NCBI GenBank assembly: GCA_020881915.1
Contig: JAJFPB010000006.1
Location: 1,612,001 to 1,676,000 of the forward strand
From: Paramyrothecium sp. XJ0827
Taxonomy: Eukaryota; Ascomycota; Sordariomycetes; Hypocreales; Stachybotryaceae
Reading direction: 5' to 3'
Length of the DNA stretch: 64,000 nucleotides
In this document: piece after piece, positions 1 to 64,000 of the stretch
Numbering within the stretch: position 1 is the stretch's first letter
Layout: each line of letters starts with the position of its first letter
Notes under the pieces: generated by a model
What the model was told of the DNA's origin: nothing
What the model saw: only the letters and a program-made list of their open reading frames with translations
The model's database searches: none
Position numbers and translations under genes: made by a program

Positions 1-503
1 GGTGTCCGCAATGCCTTCCTCATAGCCATTGATGCGCCCGCTTTCTGCCTCAACGGCGATTCCCTTGTCTTGGCAAACCTTGGTCAAGATCTTTGTTCTC
101 GAAAGGTTCTCCTCGTGGTCATAATGGCTCATGTCCACCATGATAGAGTCGAATGGGTAGTTCGCCGCCACCTCGCGAATCTGTGCTTCATCTTGTGCAT
201 GATCTAAATGCAATGCTAACGGAACGCTGGCAGCCTCGATTGCGCGCTTTGCCGCGAACGCAAGCGTTGGAAGCTGTTTTACCGTGGCAGGAAAAAGGAG
301 AATGAGCAACGGTGAGCGTTTCGACTCTGCGGCTCGCACAAGAGCTGTGAGCTGCTCAATGTTATAGCTATGCCACAGATGTTAGAATGTACGAAGTCAA
401 CCTCGATGAAGAAAACTCACGCAATACAAGCCAAAACACCGTATTTCCTCTTGGTCGCATCTTGGATGATGCTCAATGTACGATTGGGTTGACTCAGCGG
501 CAT
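1..503 (-). CDS. Class II ketose-bisphosphate aldolase-like protein (partial, 5' part)
   Basis: The N-terminal two thirds or so of a class II (zinc-dependent) fructose/tagatose-bisphosphate aldolase family protein; the 3' end lies outside the window. ATG at 503; exon 421-503, a 53-nt intron 368-420 (GTGAGT donor, CATAG acceptor), then an open frame to base 1. Visible family signatures are LALHLDHAQDEAQI (first Zn-ligand His and neighbouring Asp), SIMVDMSHYDHEENL, and VEAESGRINGYEEG. The normal role would be reversible aldol cleavage of a ketose bisphosphate in the cytosol. Fungi use a separate long class II enzyme for glycolysis, so this shorter, bacterial-GatY-like type is probably a catabolic paralogue. 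It is divergently arranged with the permease that starts at 1028, which suggests a shared promoter. Family is sure; substrate is not. Confidence 0.85.
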
Positions 504-1027
504 TTTGCGAGAATTAATTATGCACACACCGGAAAAGACCAGAAGTTACATGGATAGTGTGGCCGTTTACGAATGCTTGGTCGGTACTACCCCTGGTATT
601 TTAGATCCAGCCAAGTTGTGTTGTCAAGGGTTGGCAGATGTGTCCTCGTCTCGGTGCCCAGTCTCGCTTCGAGGCACGCAGCCCCCGAGTCGAGCCCGAC
701 TTGGTCGCTTGACTGGGGGCTTTTTGGAGCCCAGACTAGCTACAACGCTACCGTCATGCAATCCGGGGCTCGCGGCATCCACCCCATGGGGAATCCTAGC
801 AAACAACATGAAAATGCCAGGTCGAGTCTTCCGGAGGAACGGATCTGGATATTGTTATAAAGCATCGCCAGCCTGATGATCCTCTGTCGAATGTTGCATC
901 CATGGGCTTCAAGGACTATCCGACCTTGCGATCCTTCTCTGTCAGGTCACTTCTAGCTCGGCGGCAAATTCCTCAAACTCAGAACCAAGACCTCACCACT
1001 TTCACTGCGAGCAGACACTCTGACACC
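504..1027. promoter_or_regulatory. Shared divergent promoter region, aldolase / Dal5-like permease
   Basis: 524 bases separate the two start codons, which point away from each other. Open frames inside it (for example 505-876) lack recognisable protein features. An in-frame ATG at 902 would extend the permease by 42 residues without any conserved sequence. No operator was identified by eye. Confidence 0.5.
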
Positions 1028-2716
1028 ATGGCCGAGACTGGAAAGGGAAGCATGGAGATCGCTCAGGGCAAGGAACTTGAGAACAACTCCTTGCCAACAG
1101 ATGGTTCCGTGCGAAGCGCAAACGGCATTACCTGGACTGAGGAAGAAGAGAAGGCGCTCGTTCGCAAGATTGACCTCTTCCTTCTCCCTTGCATTTGGCT
1201 CATGTATCTTTTGTCCTACATGGACAGAACGAAGTATGCACCTCTATGACATCTTTCTATCCCCCGCAGCGTGGCTTGATGCTAACACCTAAACTCAGTA
1301 TTGGAAATGCGAAAATTGCCGGCATGACGGACGACCTGAACATGTCATCTGGCCAATATAGTATCGCATTGGTGGTCTTCTTCAGTAAGTTCCCGTCCAG
1401 CCGTGGATAAGCCCTCTTTCTCTGACGATCATCACACAGTTGGCTACGTTATTTTCGAACCGCCGTCCAACATGATCCTCGTCCGAACTAGACCGTCACT
1501 CTACCTCCCAGCCATCATGGCCGTTTGGGGTGTTTTGACTTGCATAATGGCTGTTATTCATAAATATGAACATCTCGTCATTCTTCGTGTATTCGTTGGT
1601 ATCGCCGAGTCAGTCCAATCCCCTCTGCAAAGCTTCAACACGACGCACTAACACGACACTTAGGTCTGGTTTCGCTCCAGGTATCCTTCTCATCATCTCA
1701 TCATGGTACAAGCGCGGTGAGCAGTCAAAAAGGTTCGCCGTTTTCATGTCAGCAGCTATCCTTTCGGGCGCCTTTGGCGGTCTGCTCGCAGGAGCCATCA
1801 CCGGTGGGCTAGAAGGCGCCCATGGGCTGCGAGGCTGGCGTTGGCTCTTTATCGTTGAGGGTGTGGCTACCGTGGGCTGGGCTGGCATTTCTTCACTAAT
1901 TCTTCTCGACTTCCCCGCCAACTCAAAGCGTCTTACGCCGAGGGAAAAGGAGATTGCAATGGCAAGACTGTCACTTGACAGTGTTACTGTCCGTGACGAG
2001 AATCACAAGATTGGAAAGCGAGTCTCCTTCATTTTGGCTCTCAAAGATTGGCGAACGATCGGTTTTGTTCTGGGTTACATGGTAAGCGACATCGCCAAAT
2101 TCTCAAGCGAAGATATACTCACTGCTTCTAGGTCATTGTTGGCTCCTCGACTCTATCTTACTTCTATCCAACGCTTGTCAACGGCTTAGGTTTCACCAGT
2201 ACTGTGCAAGCTCAGTACATGACGGTAAGCTCCAGCTTCTCATATTACCAGATCAAATCTGACTTTTTTCAATAGGTTCCAATCTACGCCTTTGCCTTTG
2301 TTTGTACGGTCATTACTGGCTACTTTGGTGACAAGGTGTCGCAATGGCGAGGTATCATTATTGCAAGCTGGCTCAGCTTCTCCATGGTCACCTCGATTAT
2401 TGTTTGTGTTGTCTACAACTTCACGGCCCGTTACATTCTCCTTGTTCTCATGGCCGCCGGCCTTTGGGCTTCCAACGCCATGTCTCTGTCGTTTGCGTCG
2501 TCATGCTTCGCTACGATGGATCCGGAAGTCCGCGCAATCGCGTTGGCGCTCATGAACGGTATGGGTAACCTCGCGCAAATCTATGGCGCTTATCTGTTCC
2601 CTTCGGATGATAAGCCAAAATATTTGATGGGTTTTGGAGTCATTTCTGGCATGCTGGGTTTTGGCGTTGCTGTTTACATTACGATGTTCTTGCTTGCGCG
2701 GAAGTGGCTCAAATGA
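1028..2716 (+). CDS. Major facilitator transporter, Dal5/allantoate-permease-like anion:cation symporter family
   Basis: A predicted 470-aa plasma-membrane permease with about 12 membrane segments. Six exons: 1028-1233, 1299-1384, 1440-1608, 1664-2081, 2132-2224, 2276-2716; all five introns are 50-65 nt with GT-AG ends, and the joined frame is open throughout. Typical family features are a hydrophilic N-terminus ending EEEEKALVRKIDLFLLP, then SYMDRTNIGNAKIAGM in TM1-loop, FAPGILLIISSWYKRGEQ after TM4, GLRGWRWLFIVEG before TM6 and ALALMNGMGNLAQIYGAYLF in the C-terminal half. The family takes up small organic anions or amides (allantoate, nicotinate, pantothenate, tartrate), and the substrate cannot be read from sequence. 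I chose ATG 1028 over in-frame ATG 902 because conserved sequence begins only after 1028. Neighbouring aldolase hints at uptake of a carbon source. Confidence 0.9.
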
Positions 2717-4197
2717 AAAGCCCCAATTGATATAGAAGCAGGCAAAAAGAATAAGTGCGAATGGCATCAGATCACCTTGTGGTCTCTTTATTGTATGAGA
2801 TGTAAGCTAGAAGTTCTAAATAGACGTTGTACTTCAAACATCTACTCTCAAAGATGATCAACTCCAACACGGAGACAACGCAGTGACCTTAAGCCCGGAG
2901 ACGTTCCGAACGAGATGTGGAGTTGCGTGGGCAAGGCGAAGAAAAAAACAATGATGTAGATAAGTGCCCTCGCATGGCTGTTATTGCTACGTCGTAATTT
3001 ACATATGATGATGCTCAAAACGCATCCACTACGTATCTTGCGCGGATAATGTCTAGCCACCACTCAATTCGTGGCGAGCTCATCCTGTAGGCCGCATCTA
3101 GATCTTGCCACATCATCGTAAATTCTCTTAGCGCGACTGCCACATATGTAGACGCGGGCCCCCTTGTCCCATCACGACATCACCTCAATCTTGTCAACCC
3201 AAACCAGGTCTTGCGTATGCTCGGAGCCCCTCGATAGTTTCGCGTGTTCAGGGCTCGGCTGAAAATATACCCACCTGATCTTAGCCGCCCCTGTTGTCTG
3301 CTATTTTGCTAGTTCGTCCACATAAATTGCCTCCTGTATGTTCCGACAACAATCGTACAGCAAGGCTGGGCTATTGTCTGAGCAATCAAACGACCCCGTC
3401 GAAGCATCTCCGCTCGATGCTCCACAAACCCCCGGAAAGCAGGTACACCAGTAGATATTTCCAGACCATGATCATCGGTACCGAGCTGGGCGCCTCGGCG
3501 GTCGTATCGATCGTTTCCAGGCCTGGCCAGAACCTCGAATTTGTCCCCAGGCATGAACCTGGCCAGAATGCTGGAAGCAAGGCCAAATACGACAGATTGA
3601 TTAACGAGCATCTGCCAAGGCTGCCTGGTCCAACAGTGACCAAGTAAAGGTGCATCTCGGGGGCGAAGCGAGTGGCGGCGACGAAAGGAATATGGGCAAG
3701 ACTGGACTGATGGTAGCACTGTGATGGGCTGATTGAGAGACGCCGATTGCGCCACCAAGAGTCGAAGTATGGTAGCCTCTTATGATAAGGACTCGACATT
3801 TCCTCCACTAGAGCTGTCAACCAACAAGTCTTGGGGGGTCGCAAGCCGTCAAACTTGAAGAAATTTCCAATCACGGACGGATTGTTAAGATTCATGAAAA
3901 CCCACTTACGTTGAGGAAGCAGTTGAGAAAGCCGGTTGGTAACACAGGATTCTCTGGAATAGGATGCGGTGCCCAAACTAATAGGTTGTGCACTTTTGGA
4001 GGTGAAAAAGAACATTAATCATGAAGCATATGTCAAGTGGAGCCCGGGAGTATAAATTGTAATCATCGTAAATTCAGAGTTCATGGTGCAGTCCTAAATA
4101 ACAAGTGTGGAAGCAAACAAAGTATATCTAAGACAAGAAGGAAGTCCAGTAACAAAGCCCCTGACAACCGAAGACGCTCTCATAGCATCAGCTTGCC
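2717..4197. other. Intergenic, 3' ends of two convergent genes; no supportable gene
   Basis: Overlapping open frames occur on both strands at 3294-4015 (longest 209 codons, minus strand, 3386-4015), but none has a recognisable domain, signal peptide or intron pattern. They may be a worn relic or chance. Confidence 0.4.
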
Positions 4198-4840
4198 TTA
4201 AGCGCGGCGGCACTTCCAGCCGGCATTGCCAAGGCAAATAATGCCAGAGGCGCACTCCTGAGGCGCGTTTCCAAAGATAGCGCAGTTGGAGAACTAAAGA
4301 ATCGCTGGTCAGCTGCTGTTGGCAATTCGAGGAGGAGAAAAGAAGTACTCACTTTGGGGGCGCAGTTCAAGAAGGTAGAGGTGTAGCCAACACACTTGAT
4401 GAATCGCCAGGCCTTAGCTCCAAACTTCTTGATGACCTTGGCGAGAATGATGATGATTCTGATCCTGTTGCGCTTCTCAAGACCATCCTCACCCTGGGCA
4501 TCATCATCTACCAAATCCTCGATCTCGACTTCATTGTCATTCTCGTCGAAGGCTTGGACTGTCACATTATTCAATGTCAGTTTTGATCGATTTGCAATTG
4601 CTTGAAAGAAGAAGACTTACCACCACCATCCTCAGTTTCAATCAGATAACCCTCATAGACACCGTGGACGATGATGTCCAGCCTCTGGCGGTCATTGCCG
4701 AGGTCAGTGGGGATGAGCTGAACACTGTCGTCGGTTGCAATAGCATCAAGCTCCTTAGTGGCGTCCTCAAAGTCCTTGTCAATGGCAAGTGCGGAAACAA
4801 TGGCCACAAAGGCGAGGAGGAAGGCAAGAACGGAACGCAT
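4198..4840 (-). CDS. Secreted prepropeptide: acidic pro-region, Kex2 site, cationic six-cysteine peptide
   Basis: Predicted 173-aa secretory precursor from three exons: 4621-4840, 4353-4558, 4198-4293 (introns 62 and 59 nt, GTAAGT/CAG and GTGAGT/TAG). Residues 1-19 form a clean signal peptide. Residues 21-103 are strongly acidic (28 Asp/Glu against 6 Lys/Arg by my count) and end in Leu-Glu-Lys-Arg, a Kex2-type site. The remaining 70 residues are cationic (12 Lys/Arg, one Glu). They start with a hydrophobic-basic stretch containing IIIILAKVIKKFGAKAW, then six cysteines spaced C-x9-C-x6-C-x9-C-x5-C-x7-C. An acid pro-segment in front of a cationic disulfide peptide is the layout of many antimicrobial and effector precursors; function here is inferred only. 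I know no named family that it matches. The ATG at 4840 is the first in frame and is directly followed by the signal sequence. Confidence 0.8.
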
Positions 4841-6890
4841 TTTGAATGTTGGGGTTGGGTTGGTAGGTGGAAAGATAAGATGAAGAGGTAGTAGAAGCTT
4901 TTATTGCTTGAGTGCTTTGTGTTGTTTGATTTACTTGCTGGAGGCTGTTGAAGTTGCTTGCTGATGAGAAAGGTTGATTTGAGAAGGCATTCGATGCCTT
5001 CTTATACTTGAATGAAAGCATTGTCGAAGCTGGTTTCAAGAGCAAAAGGTAACTCAGCCTGAGCTGAAATCGTTGTGGCCCCCATAATTCGAGCTAGAAT
5101 AGCTTGGTGAGGCTTATGGTGAGAGACTTGCAAAGTGTCCGCAGATGTCAATCCCCAATCATTTCCAGATGAATGGTGATGGCTTCACTTTGAGCCGGCC
5201 CGTCGCACTTGACAGGGGTTGTTAGACTTGAAACCTAGATGCAGATCCTGCGGGGCTCAAACAAAATAAGCCAGCCAATCCCATGTCACGCTTTTTCAGT
5301 CCCTGCGCTAACTCAAGGCGTATTTCGCTCACCTGACGGCGTACAACGCAGGTCACAGCCTTTGCGGCTGAAAGCAGGCTGGAGAGTGACCCTCATTTTC
5401 TGCCTAATGGGGTCTGTACTGCGGCGCCCCATGCGCTGCCGACCAATTAGATCTGAGTGCAACACTGATTTCTGCAAGGCACCGTGCTGTAAGATCTGGC
5501 TCTATATCTGGGGAAGATGGGGGCTAAAGCCATCAGCCGATCTAGGGGCAGGATGATCAGGCTGAATGATTACCCTCCGGCTCTGATCAACGGGCTGGTG
5601 CCGCGCTAAAGCATTGCTGCGCCAGCAGATGCCTCCCTAGCCTTGCATTAACCTCCAGCCTTGACCTATTTACGGTCCATGTCGGGATGCAACATATAGG
5701 GGCCAGTCACGAGGATTGTTCTATCGCGATGATCCAAACCTACAGTGTGAGCCCTCGCTATTATGCATCAGCCCTCGGGTAGATTTGCCAAATGATGACA
5801 GAATGGATGACCCTGAAATTTACGTCCCATTATAACAGATTTACGTAGATGTGGAGAGTGGACAAAAGAGGTCAAAGGGTTACGGCTGGATTTTCGTTCA
5901 ATGCTGCATCGAATTTGGGGTTTTGTGTGCAACTTGGTCATTTTCATTGCTGTGCATAGTTGGCGATCATTCCCCTGTGTATGACTACCACCCGAAATTC
6001 AATGGAGTGATGCTCTTCCTCGGCTTAAGTCAGGTTGCACGAAAGCATGGGGTAGTTATACAAGCAAAAAAACGCGTCTCTTTGACGGGAAAATGCAGGT
6101 TTTGGTAATCTGGTACGCAATAGCCACGATTTCGCGCCTAGTAATGGTTTTCATGGCTTGTAATCAGCGATTTGGTCACATGTTTCCTATGCCTTCTCTG
6201 TTTTGTGAAAAGTTGACATTGTGCTGTCCATGGTGGACTCGTGTAACTTTGTGCACAGCACCTGTAACCACCAACATGCACTTACACGCTTTGGAGGCCG
6301 CTGCGAAGAATTCAGGTGTCATCGAACAAAGGTCCCAAAAAATATAGCCGGTCGCCATGTGGATAAACCCAAAGCCAATGTACACCAAAACTTCCAATAT
6401 GAAACGCGCTGTTTGGAGGAAAAGTAGTATGCAGTGCAAGTGCTTGCATAATCTACGAACAGGTCTGTCATTTGAGATACTAACTAGTTCCTTTACACAT
6501 CAGCCGCCATATCATTTTTCGCATTTTGTGACAGCAAAGCCGCAAGATCTTGGTCAAACTTGTGCGCGGCCAAGCGTCTTGAGGCGCTCTAGGGTAGGCA
6601 TTCACCTCGGACGAACAGCTCCGTCGGATGCCCGGATGGCCCGGCTGGAGTCGGCTTTTCTAAATAAAGGACCAGGGGAGGCAACTAACCAAAGGAGCCA
6701 ACAGACGCTGAAACGCTGAAATAATCCATGTGCGAGATTGACTCATTACGTGCAGATACGAATGCGCTGCCCCGCGCCACGAGTCACAACTTCTGTCAAA
6801 CCAACCTTTGCGGCGACCGTTGGAGTCTCTCTTCTTGTCCTCGGACACTTTTGGACGAATCAAGCAAACGCGGAGAGTTAGTGATTCAAC
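4841..6890. other. Intergenic, back-to-back 5' regions; no supportable gene
   Basis: About 2 kb between the prepropeptide gene (minus) and the GNAT gene (plus). Open frames here (longest 120 codons) have no recognisable features. Confidence 0.4.
5001..5006 (-). promoter_or_regulatory. Possible TATA element of the prepropeptide gene
   Basis: Reads TATAAG on the minus strand, about 160 bases upstream of the ATG at 4840. Plausible spacing for a fungal promoter, but a short motif in AT-containing sequence. Confidence 0.3.
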
Positions 6891-7763
6891 ATGGCTAAAC
6901 CCAACGTGACCCTCATCCCTTGGGACCCCGAATCGCCAGAGCACGTCGATCGCTTGGTTGAGCAGCGGAAACAATGCGGATGGCACCACCTGCGCGTTCC
7001 CGTGCAGTGGAGGGACGCACACCTTGCAGGCACGAAATGTGTTTATTGGCTTGTAGGTTTTTCCAAGGTGCTTGTTCAACACTGGAACTGACACGATAGC
7101 AAATAGATTTTCCCAGCTGATGAACCCAGACGTGAGTCATACCACAAGTTGCACACCGATCAATACCCAGAGGTAGGCGCTGCACGGCTGCCGTGTCAAA
7201 TTTCGTACTAAGATTTGACAGGAAAACGACGAGCTCGTCGATTCCAGCAAGACGCTGTTGGCACAACCTCGTAGTCCAACGCATGCCAGGTTCCTTCCAA
7301 TTGGGCACATTGCCCTTGACACCCATGATCCAGCCTACTACAAAGAGCTAGGGATTGAGGTCCCCGAACACGGGTCGTACTGGATCAAGAGTCTTTATGT
7401 TTCACATGCACTGCAGGGACTGGGAGTCGGTGGTGCTGCCATGAATATCGCCGAGCGCATGATTACGGAAGATCCACTCAAGGCTGTACATCTGCTGCTA
7501 GACACGATGCACAAGGACGACCAAAAAGAACAAATGATGATCATGGGCACCTATGACGAGACGAAGAAGGTGTGACAAACACTCTTGGCTTGTGATGCAA
7601 GCCAGCGGCTAATTATTTTGTCTAGATGTCCAACCAAGTTTGGTATGAGCGCCGTGGTTACCGGTTGATCGGTACGGTATCGAACTTGTACACAGATCCC
7701 GATCCCAAGACAGGAAAGGTTTGGCCTTGTAGAGCAGTATTTCTGCGGAAGGACATTGCATAA
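6891..7763 (+). CDS. GNAT-family N-acetyltransferase
   Basis: Predicted 237-aa cytosolic acetyl-CoA-dependent N-acetyltransferase. Exons 6891-7052, 7107-7172, 7222-7569, 7626-7763; joining them keeps one frame and all introns are GT-AG. The second intron uses GTAGGC at 7173 rather than the better-looking GTGAGT at 7132, because only the former preserves the frame. The GNAT core is visible: beta-strand 4 segment SYWIKSLYVSHALQGLGVGG, where the Q/R-x-x-G-x-G/A pyrophosphate loop is QGLGVG, followed by an amphipathic helix and a C-terminal WYERRGYRLIGT strand (motif B). The acceptor may be a small molecule or protein amine; nothing in the sequence decides this. Neighbours give no pathway hint. 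Confidence 0.85.
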
Positions 7764-8809
7764 GCTTTCACGCTGATAAGGACTCGTTACACCTCCGCAC
7801 AGCCTATGTTATTAGGTGTTCCGTACATACATGGCTTTTGGACTCTTGGAACGAGAATCATGGCATTCCTAAATGTTCTAATTTTGGAGAAGACAATTAG
7901 TGTAGCTTAAGGATGCGAGGTAAGGATGCGAGGGGAGACTGATACAACACCTAGTACGCTCCTGTTCTCCATCCAAAACTACTACACGTAGGAATAACAA
8001 CTGCAGATACCAATTAGAGCCTTGCTTCACTAGTTTGTGACATCCAATACTCTCAGCAATATTTTGAACATTGTTTACCCATTGTGCGCCGTGGCTTCGT
8101 TAATTTCAGTCACTCTCTGCCGATGAGTCAGATCGACTTTCGAGCAGTGATGGAGAACCCTCGGGCCAGCACAATGAAGAAAAGGCTAGATAAAGGGTGT
8201 GTCCAATTTTGGAGATGGACAAAAAAGGGATTACTTGTGCATTTCTTTTTTTTGGTGTAGAAAGAAGCTTTCTATTGTCTTGGTGGACAAGGGATTGCAA
8301 CAACTTCATAAGATCACCATGCCAGAGCTTCTGGGAGCGTAGAAGAATTTATCATCTGGCAAACAACCCCATGCTTGCTCGGGAAAATCACCAAGACGGC
8401 ATACCGAGCTTCTCTGAGGAGCAAGAGCGCTAGATGTAAACCCATCTTTGTCTGTGACTCGTGGCATCTGCAGCCTCCTACTCGACCCGTTGTACTGAAA
8501 GATGCGAGAGCCTCAGTCGCCATGAGTCTGGAAGGGGCTGTTGGTGATGCACGCTGTGATATCTTCACTTGGTTCCGAGCCCAGTGCTATCACCAACAAA
8601 CCTGTGGCCGCACCTGTCAGGGTGGCGCCAGGCGGCTGGTTAACGGGGAATTAGCGGGCACAATCAGTGGTGGGTGGTGGAGATCTGCCGAGGTGGGCCC
8701 GGCAGCACTTTGGGAGAACTTTTAGCATCAATTAATTATCGGCCTCTGCACTAACTTGGCGCGGTGGCAGGCACCCTGGCCTCACTGCATTCGCGCATGT
8801 AAACGCATC
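7764..8809. other. Intergenic with a small tandem repeat
   Basis: No gene features seen. A perfect 13-nt tandem duplication (TAAGGATGCGAGG twice) lies at 7908-7933. Confidence 0.5.
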
Positions 8810-10423
8810 ATGGCGTTGTATCGGGCCACGTTACGGCGGGTTCCTTGCCCGTTTTCATTCTCACGAGCAAATCTCTCTCCTGCACAACCGTTGCTTGCTC
8901 CTCGACGACGCGCCGTGATGCCCACCCGTTGGAGACTCGGCGGCATGACTGCCAAGCTACAACTCTTCTCCACGGCGCGTCCACGATCTGAACCACGGAC
9001 GTTCCCTTCACAAGGCTTCCACCACATCGACGAAAATCAGCCTATAGAGGAAGAGGGAATGCCAGAGTACAGCCCAGAGCACTTCTATCCAGTCCAGTTG
9101 GGTGAAGTATTCAATGACAGGTTCCAAACCGTTGCCAAGCTGGGCTACGGTTCGTCTTCCACGATATGGGCTTGCGCGTGACCTGGAGTAAGCATTTTGG
9201 TAAACATGAAACCAGACAAGGCTGACAGGAGGGTACAGAAAGCGCCAATACGTCGCTCTCAAGGTTTACATACACAACTCCATACAGCACCGTGAGCTGC
9301 CCTTTTACGAGCACCTAAACAAGGTCCTACCGAGCAATCACGTCGGCGCTGGCAACGTCAGGAGACTTCTCGACTGTTTTCATGTCGTCGGCCCTAACGG
9401 AAAACACATCGTGCTTGTCCTGCAGGTCTCGCAAATGAGCCTTCGCGACATGGACACAGTCTTCATGAAGGGGCGCGGGTTCGATGAAGAGTTCGTCAAA
9501 GGCGCCATAATCGAATTGCTCAAAGCTGTTGACTTCCTACACACGAAAGCGCAAGCAGTGCATACTGGTAGGATCTGAATCACAATCTCAAACCCATCTT
9601 ATGCGCACATACCGTATACATGAGGCTCTTCTGGTTAACATCATTGACCCAGACATACACCCTGGTAATTTACTCCTCGGCTCAAACGATAACTCTCTCT
9701 TCAAAGGATTGGAGGACACTGAATTCGAAAACCCTGTTCCTCGGAAAGAGCTTCCAGGCCGAACATTGTATTTCTCTCGTCTCATGAAGCCAAAGGCAGG
9801 GCCCATGCTCCTCTCGGGTTTTGGAGAAGTACGATTGGGCCCCGGACCTCACGCTGGAGACGTCATGCCTACGATGTATAGAGCGCCCGAGGCGCTGTTA
9901 TGGATTCAATGGAATTATTCCGTGGACATCTGGAGTGTCGGACTCACTGTAAGTGGAAGAAAGAAAAGAAGTGGCTGACATGGCTGTTGGCTGATGATTA
10001 CTGATGATTACTCTCAGGCGTGGGATCTTCTAGAGGGAAGGACTTTTTTCAGCGCCCGAAAGGATGACGGCAGATTTTCAGACGGTGTTCATTTCGCTGA
10101 GCTCATTGCTGCATTAGGCCCGCCGCCTGCTTAGCTACTTGATCGCCATCAGCAGAGGGCGCTTGAGTATTGGGATAAAGACGGTACGTACCTCTTTTGT
10201 TCTATACGAGGCCTCTGCAACCACTGACCCGATTTCATGTGCAGGTAAATGGGGAGACTTTGTCCCTATCCCTAAAGAGAAGACACTGGAAGCGGCTGAA
10301 ACCAAGTTGGAGGATAAGACCGAGTTTCTTAACTTTGTAAGAAGAGCTCTCACTTGGGATCCGAAGAAGCGCCCGACTGCCAGAGAACTCTTGCGCGATC
10401 CGTGGTTGACGGGCCTCTCATAA
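8810..10423 (+). pseudogene. SRPK-like serine/threonine kinase, disabled by frameshift and nonsense codon
   Basis: Resembles fungal SR-protein-kinase (SRPK/Sky1) paralogues. Readable order: PEYSPEHFYPVQLGEVFNDR, glycine-rich KLGYGSSSTIW, VALKVY (ATP Lys), HTDIHPGNLLLG (catalytic loop), TMYRAPEALL and SVDIWSVG, then LTWDPKKRPTARELL at the end. Introns 9188-9238, 9568-9652, about 9949-10018 and 10184-10244 splice cleanly. Three defects: an extra G in the run at 9168-9170 breaks the family motif W-LARDL (a TGA follows at 9179); TAG at 10132-10134 replaces a sense codon in GPPPA-LLDRH; and the DFG position reads SGFGE, lacking the metal-binding Asp. Start near 8810 is tentative (ATGs also at 8919 and 8946). 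The frameshift could be a sequence error, but three independent defects argue for true decay. Confidence 0.8.
9991..10010 (+). repeat. 10-nt tandem duplication inside a kinase-relic intron
   Basis: CTGATGATTA is repeated twice exactly, just before the intron's CTCAG acceptor; it duplicates the branch-point-like CTGAT. Probably replication slippage. Confidence 0.7.
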
Positions 10424-11252
10424 AAAGTTTTTTGAGGACATACGCCACCAAATTCTCTTTTCACCATAGTTCGCGGGCTTGCTATCCAGTCGCCGTCTTG
10501 GAGTCATGGTTCTCATTTAGATTGGCATGGTCTTTCTAGATCATTCGGAATGGCGTCTGGTCGTTAGATTCTGCGGCATGTATTGTTTTGACCTACCTAA
10601 TGTCATTTCAGCCGTATATGGTCGCGCTGACCCGAATTTGAAGTTGGTGACCTCTCGTAAGGAATGAGAACGAGGGTGAAGGCCCAATATTGAATCTCAC
10701 AAAGAAGTTCTGGGAAACTTACCAGAAATCGCACGGCCACCCCATCCATCATTACAATTGTGAATTGCTTCGCGTTGTCTCATGGAGGCTTACCCAGCAA
10801 GGATATCCGCAACCGAACCACTACATTTCGGACAAATATCAAGTCTTTCGTTTGTACCCTCTAGATAAAATCACCCGAAGCTGTTCTATGCATAATGAGA
10901 TACATGGGTTCAAGCAGGTCCGTCGTAACGCGCCACGCCAGCTGAGCAGGGCAAATTCGTGACTGGCACAAGGTACGGAAGATGCGCCGCGAATCTTGTG
11001 GTTGACCCCAAAGGGTCTGACGTCTGACCCACACAAATCTTCAAGAAAACGCGATTGTTAGTGCCTCAGGCATTTCTAGAATGGGAATCACACCGACACA
11101 TTGTGCATAGCGGATGAACCCACTTGTATGATGCTCATGATACCAGGCATCAGGGCAGGTAGTCTGTGCATTGACTGCACCTCATATACAAATATCTTCC
11201 TTCACCTTGAGTTCCACAACTGATGTACGGTTGAAGCAGGCTGCAGTACAGA
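10424..11252. other. Intergenic; nothing seen
   Basis: Contains only short open frames without features; 5' region of the F-box gene at its right end. Confidence 0.5.
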
Positions 11253-13584
11253 ATGGCTCGTCTTGCGAGATCGAAGCACTGCATCATTTGCGGTTGTGCG
11301 GTGCAGCGGCCGTCGGCTGGAGATGTAGCATGGGGAAACAGATATCGCATCCGTTTGTCAACCTCCTCGCAGCGGAACTCGGGAGACCTGAATCTTATCA
11401 ATCTGACCAACCCACTTAGTTTACCGACATAGTGCTTCTGGAACAGCTGTTTCCGGTGTGGCCTCGCACATTGATGCGCGCGGGGGTTCGTGGTACGCGC
11501 CTTGGGACTACGCCGCCGACCGATGCTACGCCGGTAGGGATGGACTACCAGCTGGTGAAGCCATTTCTGTCATGGAGAATTTCGAGGACTTGGGTCAAGA
11601 TCGCTATGGGTTTCCCGCACACGAGTCTTGCTGGTCGTTGCTTGAGAGGGCTTATGCGCCCGGTCGGGTACCCTGTGATACCCTGTTCGACGTCTGCGCT
11701 TCCATGGTCCTGGCCAGTGGTCAGGATATCCTGGATTGGGGACACGATTACGAAGGCGCTGCTCGGATTAGCAGGTGCTTAGAAATGTGGGATCGTACTA
11801 TAGAAGTTCAGGGAATTGTTCCTGATCACCTCAATCATGATCCATGCTACGTCACACAACTTGAGAGCTTGCCTGACAAGAGCATCCCGGCACCTTTGGC
11901 GGAACGAGGAGCTCTTGGAAACCCCGAATTTACCTCTCCAGATGGCTTTCATATGCTACCCAACGATGTACGGCTCATTGTCGCCAACTTGCTAACTACA
12001 GCAGATGCTCTCAATCTTCGACTCGCCTCGCGGGCATTCAATTTCATCTACCACCAGCCGTCATTCTGGGCAAGAAAGTTTAGTCCCGGGAACGAACGTG
12101 AGTGGCTCTTTGAAGCACAACAGTCGCCTGGCCACCAGCCTCTCGATTGGCTGCGGCTGTACAGAGCTACCAATGCAGAAGAAAAGCTCGCCCCTGAGCT
12201 ACGAAATAGAGCCAGGGTATGGCGTTTGGTCAAGCTAATACGAGGCGCCACGCCGGATGCCCCCATCACTTCTTTTTGTCAACCAAGACAGTTTGGGCCA
12301 GCCGCTGAGTTTGACATATGGACCAAAGTAGCCTGCAACATTTGCCATAACCACCCGGACCTTGATATTCAGCAAGCAGACACTCACACGCAAATAAATC
12401 TACATACGCAGTGTGCCCAATTACAAGGCCCATTGACAGAGATTCGTCTCTATTTCATTAAACTTGGCCCTATATACTTCATCTCTGGAATGACCTTCAT
12501 CACGAGGACGGGCAGATTCAGGCACCTGGGATACCAATCGCAGAACGTGGAAACCCTGCGCCTGCTCAGCGATCCGATCGGGTTCAACATCGTGGTTGGG
12601 CCACGGGGTCTACATGCCTTGCAGAGCGTTTATGAAGACGGCAGTACGTCGAGTTGGGCAGGGAAAACTCTCGCTATGCCACATACCAGGAGGTTGGTGG
12701 TTCACGCAAATATCACGGCGGTCAAAGCCACCTGCGATGTCAGTTTCATCATTCTTATCCAAGCTCAGAGTATTGACACTGGATCAGGGTTGTAAAATAA
12801 ACTCTCTGTCCGTAGCAAGATGCGGACCAAGGAGCTCGGCTGAGGCAACTGTCATGGCACAGCAAAGGATCTCTCTCTTCGACTCCGCAATCTGGTATCC
12901 AGAAATGCCCTCAGCTGGTATACACCTCAATCAGAAGTCGGCAGCGCTCCCTATAGAGATTCTCGATGAAGAGAGTGGTGAAATGGAAGATCACTACTTC
13001 CCCATATATTTCACCAAATTCGGAGGGGAAAAGGGGGCTCAACTATCGCTGCTCTCACAAATTAAGGGCAACTTGGACCATGCGCTGGAGTTTCAATATT
13101 CAACCCCAAAACCTCTCGCATCAAGCGTATGGTGCTTGCCTGTAAGAATCGAACATCGATCCCGTCGAAGGGAACAACCAACAGACGTGACTATGAGAAT
13201 CAACGGATCCGAGGGCGAGCGCATCTCGGGCGCTACCATTACGTACAATTGCACCAGCAAGGACAGCAGCGATAATGCGCGGATCTTCGGCGAGTTACGT
13301 ACTCTAGAAGTATGACGTTATCCGAGCACAACGAAGCCCGCAAGCACTAATTTGTTTCTAGCTCAAGACTAACCATGGAGGGTCAGGCAAGTTCATTGTG
13401 AATACAACAGACTATGTTGCAAATTATGTCTCGCTTGATGTTGAGGTTGCACCTGGAACAACAGTTACCGCTGTTTATGGTAGATCTGTGAGGCTCCAAA
13501 CTTATCACTCTATTCTCCTGGATCAGAAGCTAATCACCAGACTAGTCCGGTGGGTTTATCGGCCTTGCTTCTGAGCAGCTGTGA
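11253..13584 (+). CDS. F-box protein with fungal-specific C-terminal region
   Basis: Predicted 701-aa substrate adaptor for an SCF ubiquitin ligase. Exons 11253-11352, 11420-12738, 12788-13309, 13362-13487, 13546-13584; the joined length is a multiple of three and open. N-terminus has KHCIICGC (C-x2-C) followed by WGNRYRILYRHS across the first intron, as in a large family of fungal F-box proteins. The F-box spans FHMLPNDVRLIVANLLTTAD to QPSFWARKF near residues 195-240. Downstream, the conserved IYFISGMTFI, HLGYQSQNVETL, GFNIVVGPRGLHALQSV and SSWAG form the C-terminal domain of unknown function usual in this family. The last junction (13487/13546) gives GRSSGGFIGLASEQL as C-terminus. The first intron's GTTTGT donor is weak but restores the expected motif. 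Target proteins are unknown. Confidence 0.8.
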
Positions 13585-15607
13585 GCGTCGTGAGTGCAGG
13601 AGGTAAAAGCATTACTTAAACTTTGTGAATGGGGTTGAACAACGGATGCCTGATCTCGTTGGGACACCCTTTTCATATACTGCATTGCGAGAAGTTGATT
13701 ATTGGTGGTGCGAGGCAAGCTGAGCTTGATGGAGCTGCCTTGGTATCCCATACGAGATGGCAGGAAATTGTCATTGATTAAGATTGACGGAACTGAGGTC
13801 CGGTTCAGGGCGCTTGAGTTCTTATCAGATTCGAGCAGCTACGCCGAGCGACCCGGAGCACGGCTGGGTAAAGCCTTATATATGGTAGCAGCTCCAGGAA
13901 TCTAATAATGGCCGAGTTCTCGTATTCACGGCCTGTCCCGGGGGGTCTCCAAGAAAGAATAAACCACATGGCCTTCTTTGGGAAGCTACGCACTAGCCAC
14001 CAATGGCGTGCCTTTGGATGGTGACTGGCTCATTCGCCTCCCTATTGGGGGGGGCAGTATGGTATAGAAGCCTGGTTTGATTTATCAGTGGCATATGTTA
14101 GAATCCCGGCGTATGATCCCCCCTTCTCAAGCCTTTGCTATGGGGGCGCCAATGGTCAACCCGCTGATGTTCGGGGATGACGTCGGCCCCTGCAACCTCC
14201 ACGTGGTTTTGCCTAGTAATTTTTCTTTCTCTCGTATGGCGAGGCCGATCCAGGAACATAAAAAGACACCCCAGCCTGCTCAAGAACGGTGGGACAGTCG
14301 AGTACGACGGTGGATTGCCACAGACTGAAAGGTGAAAGACTGACCAAAACCCACACATATCCACCCGGTAATTACCGTATTGTGGGCCAGAGTGAAGAAA
14401 GGGAGGCCGAACTTGGATTGCTTTATACTCAACTGGAAGAAAAGGCCGAGGCGCAAACTGCGTGTGAGCATGATCGACTATCAAAACTACCGAGAAGGCG
14501 TCTTGCAGACATCCATGCGCCAATGATGGCCGATCGCTCCTCTCGGAAAGGCTTCTTGACGATCGCCTACGCCATGCCATGTTCTTTGCATAGGGTCAAT
14601 TGCATAGCCCCTCGGGACTCATTTCTGAACCAGCAACTCTGATCTGTCCTCATTGTAAGAGGGAGTCGCGTCCACGATCATCTAACCTTCTCATCCCTAC
14701 TGTAGTGTAATGGTTTAGCCTCTTCTTGTTTTGCTGTCGGACTTCATGAGGTTATAACGGCAGCCTTGTACCGTATTTACGAAGAGTGGAGTTAGATCAT
14801 TGGAAGTACCGACGGCTTTAAATAAACAGGGACAGCAAGTTTGGGATGCAGAATGGCGACCCCTGCTCAGGGTGTTCTCCGCTAGAACCGCAGATTTGTA
14901 TGCACGCTCCAACGGTCGGGATTGAATGCTATGTCGGCATTCCGCCGAACACTTTTCTTGGCATTCCTTTTCCTGCACGCACTCCAAACCCTAGTTTTAC
15001 ATGAACCTCTTTGCCTTGCCCTGTACAGGAAAATTGGGTGAGCTAGAATTGGTGACAAATGCATTTGTGTCGCCATACTGACCAAGGGTCCGTTCAAAGA
15101 GCTTGACACAAAAGCGTGGTTTGGGGTGGCCTCCGTTATGGACCCTACTTGAGGCGGACTGCCTGCGAGTCCAATCATTACACATTTCGCTGCCGAATTC
15201 GACCAGTTGGGGGTGCACGAGCAAGCACGACATTTTATCAATAGATGGTGAATTATGGTGCGAGCCGGTGTGGGGATGGCGTATCACACCAATCGCACAT
15301 CACTTCCAAACTAGCAAGTGGCATTTCCTCGGAGCAACAAGCACTGCAGTGGGTAGCATACGCAAGGACGCATCATGTCGCGATATCCGAGGCACGTCAC
15401 TGGACTGTTGGAGGCGCTCTGAGAAAAAAGAGGTCCGCCGTGTCCATCATCCTCCACTGGGGTGCTCTAGGGTCCCATATTGGTGGATTTGTTTCGGCAG
15501 TTTGCACAGCAGACATTACTTAAAGTAGACGACTGTAGGACATGTTTTGTGATCTGTAGGCGTCCGTCGATCTGTGCCTGTTGACGAATTTGTTCTCGTT
15601 GGCAAGA
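13585..15607. other. Intergenic, about 2 kb; no supportable gene
   Basis: Several open frames of 60-160 codons on both strands (longest 14098-14580, minus) show no domain, signal peptide or splice-supported continuation. Confidence 0.4.
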
Positions 15608-18219
15608 ATGTCTGCACAACAGCCTCCTGTCTCGTCGACCCCAATTGGGTCAGACGTACCGTCGGAACAAGCCAGTGTATCGTCAAAGGAAAGATCCGAC
15701 ACGAAAGACATCAAGGACATTCAAGATGCTGCACCTCCGACGGCGCCGGCATTGGCGACTCAAGAGACGCAGCGCATGGAAGCCGCGCTCGGTGACGCCA
15801 TCCTCCGATTTCTGAGAATCAGAAAGGGCCCCAAGGGTGATCAATATGACCTGGACGCAGTGCGCATGGCCGTTCCACACGTGCAAGTAATCAATTATTG
15901 ACTCTGTGCCAGATTGCTACGCAGCCAAGTATCTGGGACTCGGAGAACGTCGAAGAGTACAAGCAACTCTACATCCACCCTCAGTGGGAGAATATGTCAG
16001 CCTTCGACCCGAGCTTCAGATGGACATGGAGAGAAGAAAGAGAGGCTCGCCGTAAAGTCGACTGGAAGATCATGGTGAGTAACGACGGGCGAAAGCGGAC
16101 ACGATGGGGCTAAAGTCTTTAGGTCTGGGTGTGCATCATGTTCGCAGCTCTTAACATCAACAGAAACAACATCTCGAATGCCGTTTCAGACAATCTGCTC
16201 GATGATCTCAACATGACAAGGGGCGATTATGTGAGTTCAAGTGCCTAATCTGGTGGTACGTGCCACGATACTGACGTGCGACAAGAACATTGGCCAAACC
16301 ATTGCCAGAGTCGGTTTCCTCGTCGCAGAGCTTCCTTCTCAGCTCATCTCGAAGCGGTGAGTGCTCATTTACACGAATGCGCTATTACCGTGCTAAAGAT
16401 TTGCAGTATCGGCCCCGACCTGTGGATCCCTATCCAGATATGTATCTTCAGTTTCATCTCGGCGATGCAGTTCTTCATGCAAGGCCGCAATTCGTATCTG
16501 GCTTGTCGATATCTGATGTAAGTTTGGCCGACATCAAAGGCGCTAATGATACTAATTGTGCCCAGCGCAACATTCCAAGGAGGTTTCATCCCGTAGGCTG
16601 TCTCTGTTATTGATGAATGAGCTCTGTCTAATCTTGTATAGCGATACCATTCTATACCTCAGCTACTGGTACACCGGAAGATCTGTTAGTTTCCTCTGCC
16701 TCAACCTTTGGAGGGCGCCAATTGACCACCAGCAGCTCCCTATTCGCCTGGCATGGTTTTGGATGTTCTCGCAGATTGGTTAGTTTGTGTCACATCGTTT
16801 AGAAGGTTTCAAATTGACCGTGACATAAGTGGACATTGGCATCGGTTTTGCTGCCGTTGGCTTGGTTGCAATGCGTGGCGTTTTGGGCTACGCCGGCTGG
16901 CGCTGGCTGTTCCTCATCGAGTGAGTACATCTTCAGATGGTTGATCGCAGCAGTACTAATATTTTGTTAGGGGTCTATTTACTTGTAGGTTGTCTCGTAA
17001 CAATGCTGTGAAAATACTAACACAAGCAAGTCTTGATTGGCATTGCTTCTTTCTTCCTGATGCCTCAATCGCCTGCCAAGACGAAGAGCAAGTGGTCTCC
17101 TAACGGCTGGTTCAAAGAAAAAGAAGTCAAGATCATTGTCAACAGCGGTAGGTTCTTGCAAGGAATCATAGGTGACCGAAGTCTTCTGACTCATTTCCCA
17201 GTTATCCGCGACGATCCGCAGAAGGGTGGCATGCACAACCGACAGGGTCTCTCCGTCCGCCAGATCTGGGAGTGCGCGAAGGACTACGACATGTGGCCCC
17301 TCTACGCTCTGGGTCTACTTTTCGGGTTGCCCAAGTACCCAGTCGACCAGTATCTGACACTTGCCTTCCGAGGTCTTGGATTTAACGTCATCGAGACTAA
17401 CCTCCTCGCCATTCCTCACATTGTTGGATCAAGCATAACTATGCTTGCGATTACCGCTTTCAGTGAATTGGTGAACAACAGAAGTTTTGTTGCCATGGCG
17501 GAAGACGCTTGGCTACTGCCATGCTTTGTGGCTTTGATCGCGATGCCTGAGCCCATCAGCGGTTGGGCATATTTTGCGATCGCAACGGTCTTGTTGTCAT
17601 TCCCATAGTAAGCATTAAAGTCGTTGCAGGTCTAAAGAGATACTAACTTTCACAGCACCCATCCCATTCAAGTTGCTTGGACTAGCCGAAATGCTGGCTC
17701 AGTGCAGAATAGAACAGTATCAGCCTCGTAAGTAGATGAGTCTCCTCCACAAGAAATCTCTAACCTGTGGCAGACTGTACAACATGTGGGTGCAAGTGAG
17801 CGGAATGATTGGAGCAAACAGTGAGTAGTTTCCAGCTTCGCGATTTGGAGAAGAATCTGTGTGCTAACTGGTTCAGTCTATCAACCCAGTGACGCCCCAC
17901 GATACTTCAAAGCAAACAAGGGTCTACTGGTTATTTGCATCTGGATGTGTGTAAGTAACGACTTTTTATTCATTCACACAACGAGTAATGGAGCTGACTT
18001 AATCCATAGCTCATTCAATACCCCGGCACATACTTCTACTATAACTGGAGAAATCGCCAGAAGGCAAAGAAATGGGATGCCATGACTCCCGAGGAGCAGC
18101 ATCACTACAGAGCCACAACGACAGATGAGGGCAATAAGCGGTAAGTCTCTTCACCTCGGAATAACTAAATGAATACTAATACATAGCTGTTAAGGCTTGA
18201 CTTCCGCTTCGCCACTTAA
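15608..18219 (+). CDS. Major facilitator transporter, Dal5-like anion:cation symporter family (second copy type)
   Basis: Intact 12-TM permease with about 16 short introns. The N-terminal signature [12 protein letters not shown] is formed by the first splice (15859/15913), then [37 protein letters not shown] and [19 protein letters not shown] in TM1-loop, [31 protein letters not shown], and [19 protein letters not shown] after TM9. The C-terminus [10 protein letters not shown] appears only if the last acceptor is CTGTTAAG, and that ending is canonical for the family, so I end the gene at 18219 and not at a TAA a few bases earlier. Junction near 16684-16735 is ambiguous by one codon. Predicted uptake of a small organic anion across the plasma membrane. 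It is clearly different from the permease at 1028-2716, so not a recent duplicate. Confidence 0.88.
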
Positions 18220-19284
18220 CGGGAGGTCATCAAGGCCGAACTGGTATCAAAAACTGAGATACATGGTGTCTTCTATTCGATTTGACCTACTTCTTAGTTA
18301 AAGCTTGCTGTCAAGAGCTTGAATTCCAATTCGTCTCTTCTCGCCCTAACCGAGATTTAAAGTGGGTTGGGGCCCGAAAATTGGTGCAATGGCACTGCCG
18401 ATTCACATATGGCTTGTCAGCATTGTCCAAACAGACTTTCGTCATCGTGCGAAAACAATGAAGGCGTTAAGTGGTATCAATAAAAGTTTTGCGAGGTTCT
18501 CAATACCTATCTGTCCGCTTGACTCAAACCATGCCACCGAACGAACGGGTGACATGTTCAAAGGTTCTGCTTGTCACTTGCAACCGGAGCTTCTCGGCAA
18601 AAATTCCGAGATAAGCATCGTTGACATGCAAGTGTCCGCTGGAATATCACAATCAGTCTAACTTGATGCGTTTCAGTTGAGCAATTAGTTGCAACATTCG
18701 TGAAATGTAAATGATCGCGGAACGATACATCCATCTGCTACATTAACTTTACAATTGCTCGGTCAGCCTAGCCTGATGAGTAGCACTTCAAGTGCAAGGC
18801 CCTCCCATCTCTAGGCTTCCAGGTCGGATGCCATTTCAAAATTGTGCTTGATTGAACAGTTGCCGGGACAGCTGAGGCCGACCTATGTGACGTCACTAAC
18901 ATGGCACAGAATTCTATGTTCTTCGACTTCGCAATACAATGTTAGACTGGGTATTACAAATAATTGTTGCACGTTACTCCCGCCGGGTGGCTCGGGTTCA
19001 TTCTTTTTTTAGATTATTGTTCAATGATATCTACATGTCGTAGCCTTTGACTCGTGACATGAGCTTAGCCCTCAGATCGACCGGGATACCCCTGTGCTCG
19101 AGGCTCAGCCGCAGGCGATGGTTTATCAGTAAACGCACCACTGGCAATTTCTTCCGCTATTGCAGTCTCTGGCCTATGAAATACCTCAATGAAAAATCAC
19201 TGGACGACACATAACGTGAGCCAGCAAACAAAGCGGCTGACGCGTTGATCTTACGATATTTTGTGACCGCAGACATCATTGGTA
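18220..19284. other. Intergenic; nothing seen
   Basis: No open frame above 100 codons and no recognisable RNA or repeat. Confidence 0.5.
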
Positions 19285-21470
19285 ATGAGACGGCTTCTGA
19301 AGCGCCTTGCGCGCGGCCCTCAAGATTTCCTTGATCCACATGAACAAGACCAAGCCAATTCGTCCCTGCGACCATACATGCAAACTCAGAATGCGGCGCA
19401 ACCTTCGGATTTCAGCGATTCGCAATACTACCAGTATCGGCCTTTGAGCTCTCCGAATGCTTTCAGGATCCTGCGTCTGCAACTCCCTGCCTCAGGAAGC
19501 AGCGAGGAATCGTACCGGAATCTGCAGCTCTATGGCTCACTCATCGAGGCCTCATTTGCCAGTCCACCAAAGTACTTCGCTTTATCCTACTGCTGGGGAG
19601 ATTCCACACTGGTAGACAAAATCAACATCGATGGGCGCATCCTGCCCATCACGGCAAGCTGTGGGTCTGCGCTGCGACGAATGCTCCGGGCAAGAAAAGA
19701 TCGGTTGATCTGGATGGACTCGATTTGCATTAACCAGGGCAATACGCCCTCAGCATTGGCCGAGCGTGGCCAACAGGTTGCTATGATGGACCAAATTTAT
19801 AGGGGTGCGGAACAGGTCAATGTGCACCTTGGCGAAGGGGATGCTGCCTCAGATGTAGCGTGCGAAGCCTTGAAGAGTCTTACAGCACCTTATCTAGGAG
19901 CGAAATTACCAGGGCCGCAACAGGAAGCGTGTCGTAGGAAGTACGAGGCTTTGGTCGATGACATCTTGCGTGAGATCTACAATGCACGCATTGGGAGTAT
20001 GAAGTGGCTGACACCTTGGCACAGAAACTACAGAAGCCTATCCTTACGGGAAACTCTACGGCTTTTTTCGGCTACCTTGGTTCAGAAGATGCTGGGTAAG
20101 CTAGCTTTGTTCGTACTGAGAGCGTTGTCCACATTCTAACAAGTATCTCCTCTGTTTAGGTCATCCAAGAGGTGGCATTAGGACGGAAGGTCATGTTCTA
20201 TTGCGGCAAATACTTGCTCCATATGAAGAACATTGTGGTTGCGGCTGACTTTACGAGACTGCCATATTCAAAACTGAATTCGAAGGAGATGGGCTTTCAC
20301 TGGAAGTCGTACCTGAGTTATCATGACGCCATGAACGAGTTCATTTCGAGGAAGGAGAGAGGAGAGCCCATTTCGAACTTCAACATGACGCTATCCACAA
20401 TTGTTCTGCTACCGGCTCTGACTTTCGAAGCAACTCGACCTGAAGACAAGATCTTCTCGCTCTATGGGCTGTGCAAGCGGTTCGGATTCACCATGCCCGC
20501 TCCCGACTACCAGAAACCCCTAGCGGTGGTGTACACAGAGGCTGCAATCGCAATCATCCAAAGCGAAAAAGGCTTAGAGCTATTGAGTATCGTGACGGAG
20601 TCCGCCGGCTGGTACGAATACGGTTTGCCATCGTGGGTGCCCGACTTTTCCGGATCCATGCGACATTGGTCACCTTCCAACCCACCACGTTCCGTGGCAG
20701 GAGCCATCAGTAAATCTCAGATTTCTGGCTCAAGCACGTACGAGTACATCCTGGAGCCAGGCGCAACTCGGCTAGTTGTCAAGGGTCGTCGACTTGGCAT
20801 CGTGTTGGAGGCGGGGCTCCCTTGGATGATGGATTCATCGACATCTTTACTCGGTGATGCAGGTAAGCCGACTGGGCAATACATCGGCGCCTTGATTGAT
20901 AGCATTGGCGGCTGGTATGACATCGCTAGGAACATGTTCCCTCAGGACGATGGCGCGATGGCCCTTCATGCGATGACTCGCACGTTGCTGCTGCTCCGGG
21001 AACGGGGCCAAAGTCCCGCACCCGCATCATTGTCATACGATGCGATCTTACAATGCCTGTCAATCTTGGTAAATGTGTCCAAGGCAGGTCATGCCCACGA
21101 AAGCTTGAACGCTCCACAGTTGCTTATGGTACCCTCTGACAACTTCACAAACCTCTCACAGCTTGGCAGCTATCAGATAAGCACAACCATGCAACTCGCG
21201 ATCCAGCACATGATCCATGTCGGATGGAAGAAACTGATGCGAATTGCAGGAGGGCCTTCCAGTATCGGGGAGCACTTAGCCGTGGGTACCCATACTGCAA
21301 GTCCCGACGACATAATAGTCGTATTTTCAGGAAGTCCGAGTGCGGCCATCTTGCGGCCACATGAGGATGGGTTCCGCTACGTAGGCCCTGCGGCCATAGA
21401 TGGGGTTATGGATGGGGAGTTCTGGTCTCGAAGCTCGGAGAGGGATGATGAGTTCTTCATGTTGATTTGA
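19285..21470 (+). CDS. HET-domain protein (heterokaryon-incompatibility type)
   Basis: Predicted 685-aa protein with an N-terminal HET domain, a TIR-related domain that triggers fungal cell death in non-self recognition or defence. Exons 19285-19969, 20034-20095, 20160-21470; both introns are 64 nt with CTGAC and CTAAC branch points. HET motifs: YFALSYCWGD (block 1), RLIWMDSICINQ and QVAMMDQIYRGAEQVNVHLG (block 2), and PWFRRCWVIQEVALGRKV (block 3), the last only after both introns are removed. An unspliced reading of the first exon runs on in the wrong frame and hides block 3. The rest has the usual low-complexity-free C-terminal half and ends in VGPAAIDGVMDGEFW, the common HET C-terminal strand. 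No second recognised domain (NACHT, ankyrin, WD40) is attached. Confidence 0.9.
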
Positions 21471-22196
21471 AGTTTTTCAAGTTCCAAGCAATTCCTTTCT
21501 TGAAACATTCGATTCTAGTCAAGCCTGCCTCCTCTGCCGCCTTTAACAGAGAACTGCTCAATCGAATGATACTGCCTCATGTGAAAATGTGAACTGTGAG
21601 ATCGGGCTTGCAATCAACACCATGCGCTGAACTTGCATGAATTGGACTGCCAAGCACCTGAATTCCCTCTCTTGCATAGATTTTCCGCTCACGTATATGT
21701 AAGGACAAATTTCAGCATCAGTAGCTTCCTCCGAGATAAGCGTGGAGGTCGAATTCATCCTCACCAGCTAACAAGTGTAGCGGAAAAGTAACAAGCTTAG
21801 ATGCTTTCTCGTACACATGCATAAGAAAGAGTTTGAATATGGAGAGTGAATTGATCAAGAGCTTCAATGGGTCACTCACGGCTAAGATCAATGTTCCAAC
21901 TTGCAGTGGCTCCAGAGATGTATAAGCCGGTTGCATAAAGGCTAAATGGCTATCTCGTACCGACGTCATTCCCGCATCGAATGGAGCATGTTGTATTCTT
22001 CCATTACCACAATTCACTCATTACAGCAGCAAATTTCAAACCCCGCATGTAAATCCATCGATCATTCACGAATCATCCTAATTTGATTGGTGCGAAATCT
22101 CGAGTTTTAAGGTATTTTCTGAGATGTAACGCAGTGCAAAGCGGGCATCGGGCCATCTTACGGGCAGCTTCAGAATCCATGATATCTTACGAGACT
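21471..22196. other. Intergenic; promoter side of GH5 gene
   Basis: A 100-codon minus-strand frame at 21718-22017 has no recognisable features. Otherwise empty. Confidence 0.4.
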
Positions 22197-22204
22197 TATA
22201 AAAA
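22197..22204 (+). promoter_or_regulatory. TATA box of the GH5 gene
   Basis: TATAAAAA about 100 bases upstream of the ATG at 22300, the usual spacing for a fungal RNA polymerase II promoter with a short leader. Confidence 0.5.
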
Positions 22205-22299
22205 GTGGTCAAACTGACAAAGGTTACCATCATAAACAAGGAAATCTATCAGTCTCGACTTGGGTCCCAGATCCATTAGAGCGCTGCACTCTGAACAAA

Positions 22300-23698
22300 A
22301 TGCGTCTTTTTGCAACCGCTTTGCTGGTGCTCAATCTCCTCGTTGGGTCGTTGGCCGCCAAATCATGGCCGAAAGGTCCTTTTCGAACATCTGGTCGATG
22401 GATTGTCAACTCGGATAATGAAAATGTGAAACTGGCTGGTGTCAATTGGCCTGCTCATGGTGAGACCATGATCCCCGAAGGACTACAATATCGATCTGTC
22501 GAGGAGATTGTATCTCAGATCACTAGCGTTGGGATGAATGCTATTCGTCTTACGTTTGCCATTCAGATGGTAGATCAAATTTTTGCAAACTGCGGCAAAG
22601 ACATTTCTCTGGAACAAGCTTTCTTCCGCGGCCTCGGGACTGAAAATGGAACGAGGGTCCTGGAACAGGTCCTAGAACACAATCCATCGTTCACAGCCAG
22701 TACTACGCGCCTAGAGGTAAAGAAGATTGGACTCGCGTTAGCGTAGGCCTAAACAAACCATGCTGAATTGCATATAGGTCTTTGATGCTGTTGCTGCCGA
22801 ATGCGAACGCCAGCATGTTTACATTCACTTAGACAACCACATGTCCACAGGCAAATGGTGCTGCAATGGAAATGATGGTAACGCGTGGTGGGGAGATTCT
22901 GAATTCAACACGGACAAATGGGTCCGCGGGTTGGCATACTTAGCGAAGCATGTAAGCAGGCTGCAGGTCCCACGCCAGTCGACACCAGTCGGATGCGCTC
23001 GGCTGTAATGCTAATGTAACCATGAACAGGGGAAGAAGTGGCCGGCGCTGATCTCGCTCGCCCTCCGCAACGAGGTCCGGCGGGAGCTTGACCAGCCCGA
23101 ACTTTACGAGGCCTACAGCTGGCAGAACTGGTACAAGTTCATGCGCTTGGGCAGCGACGCGGTGCATAAGGCTAACGAGGACTTGATCATTGTCTTCGGC
23201 GGCATTGAATATGGCCATGTCATAACGCCAGTGTTCCGACTCGACCCGCTGACGCCGGGTGTGGAGAGATTCGAGCGATCCAACCTCGTCGGCTATGGCG
23301 ACGACAAGGTTGTGTTGGAGTTTCACAATTACGATCACCAAACAGTCGATGCTGAGGTCCTACGTCGAACGCTCTACAATGACGGGTTTCAAGGAATGAA
23401 TGAGACAGACCCACAAACCAAAGAGGTTTATCCTGTGATGCTGACAGAATTCGGTCATCACATGTCAGGAGCCGATTATGAGAGGGCCCGTATCTTTGAC
23501 GGACTTTTGACGGAATACCTCCCGAAGTTGCAAGCGATGTGGTTTCACTGGGTCATCGTCGGAGAATACTACACTCGACGAGGAGTTCAAGCAGATGAGG
23601 AGCAATGGGGCCTCCTGAATCGGAACTGGACCGCCTGGAGGAACCCAAATTTTATCAAGGATCATCTTATCCCTAGAGTTCAGGGTACATTAGCTTGA
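22300..23698 (+). CDS. Secreted glycoside hydrolase family 5-like protein
   Basis: Predicted 419-aa extracellular (beta/alpha)8 hydrolase acting on beta-linked polysaccharide or oligosaccharide. Exons 22300-22716, 22778-22951, 23030-23698. A signal peptide covers about residues 1-20 (MRLFATALLVLNLLVGSLAA). GH5 landmarks are VKLAGVNWPAHGETMIPEGL, ITSVGMNAIRLTFAIQM, VYIHLDNHMSTGKWCC, ISLALRNE (Asn-Glu, the acid/base Glu), and VMLTEFGHH (nucleophile Glu in the Glu-Phe-Gly context). Both catalytic glutamates are present, so it is probably active. Preference (cellulose, mannan, beta-1,3/1,6 glucan, glycosphingolipid) cannot be called from motifs. Starts a run of three secreted hydrolase genes and one Zn2Cys6 regulator ending at 30101. 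A TATA box lies at 22197. Confidence 0.88.
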
Positions 23699-24034
23699 GT
23701 CATCCTCACGCGCCCAAGCCTGCTCCACACGCAGCTTCGTCCTCGAAAATGAAGACAAGATGGCAGGTGCTAGATAGTCCGGCTGGCACATATGTGAGAA
23801 GAAATAAAATGGTGCGTGTGCCTCTCAAGACAACTTCTTCGTAGCCTTATGTTCAAAAGGCCGACTGCTGATGCAAATGTGAGCAAAATTTACATCTCAA
23901 AATGGCCTCTTGGTGTAACTACTGCAGAATATCTTCAGTATCTGAATCTTGCCTACATATAATTTCTGCATCTCTTATTGTGTAATCAAGCATCAACGGC
24001 CTTAGAAAGCATACGTTACAGGGATTGGGTTATT
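23699..24034. other. Intergenic, 3' ends of convergent genes
   Basis: Short spacer between the GH5 stop and the stop of the minus-strand hydrolase; no other feature seen. Confidence 0.6.
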
Positions 24035-25150
24035 TCATCCGAAGACAACTTCAGGATAGTTTGGGTTTTCTCCTGCCAGAAGGCCCTCCTTTTCATGGCG
24101 TTGTGAGAACTGGATAAAGTCGTCAAGATACTCAGTCAGGATCTTCATCAACCTGCTCACTGCAATTTTCCCAAACAGAATGTCCACAAGCACTTCATTT
24201 TCTTTTAACCCAGAAGCTTCCCCAATGTGCGGGAAGTCGCTGAAGCTGTTGTGTACCGTTCCCATCGTGCTCAGCTCCTTCGACCAGGAACGAGGAAAGT
24301 TGCTTTTTGTTGCATTGAGAAAGTCGCCCCAGCTTTCGATGACGCTGGAATTATGCCCTTCACCTCCGAATATGAGAAAAGGGCGGCGTACACCCAGATT
24401 CAAGACAGGCCCCCACATCGCACCGTCCAGGTTTACACCACCTGCGATGCGGGACTCGCTGATCATTGCACCTGCTGCTGAAGCGCCGCCGTAGGAGTGG
24501 CCGATGTATGTTGCCTTTTTAATCTTGAATTCGTTCAATACGAATGAAACATCGCTCGTTCGAACGTCGAGACCAAACTCGAGTGAAGTGTTGTTGGTCG
24601 GATCAATCCTCCCACCGATCACGATCTCTCCATCAGGGAAGAGGACAACATCAGTCTCGTATGGGTGGTCCATCACAATAACTTCATATCCTTTGCTCGC
24701 TAGGTGTTGTGCTGTCGCTGTGTAGAAGAGCCTGGTCGTATTTATACCTGGTCCCAATAAGACTGTCGGGTACTTCTCCTTCTGCTTGGTGCCAGATTTC
24801 GTAGGCACACAGCACGTCTGTATTTCCAGGCCTCCTAAGACACCCTTCGGCCATCCAGTTCCGTTCAGATAGTCCTCAAGAATTTCATCCTCAATGGTAG
24901 CAATAGCAGCTGGCATGTATGGAACATTACAAATGGTTCTGCATTTCTTCACGGGGTTGAAATGAGATACCATAATTCGACGCGGTTGGGTTTGGTTGAA
25001 AGGGTCGAGTCGAGTCTCATCAACCAGCTCAGTGTTGGTCCACGTCACTGCAAGATGGCTCTTTGGCAAAGGGATCACATTTGCCAAGCTGATAGAGCAC
25101 AGCAATGACACAAGTGCAAAGCGTCGCATTGTCGTCGGCAATCGGAGCAT
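24035..25150 (-). CDS. Secreted PAF-acetylhydrolase-like alpha/beta hydrolase
   Basis: Intronless, predicted 371 aa. The frame opens at 25222, but a TATAAA on the minus strand (25231-25236) sits only nine bases before that ATG, so transcription should start downstream; the ATG at 25150 (or 25129) is followed directly by a signal peptide (MRRFALVSLLCSISLANVIP). Alpha/beta-hydrolase landmarks: TVLLGPGINTTRLFYTATAQ (oxyanion region), VIVMDHPYET, nucleophile elbow YIGHSYGGASAAG (Ser in G-x-S-x-G), GGVNLDGAMWG, and a late HNSFSDFPHIG that could supply the His. This matches the fungal relatives of platelet-activating-factor acetylhydrolase / lipase. Substrate is likely a short-acyl ester or oxidised phospholipid, inferred from family only. 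N-glycosylation sequons are frequent (NGT, NTT, NNT, NSS), fitting secretion. Confidence 0.82.
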   Translation of the reverse strand: MLRLPTTMRRFALVSLLCSISLANVIPLPKSHLAVTWTNTELVDETRLDPFNQTQPRRIMVSHFNPVKKCRTICNVPYMPAAIATIEDEILEDYLNGTGWPKGVLGGLEIQTCCVPTKSGTKQKEKYPTVLLGPGINTTRLFYTATAQHLASKGYEVIVMDHPYETDVVLFPDGEIVIGGRIDPTNNTSLEFGLDVRTSDVSFVLNEFKIKKATYIGHSYGGASAAGAMISESRIAGGVNLDGAMWGPVLNLGVRRPFLIFGGEGHNSSVIESWGDFLNATKSNFPRSWSKELSTMGTVHNSFSDFPHIGEASGLKENEVLVDILFGKIAVSRLMKILTEYLDDFIQFSQRHEKEGLLAGENPNYPEVVFG

Positions 25151-25230
25151 CGTGGGAGTGAGGCCTGTATTTGGCGTGAGGAAAATAAGCAAAGCCCCTC
25201 TTGAAGGAATTTCAACAAACATGGAGCCGT

Positions 25231-25236
25231 TTTATA
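25231..25236 (-). promoter_or_regulatory. TATA box of the PAF-acetylhydrolase-like gene
   Basis: TATAAA on the minus strand, 81 bases before the chosen ATG at 25150. It decides against the longer open frame starting at 25222. Confidence 0.45.
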
Positions 25237-25910
25237 TGCTGCGCCGGCTCTCGGTTATCACGTACCTGCCTATTGCGATGGGGTAGGGCTGAACTATTGA
25301 TGCATTGTCAAGCAGTTCCCCGACTCAGCTAATGCACACAAATGGAGAACTACACAAATACGAGGTTTTCAACCCCTCCAAATGCCGATCACCCGAGGCG
25401 CTCGAAAGTTCACCAAGAAAAGGAGAAAAATAGATTCGACGGTCTTTTCAGCTTAATCATTCAACCCATGCTTTTGTGAAACTTATGAGATCCAGCATTG
25501 AACCATGTCACAGAGAGCGTAGTCTCACTCAGTATCCCCTTCTTAGATAGACGATGTCAATAGAATAATCAGTTCCTCATAAAAATCCTTGGTCATATCA
25601 ATCATTACACAAAAGATGAGGGGTAGAATAGCGGTCAGTCCTGGTATGAAGGAGAGAAACCAGCGTGTCCTGCAAAGATGGGGGTGACGGTAGTCTAAGC
25701 GGCAGAGTATTATCACCGATACCTAATGCGACCTTCTAAGACATAGACAATACATTATACTCCAGGCACCCGGCTCTTTCCTTTCTTTGATAAGGTCTCC
25801 TGATAGGAGCAGAATGATGTGGCTCGCATTTTTGGTTCCTTGCCTGATTAACTTGAGTGGGATGACTGCGCACTGGGTCCATTTTGAAACTCCTCAGTTG
25901 GCTCAAGCTT
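25237..25910. other. Intergenic; nothing seen
   Basis: Spacer between two minus-strand hydrolase genes; no feature beyond short chance frames. Confidence 0.5.
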
Positions 25911-27364
25911 CTACATTCTCTTGAAAACGTTTGTTCCGGAGATGGAGCTGTTACCCCAGAATGCCCAGCAGTCCTCGGCAAGACTTTGGGGATTGATGTA
26001 CGCTGGGAAGTGTCCTCCGATTATGCTTTCATTCTTTTGTCGGAAAAAGGTAATGTTGCCCTCGCGTTGAGCCCAATCAAGTGGCTTACGTCCATCTATT
26101 AGCGATACTTGCCCGTTCATCAAGAGAGATTAACGTACCACAAAGTATCCGGCATCGCCAAAGTATTTAACAACGCCGACGGGCTGTTTGATGTGAGGGA
26201 ACGGCCCTTCCAGAAATCCTTCCTGCGCGGTGCATCGTGGTCAGTCATGTGCTCTGTTAGCAAGGTTTTTGGATTGAGCGGTCATACTCGATTCATCTCT
26301 TTATACAGTCGGAGGCCACCATATGGCCCCTGAATGTAGTTCAACATGGCCCATGTAATAAGCTCTTCGTGACCCCAATCATAACCCGGAACCAGCATTC
26401 TCATGCCCATATACTGCCATGCCAACCAGCCGATAGGACTGTCGGTCAGACTGATGGCGACCTGAAGTGGCACTGATTTTTCGATGTCCCAATATGCCTT
26501 TGTCCAGGAGAAAGCCGGGTCCATTGCCATACTGATCAAGGCCGTCTCTTGTGCTGTAGTTTGGTTCAAGGCGAAGCGGCCGAGATCCGTGGCGTTTGGT
26601 GCAACGGTGAACATATTTGACAAGATAGATACCACAGACTTGGGAAATTCGAATGCCATCAGTCTAACAATGTGGCTTCCAAAGTCGCCACCCTGTCCGA
26701 CATAATGAGTATAGCCAAGCTGCTTCATCAAGTCGTTGAAAGCTTGTCCCATTTCTCGCGGGCCTAATCCGCGGTGGCTGGGAGCAGGCGAAAATCCAAA
26801 GCCCGGTAAGTCTGGCGCAACGACATGGAATGCAGGCAGAGAAGAGTTGGGCGGAGTCGTTAAGAGGTCGATGATATTAGCTATCTCGTGAAAAGTACCC
26901 GGCCAGCCATGCAGAAATAAGAGAGGAATCGCGTCAGACCGTTCGGACTTGTGATGGACAAAATGCAGCGGGATAGGGTGTGTGTAGTTCAGTCCAGCGT
27001 GCACAGTTGTGGTGAAGTGGTGAAAGTTCCTGTTCAAGGATGCTTCTACTTCTCCCCAGTTATAATTGTTGGCCCAGTAATGTGACCAATCTTGCACAAT
27101 GTGAGAGGGTACACCATCAATGTATTCTGGTTGATCAAGGTCAACCACAAACCGTGTCAAGCTCGCCTTAAGTTTCGTGTTGTTGATGAAAGTCTCGTCG
27201 ACATGGATTTTGAATGGTCGCGGCTCGTTGTTAAAAGTTGCAGCAAAGTTCAATTGTGGCACAACAGAGATATTGAAGTCCAGGGTTGGCATTGCCAGTA
27301 CTGGCAGATTCAATAGAAAAGCTTGCAAGGCTACGAGCCTTGTCATCCGATTGTAGCTCATCAT
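25911..27364 (-). CDS. Secreted epoxide hydrolase-like alpha/beta hydrolase
   Basis: Predicted 444 aa (438 if the Met at 27346 is used). Exons 26288-27364, 26139-26222, 25911-26084; introns 26223-26287 and 26085-26138. The N-terminus MTRLVALQAFLLNLPVLA is a signal peptide, unusual for microsomal-type epoxide hydrolases but common in a fungal secreted branch. An epoxide-hydrolase N-terminal domain (PFKIHVDETFINNTKLK, WSHYWANNYNWGEVEASLN) precedes the catalytic domain: LLFLHGWPGTFHE (oxyanion loop), VVAPDLPGFGFSPAP, YVGQGGDFGSHIVRL (nucleophile Asp in G-G-D-F-G), and NYIQGPYGGLRLYKEM. The late exons give KQPVGVVKYFGDAGYFV, then PLDWAQREGNITFF and GGHFPAYINPQSL, where His is the general base. 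The triad Asp and His are present. Substrates unknown. Confidence 0.88.
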
Positions 27365-28210
27365 GGAAATTGCAAGGATAGACAGAGGGAGAGATGTTCC
27401 AGATGGTTGTCCGTTGAGTTCTATTGGAATTGTAAGAGAATGGTTTTCTTAACAATACGGAACCTCTAGATATATGTGAGGCTTGCCGCCTATGAATGGA
27501 CTTGAACAGCGCCCACGATCCTTGGCAACTAACCAAGCGGTACCGGACTCCGGATATCAGGGTAACATCTAACAAGATCCTTGTCTGATTAAGCAGCTTT
27601 GGCAGCGGAAGGACAAAAGAAATGTCAGCAAAGACCTCTACACAATTACGGGCCTCCTACTTTACTGGATGCAAGGATGGTGAAGGCACATCCCGTTTTG
27701 ACATGGGTTATTTTTCACTAGTGCTGTTCTTGGACAGGAAACGGTATCTCCCAAAAATACCTTGGAAATCTACAAATCATCCCACAAACCTACCCTGTCT
27801 TAGTCTTCTCTTCATCCTACTTTCCATGTGCATTTCAAGCGTGATAATCCAAATGATACCGTTGTTAACAGATAGAAGACTTATTCTTGTGCCTTTTATC
27901 AGTGTCCTGTGCTCTTGCTGCCTGTGTTCTGGCTACATGCTTGCAAGGATGCCTTGGATGCCTAGGGTTGCCCCAGACTAGCGGCCCTTTCGAGGGTAAA
28001 CTGCGGTGGGAACATCGTACTTTAAGCGAATCATCAGTCATCCATCACCTGTGCAGGGTCTCAAGTCCGAGGACTCCGCGGACTTTGAAGTAGTAAGCCT
28101 GGCTGGTCTTCGCGGACAGTTCAGGCAACCGACCGTGCTCTCCTCATTTCCATGCTCCGGAACTCCTAGGACTTCAATCAACTCGGAGTTCAATACAAAT
28201 TAGTCATATA
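27365..28210. other. Intergenic, divergent 5' regions of epoxide hydrolase and regulator genes
   Basis: About 850 bases shared between two start codons that point apart, so the regulator may act on this region. A 119-codon plus frame at 27622-27981 has hydrophobic stretches but no family resemblance. Confidence 0.45.
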
Positions 28211-30101
28211 ATGGAGGGTCCACAGCGAAGAAGAGGATTGGGCCGTCGAAAGGTAATGATGTTCCGGAAAAGCCAAGACCAGACCGCTCACTCGATGACA
28301 GGCCTGCGATGTTTGTTGTCAGAAGAAAGCCAAATGCGACGCAAAGAAGCCCAGGTGTTCAACATGCGAGATGCATGGCTTGCCATGCTTATGGACTCCG
28401 GGACTTTCTAAGAAGAAAGGCATTGAGAAGAAAGATGAGAGGTTTGTCTTTGTTGCAATCCTTGCAGAATCATAGACTGTTCACCTAACTTGCTCGTTGG
28501 GCAGCCGTCGCTTTGAGGCGATTGAGGACCGTTTACTAGCACTAGAGTCTATGCTGCGGCGTAAAGCTTCGGATGTTCAGACAAGCTCGGAGAATCGCCC
28601 CGAACTTGAACCCTGCTTTGCTAGTCCACTTCGATCATCCCCTTCAGTCGCGGATGGGTCGTACTTATCCCCGGACTGCCACGATGATGATGAACGCTTC
28701 CCGTTGCCTTCGCAGCAAAGCATTCTCAAATTTGCTGCAAACTATTTTCAAGGCTTCAACCAGGCTCTGCCACTGTTTCAATACGATGTCTTCACAGAAA
28801 TGGTTACAAACTGGTACCACAATCCCTCGCAACGGGACAAGGCGACCTGGGCAGTAATAAACGTGGTGGTGGCCCTTTCTGCACGGTATGCCTCCGAGGA
28901 AGGTGATGCAGAGAGCGACAGCGTCGCTAGGGCATGCATCAGCAATGCTCAATCTGTGATGGATAGTCTTGTCTACCGAGAGCAAGATTTGAAAGGGCTA
29001 CAAGTCGTGCTTGGACTTGTTATACTGTTTCTCGGTTCTCCTCACCCTTACCCGACCAGTGTTTTGATAGCGACGGCTGTACAATTGGTTCATCGACTAA
29101 GGCTTCACTTGCAAGACGCGAGTGGCGCAATGAGTTTTGATGTCTCATCAGAGCGCTCTGGCCTGTTCTGGATTACCTACATCTTGGACCGGGACATATC
29201 GTCCCATACACTGGAGCCATACCTATTGCAGGACCACGACATTGACGTAGACTTCTACGACGGTGCTGCGTCTAGCTTCGGATCTGGGGTTCTAACATTT
29301 GACGATGGCAATGCAAATTTTGATTACTTCCAGGCTCGCATCAAGCTTGCTCAAATTCAAGGCCGGACCTATGATCTAGTTTACTCCGTCAGAGCATCGA
29401 GATTTACTGTAAATCAGAAGCAGGCGGCTGTGGAGAAGCTCAATCAGATGCTTACTGAGTGGTACAAGGTGATTCCGATGCAGTTCACCCTCGCTAACTT
29501 TTCGATGTTGGACAAAGACATGCAAAGGCATGCAATACTGCTTCATGTTTCGTACTACCAGTGCCTTTTCATGGCCCATCAAACCCATTCGCGTGACGCC
29601 AGCTGGCTCGTTCGTCTAACTGAGTTTAGCGACGCCCTTGCAAACGAAACCATGGAAGCAACAGATGCGGGACCGACTTCTCCCATCTTACCCATCAACT
29701 GGTCAAGCCTCTTGAAAGCAGCGAGAAGTTTTCTGTCGCTGCCAGACCTGATAGGATCTGGTAACTCTGCACTCTTGTGGTAAGATCAAATCGATAGCAA
29801 ACCCAGAGCTCATTCAACGCTAAACATCAGCAGGCGAACCTCATGTTCTTACCAAGCCGCGATTGTTATACTAGCGGCAAATAACCTGACGGTCTCTGAG
29901 CACTGCTTTCATGATGAAATAGATGATGACACTGAGTGCATTGACAAAGCTACTCAAGAGCTCTCGCGGCGTCTGCAGAATGTCGAAGATGCTCGCCTCC
30001 GAACCTCGTGGTACATATGCTCTGATATGGGCAAGAGAGCTGCCAGAGCAATCGAGTTGTTCAAGGAGAATATGGGAGAGACAGGTTTCCCCTCACCGTG
30101 A
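28211..30101 (+). CDS. Zn(II)2Cys6 transcription factor with fungal-specific TF domain
   Basis: Predicted 574-aa nuclear regulator. Exons 28211-28252, 28302-28441, 28505-29779, 29834-30101; the joined frame is open. The binuclear zinc cluster ACDVCCQKKAKC, then CSTCEMHGLPC (C-x2-C-x6-C-x6-C-x2-C-x6-C) lies at residues 16-42, preceded by a basic RRRGLGRRK and followed by a short coiled linker RFEAIEDRLLALESMLRRK. The middle homology region runs from FAANYFQGFNQALPLF to the HRLRLHLQD and FWITYILDRD segments, typical of the fungal-specific TF domain. The unspliced reading of the first exon hides the zinc cluster. Located next to three secreted hydrolase genes and divergent from one, so it may control them; that is inference from position. 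Confidence 0.88.
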
Positions 30102-30415
30102 AAAACCAGAAGGAATAACGGGTTCATCACATTGGGGCACATACAAATCTTGGTTCACTCCATGTCTCCTGCACGAAGTTTCAAGGCGAGACGGCATTTC
30201 TCTTCTTGTCATCAATGACACTTGCTTGTCAAAATCTTCAACCTTCTCGCACGCGTATTCTAAAAAGCCCTTTTGAAAAGTTTTTCTAGTCTGGACAGGG
30301 GACACGCAGCAGAAAAGGAACCAGGTCGCTTATTAAAAACAAGCTTAAAGTCCATCCTGGCTCATACACACATCAACTAAACCATCATCTAGATTACGAA
30401 GTCAAACTAGCCGCT
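30102..30415. other. Intergenic, 3' ends of convergent gene and relic
   Basis: Nothing recognisable between the regulator stop and the end of the arginine-deiminase relic. Confidence 0.5.
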
Positions 30416-31970
30416 CTAAAGTTCGATTTTGACTACCTCCTCTTCAAAACTCGGCATTTGTTCCGTAGACCACCTTTGCTGCTTTGGAACACGAATCGTG
30501 TTAGTCCCACAGTGGACTTCACCGCGACTTTAATGGTGCGAGTACCAATCATCATGATAGATGACTTCATATCCCACTTCGCCTTATGCCTTGTTTGTAG
30601 CTTCCTCTAGGATATCGTTGTTGTTAACAATGGGACCTCAAGGTTCTGGAGACAGTTATCTTGACTCGCTGAGAACGACGCCATTCAGAATACCTGAATC
30701 CAGTGCAGCGGCGTGCGTAGCGCTGCAGTTCCGATCGGGAGCTAGTCTCTCATCGGGCCCTCAGCAAACACCAGTGGTGAATATCATTGAGACCTGATGG
30801 ATGTCCTTTTGGAGACTTTGAAGACATTGTCTATGGATTTGACGAATTTCGTCTTCTCTGCGATCGATATGCATTTCAGTAGTTGGTCGATGGCAGCCCC
30901 AGGGACATTTCCCGTGATACTAGAATGCGAGTCATTGTGTCGGGAGAATACGGGCGTTTGGCCAAGACTCTCGACTTGGGCCTTTTCAGGACAGCGGTTC
31001 CACCAATCGGATCAGCTATGTAAAGGACCCAGCCATATAAGCTATCCTTTGCTGGAAGAACTTGCACCATCTCATCTCTATGTCCACCTCATCCCTGGTT
31101 CCGCCGGTACTGAAGACCGACCCTCTACCAGTCCCTCGTAGACACTCGAAAACCTGCCTTCCAGCAATGCGTGAGGCCTGGGAGGATCGGATCATCACCT
31201 CCAGAGTGACCATTCCTGACGGACCGGGCATGCTCGTATAAGCAAGTTCCACAATGTCTTGAGCCCAGACATCGTCCCAGTAGTTGAATAGCGAAAGAGG
31301 ATTCTTGATGGTTGATAGGCTCAGTATCGCTTTCTAATCGGATACGAACCGTGCTAGATACGGGCTGACCAATGTATTACCGTTTGTGGTGAGAAGCTCA
31401 GAAACCGGCATGAGGTGGTGAAAGGTGAGGATTGGCGTCACCCGGAGGCGTACAAGGTCGTGTGACGACTCGAGTCCATTATGTACGTCAAATTGTACCT
31501 CGACCCGCCCATCCTAGCCACTAGGCCTCCTTGTACCACGGGCATCGATTCCTAGGTCAAGCAAGGCCTCGCCTCAAGTCACTCGCAGAAAACTTGTAGT
31601 CATTGGATACGATGGCCCATTCGCTTGGCCCAGTGCGGAAAATGCGAAAATATTTTCGCGCATTCTCTTTGGAGGTTGTGTATATTTCCCCAAGCTTCAT
31701 GTCTCAGGCCTGCGATTGGGACTGTTTTCAGAGACGTCATATATTGTGGTCAACGCTGTGTGTCGTCAGATGCATCGTTGCATGACGCGAGCGCCTCGTC
31801 TGGAAAGGCCTGGCCAGCTACTGCAAGCTTTGAGCAACGGCGTCTTGTATCACCAATATTTCCCAAAGAGATTTATCCTGCCCATTCAACCATTTAGCTT
31901 ATCATCCGGATCGTGTTCCGAACAAGGTCAACAGTGCCATCGGTTGCTATCAGCTCGTATATCAGCTCGC
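30416..31970 (-). pseudogene. Protein-arginine deiminase (PAD) relic, many breaks and an internal deletion
   Basis: Fragments in the correct order across three frames match the protein-arginine deiminase family (calcium-dependent conversion of peptidyl-arginine to citrulline). From the N-terminal side: ADIRADSNR (about 31949-31975), GNIGDTRRRCSKLA and ASCNDASDDTQR (31750-31880), LGIDARGTRRPSG followed by an in-frame TAG where a Trp is expected, then DGRVEVQFDVHNG, RVTPILTFHHLMPVSELL, DVWAQDIVELAYTSMPGPSG (31228-31274), RIAGRQVFECLRGTG, TGGTRDEVD, LYGWVLYIADPIGG, NNNDILEEATNKA, and GEVHCGTNTIR with the catalytic Cys region (30490-30530). The stretch normally between the TGGTRDE block and WVLYIADP, which carries the catalytic His-x-Asp, is missing. 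With stops, frameshifts and this deletion the copy cannot be functional. Boundaries are approximate. Confidence 0.85.
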
Positions 31971-31975
31971 CAAGC

Positions 31976-33375
31976 ACAGCATAAGCAACTAGACAAAGGT
32001 CGTTCCGAAATACCTGCATCCAGCCGAAACCGAAATTGGTGTAGCCATAGCAGTAGATGGTATCGTTCGTTTGATTCTCAGAGCATTCCCGCTTCTGCGA
32101 GATATGAAGAGGGAGGCTCTATAAATGCAGTCTCATGAGAAAGAAGAGGTCTACAATCAGAGATGAAAACCAGCAGCTCTATTGCATTATTCATTCGATG
32201 ATGCAATACTCGGAAGCTTCAGGTTGCAGTAGTGACATCTGGGAGCCCATTAAGAAATCTCGGGCTCGCCGAAGTTACTGTCTTCTCGATGGACCGCCGG
32301 TCCAAGTACAACGGAACTTGATTCGGTGATCCATTACCTTATGAGGCTTTGAAATGTGGTCTCAGTTGCTGCTTCCGCAATTATCTTTACGAGGATCGAT
32401 GTTCGCTGTCGCCGGGTTGGGAGTGGTCGATGATGTCGCCAAGCGGGCAGCCTGTCTCACTACTTCTAGGACTGAAACATCGCCACGTTTGATATCGGGC
32501 CGCCGCGCGGCACGGGAGTTCCCTCGTACTAGATGTTCTTCGTTCCCCACACCGTCATTGCAAACTCGAAAGCGCCTCTTGACAACAAGTCTTGAATCGT
32601 CTTCTTGCGCCATGCGTATAGTTCGTGGCAGCTATATCTCAAACCCTACTTGTACTACGTTCCTTCTATCCTGTTTTGGGTTTCACAGGTTCACCTTGTA
32701 TCTTAGGGGCCGTTTAGATGTCAGACCAGTGCACAACAGACGCATGATGTCACAAAGAGTCGAGACAGAGTTTGAGGGGTCGGACTCGTTTGATTGCGCG
32801 TCATAAGGAAATCGTGTAGCACAGACTACCATTGATCACCCAGCGCCTTGGCCTATTGAATGCAAGCAAAGCGGTTAGCAAATCCGAATGTTTCTCAAGT
32901 GCTGCCGGTAGTCTATACCTTGAGTAATGATGCTCTTCCTCCCCCGCCTGCCATGTTTGAGATGATGCCTCGGTCACATGGTGGTTGGTGCAGAATGTGG
33001 CCTGCAAGCGGCCTTATCGGACTCTTGTCGGACCCTGCAAGAAACATTGTTGCGACACCTGATGTATTACAAGACAGGTCGCCGATGGTTACGTAGTCAA
33101 GTAGTCAGCATGATTAACCGACAGTCAGCCCGGTCCTTCTTTCTGATTGATTCTTGGTAATTCCGATCAGAAAAGCACGGGAAAAACAATGACGCAGCTA
33201 AGCACTTATGTTTATTCCGAGGTGAAGAGAGAGGGGAAGAGAATCGATAACAGTAGCGAAAGTATTAAAACTGGGATAATCCCAATGCCATCCTCGAGTT
33301 TCAGCTTGAGTATCAGCTTTTGCGTCCAAGACTATCAACACCAAGCTCCGAAAGCAACCCCTATCTATTTTCATC
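31976..33375. other. Intergenic / possible 5' remnant of the PAD relic; no gene
   Basis: Base composition and short frames only. The signal-peptide end of the PAD relic may lie near 32050-32060, but I cannot define it. Confidence 0.35.
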
Positions 33376-34779
33376 ATGATGGCAGCCACAACTCTCGCTC
33401 ACACGCCACATCCGCTCCGTCACCAGCCAAGGTTTGGCAATTGGCTTCCGCCTGATTCACATGTTCTGGTTCAATGGGTTTCGAAAGTTGCCGCAATCGC
33501 TGACGAGAAGGCGAGGGTGGAGCTCCAGCCGAATCTTTGGCCTGAATGCATCAAAGACCTCAGCGAGCTTATTGAAAGCACTACTGAATTTCGCATGTTA
33601 GCCTCAGCAATGTTTGATGAGGTTCCCGAGAAATATCCGTACAATCACGATCCCGTCAAGTACAAGCAGATAAGAAGCTACAAACACATGCTTGCTGCAT
33701 TTGCCTACATTGTTACCGAGTTTGCACCGATATGGAGCAGTGAGGAAAACCAAGTTGGCTTGATTGGATTCCCTTTCAATGCAATCCTCGATTGGCCTAT
33801 GGCGACCCCGAGTGGGTATGCCTTCTTCCTGAAGCCCGAGGTCAATGAGAAGTTTGGCGTCATTCTCGACTATTGGGCTACCAATGTCCTCATGACGCAC
33901 AGATCACAACATGTGCTTTCGACGAAAGCCAATGGATGGTTAAGCAATGAGGCCCGAGCGGCTATCGAGAATGATACCAACTTGGACGACAAAAAGCTCA
34001 AGTTCCAAGAACTCTTCGAATGTGACCCAAACGATGAACATTGGGGGTTCAAATCTTGGGACGACTTCTTCGTGAGAAAATTCAAGGACATGGACAACCT
34101 GCGGCCTGTGGCTCACCCACAAGACAAGCATTGGATTACAAATGCGTGTGAATCAAAGACGTATTCGATTCAGGGCAATGCTGAAAGTTTCGACAAGTTT
34201 TGGCTCAAAGGCCAGCCATACTCAGTAGCTGAGATGTTGAATCATCATGCTGATGCAGACAAATTCGTTGGGGGCACAGTTTACCAAGCTTTTCTGAGTG
34301 CTACGTCCTACCATCGTTGGCACTCACCGGTGACAGGCAAAATTACTCACGCGGAGGTCGTCAAAGGGTCGTACTTCTCGGAGCCCACAATGAGTGGGTT
34401 TTCGAACCCAGAAGGCCCAGATCCGGCCGCTCCTTACGACTCTCAAAGATACATCAGTCATGTTGCTACTCGTTCCATCTTCATAATTGAGGTCGAGCCG
34501 CCAATCCATTGGGTGTGCGTTGTCTTTGTTGGTATGGCTGATGTTTCAACGTGTGACATTGATGCAAAGTTCAAGGCGAACCTGCCACAGCCAGTCACCA
34601 AGGGAGATGAGATCGGAATGTTTCACCATGGAGGTTCCAGCTACTGTCTGCTGTTGCCTAAAGAACTGACTGTTGCATTTGCCGGTGTATCTCACCAAGG
34701 AACTGCCGACAACGCGAAGAACATAGCCGTTCGCTCAGCGCTGGCTTATGTGGACCTTGCTCGCGATGGCTCCAGGTGA
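33376..34779 (+). CDS. Phosphatidylserine decarboxylase-related (tryptophan-decarboxylase-like) protein
   Basis: Intronless, 467 aa. Belongs to the pyruvoyl-dependent phosphatidylserine decarboxylase family, in the branch with an extra N-terminal PSDC-type domain that includes fungal L-tryptophan decarboxylases such as PsiD. N-terminal domain near residues 35-180 contains EKYPYNHDPVKYKQIRSY and IGFPFNAILDWPMATPSGY. Catalytic part: WDDFFVRKFKDMDNLRPVA, SATSYHRWHSPVTGKI with the conserved His, and the self-cleavage site GMFHHGGSSYCLLLP, where the second Ser of GGSS should become the pyruvoyl cofactor. No membrane anchor or mitochondrial presequence is apparent, unlike true phosphatidylserine decarboxylases. 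This argues for a soluble amino-acid decarboxylase in a specialised pathway, but substrate is inferred. ATG ATG at 33376/33379 gives two equivalent starts. Confidence 0.85.
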   Translation: MMAATTLAHTPHPLRHQPRFGNWLPPDSHVLVQWVSKVAAIADEKARVELQPNLWPECIKDLSELIESTTEFRMLASAMFDEVPEKYPYNHDPVKYKQIRSYKHMLAAFAYIVTEFAPIWSSEENQVGLIGFPFNAILDWPMATPSGYAFFLKPEVNEKFGVILDYWATNVLMTHRSQHVLSTKANGWLSNEARAAIENDTNLDDKKLKFQELFECDPNDEHWGFKSWDDFFVRKFKDMDNLRPVAHPQDKHWITNACESKTYSIQGNAESFDKFWLKGQPYSVAEMLNHHADADKFVGGTVYQAFLSATSYHRWHSPVTGKITHAEVVKGSYFSEPTMSGFSNPEGPDPAAPYDSQRYISHVATRSIFIIEVEPPIHWVCVVFVGMADVSTCDIDAKFKANLPQPVTKGDEIGMFHHGGSSYCLLLPKELTVAFAGVSHQGTADNAKNIAVRSALAYVDLARDGSR

Positions 34780-36909
34780 AGAGAGACCCTTGATCTGAAA
34801 CTTTTAATGCTTCTTGCTGCTATATTGACATTTCCTCTTTGCACCTCTTTTGTCTAACACTTTCTTGTGGCTTCCTGTCGCTACTTTTTATGGATAACTG
34901 AATGAAAAACCAAGTCACTCTTTTTGGCAAAGGCATACTGCTGCTACGAAATGTTCCTAGAAATTATTGAAACCGGTCAACGTAGCAGGATTGATAAATT
35001 TAACGCATTTTTATTCACAATCCAAGACAAACATTGTCAAATGAAATGTTCCCGCAATGTTCCCGCCATGTGTCGTCCAGATCTTATGAACATCCCATTG
35101 TAGCCTACGTGGATCCCGCGTCTTTTGCCGAGATGATTGATCCGATCTCACTCAAACGGTCAGCCCTCTTCCAGTAGTGATTGTCGAACAAACGCTTCAC
35201 CTTGAGTAGTTGGAGGAGCTGGAATGAAGCATAGGTGAAGAAAGCAGTGCTATTGTAGACAATGTTATCAAAGTGCGGGGGATGTTACCTATCATGCTTA
35301 AAGATGAAGTGCGTACCAACAGCTCGGCGTTTAGCCGATGATGATGATATTAGAAACCGTGTTACATCGTTATCAGTATCTGCATTCGCATTCCAAACAA
35401 TTACCGATGTGAACGGACGTCTGCTATTACCTGTCATTATGGGTGTTTAGGAACAGCATTACCGCCTGCACCAACGTTAGACATCTTTGGAAAAATGTAG
35501 AAAGAAGTCTTTGAGGCTTTCAATGCCATTCAGTACAACTCAAGTCTCTGATGTACCGCCGGTAAACGACTAGAACAGGCTGTCAGTTAAACGGAGGATG
35601 GAGCGGTGCGAGGAGATTCTGAAGACTGTCTTTCAATGGGTGGCAATTAACTTGGTCAACTTCACATGCAGAATGACTATATCTATCTCGTATGCGCTCA
35701 GAAAGATACTTACTGATGTTCACAATCAACACACACTACGAACTAGGACGAGAGAGACAGCGCCTACTTCTTCGATAACACTCTACTATTTATGCTTCAA
35801 AAATTTTATTATGTATTCCTCTAACGCGAATTGGTCTGCTTGGATTGGCCTTGCTATATGCTGCACAAGCACGGGACCGTCATTGCCAAACGTAGGATGC
35901 AAGTAAATGATTATATTGTAGCTATTGGTTCAGAGTGTTGTGTTCGTACTGTAAGAGACAGCTCGGCATGGCTTTCCCGCTCACACCTTATCATGTCGTG
36001 ACTCTTGGCACGAGGCCGTCGACTTGGATAGGATGGTGTGTAACATCGTATCTTCTCGCCATCCAAGGGCCAGTCCCAAGATATTGAAGGCTAATATGGT
36101 GCCCCCCAGGGCAACATAGATAATTCATCAGCCGCTCGCCAGATAGGGAAACGAAGATCTTAGCACTCTGATGGGGGTCTCCCATAAAATGGAGTCACTC
36201 AAACAATGGCAAAGGGACACTGTTTGGTCGAAATATTTCTTCTATGGAACTCTATGCCAGAAGAGATGCATATGCAAGAGACGACTATGTCAAATCCAAC
36301 GCCGAACTCCAGCCTTCCTAGCCTTACACAATCCTTGTGATTGCCTGGGTTTGTTGTTTTGGTGTCAACGTCGGACGAATGCTTCGCTGTGCACTGCCTC
36401 TTGAAGGGGATCTGGTAACTTCAATGCGTACAGTCCAGTTGACTGGCAGCGCGCCCTTCCCACTTGTAAATAATAGTGAAATGGTCCACAAAGCGTTCGG
36501 GGCATATATTCTTTGCTGCCTGCGCCGTCTATCGTCCTCGGTATTACCCATCTCACAGTTCTTACAGGCGCTACTTGACGTCAAGTTTGGCACTTGGCGC
36601 TCGTGGCCCATCAATAACCATCCCTAAAAAAATTGTATGAAATTTGTTGACTTTGGGGGCATGTCGTAGGTTTGTAGGCAGATCCTGGTCTTGTCCAGGA
36701 ACATGAGGTTGGAGGTCATTCTTTGATCTTCCGGGGATCGATCTGCTCACCCTGAGGCCAGGCTCAGGACCATTATTGGTTATGTGAAAGCCAGTCATGA
36801 ATGGCTATTGTTCTTCCGAACATCTGCAGATGCATCACAGGCACACGTCTTATTCCAGACATGCGGCCGCGAGACCAATCGAGAATCTAGGTCTTGAGTT
36901 CCAGGGCTT
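34780..36909. other. Intergenic, over 2 kb; no supportable gene
   Basis: AT-rich patches and frames below 105 codons on both strands. A hydrophobic stretch near 36000-36160 (minus) might be a worn membrane-protein fragment, but it is too short to assign. Confidence 0.35.
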
Positions 36910-38119
36910 TCAAGTGCTGTCCCTCCATGACCCTCGGAACAGGTGCTTGACCAAAGCTGTATCAGGGATCGAGCCGTCGTTCGTGCTGTTCGAGTGCTGC
37001 TGGCCCATGCCGAATCCATCGATGGTCAAGACCAGAATATCGCCGTATAATTTCGATTCGGTCATAAAGGACAAGTCCTCGGTTGTGTTTAGCGAGGGGT
37101 CGAATCGCTGCAGTTCCTCGAAAACCGCATCGGTCCAGGCAGCTGGGCCTGTCGAGTTCATGACTTCGAAGCTCGTAGGGCTAATCTCGGAAACAGGCTT
37201 GTCGTACTTCAAGGAAAGCTCATCTAGAGAGTCGAGGATCCTGTTGACCATGTTGCGGAACACGGGATGGCCAGGCGCTGCTGCTATGGTCCACTGGCAG
37301 AACTGAACCCAGTGGGAAATGTCCGCCCATTCGACGCCATCGCGACGATCAAACTCGATGCCGACAATCAAGCGGACCTTGTCACGGAGCTCAACAGGGA
37401 CCCAAGCATCGATGGGCTTCAAGCCGACCGTGTCGGTGTCGGTGTAGACGCCTCCCTCGACACTGAGGATGAGGTAGCGAAGGAGATCCGACTTCATGCC
37501 AACGTTGCGAAGATTGTTGTATGCTTCCATGAGCCTCGATTCTTTGCCGAAATTCCGTTGCATGAAATCCTTGCTTCCCCTGTGGCCGACCAGAGTGCTG
37601 GAGTCGCATTGTTAGTTGGATCGGTCGACGTGAAAGCTTGATTGCGCAAACGGGCATTCGATTGGATCTCAGCATCTACGTGGAGATGGCCAATCCTGGA
37701 CGCCAAGCAAAGCTTTGGCGGAACCCTTGGAGAGCAAGAAAAAAAAAGCCATGGTATTGATCCACTTACTATGCGTAGTCTCTGTTGAGCGCGAGCCAGG
37801 ACGGAGTGTCCTGGAGCTGCTCAGGATTGACAAGGGCGGCTTCGGCGTAGGCCTTGTGAGGCAGCATGATCTGCCAGATCTTGGGCGGAATCAGGTGTCG
37901 AGGACTCGCCATCGAGTGCCCGAACTGGGCGCCTTGATCCTTCGGAAACCTCTCGCCGACGAAGACATCCGCCGTTGCCGACGTCCACAGCCAGACGAAG
38001 GTGAGCAGGGACAGGGCGACGGCGACGGCGGCAAACTGCCTCGAGCGACGACGGTTCGCATGGTGCAGGAATTGAGCCAGCAGCGGGCTGTTCGCTTGAT
38101 CGGGCTGGGCGGCGATCAT
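36910..38119 (-). CDS. GT32 glycosyltransferase, Och1-like alpha-1,6-mannosyltransferase family
   Basis: Predicted 345-aa type II Golgi membrane protein. Exons 37770-38119 and 36910-37597, with a 172-nt intron whose removal restores NRDYAYTLVGHRGSKDFM. Short cytosolic tail (residues 1-33, ending RRRSRQ), one TM segment FAAVAVALSLLTFVWLW, then a lumenal catalytic domain. Family motifs are HLIPPKIWQIML, SDLLRYLILSVEGGVYTDTDT with the DxD metal/nucleotide-sugar site (Asp-Thr-Asp), QFCQWTIAAAPGHPVFRNMV, and a NSTGPAAWTDAV segment, all in the order seen in Och1/Hoc1-type enzymes. It would extend N-glycans with mannose from GDP-mannose. I chose ATG 38119 because the upstream in-frame Met at 38185 adds only a Thr/Ser-rich tail. 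Confidence 0.88.
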
Positions 38120-40265
38120 TGTGGTGGTAGTAATGCAGGTGGTGCGACTACGGAGTTGAGAGTTCCTTGACGGGACACAGCTCAAAGCATGGCGATGGGC
38201 GAACGAGAAAGAGCGACAGAAGTTGAAAGATCGACACCGGTGCAGCGAAGAGGAGAAACGGGAGGGGAGAAAAAGAACGCGGCGTCAACGACTCCAAGTA
38301 GGCAACTTTCGTTGGTGCTAGGTAGGGGTCAAGCATTACGAGGACCAACCGAGATGCACCCCTGCCTGGGGGAGGGGAGACTAAGGCATGCCAAAAAGAA
38401 CAAAGCTCGGAGCGGCCCCCCAAAAAGCAGAAATCGGAGCAAGGATCACCGTGCAAGGGGGCTTTCGCGGCCTGTCAATGCACCATGCTGAAAAGGAAAA
38501 GTCCGTGCGAATCTTGTGGTCGTATTCAGGTCTAGACCGATCATCATGCGGCTGACGCTCCGCAAACGCGGTACCCGGGCCCCTGCAATGGAGAGAACAG
38601 ATTGGCTATCAACTACGGAAGAAATGAGAGGCAATTCTTGGACCCCTGCGCTGCGATCTCTGACGGCCTTGCCATGTTCTGCCTTCGTGCCCTGAAGATC
38701 GGCTGCTCGTGCTTCTTCGCGAGAGGGGCAAGCTGATTGCTCGAGTCAGGAGATGTCCGTTCCAAAAGCATCGCATCGTTCAGATTAGAGCCTGCGCGGG
38801 CGGGCTGTGTCTTGAATACGGACCAAGCCAAGAGTGACAGGTCAAACATTCATTGGACGGAACGGTCAATGCAACCAAGCCACACTCCCGCTTTGACGAA
38901 TGAAGACTGAACAAGCCAAGCGAAAAGTGGGTTCAATAGTTTGCCTTGCTTGTGAGATTCGTTCCCAATCCGGGAAGGGTCAAAACGGGCAGTAATTTAC
39001 CTGGGGACGAGCAGCGTAAGCTTGGCGTACCCCTATTCCTGGCATCGCGAGCCCACAGCCCTGTGAGTGGTTCCCCCGTACGGAGTATAGTTGCTGTGCT
39101 ACGTACGACAAGCAGGCCAGGCGCCTAAAAAAAGAAAATTAATTAAATAAAAAAGTAGGCATTCAGATGTGCTCTGGGTTCCGTTGGCGCTCCGTCGGCG
39201 GCGCAAGTCTAATTAACCAAAGCATGAGTTGAGTTGAGTTTGTACACCATACCAGTGCCACCGGTTAGACGACGCCCCGCCAACTCTGCACACGGAAAAC
39301 CCGACGGCGTGGATGATGCGGCCTGGTGCTTGAGCAACACAAGCTCTTCGTTCGCACGTTGCCCCGGTTTTTCTGACGTTCTGGCTGGGCGTGGCTCCGC
39401 TTTGGCAGATCTTTGTTTCTCCGTCGTGCTTACCTGCCACTCATCAAGACCATTGTCTTAGAACGTTCGCAGCAACCCATCGGCTCAGGAAAATGTCCAG
39501 AGCCGAGCCCCCGTCACCCGTAGCCCAAGGTTTGTTGCTTCACTGGTTTTTGTGGCCAAGCGCCACGGGAGTGATTGTCTTGAAAATTTCCGGTGCTTCC
39601 GTCCTGGGTTGACCAAGACAAGCCGGTTGTTGAGCTTCAAATGTGGGAGCTGGGATAACATGAAATGCATGACCACCCACATTTATCGGATTGTGAACCA
39701 GTTGCTATCCTCTTTCACAGTGGCAAAGCAATGACTGCTGTGAGCAGTTGTGAATAACTTAACACAGCGTGCAAATGGAACGTTGATCAATCAGCCCTCC
39801 GAGCGGTGCTGCGATATAGGGTAGCCAGTCTTCCGGAGAGGAGGTGGTTCCAAGCCATGAAACCACATGCATGGTTAGGTACAACAACACTATGTGCTTG
39901 ACAATAAATCGACAAATACTACACAGTACTATGTATCCATAGTATTTTTATCCCACATGAATATCCATAAATAGAGCCTGCCTCACAATGGATCACAACC
40001 ATAAGAGCATCGTGTTACACATGTTGCTCTGGCCAGCAAGAAATCTCCTCTCCGTGCATGGTTCACGGTGTCTCAGTTGAAAGCGAGTAAAACCAGAGGC
40101 TAGTCGCTCCTTGACGGAGACCTTCGAGTTTGCAAAGAAGGACAAGTAGGCACTGACAGTCCTGGTTCTGGGTGTTTTGGGGCTCGGTTTGCCTTGGTTA
40201 CTGAGCGCGACTGGTCCATGAACCGTCACAGCCTCCCACCCGCCACAACAAGCATCGGATTCGGT
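38120..40265. other. Intergenic, about 2.1 kb; no supportable gene
   Basis: Nothing gene-like. Minor simple sequence: a TGAGT-type microrepeat near 39225-39240 and an A/T-rich run at 39126-39155. Confidence 0.45.
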
Positions 40266-40350
40266 GCCCGGTTAGCTCAATCGGTAGAGCGTGAGACTCT
40301 TAGGAGTACACGAAATCTCAAGGTTGCGGGTTCGACCCCCGCATCGGGCT
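40266..40350 (+). tRNA. tRNA-Lys (anticodon CTT) with a 12-nt intron
   Basis: The cloverleaf folds with acceptor arms GCCCGGT and ATCGGGC (one G-U pair), D-arm GCTCAATCGGTAGAGC, anticodon stem TGAGA/TCTCA with loop CT-CTT-A, and T-arm GCGGGTTCGACCCCCGC. The intron GGAGTACACGAA sits one base 3' of the anticodon, the standard nuclear position. B-box GGTTCGACCCC is at 40329-40339. Removing the intron leaves 73 bases including the discriminator. A run of T at the 3' end (40350-40353) can serve as Pol III terminator. Confidence 0.93.
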
Positions 40351-40677
40351 TTTCCTATACAACCCACTCATGATTGAGGACTTCGTTTTTTGACAGAGGG
40401 GGTCTCTATTTCTTTTTTTTCTTCCGTTCAAAAATTACGCCACCCCATACCATGCACCAAACACGACAGACAAGACCCGGATTGGAACATTCCACAGCGC
40501 ATGATATGTTTGTTTTCGTTATGGCGACAGCTTCAAAGAATCATGAGTAGAAAGAAGGCTGGGAAGAACCGTGCGGGCCGAGCTGTGGATTCACATCGAG
40601 GTGATCCCAGCTTGGCGGCAAAACAGGCAACGAAGAGAGCCAACAGACTACGCTCCCGTTCCTAGATCGTTCATAGA
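40351..40677. other. Spacer between tRNA and TPR gene
   Basis: Nothing seen except the short T-run behind the tRNA. Confidence 0.5.
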
Positions 40678-41385
40678 CTATAGAGTATCTGGATGTTCGT
40701 GCCCGAGAGCTATTTTCCTCCCCTCGACAGCCTTCCGAAACCATTTCAGCGCTTGGTGCAGGTCCCCTAGCTCGCGATAGCACTTGGCAACGTCGCAACA
40801 AGTCCACAATGTATGGGCATGGAGATCACCCAGAAGGTTGCTTCGAGCATCATATGTCTGGAGGTGAAGCTCTAGGGCTTCCTTGGGCCTCTTCTGCTTC
40901 CTCAGTGTATTGGCTAGAGTGCTGATGGTCCATATTCGCTCAGGGTGGTCATTGGGTAGGCGCCTGCTCAGCGCTTCAAGTGCACGTCGGTGCATGCTTT
41001 CCGATTCCAGGAGTTGACCTCGATGGCGATACATCCTGCCCATTTCGCTCACTGTCCAAAGAGTCTGAGGATGGTCTGTGTCCAAGAGTGATTCCTGTAT
41101 AACCAAAGCTTTGCGTTGCGTGTCCAGAGCCACTTCGACACCGCCTGCTTGATCGTACAAGAAGCCCAATATATTCAGCACGAACATGGGAGTCTCAATG
41201 CTCCCCAAATTTGATGTCTCGAGCCTCCTGATACCCTCCGCTAACTGACCGGTTCGAGTAAGGTGTCTTGCTATTCCTCGCACAGCCATCATCTTATCAA
41301 AATAACTAATCGCGGAGTTTCCCAAATCGGGGCAATGAGTCCTATTGGACTCATCCAGATCCATGAGAAGTTCAAGTAGATCCAT
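40678..41385 (-). CDS. Short tetratricopeptide-repeat protein (kinesin-light-chain-like repeats)
   Basis: Predicted 235-aa protein made mostly of 42-residue TPR units of the type found in kinesin light chain and fungal NB-ARC/TPR proteins: VLNILGFLYDQAGGVEVALD, HPQTLWTVSEMGRMYRHRGQ, HPERIWTISTLANTLRKQKR, HAHTLWTCCDVAKCYRELGD. The frame stops right after HEHPDTL, the start of another repeat, so the C-terminal end looks truncated relative to its family. No nucleotide-binding (NB-ARC) domain or patatin/NACHT head is attached upstream. It is either a stand-alone repeat protein or the tail fragment of a larger receptor-like gene. Repeats would mediate protein contacts. A GTAAGG directly before the ATG could be a former splice donor, supporting the fragment view. 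Confidence 0.65.
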   Translation of the reverse strand: MDLLELLMDLDESNRTHCPDLGNSAISYFDKMMAVRGIARHLTRTGQLAEGIRRLETSNLGSIETPMFVLNILGFLYDQAGGVEVALDTQRKALVIQESLLDTDHPQTLWTVSEMGRMYRHRGQLLESESMHRRALEALSRRLPNDHPERIWTISTLANTLRKQKRPKEALELHLQTYDARSNLLGDLHAHTLWTCCDVAKCYRELGDLHQALKWFRKAVEGRKIALGHEHPDTL

Positions 41386-41787
41386 CCTTACCTCGAGAGG
41401 TAGGTACAGAGGCTACGCGGCCACATTATTTGCGAGCTGAAAAAGCAAACATAACAGGGATTTGCAAAACATAGCAGCCCGTGCCCAGGCTGTGGCCAAC
41501 GGCCCGCCCGTATTACATGAGCCGTGTGGCGTCCAGATGAAGAAAGCTCAAGGCCCGGTCGGAACTCGAGTTGATCCGCCCAGTCCAGTGATCTCGGCTG
41601 AGCTATCCGTTCTTCCATCTGAGTCAACCAAGATCACAAACATGCGGGGCGTGAGGCTCCCCGTGCTGCGCGAGGAACTATGATCTACTGAACCGAACCG
41701 CTGCAACGCTTCAAGGCAAGCGTGGTTGGTCCTGCATTTGCAACGTGACGTGTCGGGTTCGCTCTGCGCCGCAATCCAGGCAACATT
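41386..41787. other. Divergent spacer, TPR gene / kinase gene
   Basis: No features seen; would hold both promoters. Confidence 0.45.
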
Positions 41788-44700
41788 ATGGATAGCAACC
41801 CAGACCACACCAGCGATGGTGAAACATTCCCTTCTATCCTCTCGGAAGAAATACATGATAATGCTGATAACGGCGAACCTCTTGGATATTTTAGGGACTG
41901 CGGTGTGACAGATATCTTATTGCCATTCTCCGATGACGAGCGGCTGAGCGGTCTTCCCAAGACACTCAGAGAAGACCGACAAAAGCGTGAAGACTTCCTT
42001 CGGAGACAGAAACGCGTAATCTCGGACAAGTTCCAGCGGACGGGGTTGCGCGACGCTGTCGAAACTCGATCGCTAGAACATGTCCATCTTCCAAAACTCC
42101 ACGTTCACTATCTCGATTATGCGACCGAATCGAACGTATTCAAGACAGAGTCAGACGTGTCCGAGACAGAGTCTAGCACGTTTGAGACAGAGTCAATATT
42201 TGGACAAGGCCGCCGGCCACGTGGGAAAGGGGGTTACGGGAAGGTTTACCCCGTGTCAATCAAGCGACAGAGCTTTGCACTCAAGCTGGTTCCTCGCATT
42301 ACTGGCTGGGAGAACCTCACCCGTATCTCGCCAGGATACCGACATCCCGATTCGAGGCAAAGATCTTTCGAGACAGAGCTCAAGGTTCTGAAAGCCATGC
42401 AACGTGACTTTCGTGGACTGCCGCCATTATTGAAGAAAGTAGGAGAACAGCACACAGTCCAACTCTGTGCCAGCTTCACCGACACCCACAATTTTGGTTT
42501 ATTGCTTTCGCCTTTGGCTTTTTGCGATCTGAAAGAACTCATGCGCAAAAGTGCCACGTCTATCCATTGTGAAGGGAAACACCTTAGCAAGGACAAAATC
42601 GAAACCGCACTTCGTGAAGCCTTTGGCTGTCTTGCTGCTGGACTGCTATTTCTACATCGGAGCGGGATCAGGCACAGAGACATCAAACCCAAGAACATCT
42701 TGGTGGATATTATAGACGAGGATATTCAAATGAAGTTTTGTGACTTCGGAACAGCTCATCTTGCATCACAATCTACCATTAATTCACACCCGGAGACATC
42801 AGACGGGAAACCAAGTCCCTGGACGCCGGAATACTCGACTCCAGAGAGGGCTACACAAAACACACGCGATTTTCCCGACGATCTTTTTACACTTGGGCTT
42901 GTGTTTCTTGATATAGTAACAGTCTTGGGGGGCAGGAGGTTATCGTCTCTCAAGAAATATGTTGCCGAGAGAACCTTGGAGGATAAAACCTTCGCTGTAA
43001 ATAGGAATGAACTAGATGAGAGGGCGTCCAGCCCAGAGGAGATGCGGACATTCTTCGTGGCTAACAAAAAATACGTACCAATCCGTGGATACCCTTGCAA
43101 AGGGCCTGATCTGGCAAGGTGGCTCGACGAACTGGAGTCATCATCTCCTTCGACAACCGCGATCCCAAGACTTGGATTGCCAACTTGGTAAGTCCATGTC
43201 CATTCATTGCCAGTTCAAGTCTGATGTATCAAGCTTTCGAGAAAGCCAAGCGACAGATGGACCGTGGAAGGTCTTCTGAAAGAGATGGGAAGGTCCGATA
43301 ATCATGAATTCCGAGGAAGGTGTTGTCATAATGTCTTCACTGGAAATGGAACACTGTGGAAACTTATCACAGGCTACGAGACAGAACCAATCTTCAAAGG
43401 CGAAGTGTCTGATTTTGACTGGCAACTTCATGTGCAATCGTCCGACCTCCGATCCAGAAAAGACCGCGTGGAAGGAGGAGAGATTGGTCTGGCCGTCTTT
43501 GATCGTTCTCCTTTCGAAAGAAGTCTTGTGCTGGCGAACATATGGTCCAATGAACCCAAAGCAGTTGTGCACGAGTGTAAGTCAGGCGAAAGCATACGTT
43601 CCGCAATAGAAGACTAATGCTCGTCAACTCGCTGCAGGGTTTTCTCTAACCAATGTGCACCCCTTATACCAAAAGGAATCGTCTAAGGTGACAATGAAAT
43701 GGTCAGATTACAATCAGCTCCTGGTGAGCAACATTGGTAGGTGACCTTGAACTGGACCACCATTTGCAGACATATGTTGACTTGTCTGGAGACGGTGAAT
43801 CGACGTATCGAAGAGCAAGTCTCGCCATGTATTTCAGCTCGCCTGTGCTTTTGTTAACATCATTTCAGGGGCTTGATTACCAAAACCCTAACAATACGCT
43901 GGAACTTACCTTCCCAAATCCAGAAGGCGAGTAACCTATCGGACATGCATCAGATTCTCGGGTCGCTAACACTGTCAATATAGCGGCAGAAGAATTTCTC
44001 GAAAAGGTTTTCCCACTGTACTCCCCTTACCTACAGCAAGGCGATACATTGTCACATCCTCGAGTCTTATTGGAGGGAACCGAGAGAAACCTGCACCATA
44101 ATTTCCCTGGACTTGAGGATGAAGAAGGTTCAGGCTATCGTTCGCTCTTCATTCAGGAATGCGACACCGAAAAAAAGCTAGATGAAAGAGTCATTTTCAG
44201 GGGTTTCAAGCTATACAGAATCCACAAGACACAACCAGCTATGGACATCCAGATAAGTGATAAGAATATCACCATACTTGGGCTGGAGTCATTCGAGTTC
44301 CGCTCAGAAAGTGATTCTAAGTCCCGCTCACAGATCATCAAAGGTCCACCACAACGGACCCAGGGAACAGTGACTCGAACCTTTTCTAGCGACAACAATA
44401 ATCGGATTCGTCCCGGGTGGTGTATTATCGATGGTCGCGTCAATAATCCTGGCCCTCCTGGTTTTGTGGATTTTTTCAACGACCTGACCAACTCAAAGGT
44501 ATTCTTTTTGGGTACGGTGGCAGCCATTGAGTACGCTCGGCCCCTACGGGACAAGAAGTTCGGCAAGGGCTTCTTGATCCTTTAGGAGTCAATTGATAAG
44601 TCCGGTCGTGGATTTGTTATCAAGTTAATGGATCGATCAGAACACCCACAGGACAGAATATGGTTGTACGGATGCTGTAAGTTGACCTAACCTTTATAGT

Positions 44701-44900
44701 CTAAAGAAAGACAACGCTAATTTCTGTAGTTGGGAAAGATCATAGGCTCGGTGTCGATACGGTCAAGCTCACCTTCAAGTTTACGGCAACCGTCTTTCAT
44801 TGGAGCAACAAATTGGAACCAGCCAAGTTTTCGGTGCTTTTCAGATCCTAGCAAGGGTGAGTCTCACCGCTGGAAAATCCACTTCAAAGATCCTCCCAAT
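41788..44900 (+). pseudogene. Ser/Thr protein kinase with an unknown C-terminal region; 3' half broken
   Basis: The first 1.4 kb is an open kinase domain: RGKGGYGKVYPV (glycine loop), FALKLV (ATP Lys), IRHRDIKPKNILV (HRD loop), MKFCDFGTAHL (DFG), YSTPERAT and FPDDLFTLGLVFLDIV. Before it lies a 130-residue tail with repeated T-E-S triplets. The frame ends at TAA 43189, inside the kinase C-lobe. The missing helix continues one base out of frame: KTWIANL (to 43187), then a 46-nt intron (43188-43233), then LSRKPSDRWTVEGLLKEMG. A lost C in the CCC run near 43174 explains this. That exon continues into a novel region (GEVSDFDWQLHVQSSD, FVDFFNDLTNSKVFFLG and others). Later breaks: a frame change near 43735, another near 43935-43985, and an in-frame TAG at 44583-44585 followed by further coding-like sequence. 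The 467-aa truncated kinase might still be made. Confidence 0.7.
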
Positions 44901-45829
44901 GAGTAAGTCGTTATTTTCTATACTTGAGAAAACACGCTGATACCTGGGGGCAGTCTTCTTACCTGCCTTGCGGACTGGCCGACAGAGTGGACGAACTTGT
45001 AGTTCTATGGGACTATTATGTACTACCTATGATAGAAGTGCTTAGACTAGCCAATATTTACAAAAGAATATAGAGTCCATTGCTCAAAGCATTCAATAAA
45101 TGAGTAAAATTAAATAGTCTAACAAAAGACCTCTATTCATACGAAATTGAAATGAGGATCTTCGCGAAAGCCTCCACTTTGAGCATCTGATTTGACATGT
45201 TTCCCAACCCAGATGAAATCGTTCTGAACCGTTGAGTCAGTGGGATGATGTGGGATGTGCGGCATAAGAACTTGAGCCTGCTCGGAGAACCACGGTTGGA
45301 CCATCTCGTCCGCGTTGTTGTCAGGACTGGAATGACGATGGAGTGTCGGTCAGAGTAGGTGGACATGACCACGCGTCCGAGTGCACAAATGGGGCGGCTG
45401 TGTTGACCAGTTCGTCTTGGCTATCACTTGTATTCTAAGAACATGGCCAATTGACTTGGAGTCCGTATCGATTGTAAGACTGGCATCCGCCCGCCTTTCC
45501 CAGCTTACAGTGCAGTGTGAATTCCATCCCAAAGCATTGCGATCGAGACCGATAGAACGGATCTACTGCTAGCTGTTCGTGGTGATGCCGAACAAGCTCC
45601 GGCATGTTCACAAAATTGACCTAGGCTATTGATGTACTACTGGACGAAGCCAGCGCGACATTGCGCCACAAAACGTGGATGTAAAGCAGCTACATATGAG
45701 CAGCTCCAGACCTCTGTGCTTTGGTATAGCCTAAAATCGCAAACCCAAAAGAGCGTGACGGACATGTGCCCAACTCGTACCAAGCCAAATTCATAGCAGC
45801 TCCCTTAAGGAGAGAATGCATGTATTTTT
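44901..45829. other. Intergenic; 3' ends of convergent genes
   Basis: Only short frames; nothing recognisable. Confidence 0.45.
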
Positions 45830-47189
45830 CTATCTCTGGAACTTCCTCTTAAACCACGAGTCTGGTCCGATGGTAAGAAAGGCATACACCGTGACCACTA
45901 CCAGAGTCAGCGGAATCGTCGCAGCCCAAAATATCCAAAACTTGTCCGATACTGTCCAACCACTTTCACCAAACTCGAAAAAACTTGTACTCAAGACGGC
46001 CTAGGTAGCTATGTGTAAGCATTGTTGTTTTGACTTTATAGTTGTTAATTCACGTACGGAGACAAATGTTGCGGGCAAGAAGACCATTGTCATAACAGCG
46101 ATGGTTGTCATAGCTTTGCTATCCTCGCGCGTCACAAGATTGAATGCCTGCTTTCTGTCAGTGAAATTACTCTCATTCAGCTAGCAAGTAGTAGGGCCTG
46201 GCTGATATTACAAGGTTGATCTCATTCTCGAGGCGCTTATCGTTGGACAGTGCACGACCATTCAAGCTTTGTAGGGCAAACAGTTGTGACTCTAAATATT
46301 CTTTTGCCTGGAGAAGGTCTATGTTGCTGAGAGTGTCTGCCAGCAGGGCGTGAATCGTGACCTGGTAGCTTGCCAAGGCCTCGATGACATTTGCTGCGCC
46401 CCCGAGATTTTCGATAAGATGAATCGAATGCCTGCGTTGCTCATACAACTCGACAAAGTTTCCACGGCTTAGCTTTTGGCGTACGCAAATTAGTATATAT
46501 AACGATGCAGAGTATACGTGAGTAATGTTGAGCTTTAGAAACAGGCTCGCTTACTGTGCTTGTGGAAGAACGTCGTGCCTGGTCTCGCACTCTGCGCACA
46601 GAGACATCAAGTAAGTGTATAATGCGATCAAATAGAAATCTGTGCATAAGGAGTGGATCACTGAGCTGTACCGACACTTCTTCGGCATTTAATTCCTGCA
46701 TGAGGCAATGTGGAAAATCGTCTGGGGTTTCCGAGCATATGATCCAGCACTGCCCTGTTACGGTCCAGTATGTGTAAAAGTCCATACTATACCAGGCGTG
46801 CGTGAGGCCTTCAGTTACATAGTCGATATCTTTGTCAGCCTCCAGTGACTCGCAAACTTTTGGGACCATCTTCAAGATGCATCGAAACCAGGTACCTGAT
46901 GGGGGCTCGATGGCTTAGAAAGTCACTCTCACATAGTGGAAAGATATCCCGACGTACTACAACTTTTAAGTGTCCCATTTTGATCTGTAAATGTCTTTGA
47001 GCCAAAGAAGCCGTTGCTACTATTGCGCCAGAATGCTCCATTAATGATGGAGCGAGGAAGCCTGAGCTTTTTAAGGAGCTCTTCTGTCCATTCTGGGCGC
47101 GTGTCGTGATACGTGGGTTCATCAACCAGGCTGGAAAATGTTACTTGGAGTTTGGCGACCAGAGAAATGTGCATACATAAAGCAGACAT
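45830..47189 (-). CDS. CorA-like Mg2+ transporter family membrane protein (5' end unresolved)
   Basis: A fungal CorA-superfamily-like protein. Exons that join in frame: 46958-47189 (start uncertain), 46555-46895, 46212-46472, 46058-46150, 45830-46000; introns of 57-82 nt. N-terminal segment PEWTEELLKKLRLPRSIING and FWRNSSNGFFGSKTFTDQNG, then TWFRCILKMVPKVCESLEAD, a long helical region with LFDRIIHLLDVSVRRVRDQA, and the C-terminal membrane part REDSKAMTTIAVMTMVFLPA with FVS before TM1 and a second TM, FWIFWAATIPLTLVVVTVYA. The fungal soluble-domain group often lacks the strict G-M-N loop of bacterial CorA; here that loop reads TSFFEFGESGW, so ion transport is not assured. A preceding exon probably exists beyond 47190, but I could not place it. 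Confidence 0.7.
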
Positions 47190-48396
47190 TTGGTAAATCT
47201 TGTATCTATTCCTTTGTCAGTGAGGTACAGCAGCAAAGGGAGGGATGTCAAACTCCTGGGAGATCCAACAGGCGCCGCTCCGACTGCCATAATTGTGATG
47301 AAGCTGATTAATCGCGCGTTAGATACATGCGGCTCTACGGTTTGAAATAGTGATAGAATGACTCTTACATTTACTTAAAATAGTTGCGTTGGATCCGAAC
47401 CGCGCTAAATGGTGCTGCATTCTCAGGATCTGCTGCCGCTAGAGGCTGTGTCAAGGTTGGAAAGTGTCGTTGCAGTCAAGAAGCGGTCAGCGAAGGGCTA
47501 ATGACTGGGGAGGCTGGCTTATTCATGGGTTCCAGCCCTAGGTCATTGTATTCATCAGAGTGTTGCTCAGCCCTGGGCCCACCCGTCTGATGAGCCTCAT
47601 TTTGAATGGGCAGTCTACAATTGCCCTACACTTCCTTTCTTCATGATCCCCCGACACTGTTCACAGTGTCACAAGATATACGTGACGCGCCTACGGCACG
47701 TGCTCCGTGCTCCGATGTTCGTGTGAGCGCAATGACCAGAACGTTGATGCAGTTCTTGGAGGCTACTGAACATTGGAGCTTTCCAGAAAGGTACAGAGAA
47801 CAGCCTGAGTTTTCAATATCATGATGTCAAGATGCATGGTGATGTCTTTTTGCTAAGCACTTCTGCAACTGGCCGTAAATAGACATCGGCCGGCTGAGTA
47901 GACCGAAGGGTGGTCCAGGGTAGTATTTATAACTGATACGCCTTGACCAACATGTTCTGCCCCCAACACAGTTAACGAGTGAAATCGGAGATCTCACGAC
48001 CCCCGCTTTTCAACCTGACAAGCCATGGGCTAGATCTTGATCTCTGAATTCTCATCGCCTCTGGTTACAGAGATCGACTAGTCTTGTTGCAAGGAGCACA
48101 ATAAGTGAATCTCAGCTTGAGAGCTTCAAAGAGTCTTTCTTTGGCTTTCAAAGCTTTCCTTCCACTCAGGAAGCCACAATCGGCCCGGGCCAGCTCAGCT
48201 TTAGTAGGTCCCCTTCAAGTTGCAGCATCGACGGTGCCATGATCAACCACGGGTTACGAAGACGTACAACCTTTTTTTGTGGCTGCAGAGATCGACGCGA
48301 CACAGTTTCCCACATCCTTTCCGACACGCGAACTAATAGTCACGGGAGCAGACCGTTTACCACCAGCCGACAAGACCTTCGTCAACAGTGGCTAGC
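47190..48396. other. Intergenic / unresolved 5' exon of the CorA-like gene
   Basis: The first exon of the minus-strand CorA-like gene may lie at 47200-47400. The remainder up to the 2EXR gene shows nothing. Confidence 0.35.
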
Positions 48397-49020
48397 ATGG
48401 CGACTACCTTCCACTACTTCCCACGACTGCCAATAGAAATTCGCATTCAAATCTGGAAGCTCACGGTTGAACCGCGTCTTGTTGAGGTCCATCTTGACTT
48501 AAAAGCCTCGCCTCACCGACTGAGATCATCGACTCCGATACCAGCAATACTACAAGCATGTCATGAAGCTCGTTGTCTCGGGATGTACGAACAGGCCTTC
48601 TCCACCACGGCTGTCCTACACAACCTTGAGAACCGATATGTTTGGGTGAACTTTGAGCTCGACATGATAGACATCGGCAGCAGTCTCCTCGAGAGTTTTC
48701 GACTAGAGGCACCACGAATACGTCGCCTCAGGCTCGAACGCAAGAATTTACATTGTCCCAAGTCTGGGGATCATCTTTTATACTGCAACATTATGGAGGT
48801 TCATGTTGTCATGCTAGATTGGGACTTGACATTTTATGCGTTTTCTGATTTTTTGTGTAAGAGAGAAAATTTGTGGTTTATTTCTAAAAACACGGGGAAG
48901 TTGATAAGCAGCTCTGAGCTGGACGATAAAGCCAAGGTGTTGAAGCGCTGGATGGAGGCAAATCCCGTCGGTTTTGCAAGGCCTTGTATCTGGATCAAGC
49001 GTTTTGATAGACCCACATAG
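48397..49020 (+). CDS. 2EXR-domain protein
   Basis: Intronless, 207 aa. The N-terminus FHYFPRLPIEIRIQIWKLTV with EPRLVEV is the 2EXR domain, named for two conserved E-x-R motifs (EIR and EPR here) and abundant in filamentous ascomycetes; PAILQACHEARCLGMYEQAF is the usual continuation. The rest carries no other domain. The molecular function of this family is unknown; a protein-interaction role has been suggested from its F-box-like N-terminal pattern. ATG at 48397 begins the conserved part directly. No neighbouring gene indicates a pathway. Appears intact. Confidence 0.85.
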   Translation: MATTFHYFPRLPIEIRIQIWKLTVEPRLVEVHLDLKASPHRLRSSTPIPAILQACHEARCLGMYEQAFSTTAVLHNLENRYVWVNFELDMIDIGSSLLESFRLEAPRIRRLRLERKNLHCPKSGDHLLYCNIMEVHVVMLDWDLTFYAFSDFLCKRENLWFISKNTGKLISSSELDDKAKVLKRWMEANPVGFARPCIWIKRFDRPT

Positions 49021-50858
49021 TTGCCTCAGAGAGGCGTCGCACTCTTGCGACAGTTTGTCTCTGATGTTAGTGTCTCCAGAGCTTCTTAATCAGCCCCGAC
49101 GTATGAAATGAAAATCAATATTGCACGGTAGGAACCAGTGTATTAGAGGTGTAAACCAAATCTCCCAGAATAACAAGAATACTTGCTTTTTTACCACCCT
49201 CTTCTCTTGGTAAACAGACGTATGGAATTTTCAACCAGTTTTGAATGGGATAGATCCGTGCAAGATACTCAAATTCGCTCTCGTGCAGTCAAGGGGGATT
49301 CAACAGTGTACTCACTTCAGTGCTGGTGTTAGATGACTTGAGATCTATTTAATTACGATGCATCTGTTTAATGGCACAGGGCATGATGCCCTGAAATAGA
49401 TCTCATTATTTAAGCTGCTTGAACTGAGTCTTTTATTCCTTCAAAATGGAAGGTACCATGTTCGTCGAAAACCGTCTCATGTAATCTTTCTCAATAGCCT
49501 GCTCGAGATTACACCCTGGGAAAGGTCCGTTTATTAGTTGATACTACGCCTTTGTGACACGCACAACACGATTCACGATCATCATTCTTTAATCATTGCG
49601 TCTTAATCGTCCGCCCATTAAAACTGCTTCACAAATGAGTCCATATCATTGTTTCCGTGGTCAAGAAGAAGAACAGAGCGTTTGTAATCACAGACCGGCT
49701 CCCTTATTGCCTGAATGCTGATAAATGTTGAACGAGGATGTACGAGTAGATGAAATGACTGTAGAAGTTTGCTTGCCCTCCCCGTTTGGCCTTCTGGGCC
49801 TTTGTAACTATTGTGGTGAATGCAAGTTCGTGCCGACGGCATAGCCTCTAGCTCCGGCTAGTGTTACTTGGGTAGTTGCGACATGTTCACGCTGCTAGAA
49901 CCTACTTGTAGTATGGGTCACCCACTTCGCAAAACTAGATATGTTTCTTAGTCAATTTTGCAAGCGGTTTACGGGTCCGACAGAACCCTGGATGTTAAAA
50001 GGAAGAGCAATCTTCTTGCCCGTACTTTTATACGAGAGCCATTTCCTAATCTCGATTCACCGCGCCATCTTCCAAACCCTCGAGGTCTTTTTCTTCATGA
50101 ATAATCGCCAGCTGATTCTCCATGAATGAGATACCATTATCCCTTGCTCTAACGGCTGAATGCAAGCATGGACCAAGAGCCTTGCCGCAGGCTCTCCGTG
50201 GCATTGAAAGGCATCCGTCTCGGCTTATTTCAAGCCTAGATAATGACTGATACCCCTAAATCCTGGAAATGTTTGGGAAGCAGTGCATAAACCGTCCCCT
50301 AGTTACCCACTTCCAAATTGCCGATCTGAAGCGCGCCAATCAATCTCATCTCCACCACTCACCCCATCTATTGTCATGAAGCCTTTCCTTCTTAGGCATG
50401 TACGAGATAACTGAAGAAGGATGATCCATGCAAGTTCCTCCGATAGCAAATATCCCATGACCTCACAAGTTCGGCATTGATTGCCCTTCTCCTGACCAAC
50501 GCCGGGACAGCCGTCTCTTTCTGGCAATTCGAAAGCAAAACCATGCTAGTCAACTGCCGATCACACTTGCATTCTCTTGGCACGCTGGGGTTGCTAATGA
50601 GTGCCGACGTGGTATCACACGTGTGGTGAGCACCCAATTGAGGCTTGTTGGGAAATGGGGATGTTGCTGCTTTCGGGTTTGAATGTGGATTCGGCTTGCG
50701 AAGCTCCGGAACTCGAGTGACGAGGTTGACGTCGGCTTGGCACATATGATAGAATTCGCTATATCCCCCAAGCACATCTAATAAGGTTGAAACGGATTTG
50801 ACAAGGGCTTCTCCACTTTCCGCCCTAGTTCAGGCTTCTTGGAAAGGCCTTAAATGAG
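49021..50858. other. Intergenic, about 1.8 kb; no supportable gene
   Basis: Frames below 130 codons on either strand, none with features. Confidence 0.45.
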
Positions 50859-50866
50859 TATATATA
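50859..50866 (+). promoter_or_regulatory. TATA box of the metallopeptidase gene
   Basis: TATATATA, 119 bases upstream of the ATG at 50985. Confidence 0.4.
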
Positions 50867-50984
50867 GTCGATGGATTTGAGGGCAATCCGGAATGCTCTG
50901 TCTGTTGCCTCTCGTCGCCGTCAATTGATTTGATTTTGTGGGAAATCCTAGCCTTGAACGTCGTCTGGTCATTTGCCCCCCACC

Positions 50985-51515
50985 ATGCATTTCAGCTCCC
51001 TCCTTACATCCTTCGTGGCGTGCGCCTCCGTCGCTTCGGGCACACTCAACTGGTCCCTCCAGAAGGCAGCGAATCCCACTGCCGACCAGGCTGAGGCATA
51101 CGGACGCATCGAAAATGCTATGCGTGCGGCCGTAACGCGATACCACCGCTTCACCGGCGCCAACAAGACACTCCGAGTCTACTACACTCCTGGCGTGCCC
51201 ACTGCTGAGGCCAGCTACAACGGCGATGTTCGCTTCGGCTCCAACCGTGCCTACATGAATGAGCGTACCGCCATGCATGAAATATCTCACACGCTCGGTA
51301 TCGGACAGACAACCGCCTTCAACCAGCGTTGCGCCGCAAACAATTGGCCCGGGGCGACGGCTCTGCTGCGGTCTTGGGATGGCCAAAGCGCGCGCATTAA
51401 CTGTGGTGGTGGACACATTTGGCCGTACGGACTGAATTACGACAATGAATGGAGCGAGACGAATGCTAACCGACACGTCCAACTGATTGATGCTATGCTC
51501 AAGGACGGGATGTAA
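50985..51515 (+). CDS. Small secreted zinc-metallopeptidase-like protein
   Basis: Intronless, 176 aa. Signal peptide MHFSSLLTSFVACASVASG. The core has RTAMHEISHTLGIGQT, a H-E-x-x-H zinc site; the third ligand is not obvious but could be His in GGGHIWPYGLNYDNEWSE or the late NRHVQLIDAML. The protein is almost only this domain. I recall similar compact H-E-I-S-H-T-L-G-x-G proteins chiefly from actinobacteria, where they are often joined to sugar-binding modules, so bacterial ancestry is possible (inference). The absence of introns fits that. It would act outside the cell on an unknown protein substrate. A minus-strand frame covering the same bases is a shadow. Confidence 0.75.
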   Translation: MHFSSLLTSFVACASVASGTLNWSLQKAANPTADQAEAYGRIENAMRAAVTRYHRFTGANKTLRVYYTPGVPTAEASYNGDVRFGSNRAYMNERTAMHEISHTLGIGQTTAFNQRCAANNWPGATALLRSWDGQSARINCGGGHIWPYGLNYDNEWSETNANRHVQLIDAMLKDGM

Positions 51516-52149
51516 AGTAGTGGCCAACATAGCAATCTTAAATACATAGCGAGTATTTCTCTTTCCATTTCTGAAAACAAGGAATTGCTGCTTTGACCTA
51601 AGCTATTCTAAACCGCTCAAGATGAATAGAGATATGCTCAAAGATGAAGTGGGTACTCTACTTCGGGCCCAGGCGTTTGGTTACTGGCAGCCTGTGTTAT
51701 TGAACAAGTAGAATCTTCGGAGAGCTTTGCTAGACATCTATACAAGCCACGATTCAGAAATACCCCCTCCTTGGAAGTGTAACGTCGAGGGATCTGGACC
51801 ACCTAATCACCAAAAGTGAGGTAGCTCCACCTGGTATGAACTTACATTGAGCTTCCGACATTGCCTGCATTAATTGGACAAACCATTGCCGGAAATTGCT
51901 CGGCTAGACGGTGCTGATTATAATCAGTCACAAAACGGCACAACTGTTCTTTTCAAGACCGGATTCTGATGGCAACACCATTTAGAGACTGTAAAAGCGC
52001 AATTGCGCGTTCTGAAAACTACGGAAAGATGAAATACCTGGAACGTGTGGTTTGGGAACACATCCTGGTATTTCGTGGCGGTCCCTTCTTGAAAACGTCC
52101 ATTTGCCACAAAATTCAACTAATAGATTCCTCGCTGATATCTAGAGGAT
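51516..52149. other. Intergenic; nothing seen
   Basis: Short frames only. Confidence 0.4.
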
Positions 52150-52382
52150 AAGACTATTGGGAGCTTGAGAGTTAAAGGGTTGTTATTTTTAAATAAAATA
52201 ACGAAAAGTATTTAAAGTATATCTAGATTTAGTACTAATTTATAGGAAAATATATAATAAAGATTATTTATTAGATCTTCTTACTCAATGATTTTTTATT
52301 ATAACTGTATCTTTATTTAAAGCTCTTAAATTTAGATTATCTTAATAAATTCTTCATATTATTTTACTTTAGCTGTAACTAG
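52150..52382. repeat. AT-rich tract, candidate RIP-mutated transposon relic
   Basis: About 230 bases that are overwhelmingly A/T with TA-rich words (for example TATATAATAAAG, TTTATTAGATC), in sharp contrast with roughly 50% GC on both sides. This is what C-to-T repeat-induced point mutation leaves in fungal repeats. No coding sense remains and no terminal repeats are seen. Confidence 0.55.
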
Positions 52383-52691
52383 TCTTCGGTAGGCATATTC
52401 GCCATACTTCATCAGACGCCCTCACATGAAACTCGACCTCTTGATCTTCTTCAGGATATAGAAAAACCTTAGCAACTCGGCCCACTCCGAACCCAACCCA
52501 CACTTTCTCCATACGTATGTTTTGTTCGGCTGAATTGAGCTAACATGGCCGATAAGTGCTAATTGACGGACCAGGCTATGTTTACTCCGATGTAAAAGGA
52601 TATTATCATCATTAGTCTCCTCTCCCAGCTCATGTCCGTCCTACAGTCCCGTCTTGCATGTCTTGCATGAAACCAGAACAGAAACAAAGCA

Positions 52692-52979
52692 ATGTCTCAC
52701 ACAAGGGACGTAGGTGCTCACGTCGTCAAGAACTTGATACACGCGTCTGGATTCTCGGTCTTCGGTCTTATTGCCGTGATCGCTCTCGTCACTTTGGTCC
52801 AGGCAAGGTCATGTTGGCGAGCCTTCAATCTCGCTTTGCAGGCCCTCTACATCCCCGTCTCCGGTAAGTGCCCTGAATGCCCTTCGCCATTTGACTGGCC
52901 CTAGGATGGCTGGTTAATACAGGGACTTCGTTTGTTCCCCTCAGCTTGGCACTAGCCTGCTGAACCATGGGGGATGCAG
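52692..52979 (+). CDS. Hypothetical small membrane protein
   Basis: An ATG opens a 58-codon stretch ending at a good GTAAGT donor (52865), with one clear membrane segment (FGLIAVIALVTLVQ) after a basic N-terminus. Joining to an AATACAG acceptor near 52922 would add about a dozen residues and stop at a TGA near 52960. I recognise no family. It lies in the same orientation upstream of the P450 gene. The splice model is a guess, and the frame may be chance. Confidence 0.3.
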
Positions 52980-53579
52980 GGCGAGGACGTCGGTTGGGAC
53001 TGCGATTGCCCGTTTCTTGAGGCTGTACAGTAGCTTCGTAGAGCTAGCCTATTCGGGTCCGCCATTGTGCAAGGATTCTTATTTTTTTGTGGTGATTGGG
53101 GGCCACGGGCGAGCACGGGGCGGGTTTCGTTTTGATAATGTCAGGTGAAGCTCAGTGAACGGTAGGACGGGAAGGGTGTGGCCAACCAACAAGGTATCAC
53201 AGAAAGCTTGTACCGTAGCCTTGAAATGCAACAGACCTTGAGCGGTTTGCTCCGTGTCACTGTTATCTGTACCGCAGCCCGGTCCAAAGGCCAAGCCTGT
53301 TGTTGGTTCCGACATTCCTGTACGTTCACACATCCACAATTGAGCCCCCAATTCTGCCTAAACAGGAGGTTTGCAGATGGCTCGAAGGAAGGTGGCAGCA
53401 GTGAAGCGAGCCCGAGCTCGACTCGCTCGTCAAGGGCCCGCCTTTAGCAGTGGTAATCGCTTCTCAATCCAAACCACCACGTCCGCAGCAAATTGAATCC
53501 TCTCCGTGAGCCACAATTCGAATACTCGTGGCTTCTTCTCCTGAGCTCTCAGTGCAATCACCGGAAGCAGTTGACAGTG
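52980..53579. other. Spacer and P450 leader region
   Basis: The P450 frame is open upstream to 53493, but the extra 29 codons are hydrophilic and precede the membrane anchor, so they are taken as leader. Confidence 0.4.
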
Positions 53580-55187
53580 ATGCTCGCTCCTCAATCAATT
53601 GCAGCCTGCGTGTTGCTTACCACGTATCTCTTACGGAAGTTGTACACCAAGCGCTTTGAGCAATTCGCCGGCTTCCCCCAACATCCGCCCTCGCTCTTGT
53701 TGGGTCACCTCGCGACCGTCGATGAGTTCGTCAAGAAGCAGCCGCCTAAGGGGCACGCCGATATGGCTTTTGCGGCCATGCACGAGGCGTTGGGCCGCCC
53801 GCCTGTCATGTTCGTTGACCTTCGTCCCGCCGCCTCGCCCATGCTCGTCGTAGGTAGCTATGAAGCTGCCGAGCAGTTTGTCAAGAGCTCCGATCGCTGG
53901 CCCTATTCACCCCCCAAGGCCCCAGAAATCTGGCGATTCCTCGAGTATCTTACAGGCCCCAGATCTATTATCTCAGCCAAAGGTGAGGAGTGGAAAGCCC
54001 TGCGAAAACGGTTCAATCCTGGATTTGCCACGCAGAATCTAATGGAGCTGCTGCCATCTATACTGGAGAAGGCATCTCAATTCATCGAACACCTCGATTC
54101 CCTCGCAAAGTCTGGGAGCGAGTTTGAGATGCAAAGCTATGCGACAGACTTGACTTTTGATATCATCGGTCGCGTGGTCCTCGATATAGATATGCATGCC
54201 CAGAAACAGCAGTCTACCGAGTTCATGCGAGCTTTCCGCGAGCTCATTATTACATATAGCGGCGAATCTCTTGATCTCCCTTGGTGGTTCACACCGCGCA
54301 CAGAATGGAAGCGCTATCGTCTTCATCAACGGGTCAGAGAAACCCTCCGCGCAACAGTCCGAAGCCGCCATGCCGAGGGCTTCAAGGAAAGCAACTTCAG
54401 CATCTTGTCTATGAGCCTCCGCGACATCGGTCCCCTCACCCCCGAGCTCATGGATGTCACATGCGATCAGCTCATCAGTTTTTTATTTGCTGGCCACGAT
54501 ACAACCAGCACTCTCATGTCCTGGGCCTTTTATGAGCTTTCCCGTACGCCGCATGCGTTGCGGGCTGTGCGCGCGGAGCTAGATGAACTTTTTGGTCCGG
54601 ATCCGGACCCTGTTGTTGTATATTCTCGGCTCCTTGCCCCTGGAGGAAGGGAGCTAATTCATCGCATGTCTTACGTGATGGCTGTTATCAAGGAAACTCT
54701 ACGTCTGTGGCCTCCTGGTGCTACATCGCGTATGACATCAGCAGGGGATGGCTTTACGATCCAAACACCAAACGGAGAGCTCTGCACAGATGGTTTAATG
54801 GTTTACCAACTCCACTATATTATCCACCGAGACCCTAAGGCTTTTGGCGAGACAGCGAATAAGTTTGTGCCAGAGCGCTGGCTGGTTGGAGATGGCATTC
54901 CGGCTGGAGCATGGCGGCCATTTGAGCGCGGCTCTAGGAACTGCATTGGCCAAGAGCTTGCAACTATTGAGGCACGAGTGTTAATAGCGCTCACTGCACG
55001 GCGTTTCGATTTCACAAAAGTTGGCATCGGCGCGTCAATACTGGACGATGCTGGAAATCCAGTAATGGGTGAGCATGGCCAGTACGAGGCCACATCACAA
55101 ATGTATATGGTAAACTACTACCGCTTCTACGATTTCATGCGTATTTATACTAATCACGCAACCATAGACACGACAAGTAACATCTAA
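53580..55187 (+). CDS. Cytochrome P450 monooxygenase
   Basis: Intronless, 535 aa, predicted ER-membrane P450. N-terminal anchor SIAACVLLTTYLLRKLY, then proline-rich hinge FAGFPQHPPSLLLGHLA. Helix C motif EEWKALRKRFNPGF; helix I FLFAGHDTTSTL (Ala-Gly-x-Asp/Glu-Thr-Thr); helix K KETLRLWPPG (E-x-x-R); PERW region KFVPERWL; heme loop FERGSRNCIGQELATIE with the Cys ligand. All catalytic landmarks are present. The layout resembles fungal CYP families near CYP52/CYP59, including enzymes of polyketide pathways, but no exact family can be assigned by eye. Would need an NADPH-P450 reductase supplied elsewhere. It shares orientation with the DHA2 pump and the Zn2Cys6 regulator downstream. Intronless structure is uncommon beside intron-rich neighbours. 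I start at 53580 (ATG before the anchor). Confidence 0.9.
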   Translation: MLAPQSIAACVLLTTYLLRKLYTKRFEQFAGFPQHPPSLLLGHLATVDEFVKKQPPKGHADMAFAAMHEALGRPPVMFVDLRPAASPMLVVGSYEAAEQFVKSSDRWPYSPPKAPEIWRFLEYLTGPRSIISAKGEEWKALRKRFNPGFATQNLMELLPSILEKASQFIEHLDSLAKSGSEFEMQSYATDLTFDIIGRVVLDIDMHAQKQQSTEFMRAFRELIITYSGESLDLPWWFTPRTEWKRYRLHQRVRETLRATVRSRHAEGFKESNFSILSMSLRDIGPLTPELMDVTCDQLISFLFAGHDTTSTLMSWAFYELSRTPHALRAVRAELDELFGPDPDPVVVYSRLLAPGGRELIHRMSYVMAVIKETLRLWPPGATSRMTSAGDGFTIQTPNGELCTDGLMVYQLHYIIHRDPKAFGETANKFVPERWLVGDGIPAGAWRPFERGSRNCIGQELATIEARVLIALTARRFDFTKVGIGASILDDAGNPVMGEHGQYEATSQMYMVNYYRFYDFMRIYTNHATIDTTSNI

Positions 55188-55705
55188 GCCAGTGGATGGC
55201 ATGAGGATGAACGTGAAGATTAGACAAGGGCAGTTAAGTAAGGATGGAAGCAATGCATAGCTATACGTAAAGTGTTCCGCAGAATATCACAAACCATGGA
55301 TTTATGTATTCTGTGGTCCATCAATGTTCTCATAATATGCAGATAAAAGATTTAAAATTACGTGAAGATTATTACTTCAGTGGAATGTTATTTTCAAGCC
55401 ATAGGATTTGTACGATGGTGGTCTCATGTTACCGCACATGCCTTGTGGTGAGATTCCATCCCTGCCGTCGAAAAGCATGTTGGTTCTGTGAGTGAGACGA
55501 CCACATGATCCATCGCTGCATATTTTTCGTCACTGTAGCCATAGACGTGTACCAGTGCCCTGCTGTTATCTTTGGGGGCGGCACACCAACGAAGTTGGGT
55601 TCACCCATGTCGCCAAGCCGACGCCTGCAACCTTCTATGTCATGCCATGTCTAGAGCTGCGTCACCAAGAAACAACCAACTGCTTATGCACTCTTGTCAC
55701 ATAGC
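55188..55705. other. Spacer, possible lost 5' part of the NlpC/P60 relic
   Basis: An open frame at 55504-55659 has no convincing NlpC/P60 N-terminal features. Nothing else seen. Confidence 0.35.
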
Positions 55706-56033
55706 GGGCGCTGATCAGCATCTTCTTGAGCGAAAATGCCTGTCCAGGTCTGAGCACCGTATATCTCCCTGGTGTCGCCAAGCCCATCAACTGGGCCGAT
55801 CTTCGACCCGGTGATTTTGTTGGCACTTCTCGGCGCTGGTACGGGTGGTGCTGGTGGTGCTGGCGGCCATGTCACCCTCTTCGAGTCTTGGACTGACAGG
55901 AGCAAGAAGCGCTACAACACCCTCGAATGCATGTGGCCCAACGGCTGCATCCGCATGCAGCGAAACATTAATTGGAGGACTGATGCCGGATTCACAGCCA
56001 AGGCATACCGCTACACCCGCGTCTCTGACTGAT
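55706..56033 (+). pseudogene. NlpC/P60-like (papain-fold) peptidase fragment with frameshift
   Basis: Two adjacent frames give the second half of an NlpC/P60-like or amidase-type papain-fold domain. Frame A (from a TAG acceptor at 55703-55705): LSENACPGLSTVYLPGVAK and INWADLRPGDFVGT, where 'L-x-P-G-D' is the hallmark. Frame B: GGHVTLFESWTD with the catalytic-type His, then KRYNTLECMWPNGCI, and AYRYTRV at the end. One extra T in ACTTCTC near 55831 separates them; without it G-T-L-G-A-G would run on through a Gly-rich loop. The Asp-Cys-Ser-Gly nucleophile part was not found upstream. Such enzymes cleave bacterial peptidoglycan stem peptides; fungal copies are few and usually ascribed to gain from bacteria. 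Decayed or mis-sequenced; fragmentary either way. Confidence 0.6.
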
Positions 56034-56610
56034 CCAGATTACTGTTTAAGCGTCTTGCATTTCTGGGATCCTGGGGTAGTTCGTTCAATTTGTCCTTATT
56101 GCAGTGTCTTCAAGATTCCTACAATGCCTTCTTCATGTTTGTCATCTAGGCCACTACTTGCATATATCATTGATAACACTAGTCCACCTTTGCACAGCAA
56201 ACGAAACACAATGTGAAGAATCTTGTGGCTAAGAATTTTATGTCCGAACCAGTCGTCCCATGCGCGTTAGCAGCTTTTGTGGCCACATCCCTGCACAGAA
56301 AGAATGACAACCTCCACCTACTCAAGTCCGCGGATTTCTTTACCCACTTTGTATCACTAAACGGAGATAGCATGAGTTATTGTCACAAAATGGCCGCGGA
56401 TGTCACGAAACGCCATCCATGGAATTGCACGGGCAGGGATCGATTGAGAATTCTTCTTCTCTATAAATGCGTGTGCTTAACGTGCCGATCGAACTTCTTC
56501 CCACAGACACATCTGAGGACCTTAGTCGGCATCACTGAGCAGGGTCGCATTTCACGACCATTTTACTCAAACAATTTTTTGTGACTATCGAGCCCGAACA
56601 CCCCCTAAAC
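56034..56610. promoter_or_regulatory. 5' region of the DHA2 pump gene
   Basis: No gene seen. TATAAA at 56462-56467 lies about 145 bases before the ATG at 56611. Confidence 0.4.
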
Positions 56611-58585
56611 ATGAATACAACAGCAGAGAAGCAAGCCGACATGGAGTTGGTGTCAGACAAGCGAGATTGTGAGAGTGAAGGGGACAATCGCTCGCACCAG
56701 GCTGAGGCGAACTATCTGTCTGGCATAAAACTATTTCTCGTCATGTTTAGCGTTACTCTGGCGGCCTTCCTTATGTTACTGGATGCCGCTGTTGTGGCCA
56801 CTGTGAGTGATTACTACGTGTGCATCTGCTACATTGTGGATGCTAATCAGCGCTAGGCCATCCCCAAGATTACGAGTGAGTTTCAATCGCTCGACGACAT
56901 CGGGTGGTACGGAACGGCCTATTTTCTGGCCAAGTAAGTTGAGGAGACAATAAAGCCACCCTGCTTATTAACCAAATGCGCAGTTGTGCATTTCAGCCTC
57001 TCAGCGGCAAGATCTACACCTATTTCAATGTCAGGGTAAGGCCCGGCCACCGAGCAGCAGAACCTCTCTGTGCCATAAATCGCTGCTCTAGACTAATCGT
57101 TGCTATTTCAGTGGGCATTCTTGACATTTTTTGCCGTGTTTGAAGCGGGATCTTTGCTGTGCGGCGCTGCTGTATCGTCCAGCATGCTCTGCACTGGACG
57201 TGCTGTGGCTGGACTCGGCGCTGCAGGACTGTTGAATGGGGGCTTGACGATGCTACCTTTGACTGTAGCAGAGCAAAAGCGGCCAAGTATGTACCGATGC
57301 CTTGGCACCCTGAGTTTGACGTTTTTTAACAACCCATTGAGCAGAATATCAAGGTATTCTGATGGGCATCTCTTGCCTGGGCTTGTTGTGCGGTCCGCTT
57401 GTCGGCGGTGCTCTCACAGAACACGCGACATGGAGATGGTGTGAGTGATGAAATAATCTCTGAACTTCTAAGCAGGTCATTGACTGTGTGTGTTAGGCTT
57501 CTACATCAATCTACCTTGCGGTGCTGTCATTGCCCTCTTTCTGTTCCGTGTGCCTTTACCAACTCATAACGTGGGTGGGAAGACAGCATTGTCACTGCGG
57601 CAGAAGATCAGTAAGCTCGACCTGGTTGGCTTCCTCCTCTTCGCCCCTGCTGTGGTCATTTTCATCTTGGCTCTGCAATGGGGTGGCAAAGACTATTCTT
57701 GGCGCAGTGCAACCATCCTCGGTTTGTTCTGCGGTGCGTTTGCCAATCTGCTGGTCTTCCTAGCCTGGGAACATCACATGGGCATCGAGGCAATGATTCC
57801 CTTGTCACTGCTTCGTCGTCGAGTTGTATGGAGCAGTTGCTTGACCATGATATCCTTCATTGGATGCAATTACACCACTTCTTACTATTTTCCCATCTAC
57901 TTCCAGGCGGTTCGAGGAGCATCCGCAATGCAGAGTGGCGTGGATCTTCTGCCACAAATAATCAGCAACATGGTCCTGACCATCTTAACTGGAATTCTGG
58001 GTACGTTGTTTACTTGCAACTTCACCCCCGAATTGTATAAGATACTGACTCGCCGGCAAATTAGTTGGGCGAATTGGTTATTACCTTCCCTTTGCCCTCG
58101 TCAGCGGCGTTGTCACCTCTGTAGGAACGGGCTTAATCACCACTCTTACGCCCACGTCAGCAACGGGGGCGCGAGTTGGCTTTCAGATCTTACAGGGCTT
58201 TCAGGGCATAGGCTTCCAGATCCCAATCTTAGCAGTGCAACACGCTGCGAGGAGGGAGGACGCATCTATCGCATATGCGCTCGTTATCTTTTCCCAAAAT
58301 CTCAGTGCTGCCATCTTCCTGTCTGTCGCTGAGGTTGTCTTTGGAAACCGACTGCGACACTTCCTCTCTGTTTATGCACCTACCGCGGACATGCCCGCGC
58401 TCATTGCTAGTGGTGCCTCGGATGCTGGTATCAGAGCCGCCGTGACCGATGAGTTGCTGCCGGCTGTGAGAAAAGCCTACAACGAATCTTTTGTTCAGGT
58501 AATGTACCTTGCGACCGGCGCTGCGTGTTGCGCCTTTTTATTCGCTAGTGGAATGGGATGGGTACGTATCACGAACAAGAGGTAG
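56611..58585 (+). CDS. DHA2-family (14-TM) major facilitator drug/toxin efflux pump
   Basis: Predicted 538-aa plasma-membrane H+ antiporter. Seven exons: 56611-56802, 56857-56933, 56984-57035, 57112-57286, 57345-57440, 57497-58000, 58065-58585; joined frame is open. Hallmarks: TM1 [18 protein letters not shown] (motif D1), [59 protein letters not shown] and [17 protein letters not shown] (motif C region), TYYF-type TM at [35 protein letters not shown], and a final TM segment before RITNKR. These match fungal self-resistance pumps found in toxin and antibiotic gene clusters. Position between a P450 and a Zn2Cys6 regulator in the same orientation suggests joint function, exporting a metabolite or xenobiotic. 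Substrate not determinable. Confidence 0.92.
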
Positions 58586-59048
58586 AGGCTTAGATAGTAA
58601 GTATCCAGCTTACCTATGAAATGGCCAAATTAAGGATTTTGTAAGATGGACAACGAGGTGGCTCGCGCCGTGAGCATGGCCCATAACACACGATTTGCTG
58701 CACCCTCTTGCTGGAGACATGATAAACTTGGGCAGCGTTTGAAACATTACTAACACAGTTACACTTCTTGTCTTCACATACACTTGCAATGTTGATAACA
58801 AGAGGTTCCATTTACTAATGTGTCCACCCATGTGGAGCCATGGTGCCGGATGGCCACCGGAACTAACATTGGGTGGTCATCTCCGCGGATTTAACAGCTA
58901 TTCCCACAAGCTCCCCCGTCTTGCGACAGGGGCGAAGGGATATTCGACTAGCCGATCTCCATCTCATCTTGCTTTGTTCCTCTTTCCATTTGACATATGA
59001 TGCATGGAATGGAAGGGCTAAATCGAGTTTTGCCTTAGAACCCCGAAG
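58586..59048. other. Spacer and promoter of the Zn2Cys6 gene
   Basis: No features beyond chance frames. Confidence 0.45.
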
Positions 59049-61474
59049 ATGCAATTCCAAACCTCCCTCCCAGATGGTGATGCTGGGAACCAGCGCCAGA
59101 AGCCCATCACGCAACGGCGCGCCCGAGCTCCATTGTCTTGCGAGCCATGTCGCGCCCGGAAGTATGCGGACCCAGTCCAGCTGCGCAACCACCACGATGG
59201 CTGATTTTCATTCTCAGGCTGAAGTGTAATCGAGAACAGCCGTGCCAGAATTGCACAGCCCGTGGGCAGGAAGGGGCGTGCAATTTTTTTGGAACGAAGG
59301 CGACAGGCAGTTCTCGCCGCGGCCCGGGAGACGTCAGTACGTCGGCAATGCGAGGTCGCATCGACAAGCTGGAGCAACTCGTCAAAAAGCTCATCGCAGA
59401 GCGTCAGGAAGAACAGGTCTCGGTGCAGAATAGCGTCCCATATCAGGTCCACACACCTGACAGCACTCAAATAGAAGCGGACTCAGAAGCCGATCCTCAA
59501 GGCGAGGCGAACGCTGGGCGAGTAGTGATTGACGGTGTCCACTCTGTCTTTTCCGGCGGTGACAATTGGTATGCTGTTTTGCAAGAGGTGAGTCGAGCTC
59601 AGGGAGCAACAGTTTTCCGAAAGAAGGTGTCCTTGTCGTGGTTTTGCGGTGTGCAACTTGGCGAATTCTGGGCTAATGTGCATTAGATCGACGAGCTCAA
59701 GAAATCATATAGTCAAGACCACGACATCCACAGCCAAAAGAACCTTCGTGCTGCTCTTTCTCACACAGTCGATGGATCGAGTCTGCTTTTCCGTCAAGCA
59801 AACCCAATTGAACGGCTGGAAATACTTGCCAGCCTTCCGCCTAAAACCGAAGTGAATCAACTGCTATCGCGATTCTTTGACCGCGACACATTTCCAATCA
59901 CATTCCATCGTAAGCAATTCGGGGGGGTTTTAATGGGAAGTGCAGCTGATCAAGACAAAATAGCCATCCTTCATGAGTCAACCTTTAGACGTGAGGTACG
60001 CCCACAAGCTCTTTTATTCACTCTATCTTCATGCTTACGTCGTCGCCGTAGCTTGAAAAGCATTGGAAAGACCCTTCTCAAACAAACTTCATATGGCTCG
60101 GTCTTTTATTTTCCATCCTTGCCATTACGATGCTTGCTTATCATCAGAATGGCGAGCCGGCGCAATACGAAGGCATCTCCGAAGCGCGTTTCGAGCTCTA
60201 TCGAGTGCGTACAGCACAATGCCTCTTGCATGGGGATATTGCCAAGTGCCTACCATATACAGTGGAAACCCTACGTTTTAATGCGGCGGCTGAGCTGAAT
60301 CGCAGAGACGACAATAGCCGTGGATTGTGGATATTGACCGGAGTCGTCGTCCGCGCAGCCATCAACATGGGCTATCACCGAGATCCTTCGCATTCTCCCG
60401 AATTTACTGTCCTGCAAGCAGAATACCGAAGGCGCGTTTGGCTGTCAGTCATTGACATGGATGACATGACTTCATTCCTAGGTGGTTTTCCGCGGACCAC
60501 GGCATCAATCTTTTCGGACACTGCTGAGCCTCGCAACCTACACGACTGGGAGTTACCTGAAGATCCTCACTGTACGGTACTGCCTCCATCGAGGCCCCTC
60601 ACAGACCCGACTGCTTCTACGTACTCGATTGCAAAAAGCCGTCTTCTTCGTGCTCTGGGACGTATCGCGGACTTCAACAGCAGACCGAATGTGGGATCTT
60701 ACGACACAGTTCTGGAAATCGATCGCGCTGTCTCCGAGGCATACGAGGGGTTTCCGGCACACTTGAAGGTCCCACCTTTGTGGAAGGACAATGATGGCCC
60801 TGTCAGACCTGCACTCAGATTTTCCAGCCTGGGGTTGCTTGGAATTTATTACAAAGGACTCTGCATTCTACACCGTAAGTACTTGGCCAGAGGAAGAGTT
60901 GATAGTCGGTACAAGTTTTCTCGGGATCGGTGCCTCTATTCGGCAATGGCAATATTGGCCCACCAACGAGATTTGGACGAAGTGGTGTACCATATCTCCT
61001 TGGTGCGGCAACTGCTCACACTTGCCGCAATGATCATTTGTTTCGAGCTCGAGCTCAGGCAGAAAGTCGCAAATGCTGAGGCGGATTTGAACCCAAGCAG
61101 TGAGACTCTGATTAATTCACTAGAGCAGGCTTGCAATACTTGGGCTGGAGCCGCCCTAGCTAACGATGATGCGGCACGAGTTTACAATGTTATTGCCAGC
61201 ATGTTGTCCGCCTTTAAGGCAGGGCAAGAATCAAGTGCAAGCACCGTATTGGAGACTCCCAGCTCGGGATCGCCATCTTTCAGATTTGATCTGACCTCGC
61301 CCTTCGTTACGCATAACGATGGACTACCACCTGCCGACGACAAATACCAGATGGATTTTGACTGGGTCTGTTCATGGATAAAAAGGCCCCTTAACTTCGT
61401 TTTACTAACGCGCATAGACCTCTTGGGATGCCTTTATAGAAGAGACAGGAAACGATATCAGCGCCATTTTCTAG
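59049..61474 (+). CDS. Zn(II)2Cys6 transcription factor beside the DHA2 pump
   Basis: Predicted 702-aa nuclear regulator. Exons 59049-59161, 59218-59587, 59687-59909, 59964-59995, 60052-61365, 61418-61474; the joined length is a multiple of three. The zinc cluster CEPCRARKLKC, then CQNCTARGQEGAC (C-x2-C-x6-C-x5-C-x2-C-x8-C) is built across the first intron at residues 33-62. Linker DVSTSAMRGRIDKLEQLVKK is coiled-coil-like. The fungal-specific TF domain includes LLHGDIAKCLPYTVETLRF, LWILTGVVVRAAINMGYHRD and AEYRRRVWLSVIDMDDMTSF with the classic G-x-H-R-D, RRR-W segments. Removing the last intron gives MDFDWTSWDAFIEE, the family's usual ending, so the gene stops at 61474 rather than at 61524. 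Likely controls the pump and P450, by position only. Confidence 0.9.
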
Positions 61475-62232
61475 AAAGGTTTCAGCCTACAAGAACGTGC
61501 GAGCTGTCCGATCACAATGCGTAACGGCAAGACCCGGTGATGCAAAGATCACTCAATGTATTATTAATCACCCCTATTTAGATCACTCAATGTATAATCA
61601 ATGATCACTGGTTTGAAGAGTTTCATCTGCTTCAATAATTTATCCAGTGGCAGACATGCCGTCACCGAATCGACTTCAATTGACGGGACCTCTGTATAAT
61701 CATCATATAATGGCTGATTGATACTGCCAAAGAAAAAAAAACCTTGAGCTTAAGTATCTCTCTTGATCTAGAGGATAACTGCACTACCAAGATACATCGT
61801 TCTCTCGTTGCAATCCATTTTGGCAGACCACACAAGCGGAAACCCTTGAGTTGGTATTGATGAGTTTCAATGCTCGGAGAACGATGACAAATATACATGA
61901 CGATAACAGGAAATCATGTTTTCTTTGTGTCCATTTTTGGTGGTTTGAGCTCAGGAAGCTTTTTAGATGCAGTTGCACGAGAACATTGTATTAAACACAG
62001 AATATTAACAAGGGTGAGAATGGAGGTGCAAACACGCGTCTCGCACACGCGTCCCGGTAAAGGGGGGCCGAACTAATTAACGTGCTCCCTCCATAGCCTT
62101 CGATTGGTAAGAATTATGCGAAGTCAGCAGAGCGCGGGCCTGAAATACCTCCACCACGTTGCCCCAAACCTCCACACAATACCCCTGACAACAACCACCA
62201 AATAACATTATCGGACCAAGCCTCTAAAAGAA
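61475..62232. other. Intergenic with a 15-nt direct repeat
   Basis: AGATCACTCAATGTA occurs at 61546-61560 and again at 61580-61594. No gene seen. 5' region of the next regulator at the right end. Confidence 0.45.
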
Positions 62233-63909
62233 ATGACAAAACAACGGAACCGCCACTGTTGGGAGTGTCGACGGCGATGCTTAGTTTGCGACTTTGGGGA
62301 GCCGGGATGCAGGAGGTGCCATAAGCTTGGTATCGACTGTCCTGGCTATGGCGATGTGAAGCCTGTGAGACTGAGGTGGCTTCAACCCGGAAAAATTGTA
62401 TCTCGGGCGAGGAACGGTCGTAGGATTAATACCGACACAAACAGCATGACTTCGGAGGCAAAGGGTGTCACGAGTAAGGCAGAAGTTATCTGCTTCCCAA
62501 GACCATTTCACATAACCGTCACAGCGTTCACCATCGACACCCAGATTATCCATGAGGCAATAGAATACTGAAAGTTTGGGCCCCAATGATGGAGCTGCGT
62601 ACCCTTTAACTAATGCAGCTCAACAGTCAATTCATGCATATATGAAGAACTTCTCCCTTTGCATCATTTGGGACGAAATCCGCATGTATACTCATTATCT
62701 CCGGAGTTGATACGTCTGTCATCTACAGTTCCTGACTACTTACTTCTGGGCATGGTTTGCATGATCCTGAGCCATCGCATCAACCGAACGAAACATCACC
62801 CATACTCTAAGATTCTGAAGGGCAGATTCTATCAATACTGGGGCCTTGCTGTGCACTCACTCAACAAGCACTTAGAGATGCAGGATGTGAGGGAGAGCGA
62901 TATTGCAATCGCAGGAGTACTTACACTTCTTCTCACTGAGGTAGGCGCATCCGTCGCTTTCCAAGCCAATGCCTTTTGCTGATACTTTTGCCTAGATTCA
63001 GCATTGTACTCTGTTAAACTGGCGCTGTCACGTTGAAGGAGTTCATAAACTCATAGCGCTCCGCGGCGGCTTTCATGTGGTCGCACAATCAAAGCGCCTA
63101 GAGCCCCTTCTACTTTGCCTATGGGCGTGCGGAAAAGTCTCATCCATAGCACTCAGAGCTCTGAAATACTAACTAAACGTAGGTTCACCGTAATGGCCAA
63201 CACGACATGCCCTGTGTCAGATATGACTGCCGCCAGCCTGTATCTTGACAATCTCGAGTTACTTCTGCAAGTATGTGGCACCACAACATCACCGATTCAA
63301 ATGTGCCCGGTACCACTATTTGCGGAAATCGTCAAGATAAATTTCTTTCGTACCCGAACTCAAGATGCCGACTGGAACGAAGCATCTACCCTCGCTTGGG
63401 AAGCTGCGCAAGTCTTGGACCGAATCGAGACATTCTCACCCTCGCAATGGGCTTGTGCCAGAGGCTCACCAGCGAATCAATGGGAACTCATTGGGGAGAT
63501 CTTCCGAGCAGCTACTGTGTTGTACTGTGTCCTGGCCCTCCAATGCTCGGCCATCCTTCCAAGAAAGGCTCAACTGAGGATGCAATGCGCCATGCATGCT
63601 CAAGTGCTGTTAGACAAGTTGAAAGAAGCACTTGTGTCCCCAACGCTCAGACGGTTCATGGTTTGGCCCCTTGTTGTACTTGGGGTAGAAGCTGTCCATG
63701 GCAACGAAGGGACGCGCGCGTTGGTCGTGGACGAACTAACAAAAATGGGCCATGACCTTGGGATAGGTGTGCCTGTGCTTGCAACAGATGTTCTCCGCAC
63801 CTTCTGGGCTTCGGGTAAAACAGATTGGGACAGTTGTTTCACCAAGCCATATGCTTTCACTTCCCAAATTGCAGTGGACACCAGCCGTTTGTTGTTAACA
63901 TCTGATTAA
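62233..63909 (+). pseudogene. Zn(II)2Cys6 transcription factor interrupted by an in-frame TGA
   Basis: Exons 62233-62573, 62619-62940, 62996-63126, 63183-63909 join in one frame of 507 codons, but codon 113 is TGA (62569-62571), one codon before the first donor. Without it the protein would have a normal N-terminal zinc cluster CWECRRRCLVC, then CRRCHKLGIDCPGYGD (residues 9-36, typical of the C-P-G-Y subfamily) and a fungal-specific TF domain (SPELIRLSSTVPDYLLLGM, ALRGGFHVV, FTVMANTTCPVSDM and others). The stop falls in the spot where relatives have Y-Y-N. The cluster also has an extra Cys where Arg is usual (R-R-R-C). Either a pseudogene, a strain polymorphism, stop read-through, or a splice form that I cannot see. 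The first intron (45 nt, GTTTGG donor) is the weakest junction. Confidence 0.7.
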
Positions 63910-64000
63910 ACTATCTATTACAACGTTGCTAAGTCTTGAATGTAAAAACACGCCGTGAATTGTATACAGTGACAAGATTGGAAACCCTGAGGCTTCAAGG

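What the first reader, a model, noticed from the sequence alone, without database searches (positions are those of the whole stretch)
4198..4840. Candidate new secreted cationic peptide with an acidic pro-region
Directly visible: signal peptide, an 83-residue pro-region of net charge about -22, Lys-Arg end, then a 70-residue part of about +11 with a hydrophobic-basic N-terminal stretch and six cysteines. Known knowledge: Kex2 cleavage after Lys-Arg and acid pro-segments that mask cationic peptides are standard for defensin-like and killer-type precursors. Inference: an antimicrobial, effector or signalling peptide. The combination of a big-defensin-like hydrophobic leader helix and an unmatched Cys spacing (9-6-9-5-7) is not one I can place in a described family.
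Basis: partly seen in the sequence, partly recalled or inferred. Interest (0 to 1): 0.8.

Follow-up and report, generated by a model that had tools for sequence, protein, structure and literature searches.

The report
Unnamed fungal Kex2-cut cationic peptide family
A fungus carries a conserved gene for a small, positively charged, cysteine-rich peptide that appears to be secreted and made joined to a negatively charged protective segment; it looks like an undescribed kind of fungal antimicrobial or effector peptide, but its activity is untested.

Summary
On the minus strand (4840-4198) lies a three-exon gene for a 173-residue precursor: signal peptide (by eye), an 84-residue pro-region of net charge -22, Glu-Lys-Arg, then a 70-residue part of +11 with six cysteines spaced 9-6-9-5-7. 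It is a conserved gene. The same genome holds a diverged second copy (41% identical) with both introns at the same places and phases. All 5 intact members found (two here; Paramyrothecium foliicola, Dactylonectria macrodidyma, one metagenome) share the Glu-Lys-Arg junction and exactly that cysteine spacing. The stretch before the first cysteine is amphipathic if helical: basic and hydrophobic mean directions lie 177-187 degrees apart in 5 of 5. No Pfam, NCBIfam or PDB family was matched. AlphaFold models of two members (three-sequence alignments, moderate confidence) make the mature part all-helical and the pro-region a small beta domain, so big-defensin membership fails. Best reading: a Kex2-matured, helical, disulfide-braced, membrane-active peptide shielded by an acidic pro-domain and used against competing microbes or in a plant host. 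Precursor architecture is well supported; secretion, cleavage, disulfides and activity are inferred. New family of a known general kind.

The parts
4198..4840 (-). whole three-exon gene, start codon to stop codon, precursor of 173 residues
   Evidence: splice model and translation; 92% identical full-length protein in Paramyrothecium foliicola; paralogue with the same intron places and phases
4621..4840 (-). exon 1: signal peptide (residues 1-19, by eye) and first part of the acidic pro-region
4559..4620 (-). intron 1, GT...AG, 62 bases, phase 1
   Evidence: same place and phase in the paralogue
4353..4558 (-). exon 2: rest of the pro-region, the Leu-Glu-Lys-Arg junction, the amphipathic stretch and the first two cysteines
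4294..4352 (-). intron 2, GT...AG, 59 bases, phase 0
   Evidence: same place and phase in the paralogue
4198..4293 (-). exon 3: last four cysteines and stop codon
4997..5010 (-). TATA-like sequence with flanks, starting 166 bases before the ATG; the paralogue has one at 140 bases. Weak evidence: no chance expectation was computed.

Best explanation
The gene makes a secreted prepropeptide. The signal peptide sends it into the secretory pathway; the acidic pro-domain (84 residues, -22) helps the cationic part fold and oxidise and shields its basic amphipathic helix; Kex2 cuts after Leu-Glu-Lys-Arg late in the pathway; a 70-residue peptide of +11 with three disulfides is released. The freed helix (25 residues before the first Cys) then binds anionic membranes or walls of other cells, so the peptide most likely acts as an antimicrobial or competitor-directed peptide, perhaps during plant colonisation. 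Shown here: gene structure, conservation of the junction and cysteines, charge polarity, amphipathicity on an ideal helix, presence in the genome of a domain typical of proprotein convertases. Inferred: secretion, cleavage, disulfides, shielding, membrane action and target.
For: Gene model exact. 5 of 5 intact members: EKR junction, Cys spacing 9-6-9-5-7, pro-region -18 to -22, mature part +11 to +12. EKR also in 4 of 4 incomplete models that cover that stretch (P0002, P0005, P0006, P0008), so 9 of 9; the three Dactylonectria proteins are near-identical and not independent. Pre-Cys stretch: Eisenberg moment 0.50-0.68, reached by 4.6, 4.9, 0.1, 0.1 and 0.1% of 2000 shuffles each; Lys/Arg and hydrophobic mean directions 177-187 degrees apart in 5 of 5; one acidic residue in each mature part; the last 30 pro residues before Lys-Arg carry -11 to -13. 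The Kex2 preferences P2 Lys, P1 Arg, P4 aliphatic (PMC8528282, parts 1 and 2 of 3 read) are all met in 4 of 5 (P0003 has Asn at P4). A P_proprotein domain is in the genome. Within the paralogue/Dactylonectria/metagenome clade the mature part is more conserved than the pro-region: 64 of 73 against 52 of 78, 49 of 73 against 34 of 78, 53 of 73 against 40 of 78.
Against: No activity, expression or mass-spectrometry data. Between the two clades the mature part is not clearly better conserved than the pro-region (window vs paralogue 28 of 70 against 35 of 78; vs P0003 27 of 70 against 31 of 78; vs P0004 31 of 70 against 24 of 81), so the pro-domain may have a function of its own. The window's own stretch is only weakly more amphipathic than its shuffles (4.6% reach it), and its hydrophobic residues cluster weakly on the wheel (R 0.27). 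Cationic, Cys-rich and secreted fits apoplastic effectors and signalling peptides too. Among the 9 neighbouring ORFs scanned at the two loci no obvious partner gene appeared.
Confidence: 0.5

Rival explanations
1. A Kex2-processed pro-domain (K2PP) effector that acts on the plant host (apoplast or cell), not on microbes.
For: The precursor resembles the K2PP description (PMC8528282); named relatives come from Paramyrothecium and Dactylonectria, genera with plant-associated species (black-foot disease by Dactylonectria: abstract start of PMC7712071 in the listing; Myrothecium-like weak pathogens: abstract start of PMC6583245 in the listing).
Against: No convincing match to any solved protein by sequence and no Foldseek match at E <= 0.001, though the models are of moderate confidence; strong positive charge and an amphipathic stretch favour membranes.
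Confidence: 0.25
2. An endogenous peptide of the fungus itself: a signalling peptide or a hyphal-surface amphipathic peptide, comparable in role to Kex2-released repellents.
For: Kex2-released amphipathic peptides that coat hyphae are described (Rep1, in PMC8528282). Only two copies were found in the genome, anciently diverged.
Against: Single non-repeated product, six invariant cysteines, very high charge; few relatives in the databases (10 proteins), unlike a core developmental factor, although the search reaches only relatives that share exact words.
Confidence: 0.15
3. The conserved acidic beta-type pro-domain is an active product as well, and the basic part is mainly its partner or a storage form.
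For: The pro-region is predicted as four strands plus helices (pLDDT 73-80 for residues 41-80 of the P. foliicola protein; only 50-64 in P0004) and is about as conserved between clades as the mature part.
Against: Inside the second clade the pro-region differs more than the mature part in 3 of 3 pairs.
Confidence: 0.08
4. Artefact: a chance open frame or wrong splice model.
For: Several database models of relatives look mis-spliced (P0002, P0005, P0006), so splice models in this family are easily wrong.
Against: Paralogue with the same introns, phases and cysteines although the coding DNA of the two no longer aligns above shuffled background; full-length 92% homologue.
Confidence: 0.02

Closest known systems
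Kex2-processed pro-domain (K2PP) effectors of plant-pathogenic fungi (SnTox3, ToxA, SIX1, SIX4, SIX6; PMC8528282, PMC10942635)
   Same: Signal peptide, N-terminal pro-domain, Kex2 motif; a pro-domain that may help folding.
   Different: No convincing sequence match to any PDB chain. The mature part is 70-74 residues, strongly cationic and predicted all-helical, while the SIX FOLD members described in the passages seen are two-domain, mainly beta proteins; the pro-domain here is predicted structured; the Kex2 site lies slightly past the middle of the precursor.
Big defensins (horseshoe crab, bivalves, amphioxus; PMC7203481, passages)
   Same: Pro-domain with dibasic cleavage, hydrophobic N-terminal region, cationic C-terminal six-Cys region.
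   Different: Reported as exclusively animal; N-terminal domain beta-alpha-alpha-beta and C-terminal beta-defensin domain, against only helices predicted here; the Cys spacing differs (big-defensin spacing recalled, from no call).
Fungal CS-alpha-beta defensins (plectasin type; PMC10771296, passages)
   Same: Fungal cationic Cys-rich peptide; Lys-Arg-type maturation of plectasin is recalled.
   Different: No C-x3-C or C-x-C (motif recalled) in 5 of 5 members, no predicted strand in the mature part of two models, no Pfam match.
Kex2-released amphipathic fungal peptides (Ustilago Rep1 in PMC8528282; candidalysin recalled)
   Same: Kex2 release of an amphipathic peptide.
   Different: Here one product per precursor, followed by a six-Cys domain.

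Membership tests
K2PP effectors | canonical Kex2 motif after an N-terminal pro-region, with a signal peptide before it | tested here: met
   EKR in 5 of 5 intact members, P4 aliphatic in 4 of 5; signal peptide judged by eye only
K2PP effectors | pro-domain removed by Kex2 before secretion | not testable with these tools
   needs mass spectrometry or in vitro Kex2; a P_proprotein domain is in the genome
K2PP effectors | pro-domain in the first half, often without secondary structure (a search criterion of PMC8528282 rather than a strict definition) | tested here: not met
   KR at 102-103 of 173; strands predicted in the pro-region
K2PP effectors | effector function on a plant | not tested
   no plant data
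Big defensins | C-terminal beta-defensin domain and beta-alpha-alpha-beta N-terminal domain | tested here: not met
   mature part predicted all-helical in two members (last 35 residues of P0004 at pLDDT 78-88, its N-terminal helix at 56-72); features from PMC7203481 passages
Big defensins | disulfide pairing 1-5, 2-4, 3-6 | not testable with these tools
Fungal CS-alpha-beta defensins | C-x3-C and C-x-C of the CS-alpha-beta motif (recalled) | tested here: not met
   spacing 9-6-9-5-7 in 5 of 5
SIX-type FOLD effectors | two-domain, mainly beta fold | tested here: inconclusive
   no convincing PDB match by sequence, no Foldseek match at E <= 0.001; models of moderate confidence, mature part barely tested by VIA-align
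any Pfam or NCBIfam family | score above the curated cut-off | tested here: not met
   Pfam and NCBIfam on 5 full-length members: no hit near a cut-off; best were NapD, 16.1 bits against 28, and LapC_YejM_PbgA, 16 bits against 825. Pfam on 5 mature parts: best E 0.14

The most novel reading that the evidence does not exclude
A previously undescribed fungal peptide family in which a folded acidic beta-type pro-domain acts as built-in chaperone and antidote for an all-helical, three-disulfide, membrane-active peptide: by convergence a fungal counterpart of the two-part big-defensin plan, with an unrelated fold.
Probability: 0.22. Interest if true: 0.7.

Novelty: new variant of a known kind. Interest (0 to 1): 0.48.

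Why it matters
[quoted passage not shown] If active, it would add an antimicrobial or effector family so far seen only in Hypocreales and metagenomes, and a folded pro-domain as a possible self-protection device.

Tried and rejected
Big defensin and CS-alpha-beta defensin membership: rejected (see membership test).

Twin-CX9C (mitochondrial CHCH, recalled) reading of C-x9-C-x6-C-x9-C: considered because the first four cysteines have that spacing; set aside because the precursor has a signal peptide and because in both models the second and third cysteines lie on one helix (C139 and C146 in helix 134-148 of P0001, C140 and C147 in helix 135-149 of P0004).

Bacterial or viral origin: scans of genome contigs and viral contigs with alignment A4 gave 585 and 600 pattern matches and no relative by tblastn; two short patterns each, so a limited test.

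Gene-cluster idea: of 9 neighbouring ORFs scanned (5 in the window, 4 at the paralogue) 6 had a family: MFS and DUF7600 near the window gene; P450, cupredoxin, NACHT and WD40 near the paralogue; nothing shared. Promoter, 3' flank and intron similarity between the two copies: none exceeded the best of 200 shuffles.

Papers: 9 searches showed no description of this family in the rows listed; most listings are the top few of many, and only open PMC papers are held. Four locus tags of relatives gave 0 papers. This does not show absence from print.

Full report
Observation. The gene lies on the minus strand exactly at 4840-4198: three exons, introns of 62 and 59 bases with GT...AG ends, and a product of 173 residues. 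After a typical signal peptide (cut taken after Ala19, by eye) come 84 residues of net charge -22 ending in Leu-Glu-Lys-Arg, and then 70 residues of +11 with six cysteines spaced 9-6-9-5-7. The charge split is far outside chance for this composition: 0 of 100,000 shuffles reach it.

It is a conserved gene. The window's genome (51.8 Mb, 15 contigs, no name) holds a second copy on contig 8 at 4272690-4273378. Its protein is 41% identical, its two introns fall at the same places in phases 1 and 0, and it has the EKR junction and the same Cys spacing. The coding DNA of the two copies no longer aligns above shuffled background (score 26; best of 200 shuffles 28), so what they share has been kept at protein level over a long time (inference). 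A search of the genome with P0004 at E up to 10 found these two genes and one further match at E 1.01 to an unrelated long frame.

Relatives. Three searches of about 5.8 billion proteins found 10 relatives in all (in one search only the 7997 candidates sharing most words were scored): P0001 from Paramyrothecium foliicola (92%, full length), P0003 and P0006 from Dactylonectria macrodidyma, P0005 from D. estremocensis, and P0002, P0004, P0007-P0010 without organism name. P0001, P0003 and P0004 are intact. The other seven are incomplete or look mis-spliced: P0002, P0006, P0007, P0009 and P0010 appear to read into intron 1; P0002, P0006 and P0008 into intron 2 at the same point; the end of P0005 resembles the neighbouring frame of exon 3 seen in the paralogue. 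So the six-Cys pattern rests on 5 of 5 intact members, two of them the genes of this genome, and the EKR on 9 of 9 sequences that cover it. P0003 and P0006 are identical over their shared exons, and P0005 differs from P0003 at 2 of 137 places, so these three count as about one observation. P. foliicola is in Stachybotryaceae and Dactylonectria in Nectriaceae, both Hypocreales. The window is probably from a Paramyrothecium or a near relative (inference from one protein). No bacterial or viral relative was seen.

Anatomy. In all five intact members the mature part has one acidic residue, and the stretch before the first Cys carries +7 or +8 with basic and hydrophobic mean directions 177-187 degrees apart on an ideal helix. 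The 30 residues just before Lys-Arg carry -11 to -13, next to the basic stretch. Models of P0001 and P0004, from alignments of three sequences, have mean pLDDT 64 and 61. They show four strands with flanking helices in the pro-region and only helices in the mature part; the last 35 residues of P0004 are at 78-88, the mature part of P0001 at 62-81 apart from its first residues. These are moderate-confidence predictions.

Mechanism. Most likely (0.5): Kex2 releases a helical, disulfide-braced cationic peptide that acts on membranes of other cells, and the acidic pro-domain shields and folds it until then. For K2PP effectors the pro-domain was needed to produce several of them correctly folded, while its role is otherwise called unknown (PMC8528282, parts 1 and 2 of 3 read). 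A proprotein-convertase domain (P_proprotein) is in the genome; that it belongs to Kex2 was not checked. Secretion, cleavage, disulfide pairing, target and activity are inferred. Against: conservation between the two clades does not clearly favour the mature part (window vs paralogue 28 of 70 against 35 of 78), although within one clade it does (paralogue vs P0003 64 of 73 against 52 of 78). Rivals: plant-directed effector (0.25), endogenous signalling or surface peptide (0.15), active pro-domain (0.08), artefact (0.02).

Known families. Nothing near a cut-off in Pfam (mature parts) or NCBIfam (first scans), no convincing PDB match by sequence or by fold. Big defensins share the plan but not the predicted fold (PMC7203481, passages). 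K2PP effectors share precursor logic; the FOLD members are two-domain, mainly beta proteins (PMC10942635, passages). The antimicrobial-effector predictor paper PMC13127573 was searched for six terms only; its main text has no occurrence of Dactylonectria or Myrothecium. Plectasin paper PMC10771296: two passages only.

Verdict. A real, apparently undescribed family of Kex2-type cationic cysteine-rich peptides, so far seen in Hypocreales and in sequences without organism name; new as a family, of a known general kind.

Noticed in passing
window 1548-2716 (+): Exons of an MFS transporter gene upstream of the peptide gene (PF07690 on the piece 1548-2189; the piece 2276-2716 gave no hit but looks like its continuation).
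   Followed up: partly
window 11407-12795 (+): Protein with a DUF7600 domain (PF24539).
   Followed up: no
window 19267-20139 (+): HET-domain (heterokaryon incompatibility) gene (PF06985).
   Followed up: no
window 33310-34779 (+): Phosphatidylserine decarboxylase-like protein with a PSDC domain in front.
   Followed up: no
window 24035-61524: PAF-acetylhydrolase-like protein (24035-25231), fungal transcription factors (28476-29783, 60052-61524), protein kinase (41749-43191) and P450 (53457-55187); 3 of the 10 ORFs scanned there had no family.
   Followed up: no
L014:2232-4155: NACHT-type (NPHP3_N) and WD40 pieces close downstream of the paralogue on contig 8, a NACHT-WD40 arrangement.
   Followed up: no
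P0002, P0005, P0006 (database proteins): Models of relatives that seem to miss an intron or use a wrong splice site, so that the six-Cys pattern is hidden in public annotation.
   Followed up: yes
L004 (paralogue), residues 21-83 of its protein: Weak match of the pro-region to the end of LapC/YejM/PbgA (E 0.0027), at about the place where fold matches of P0004 also fall; within the chance range.
   Followed up: partly
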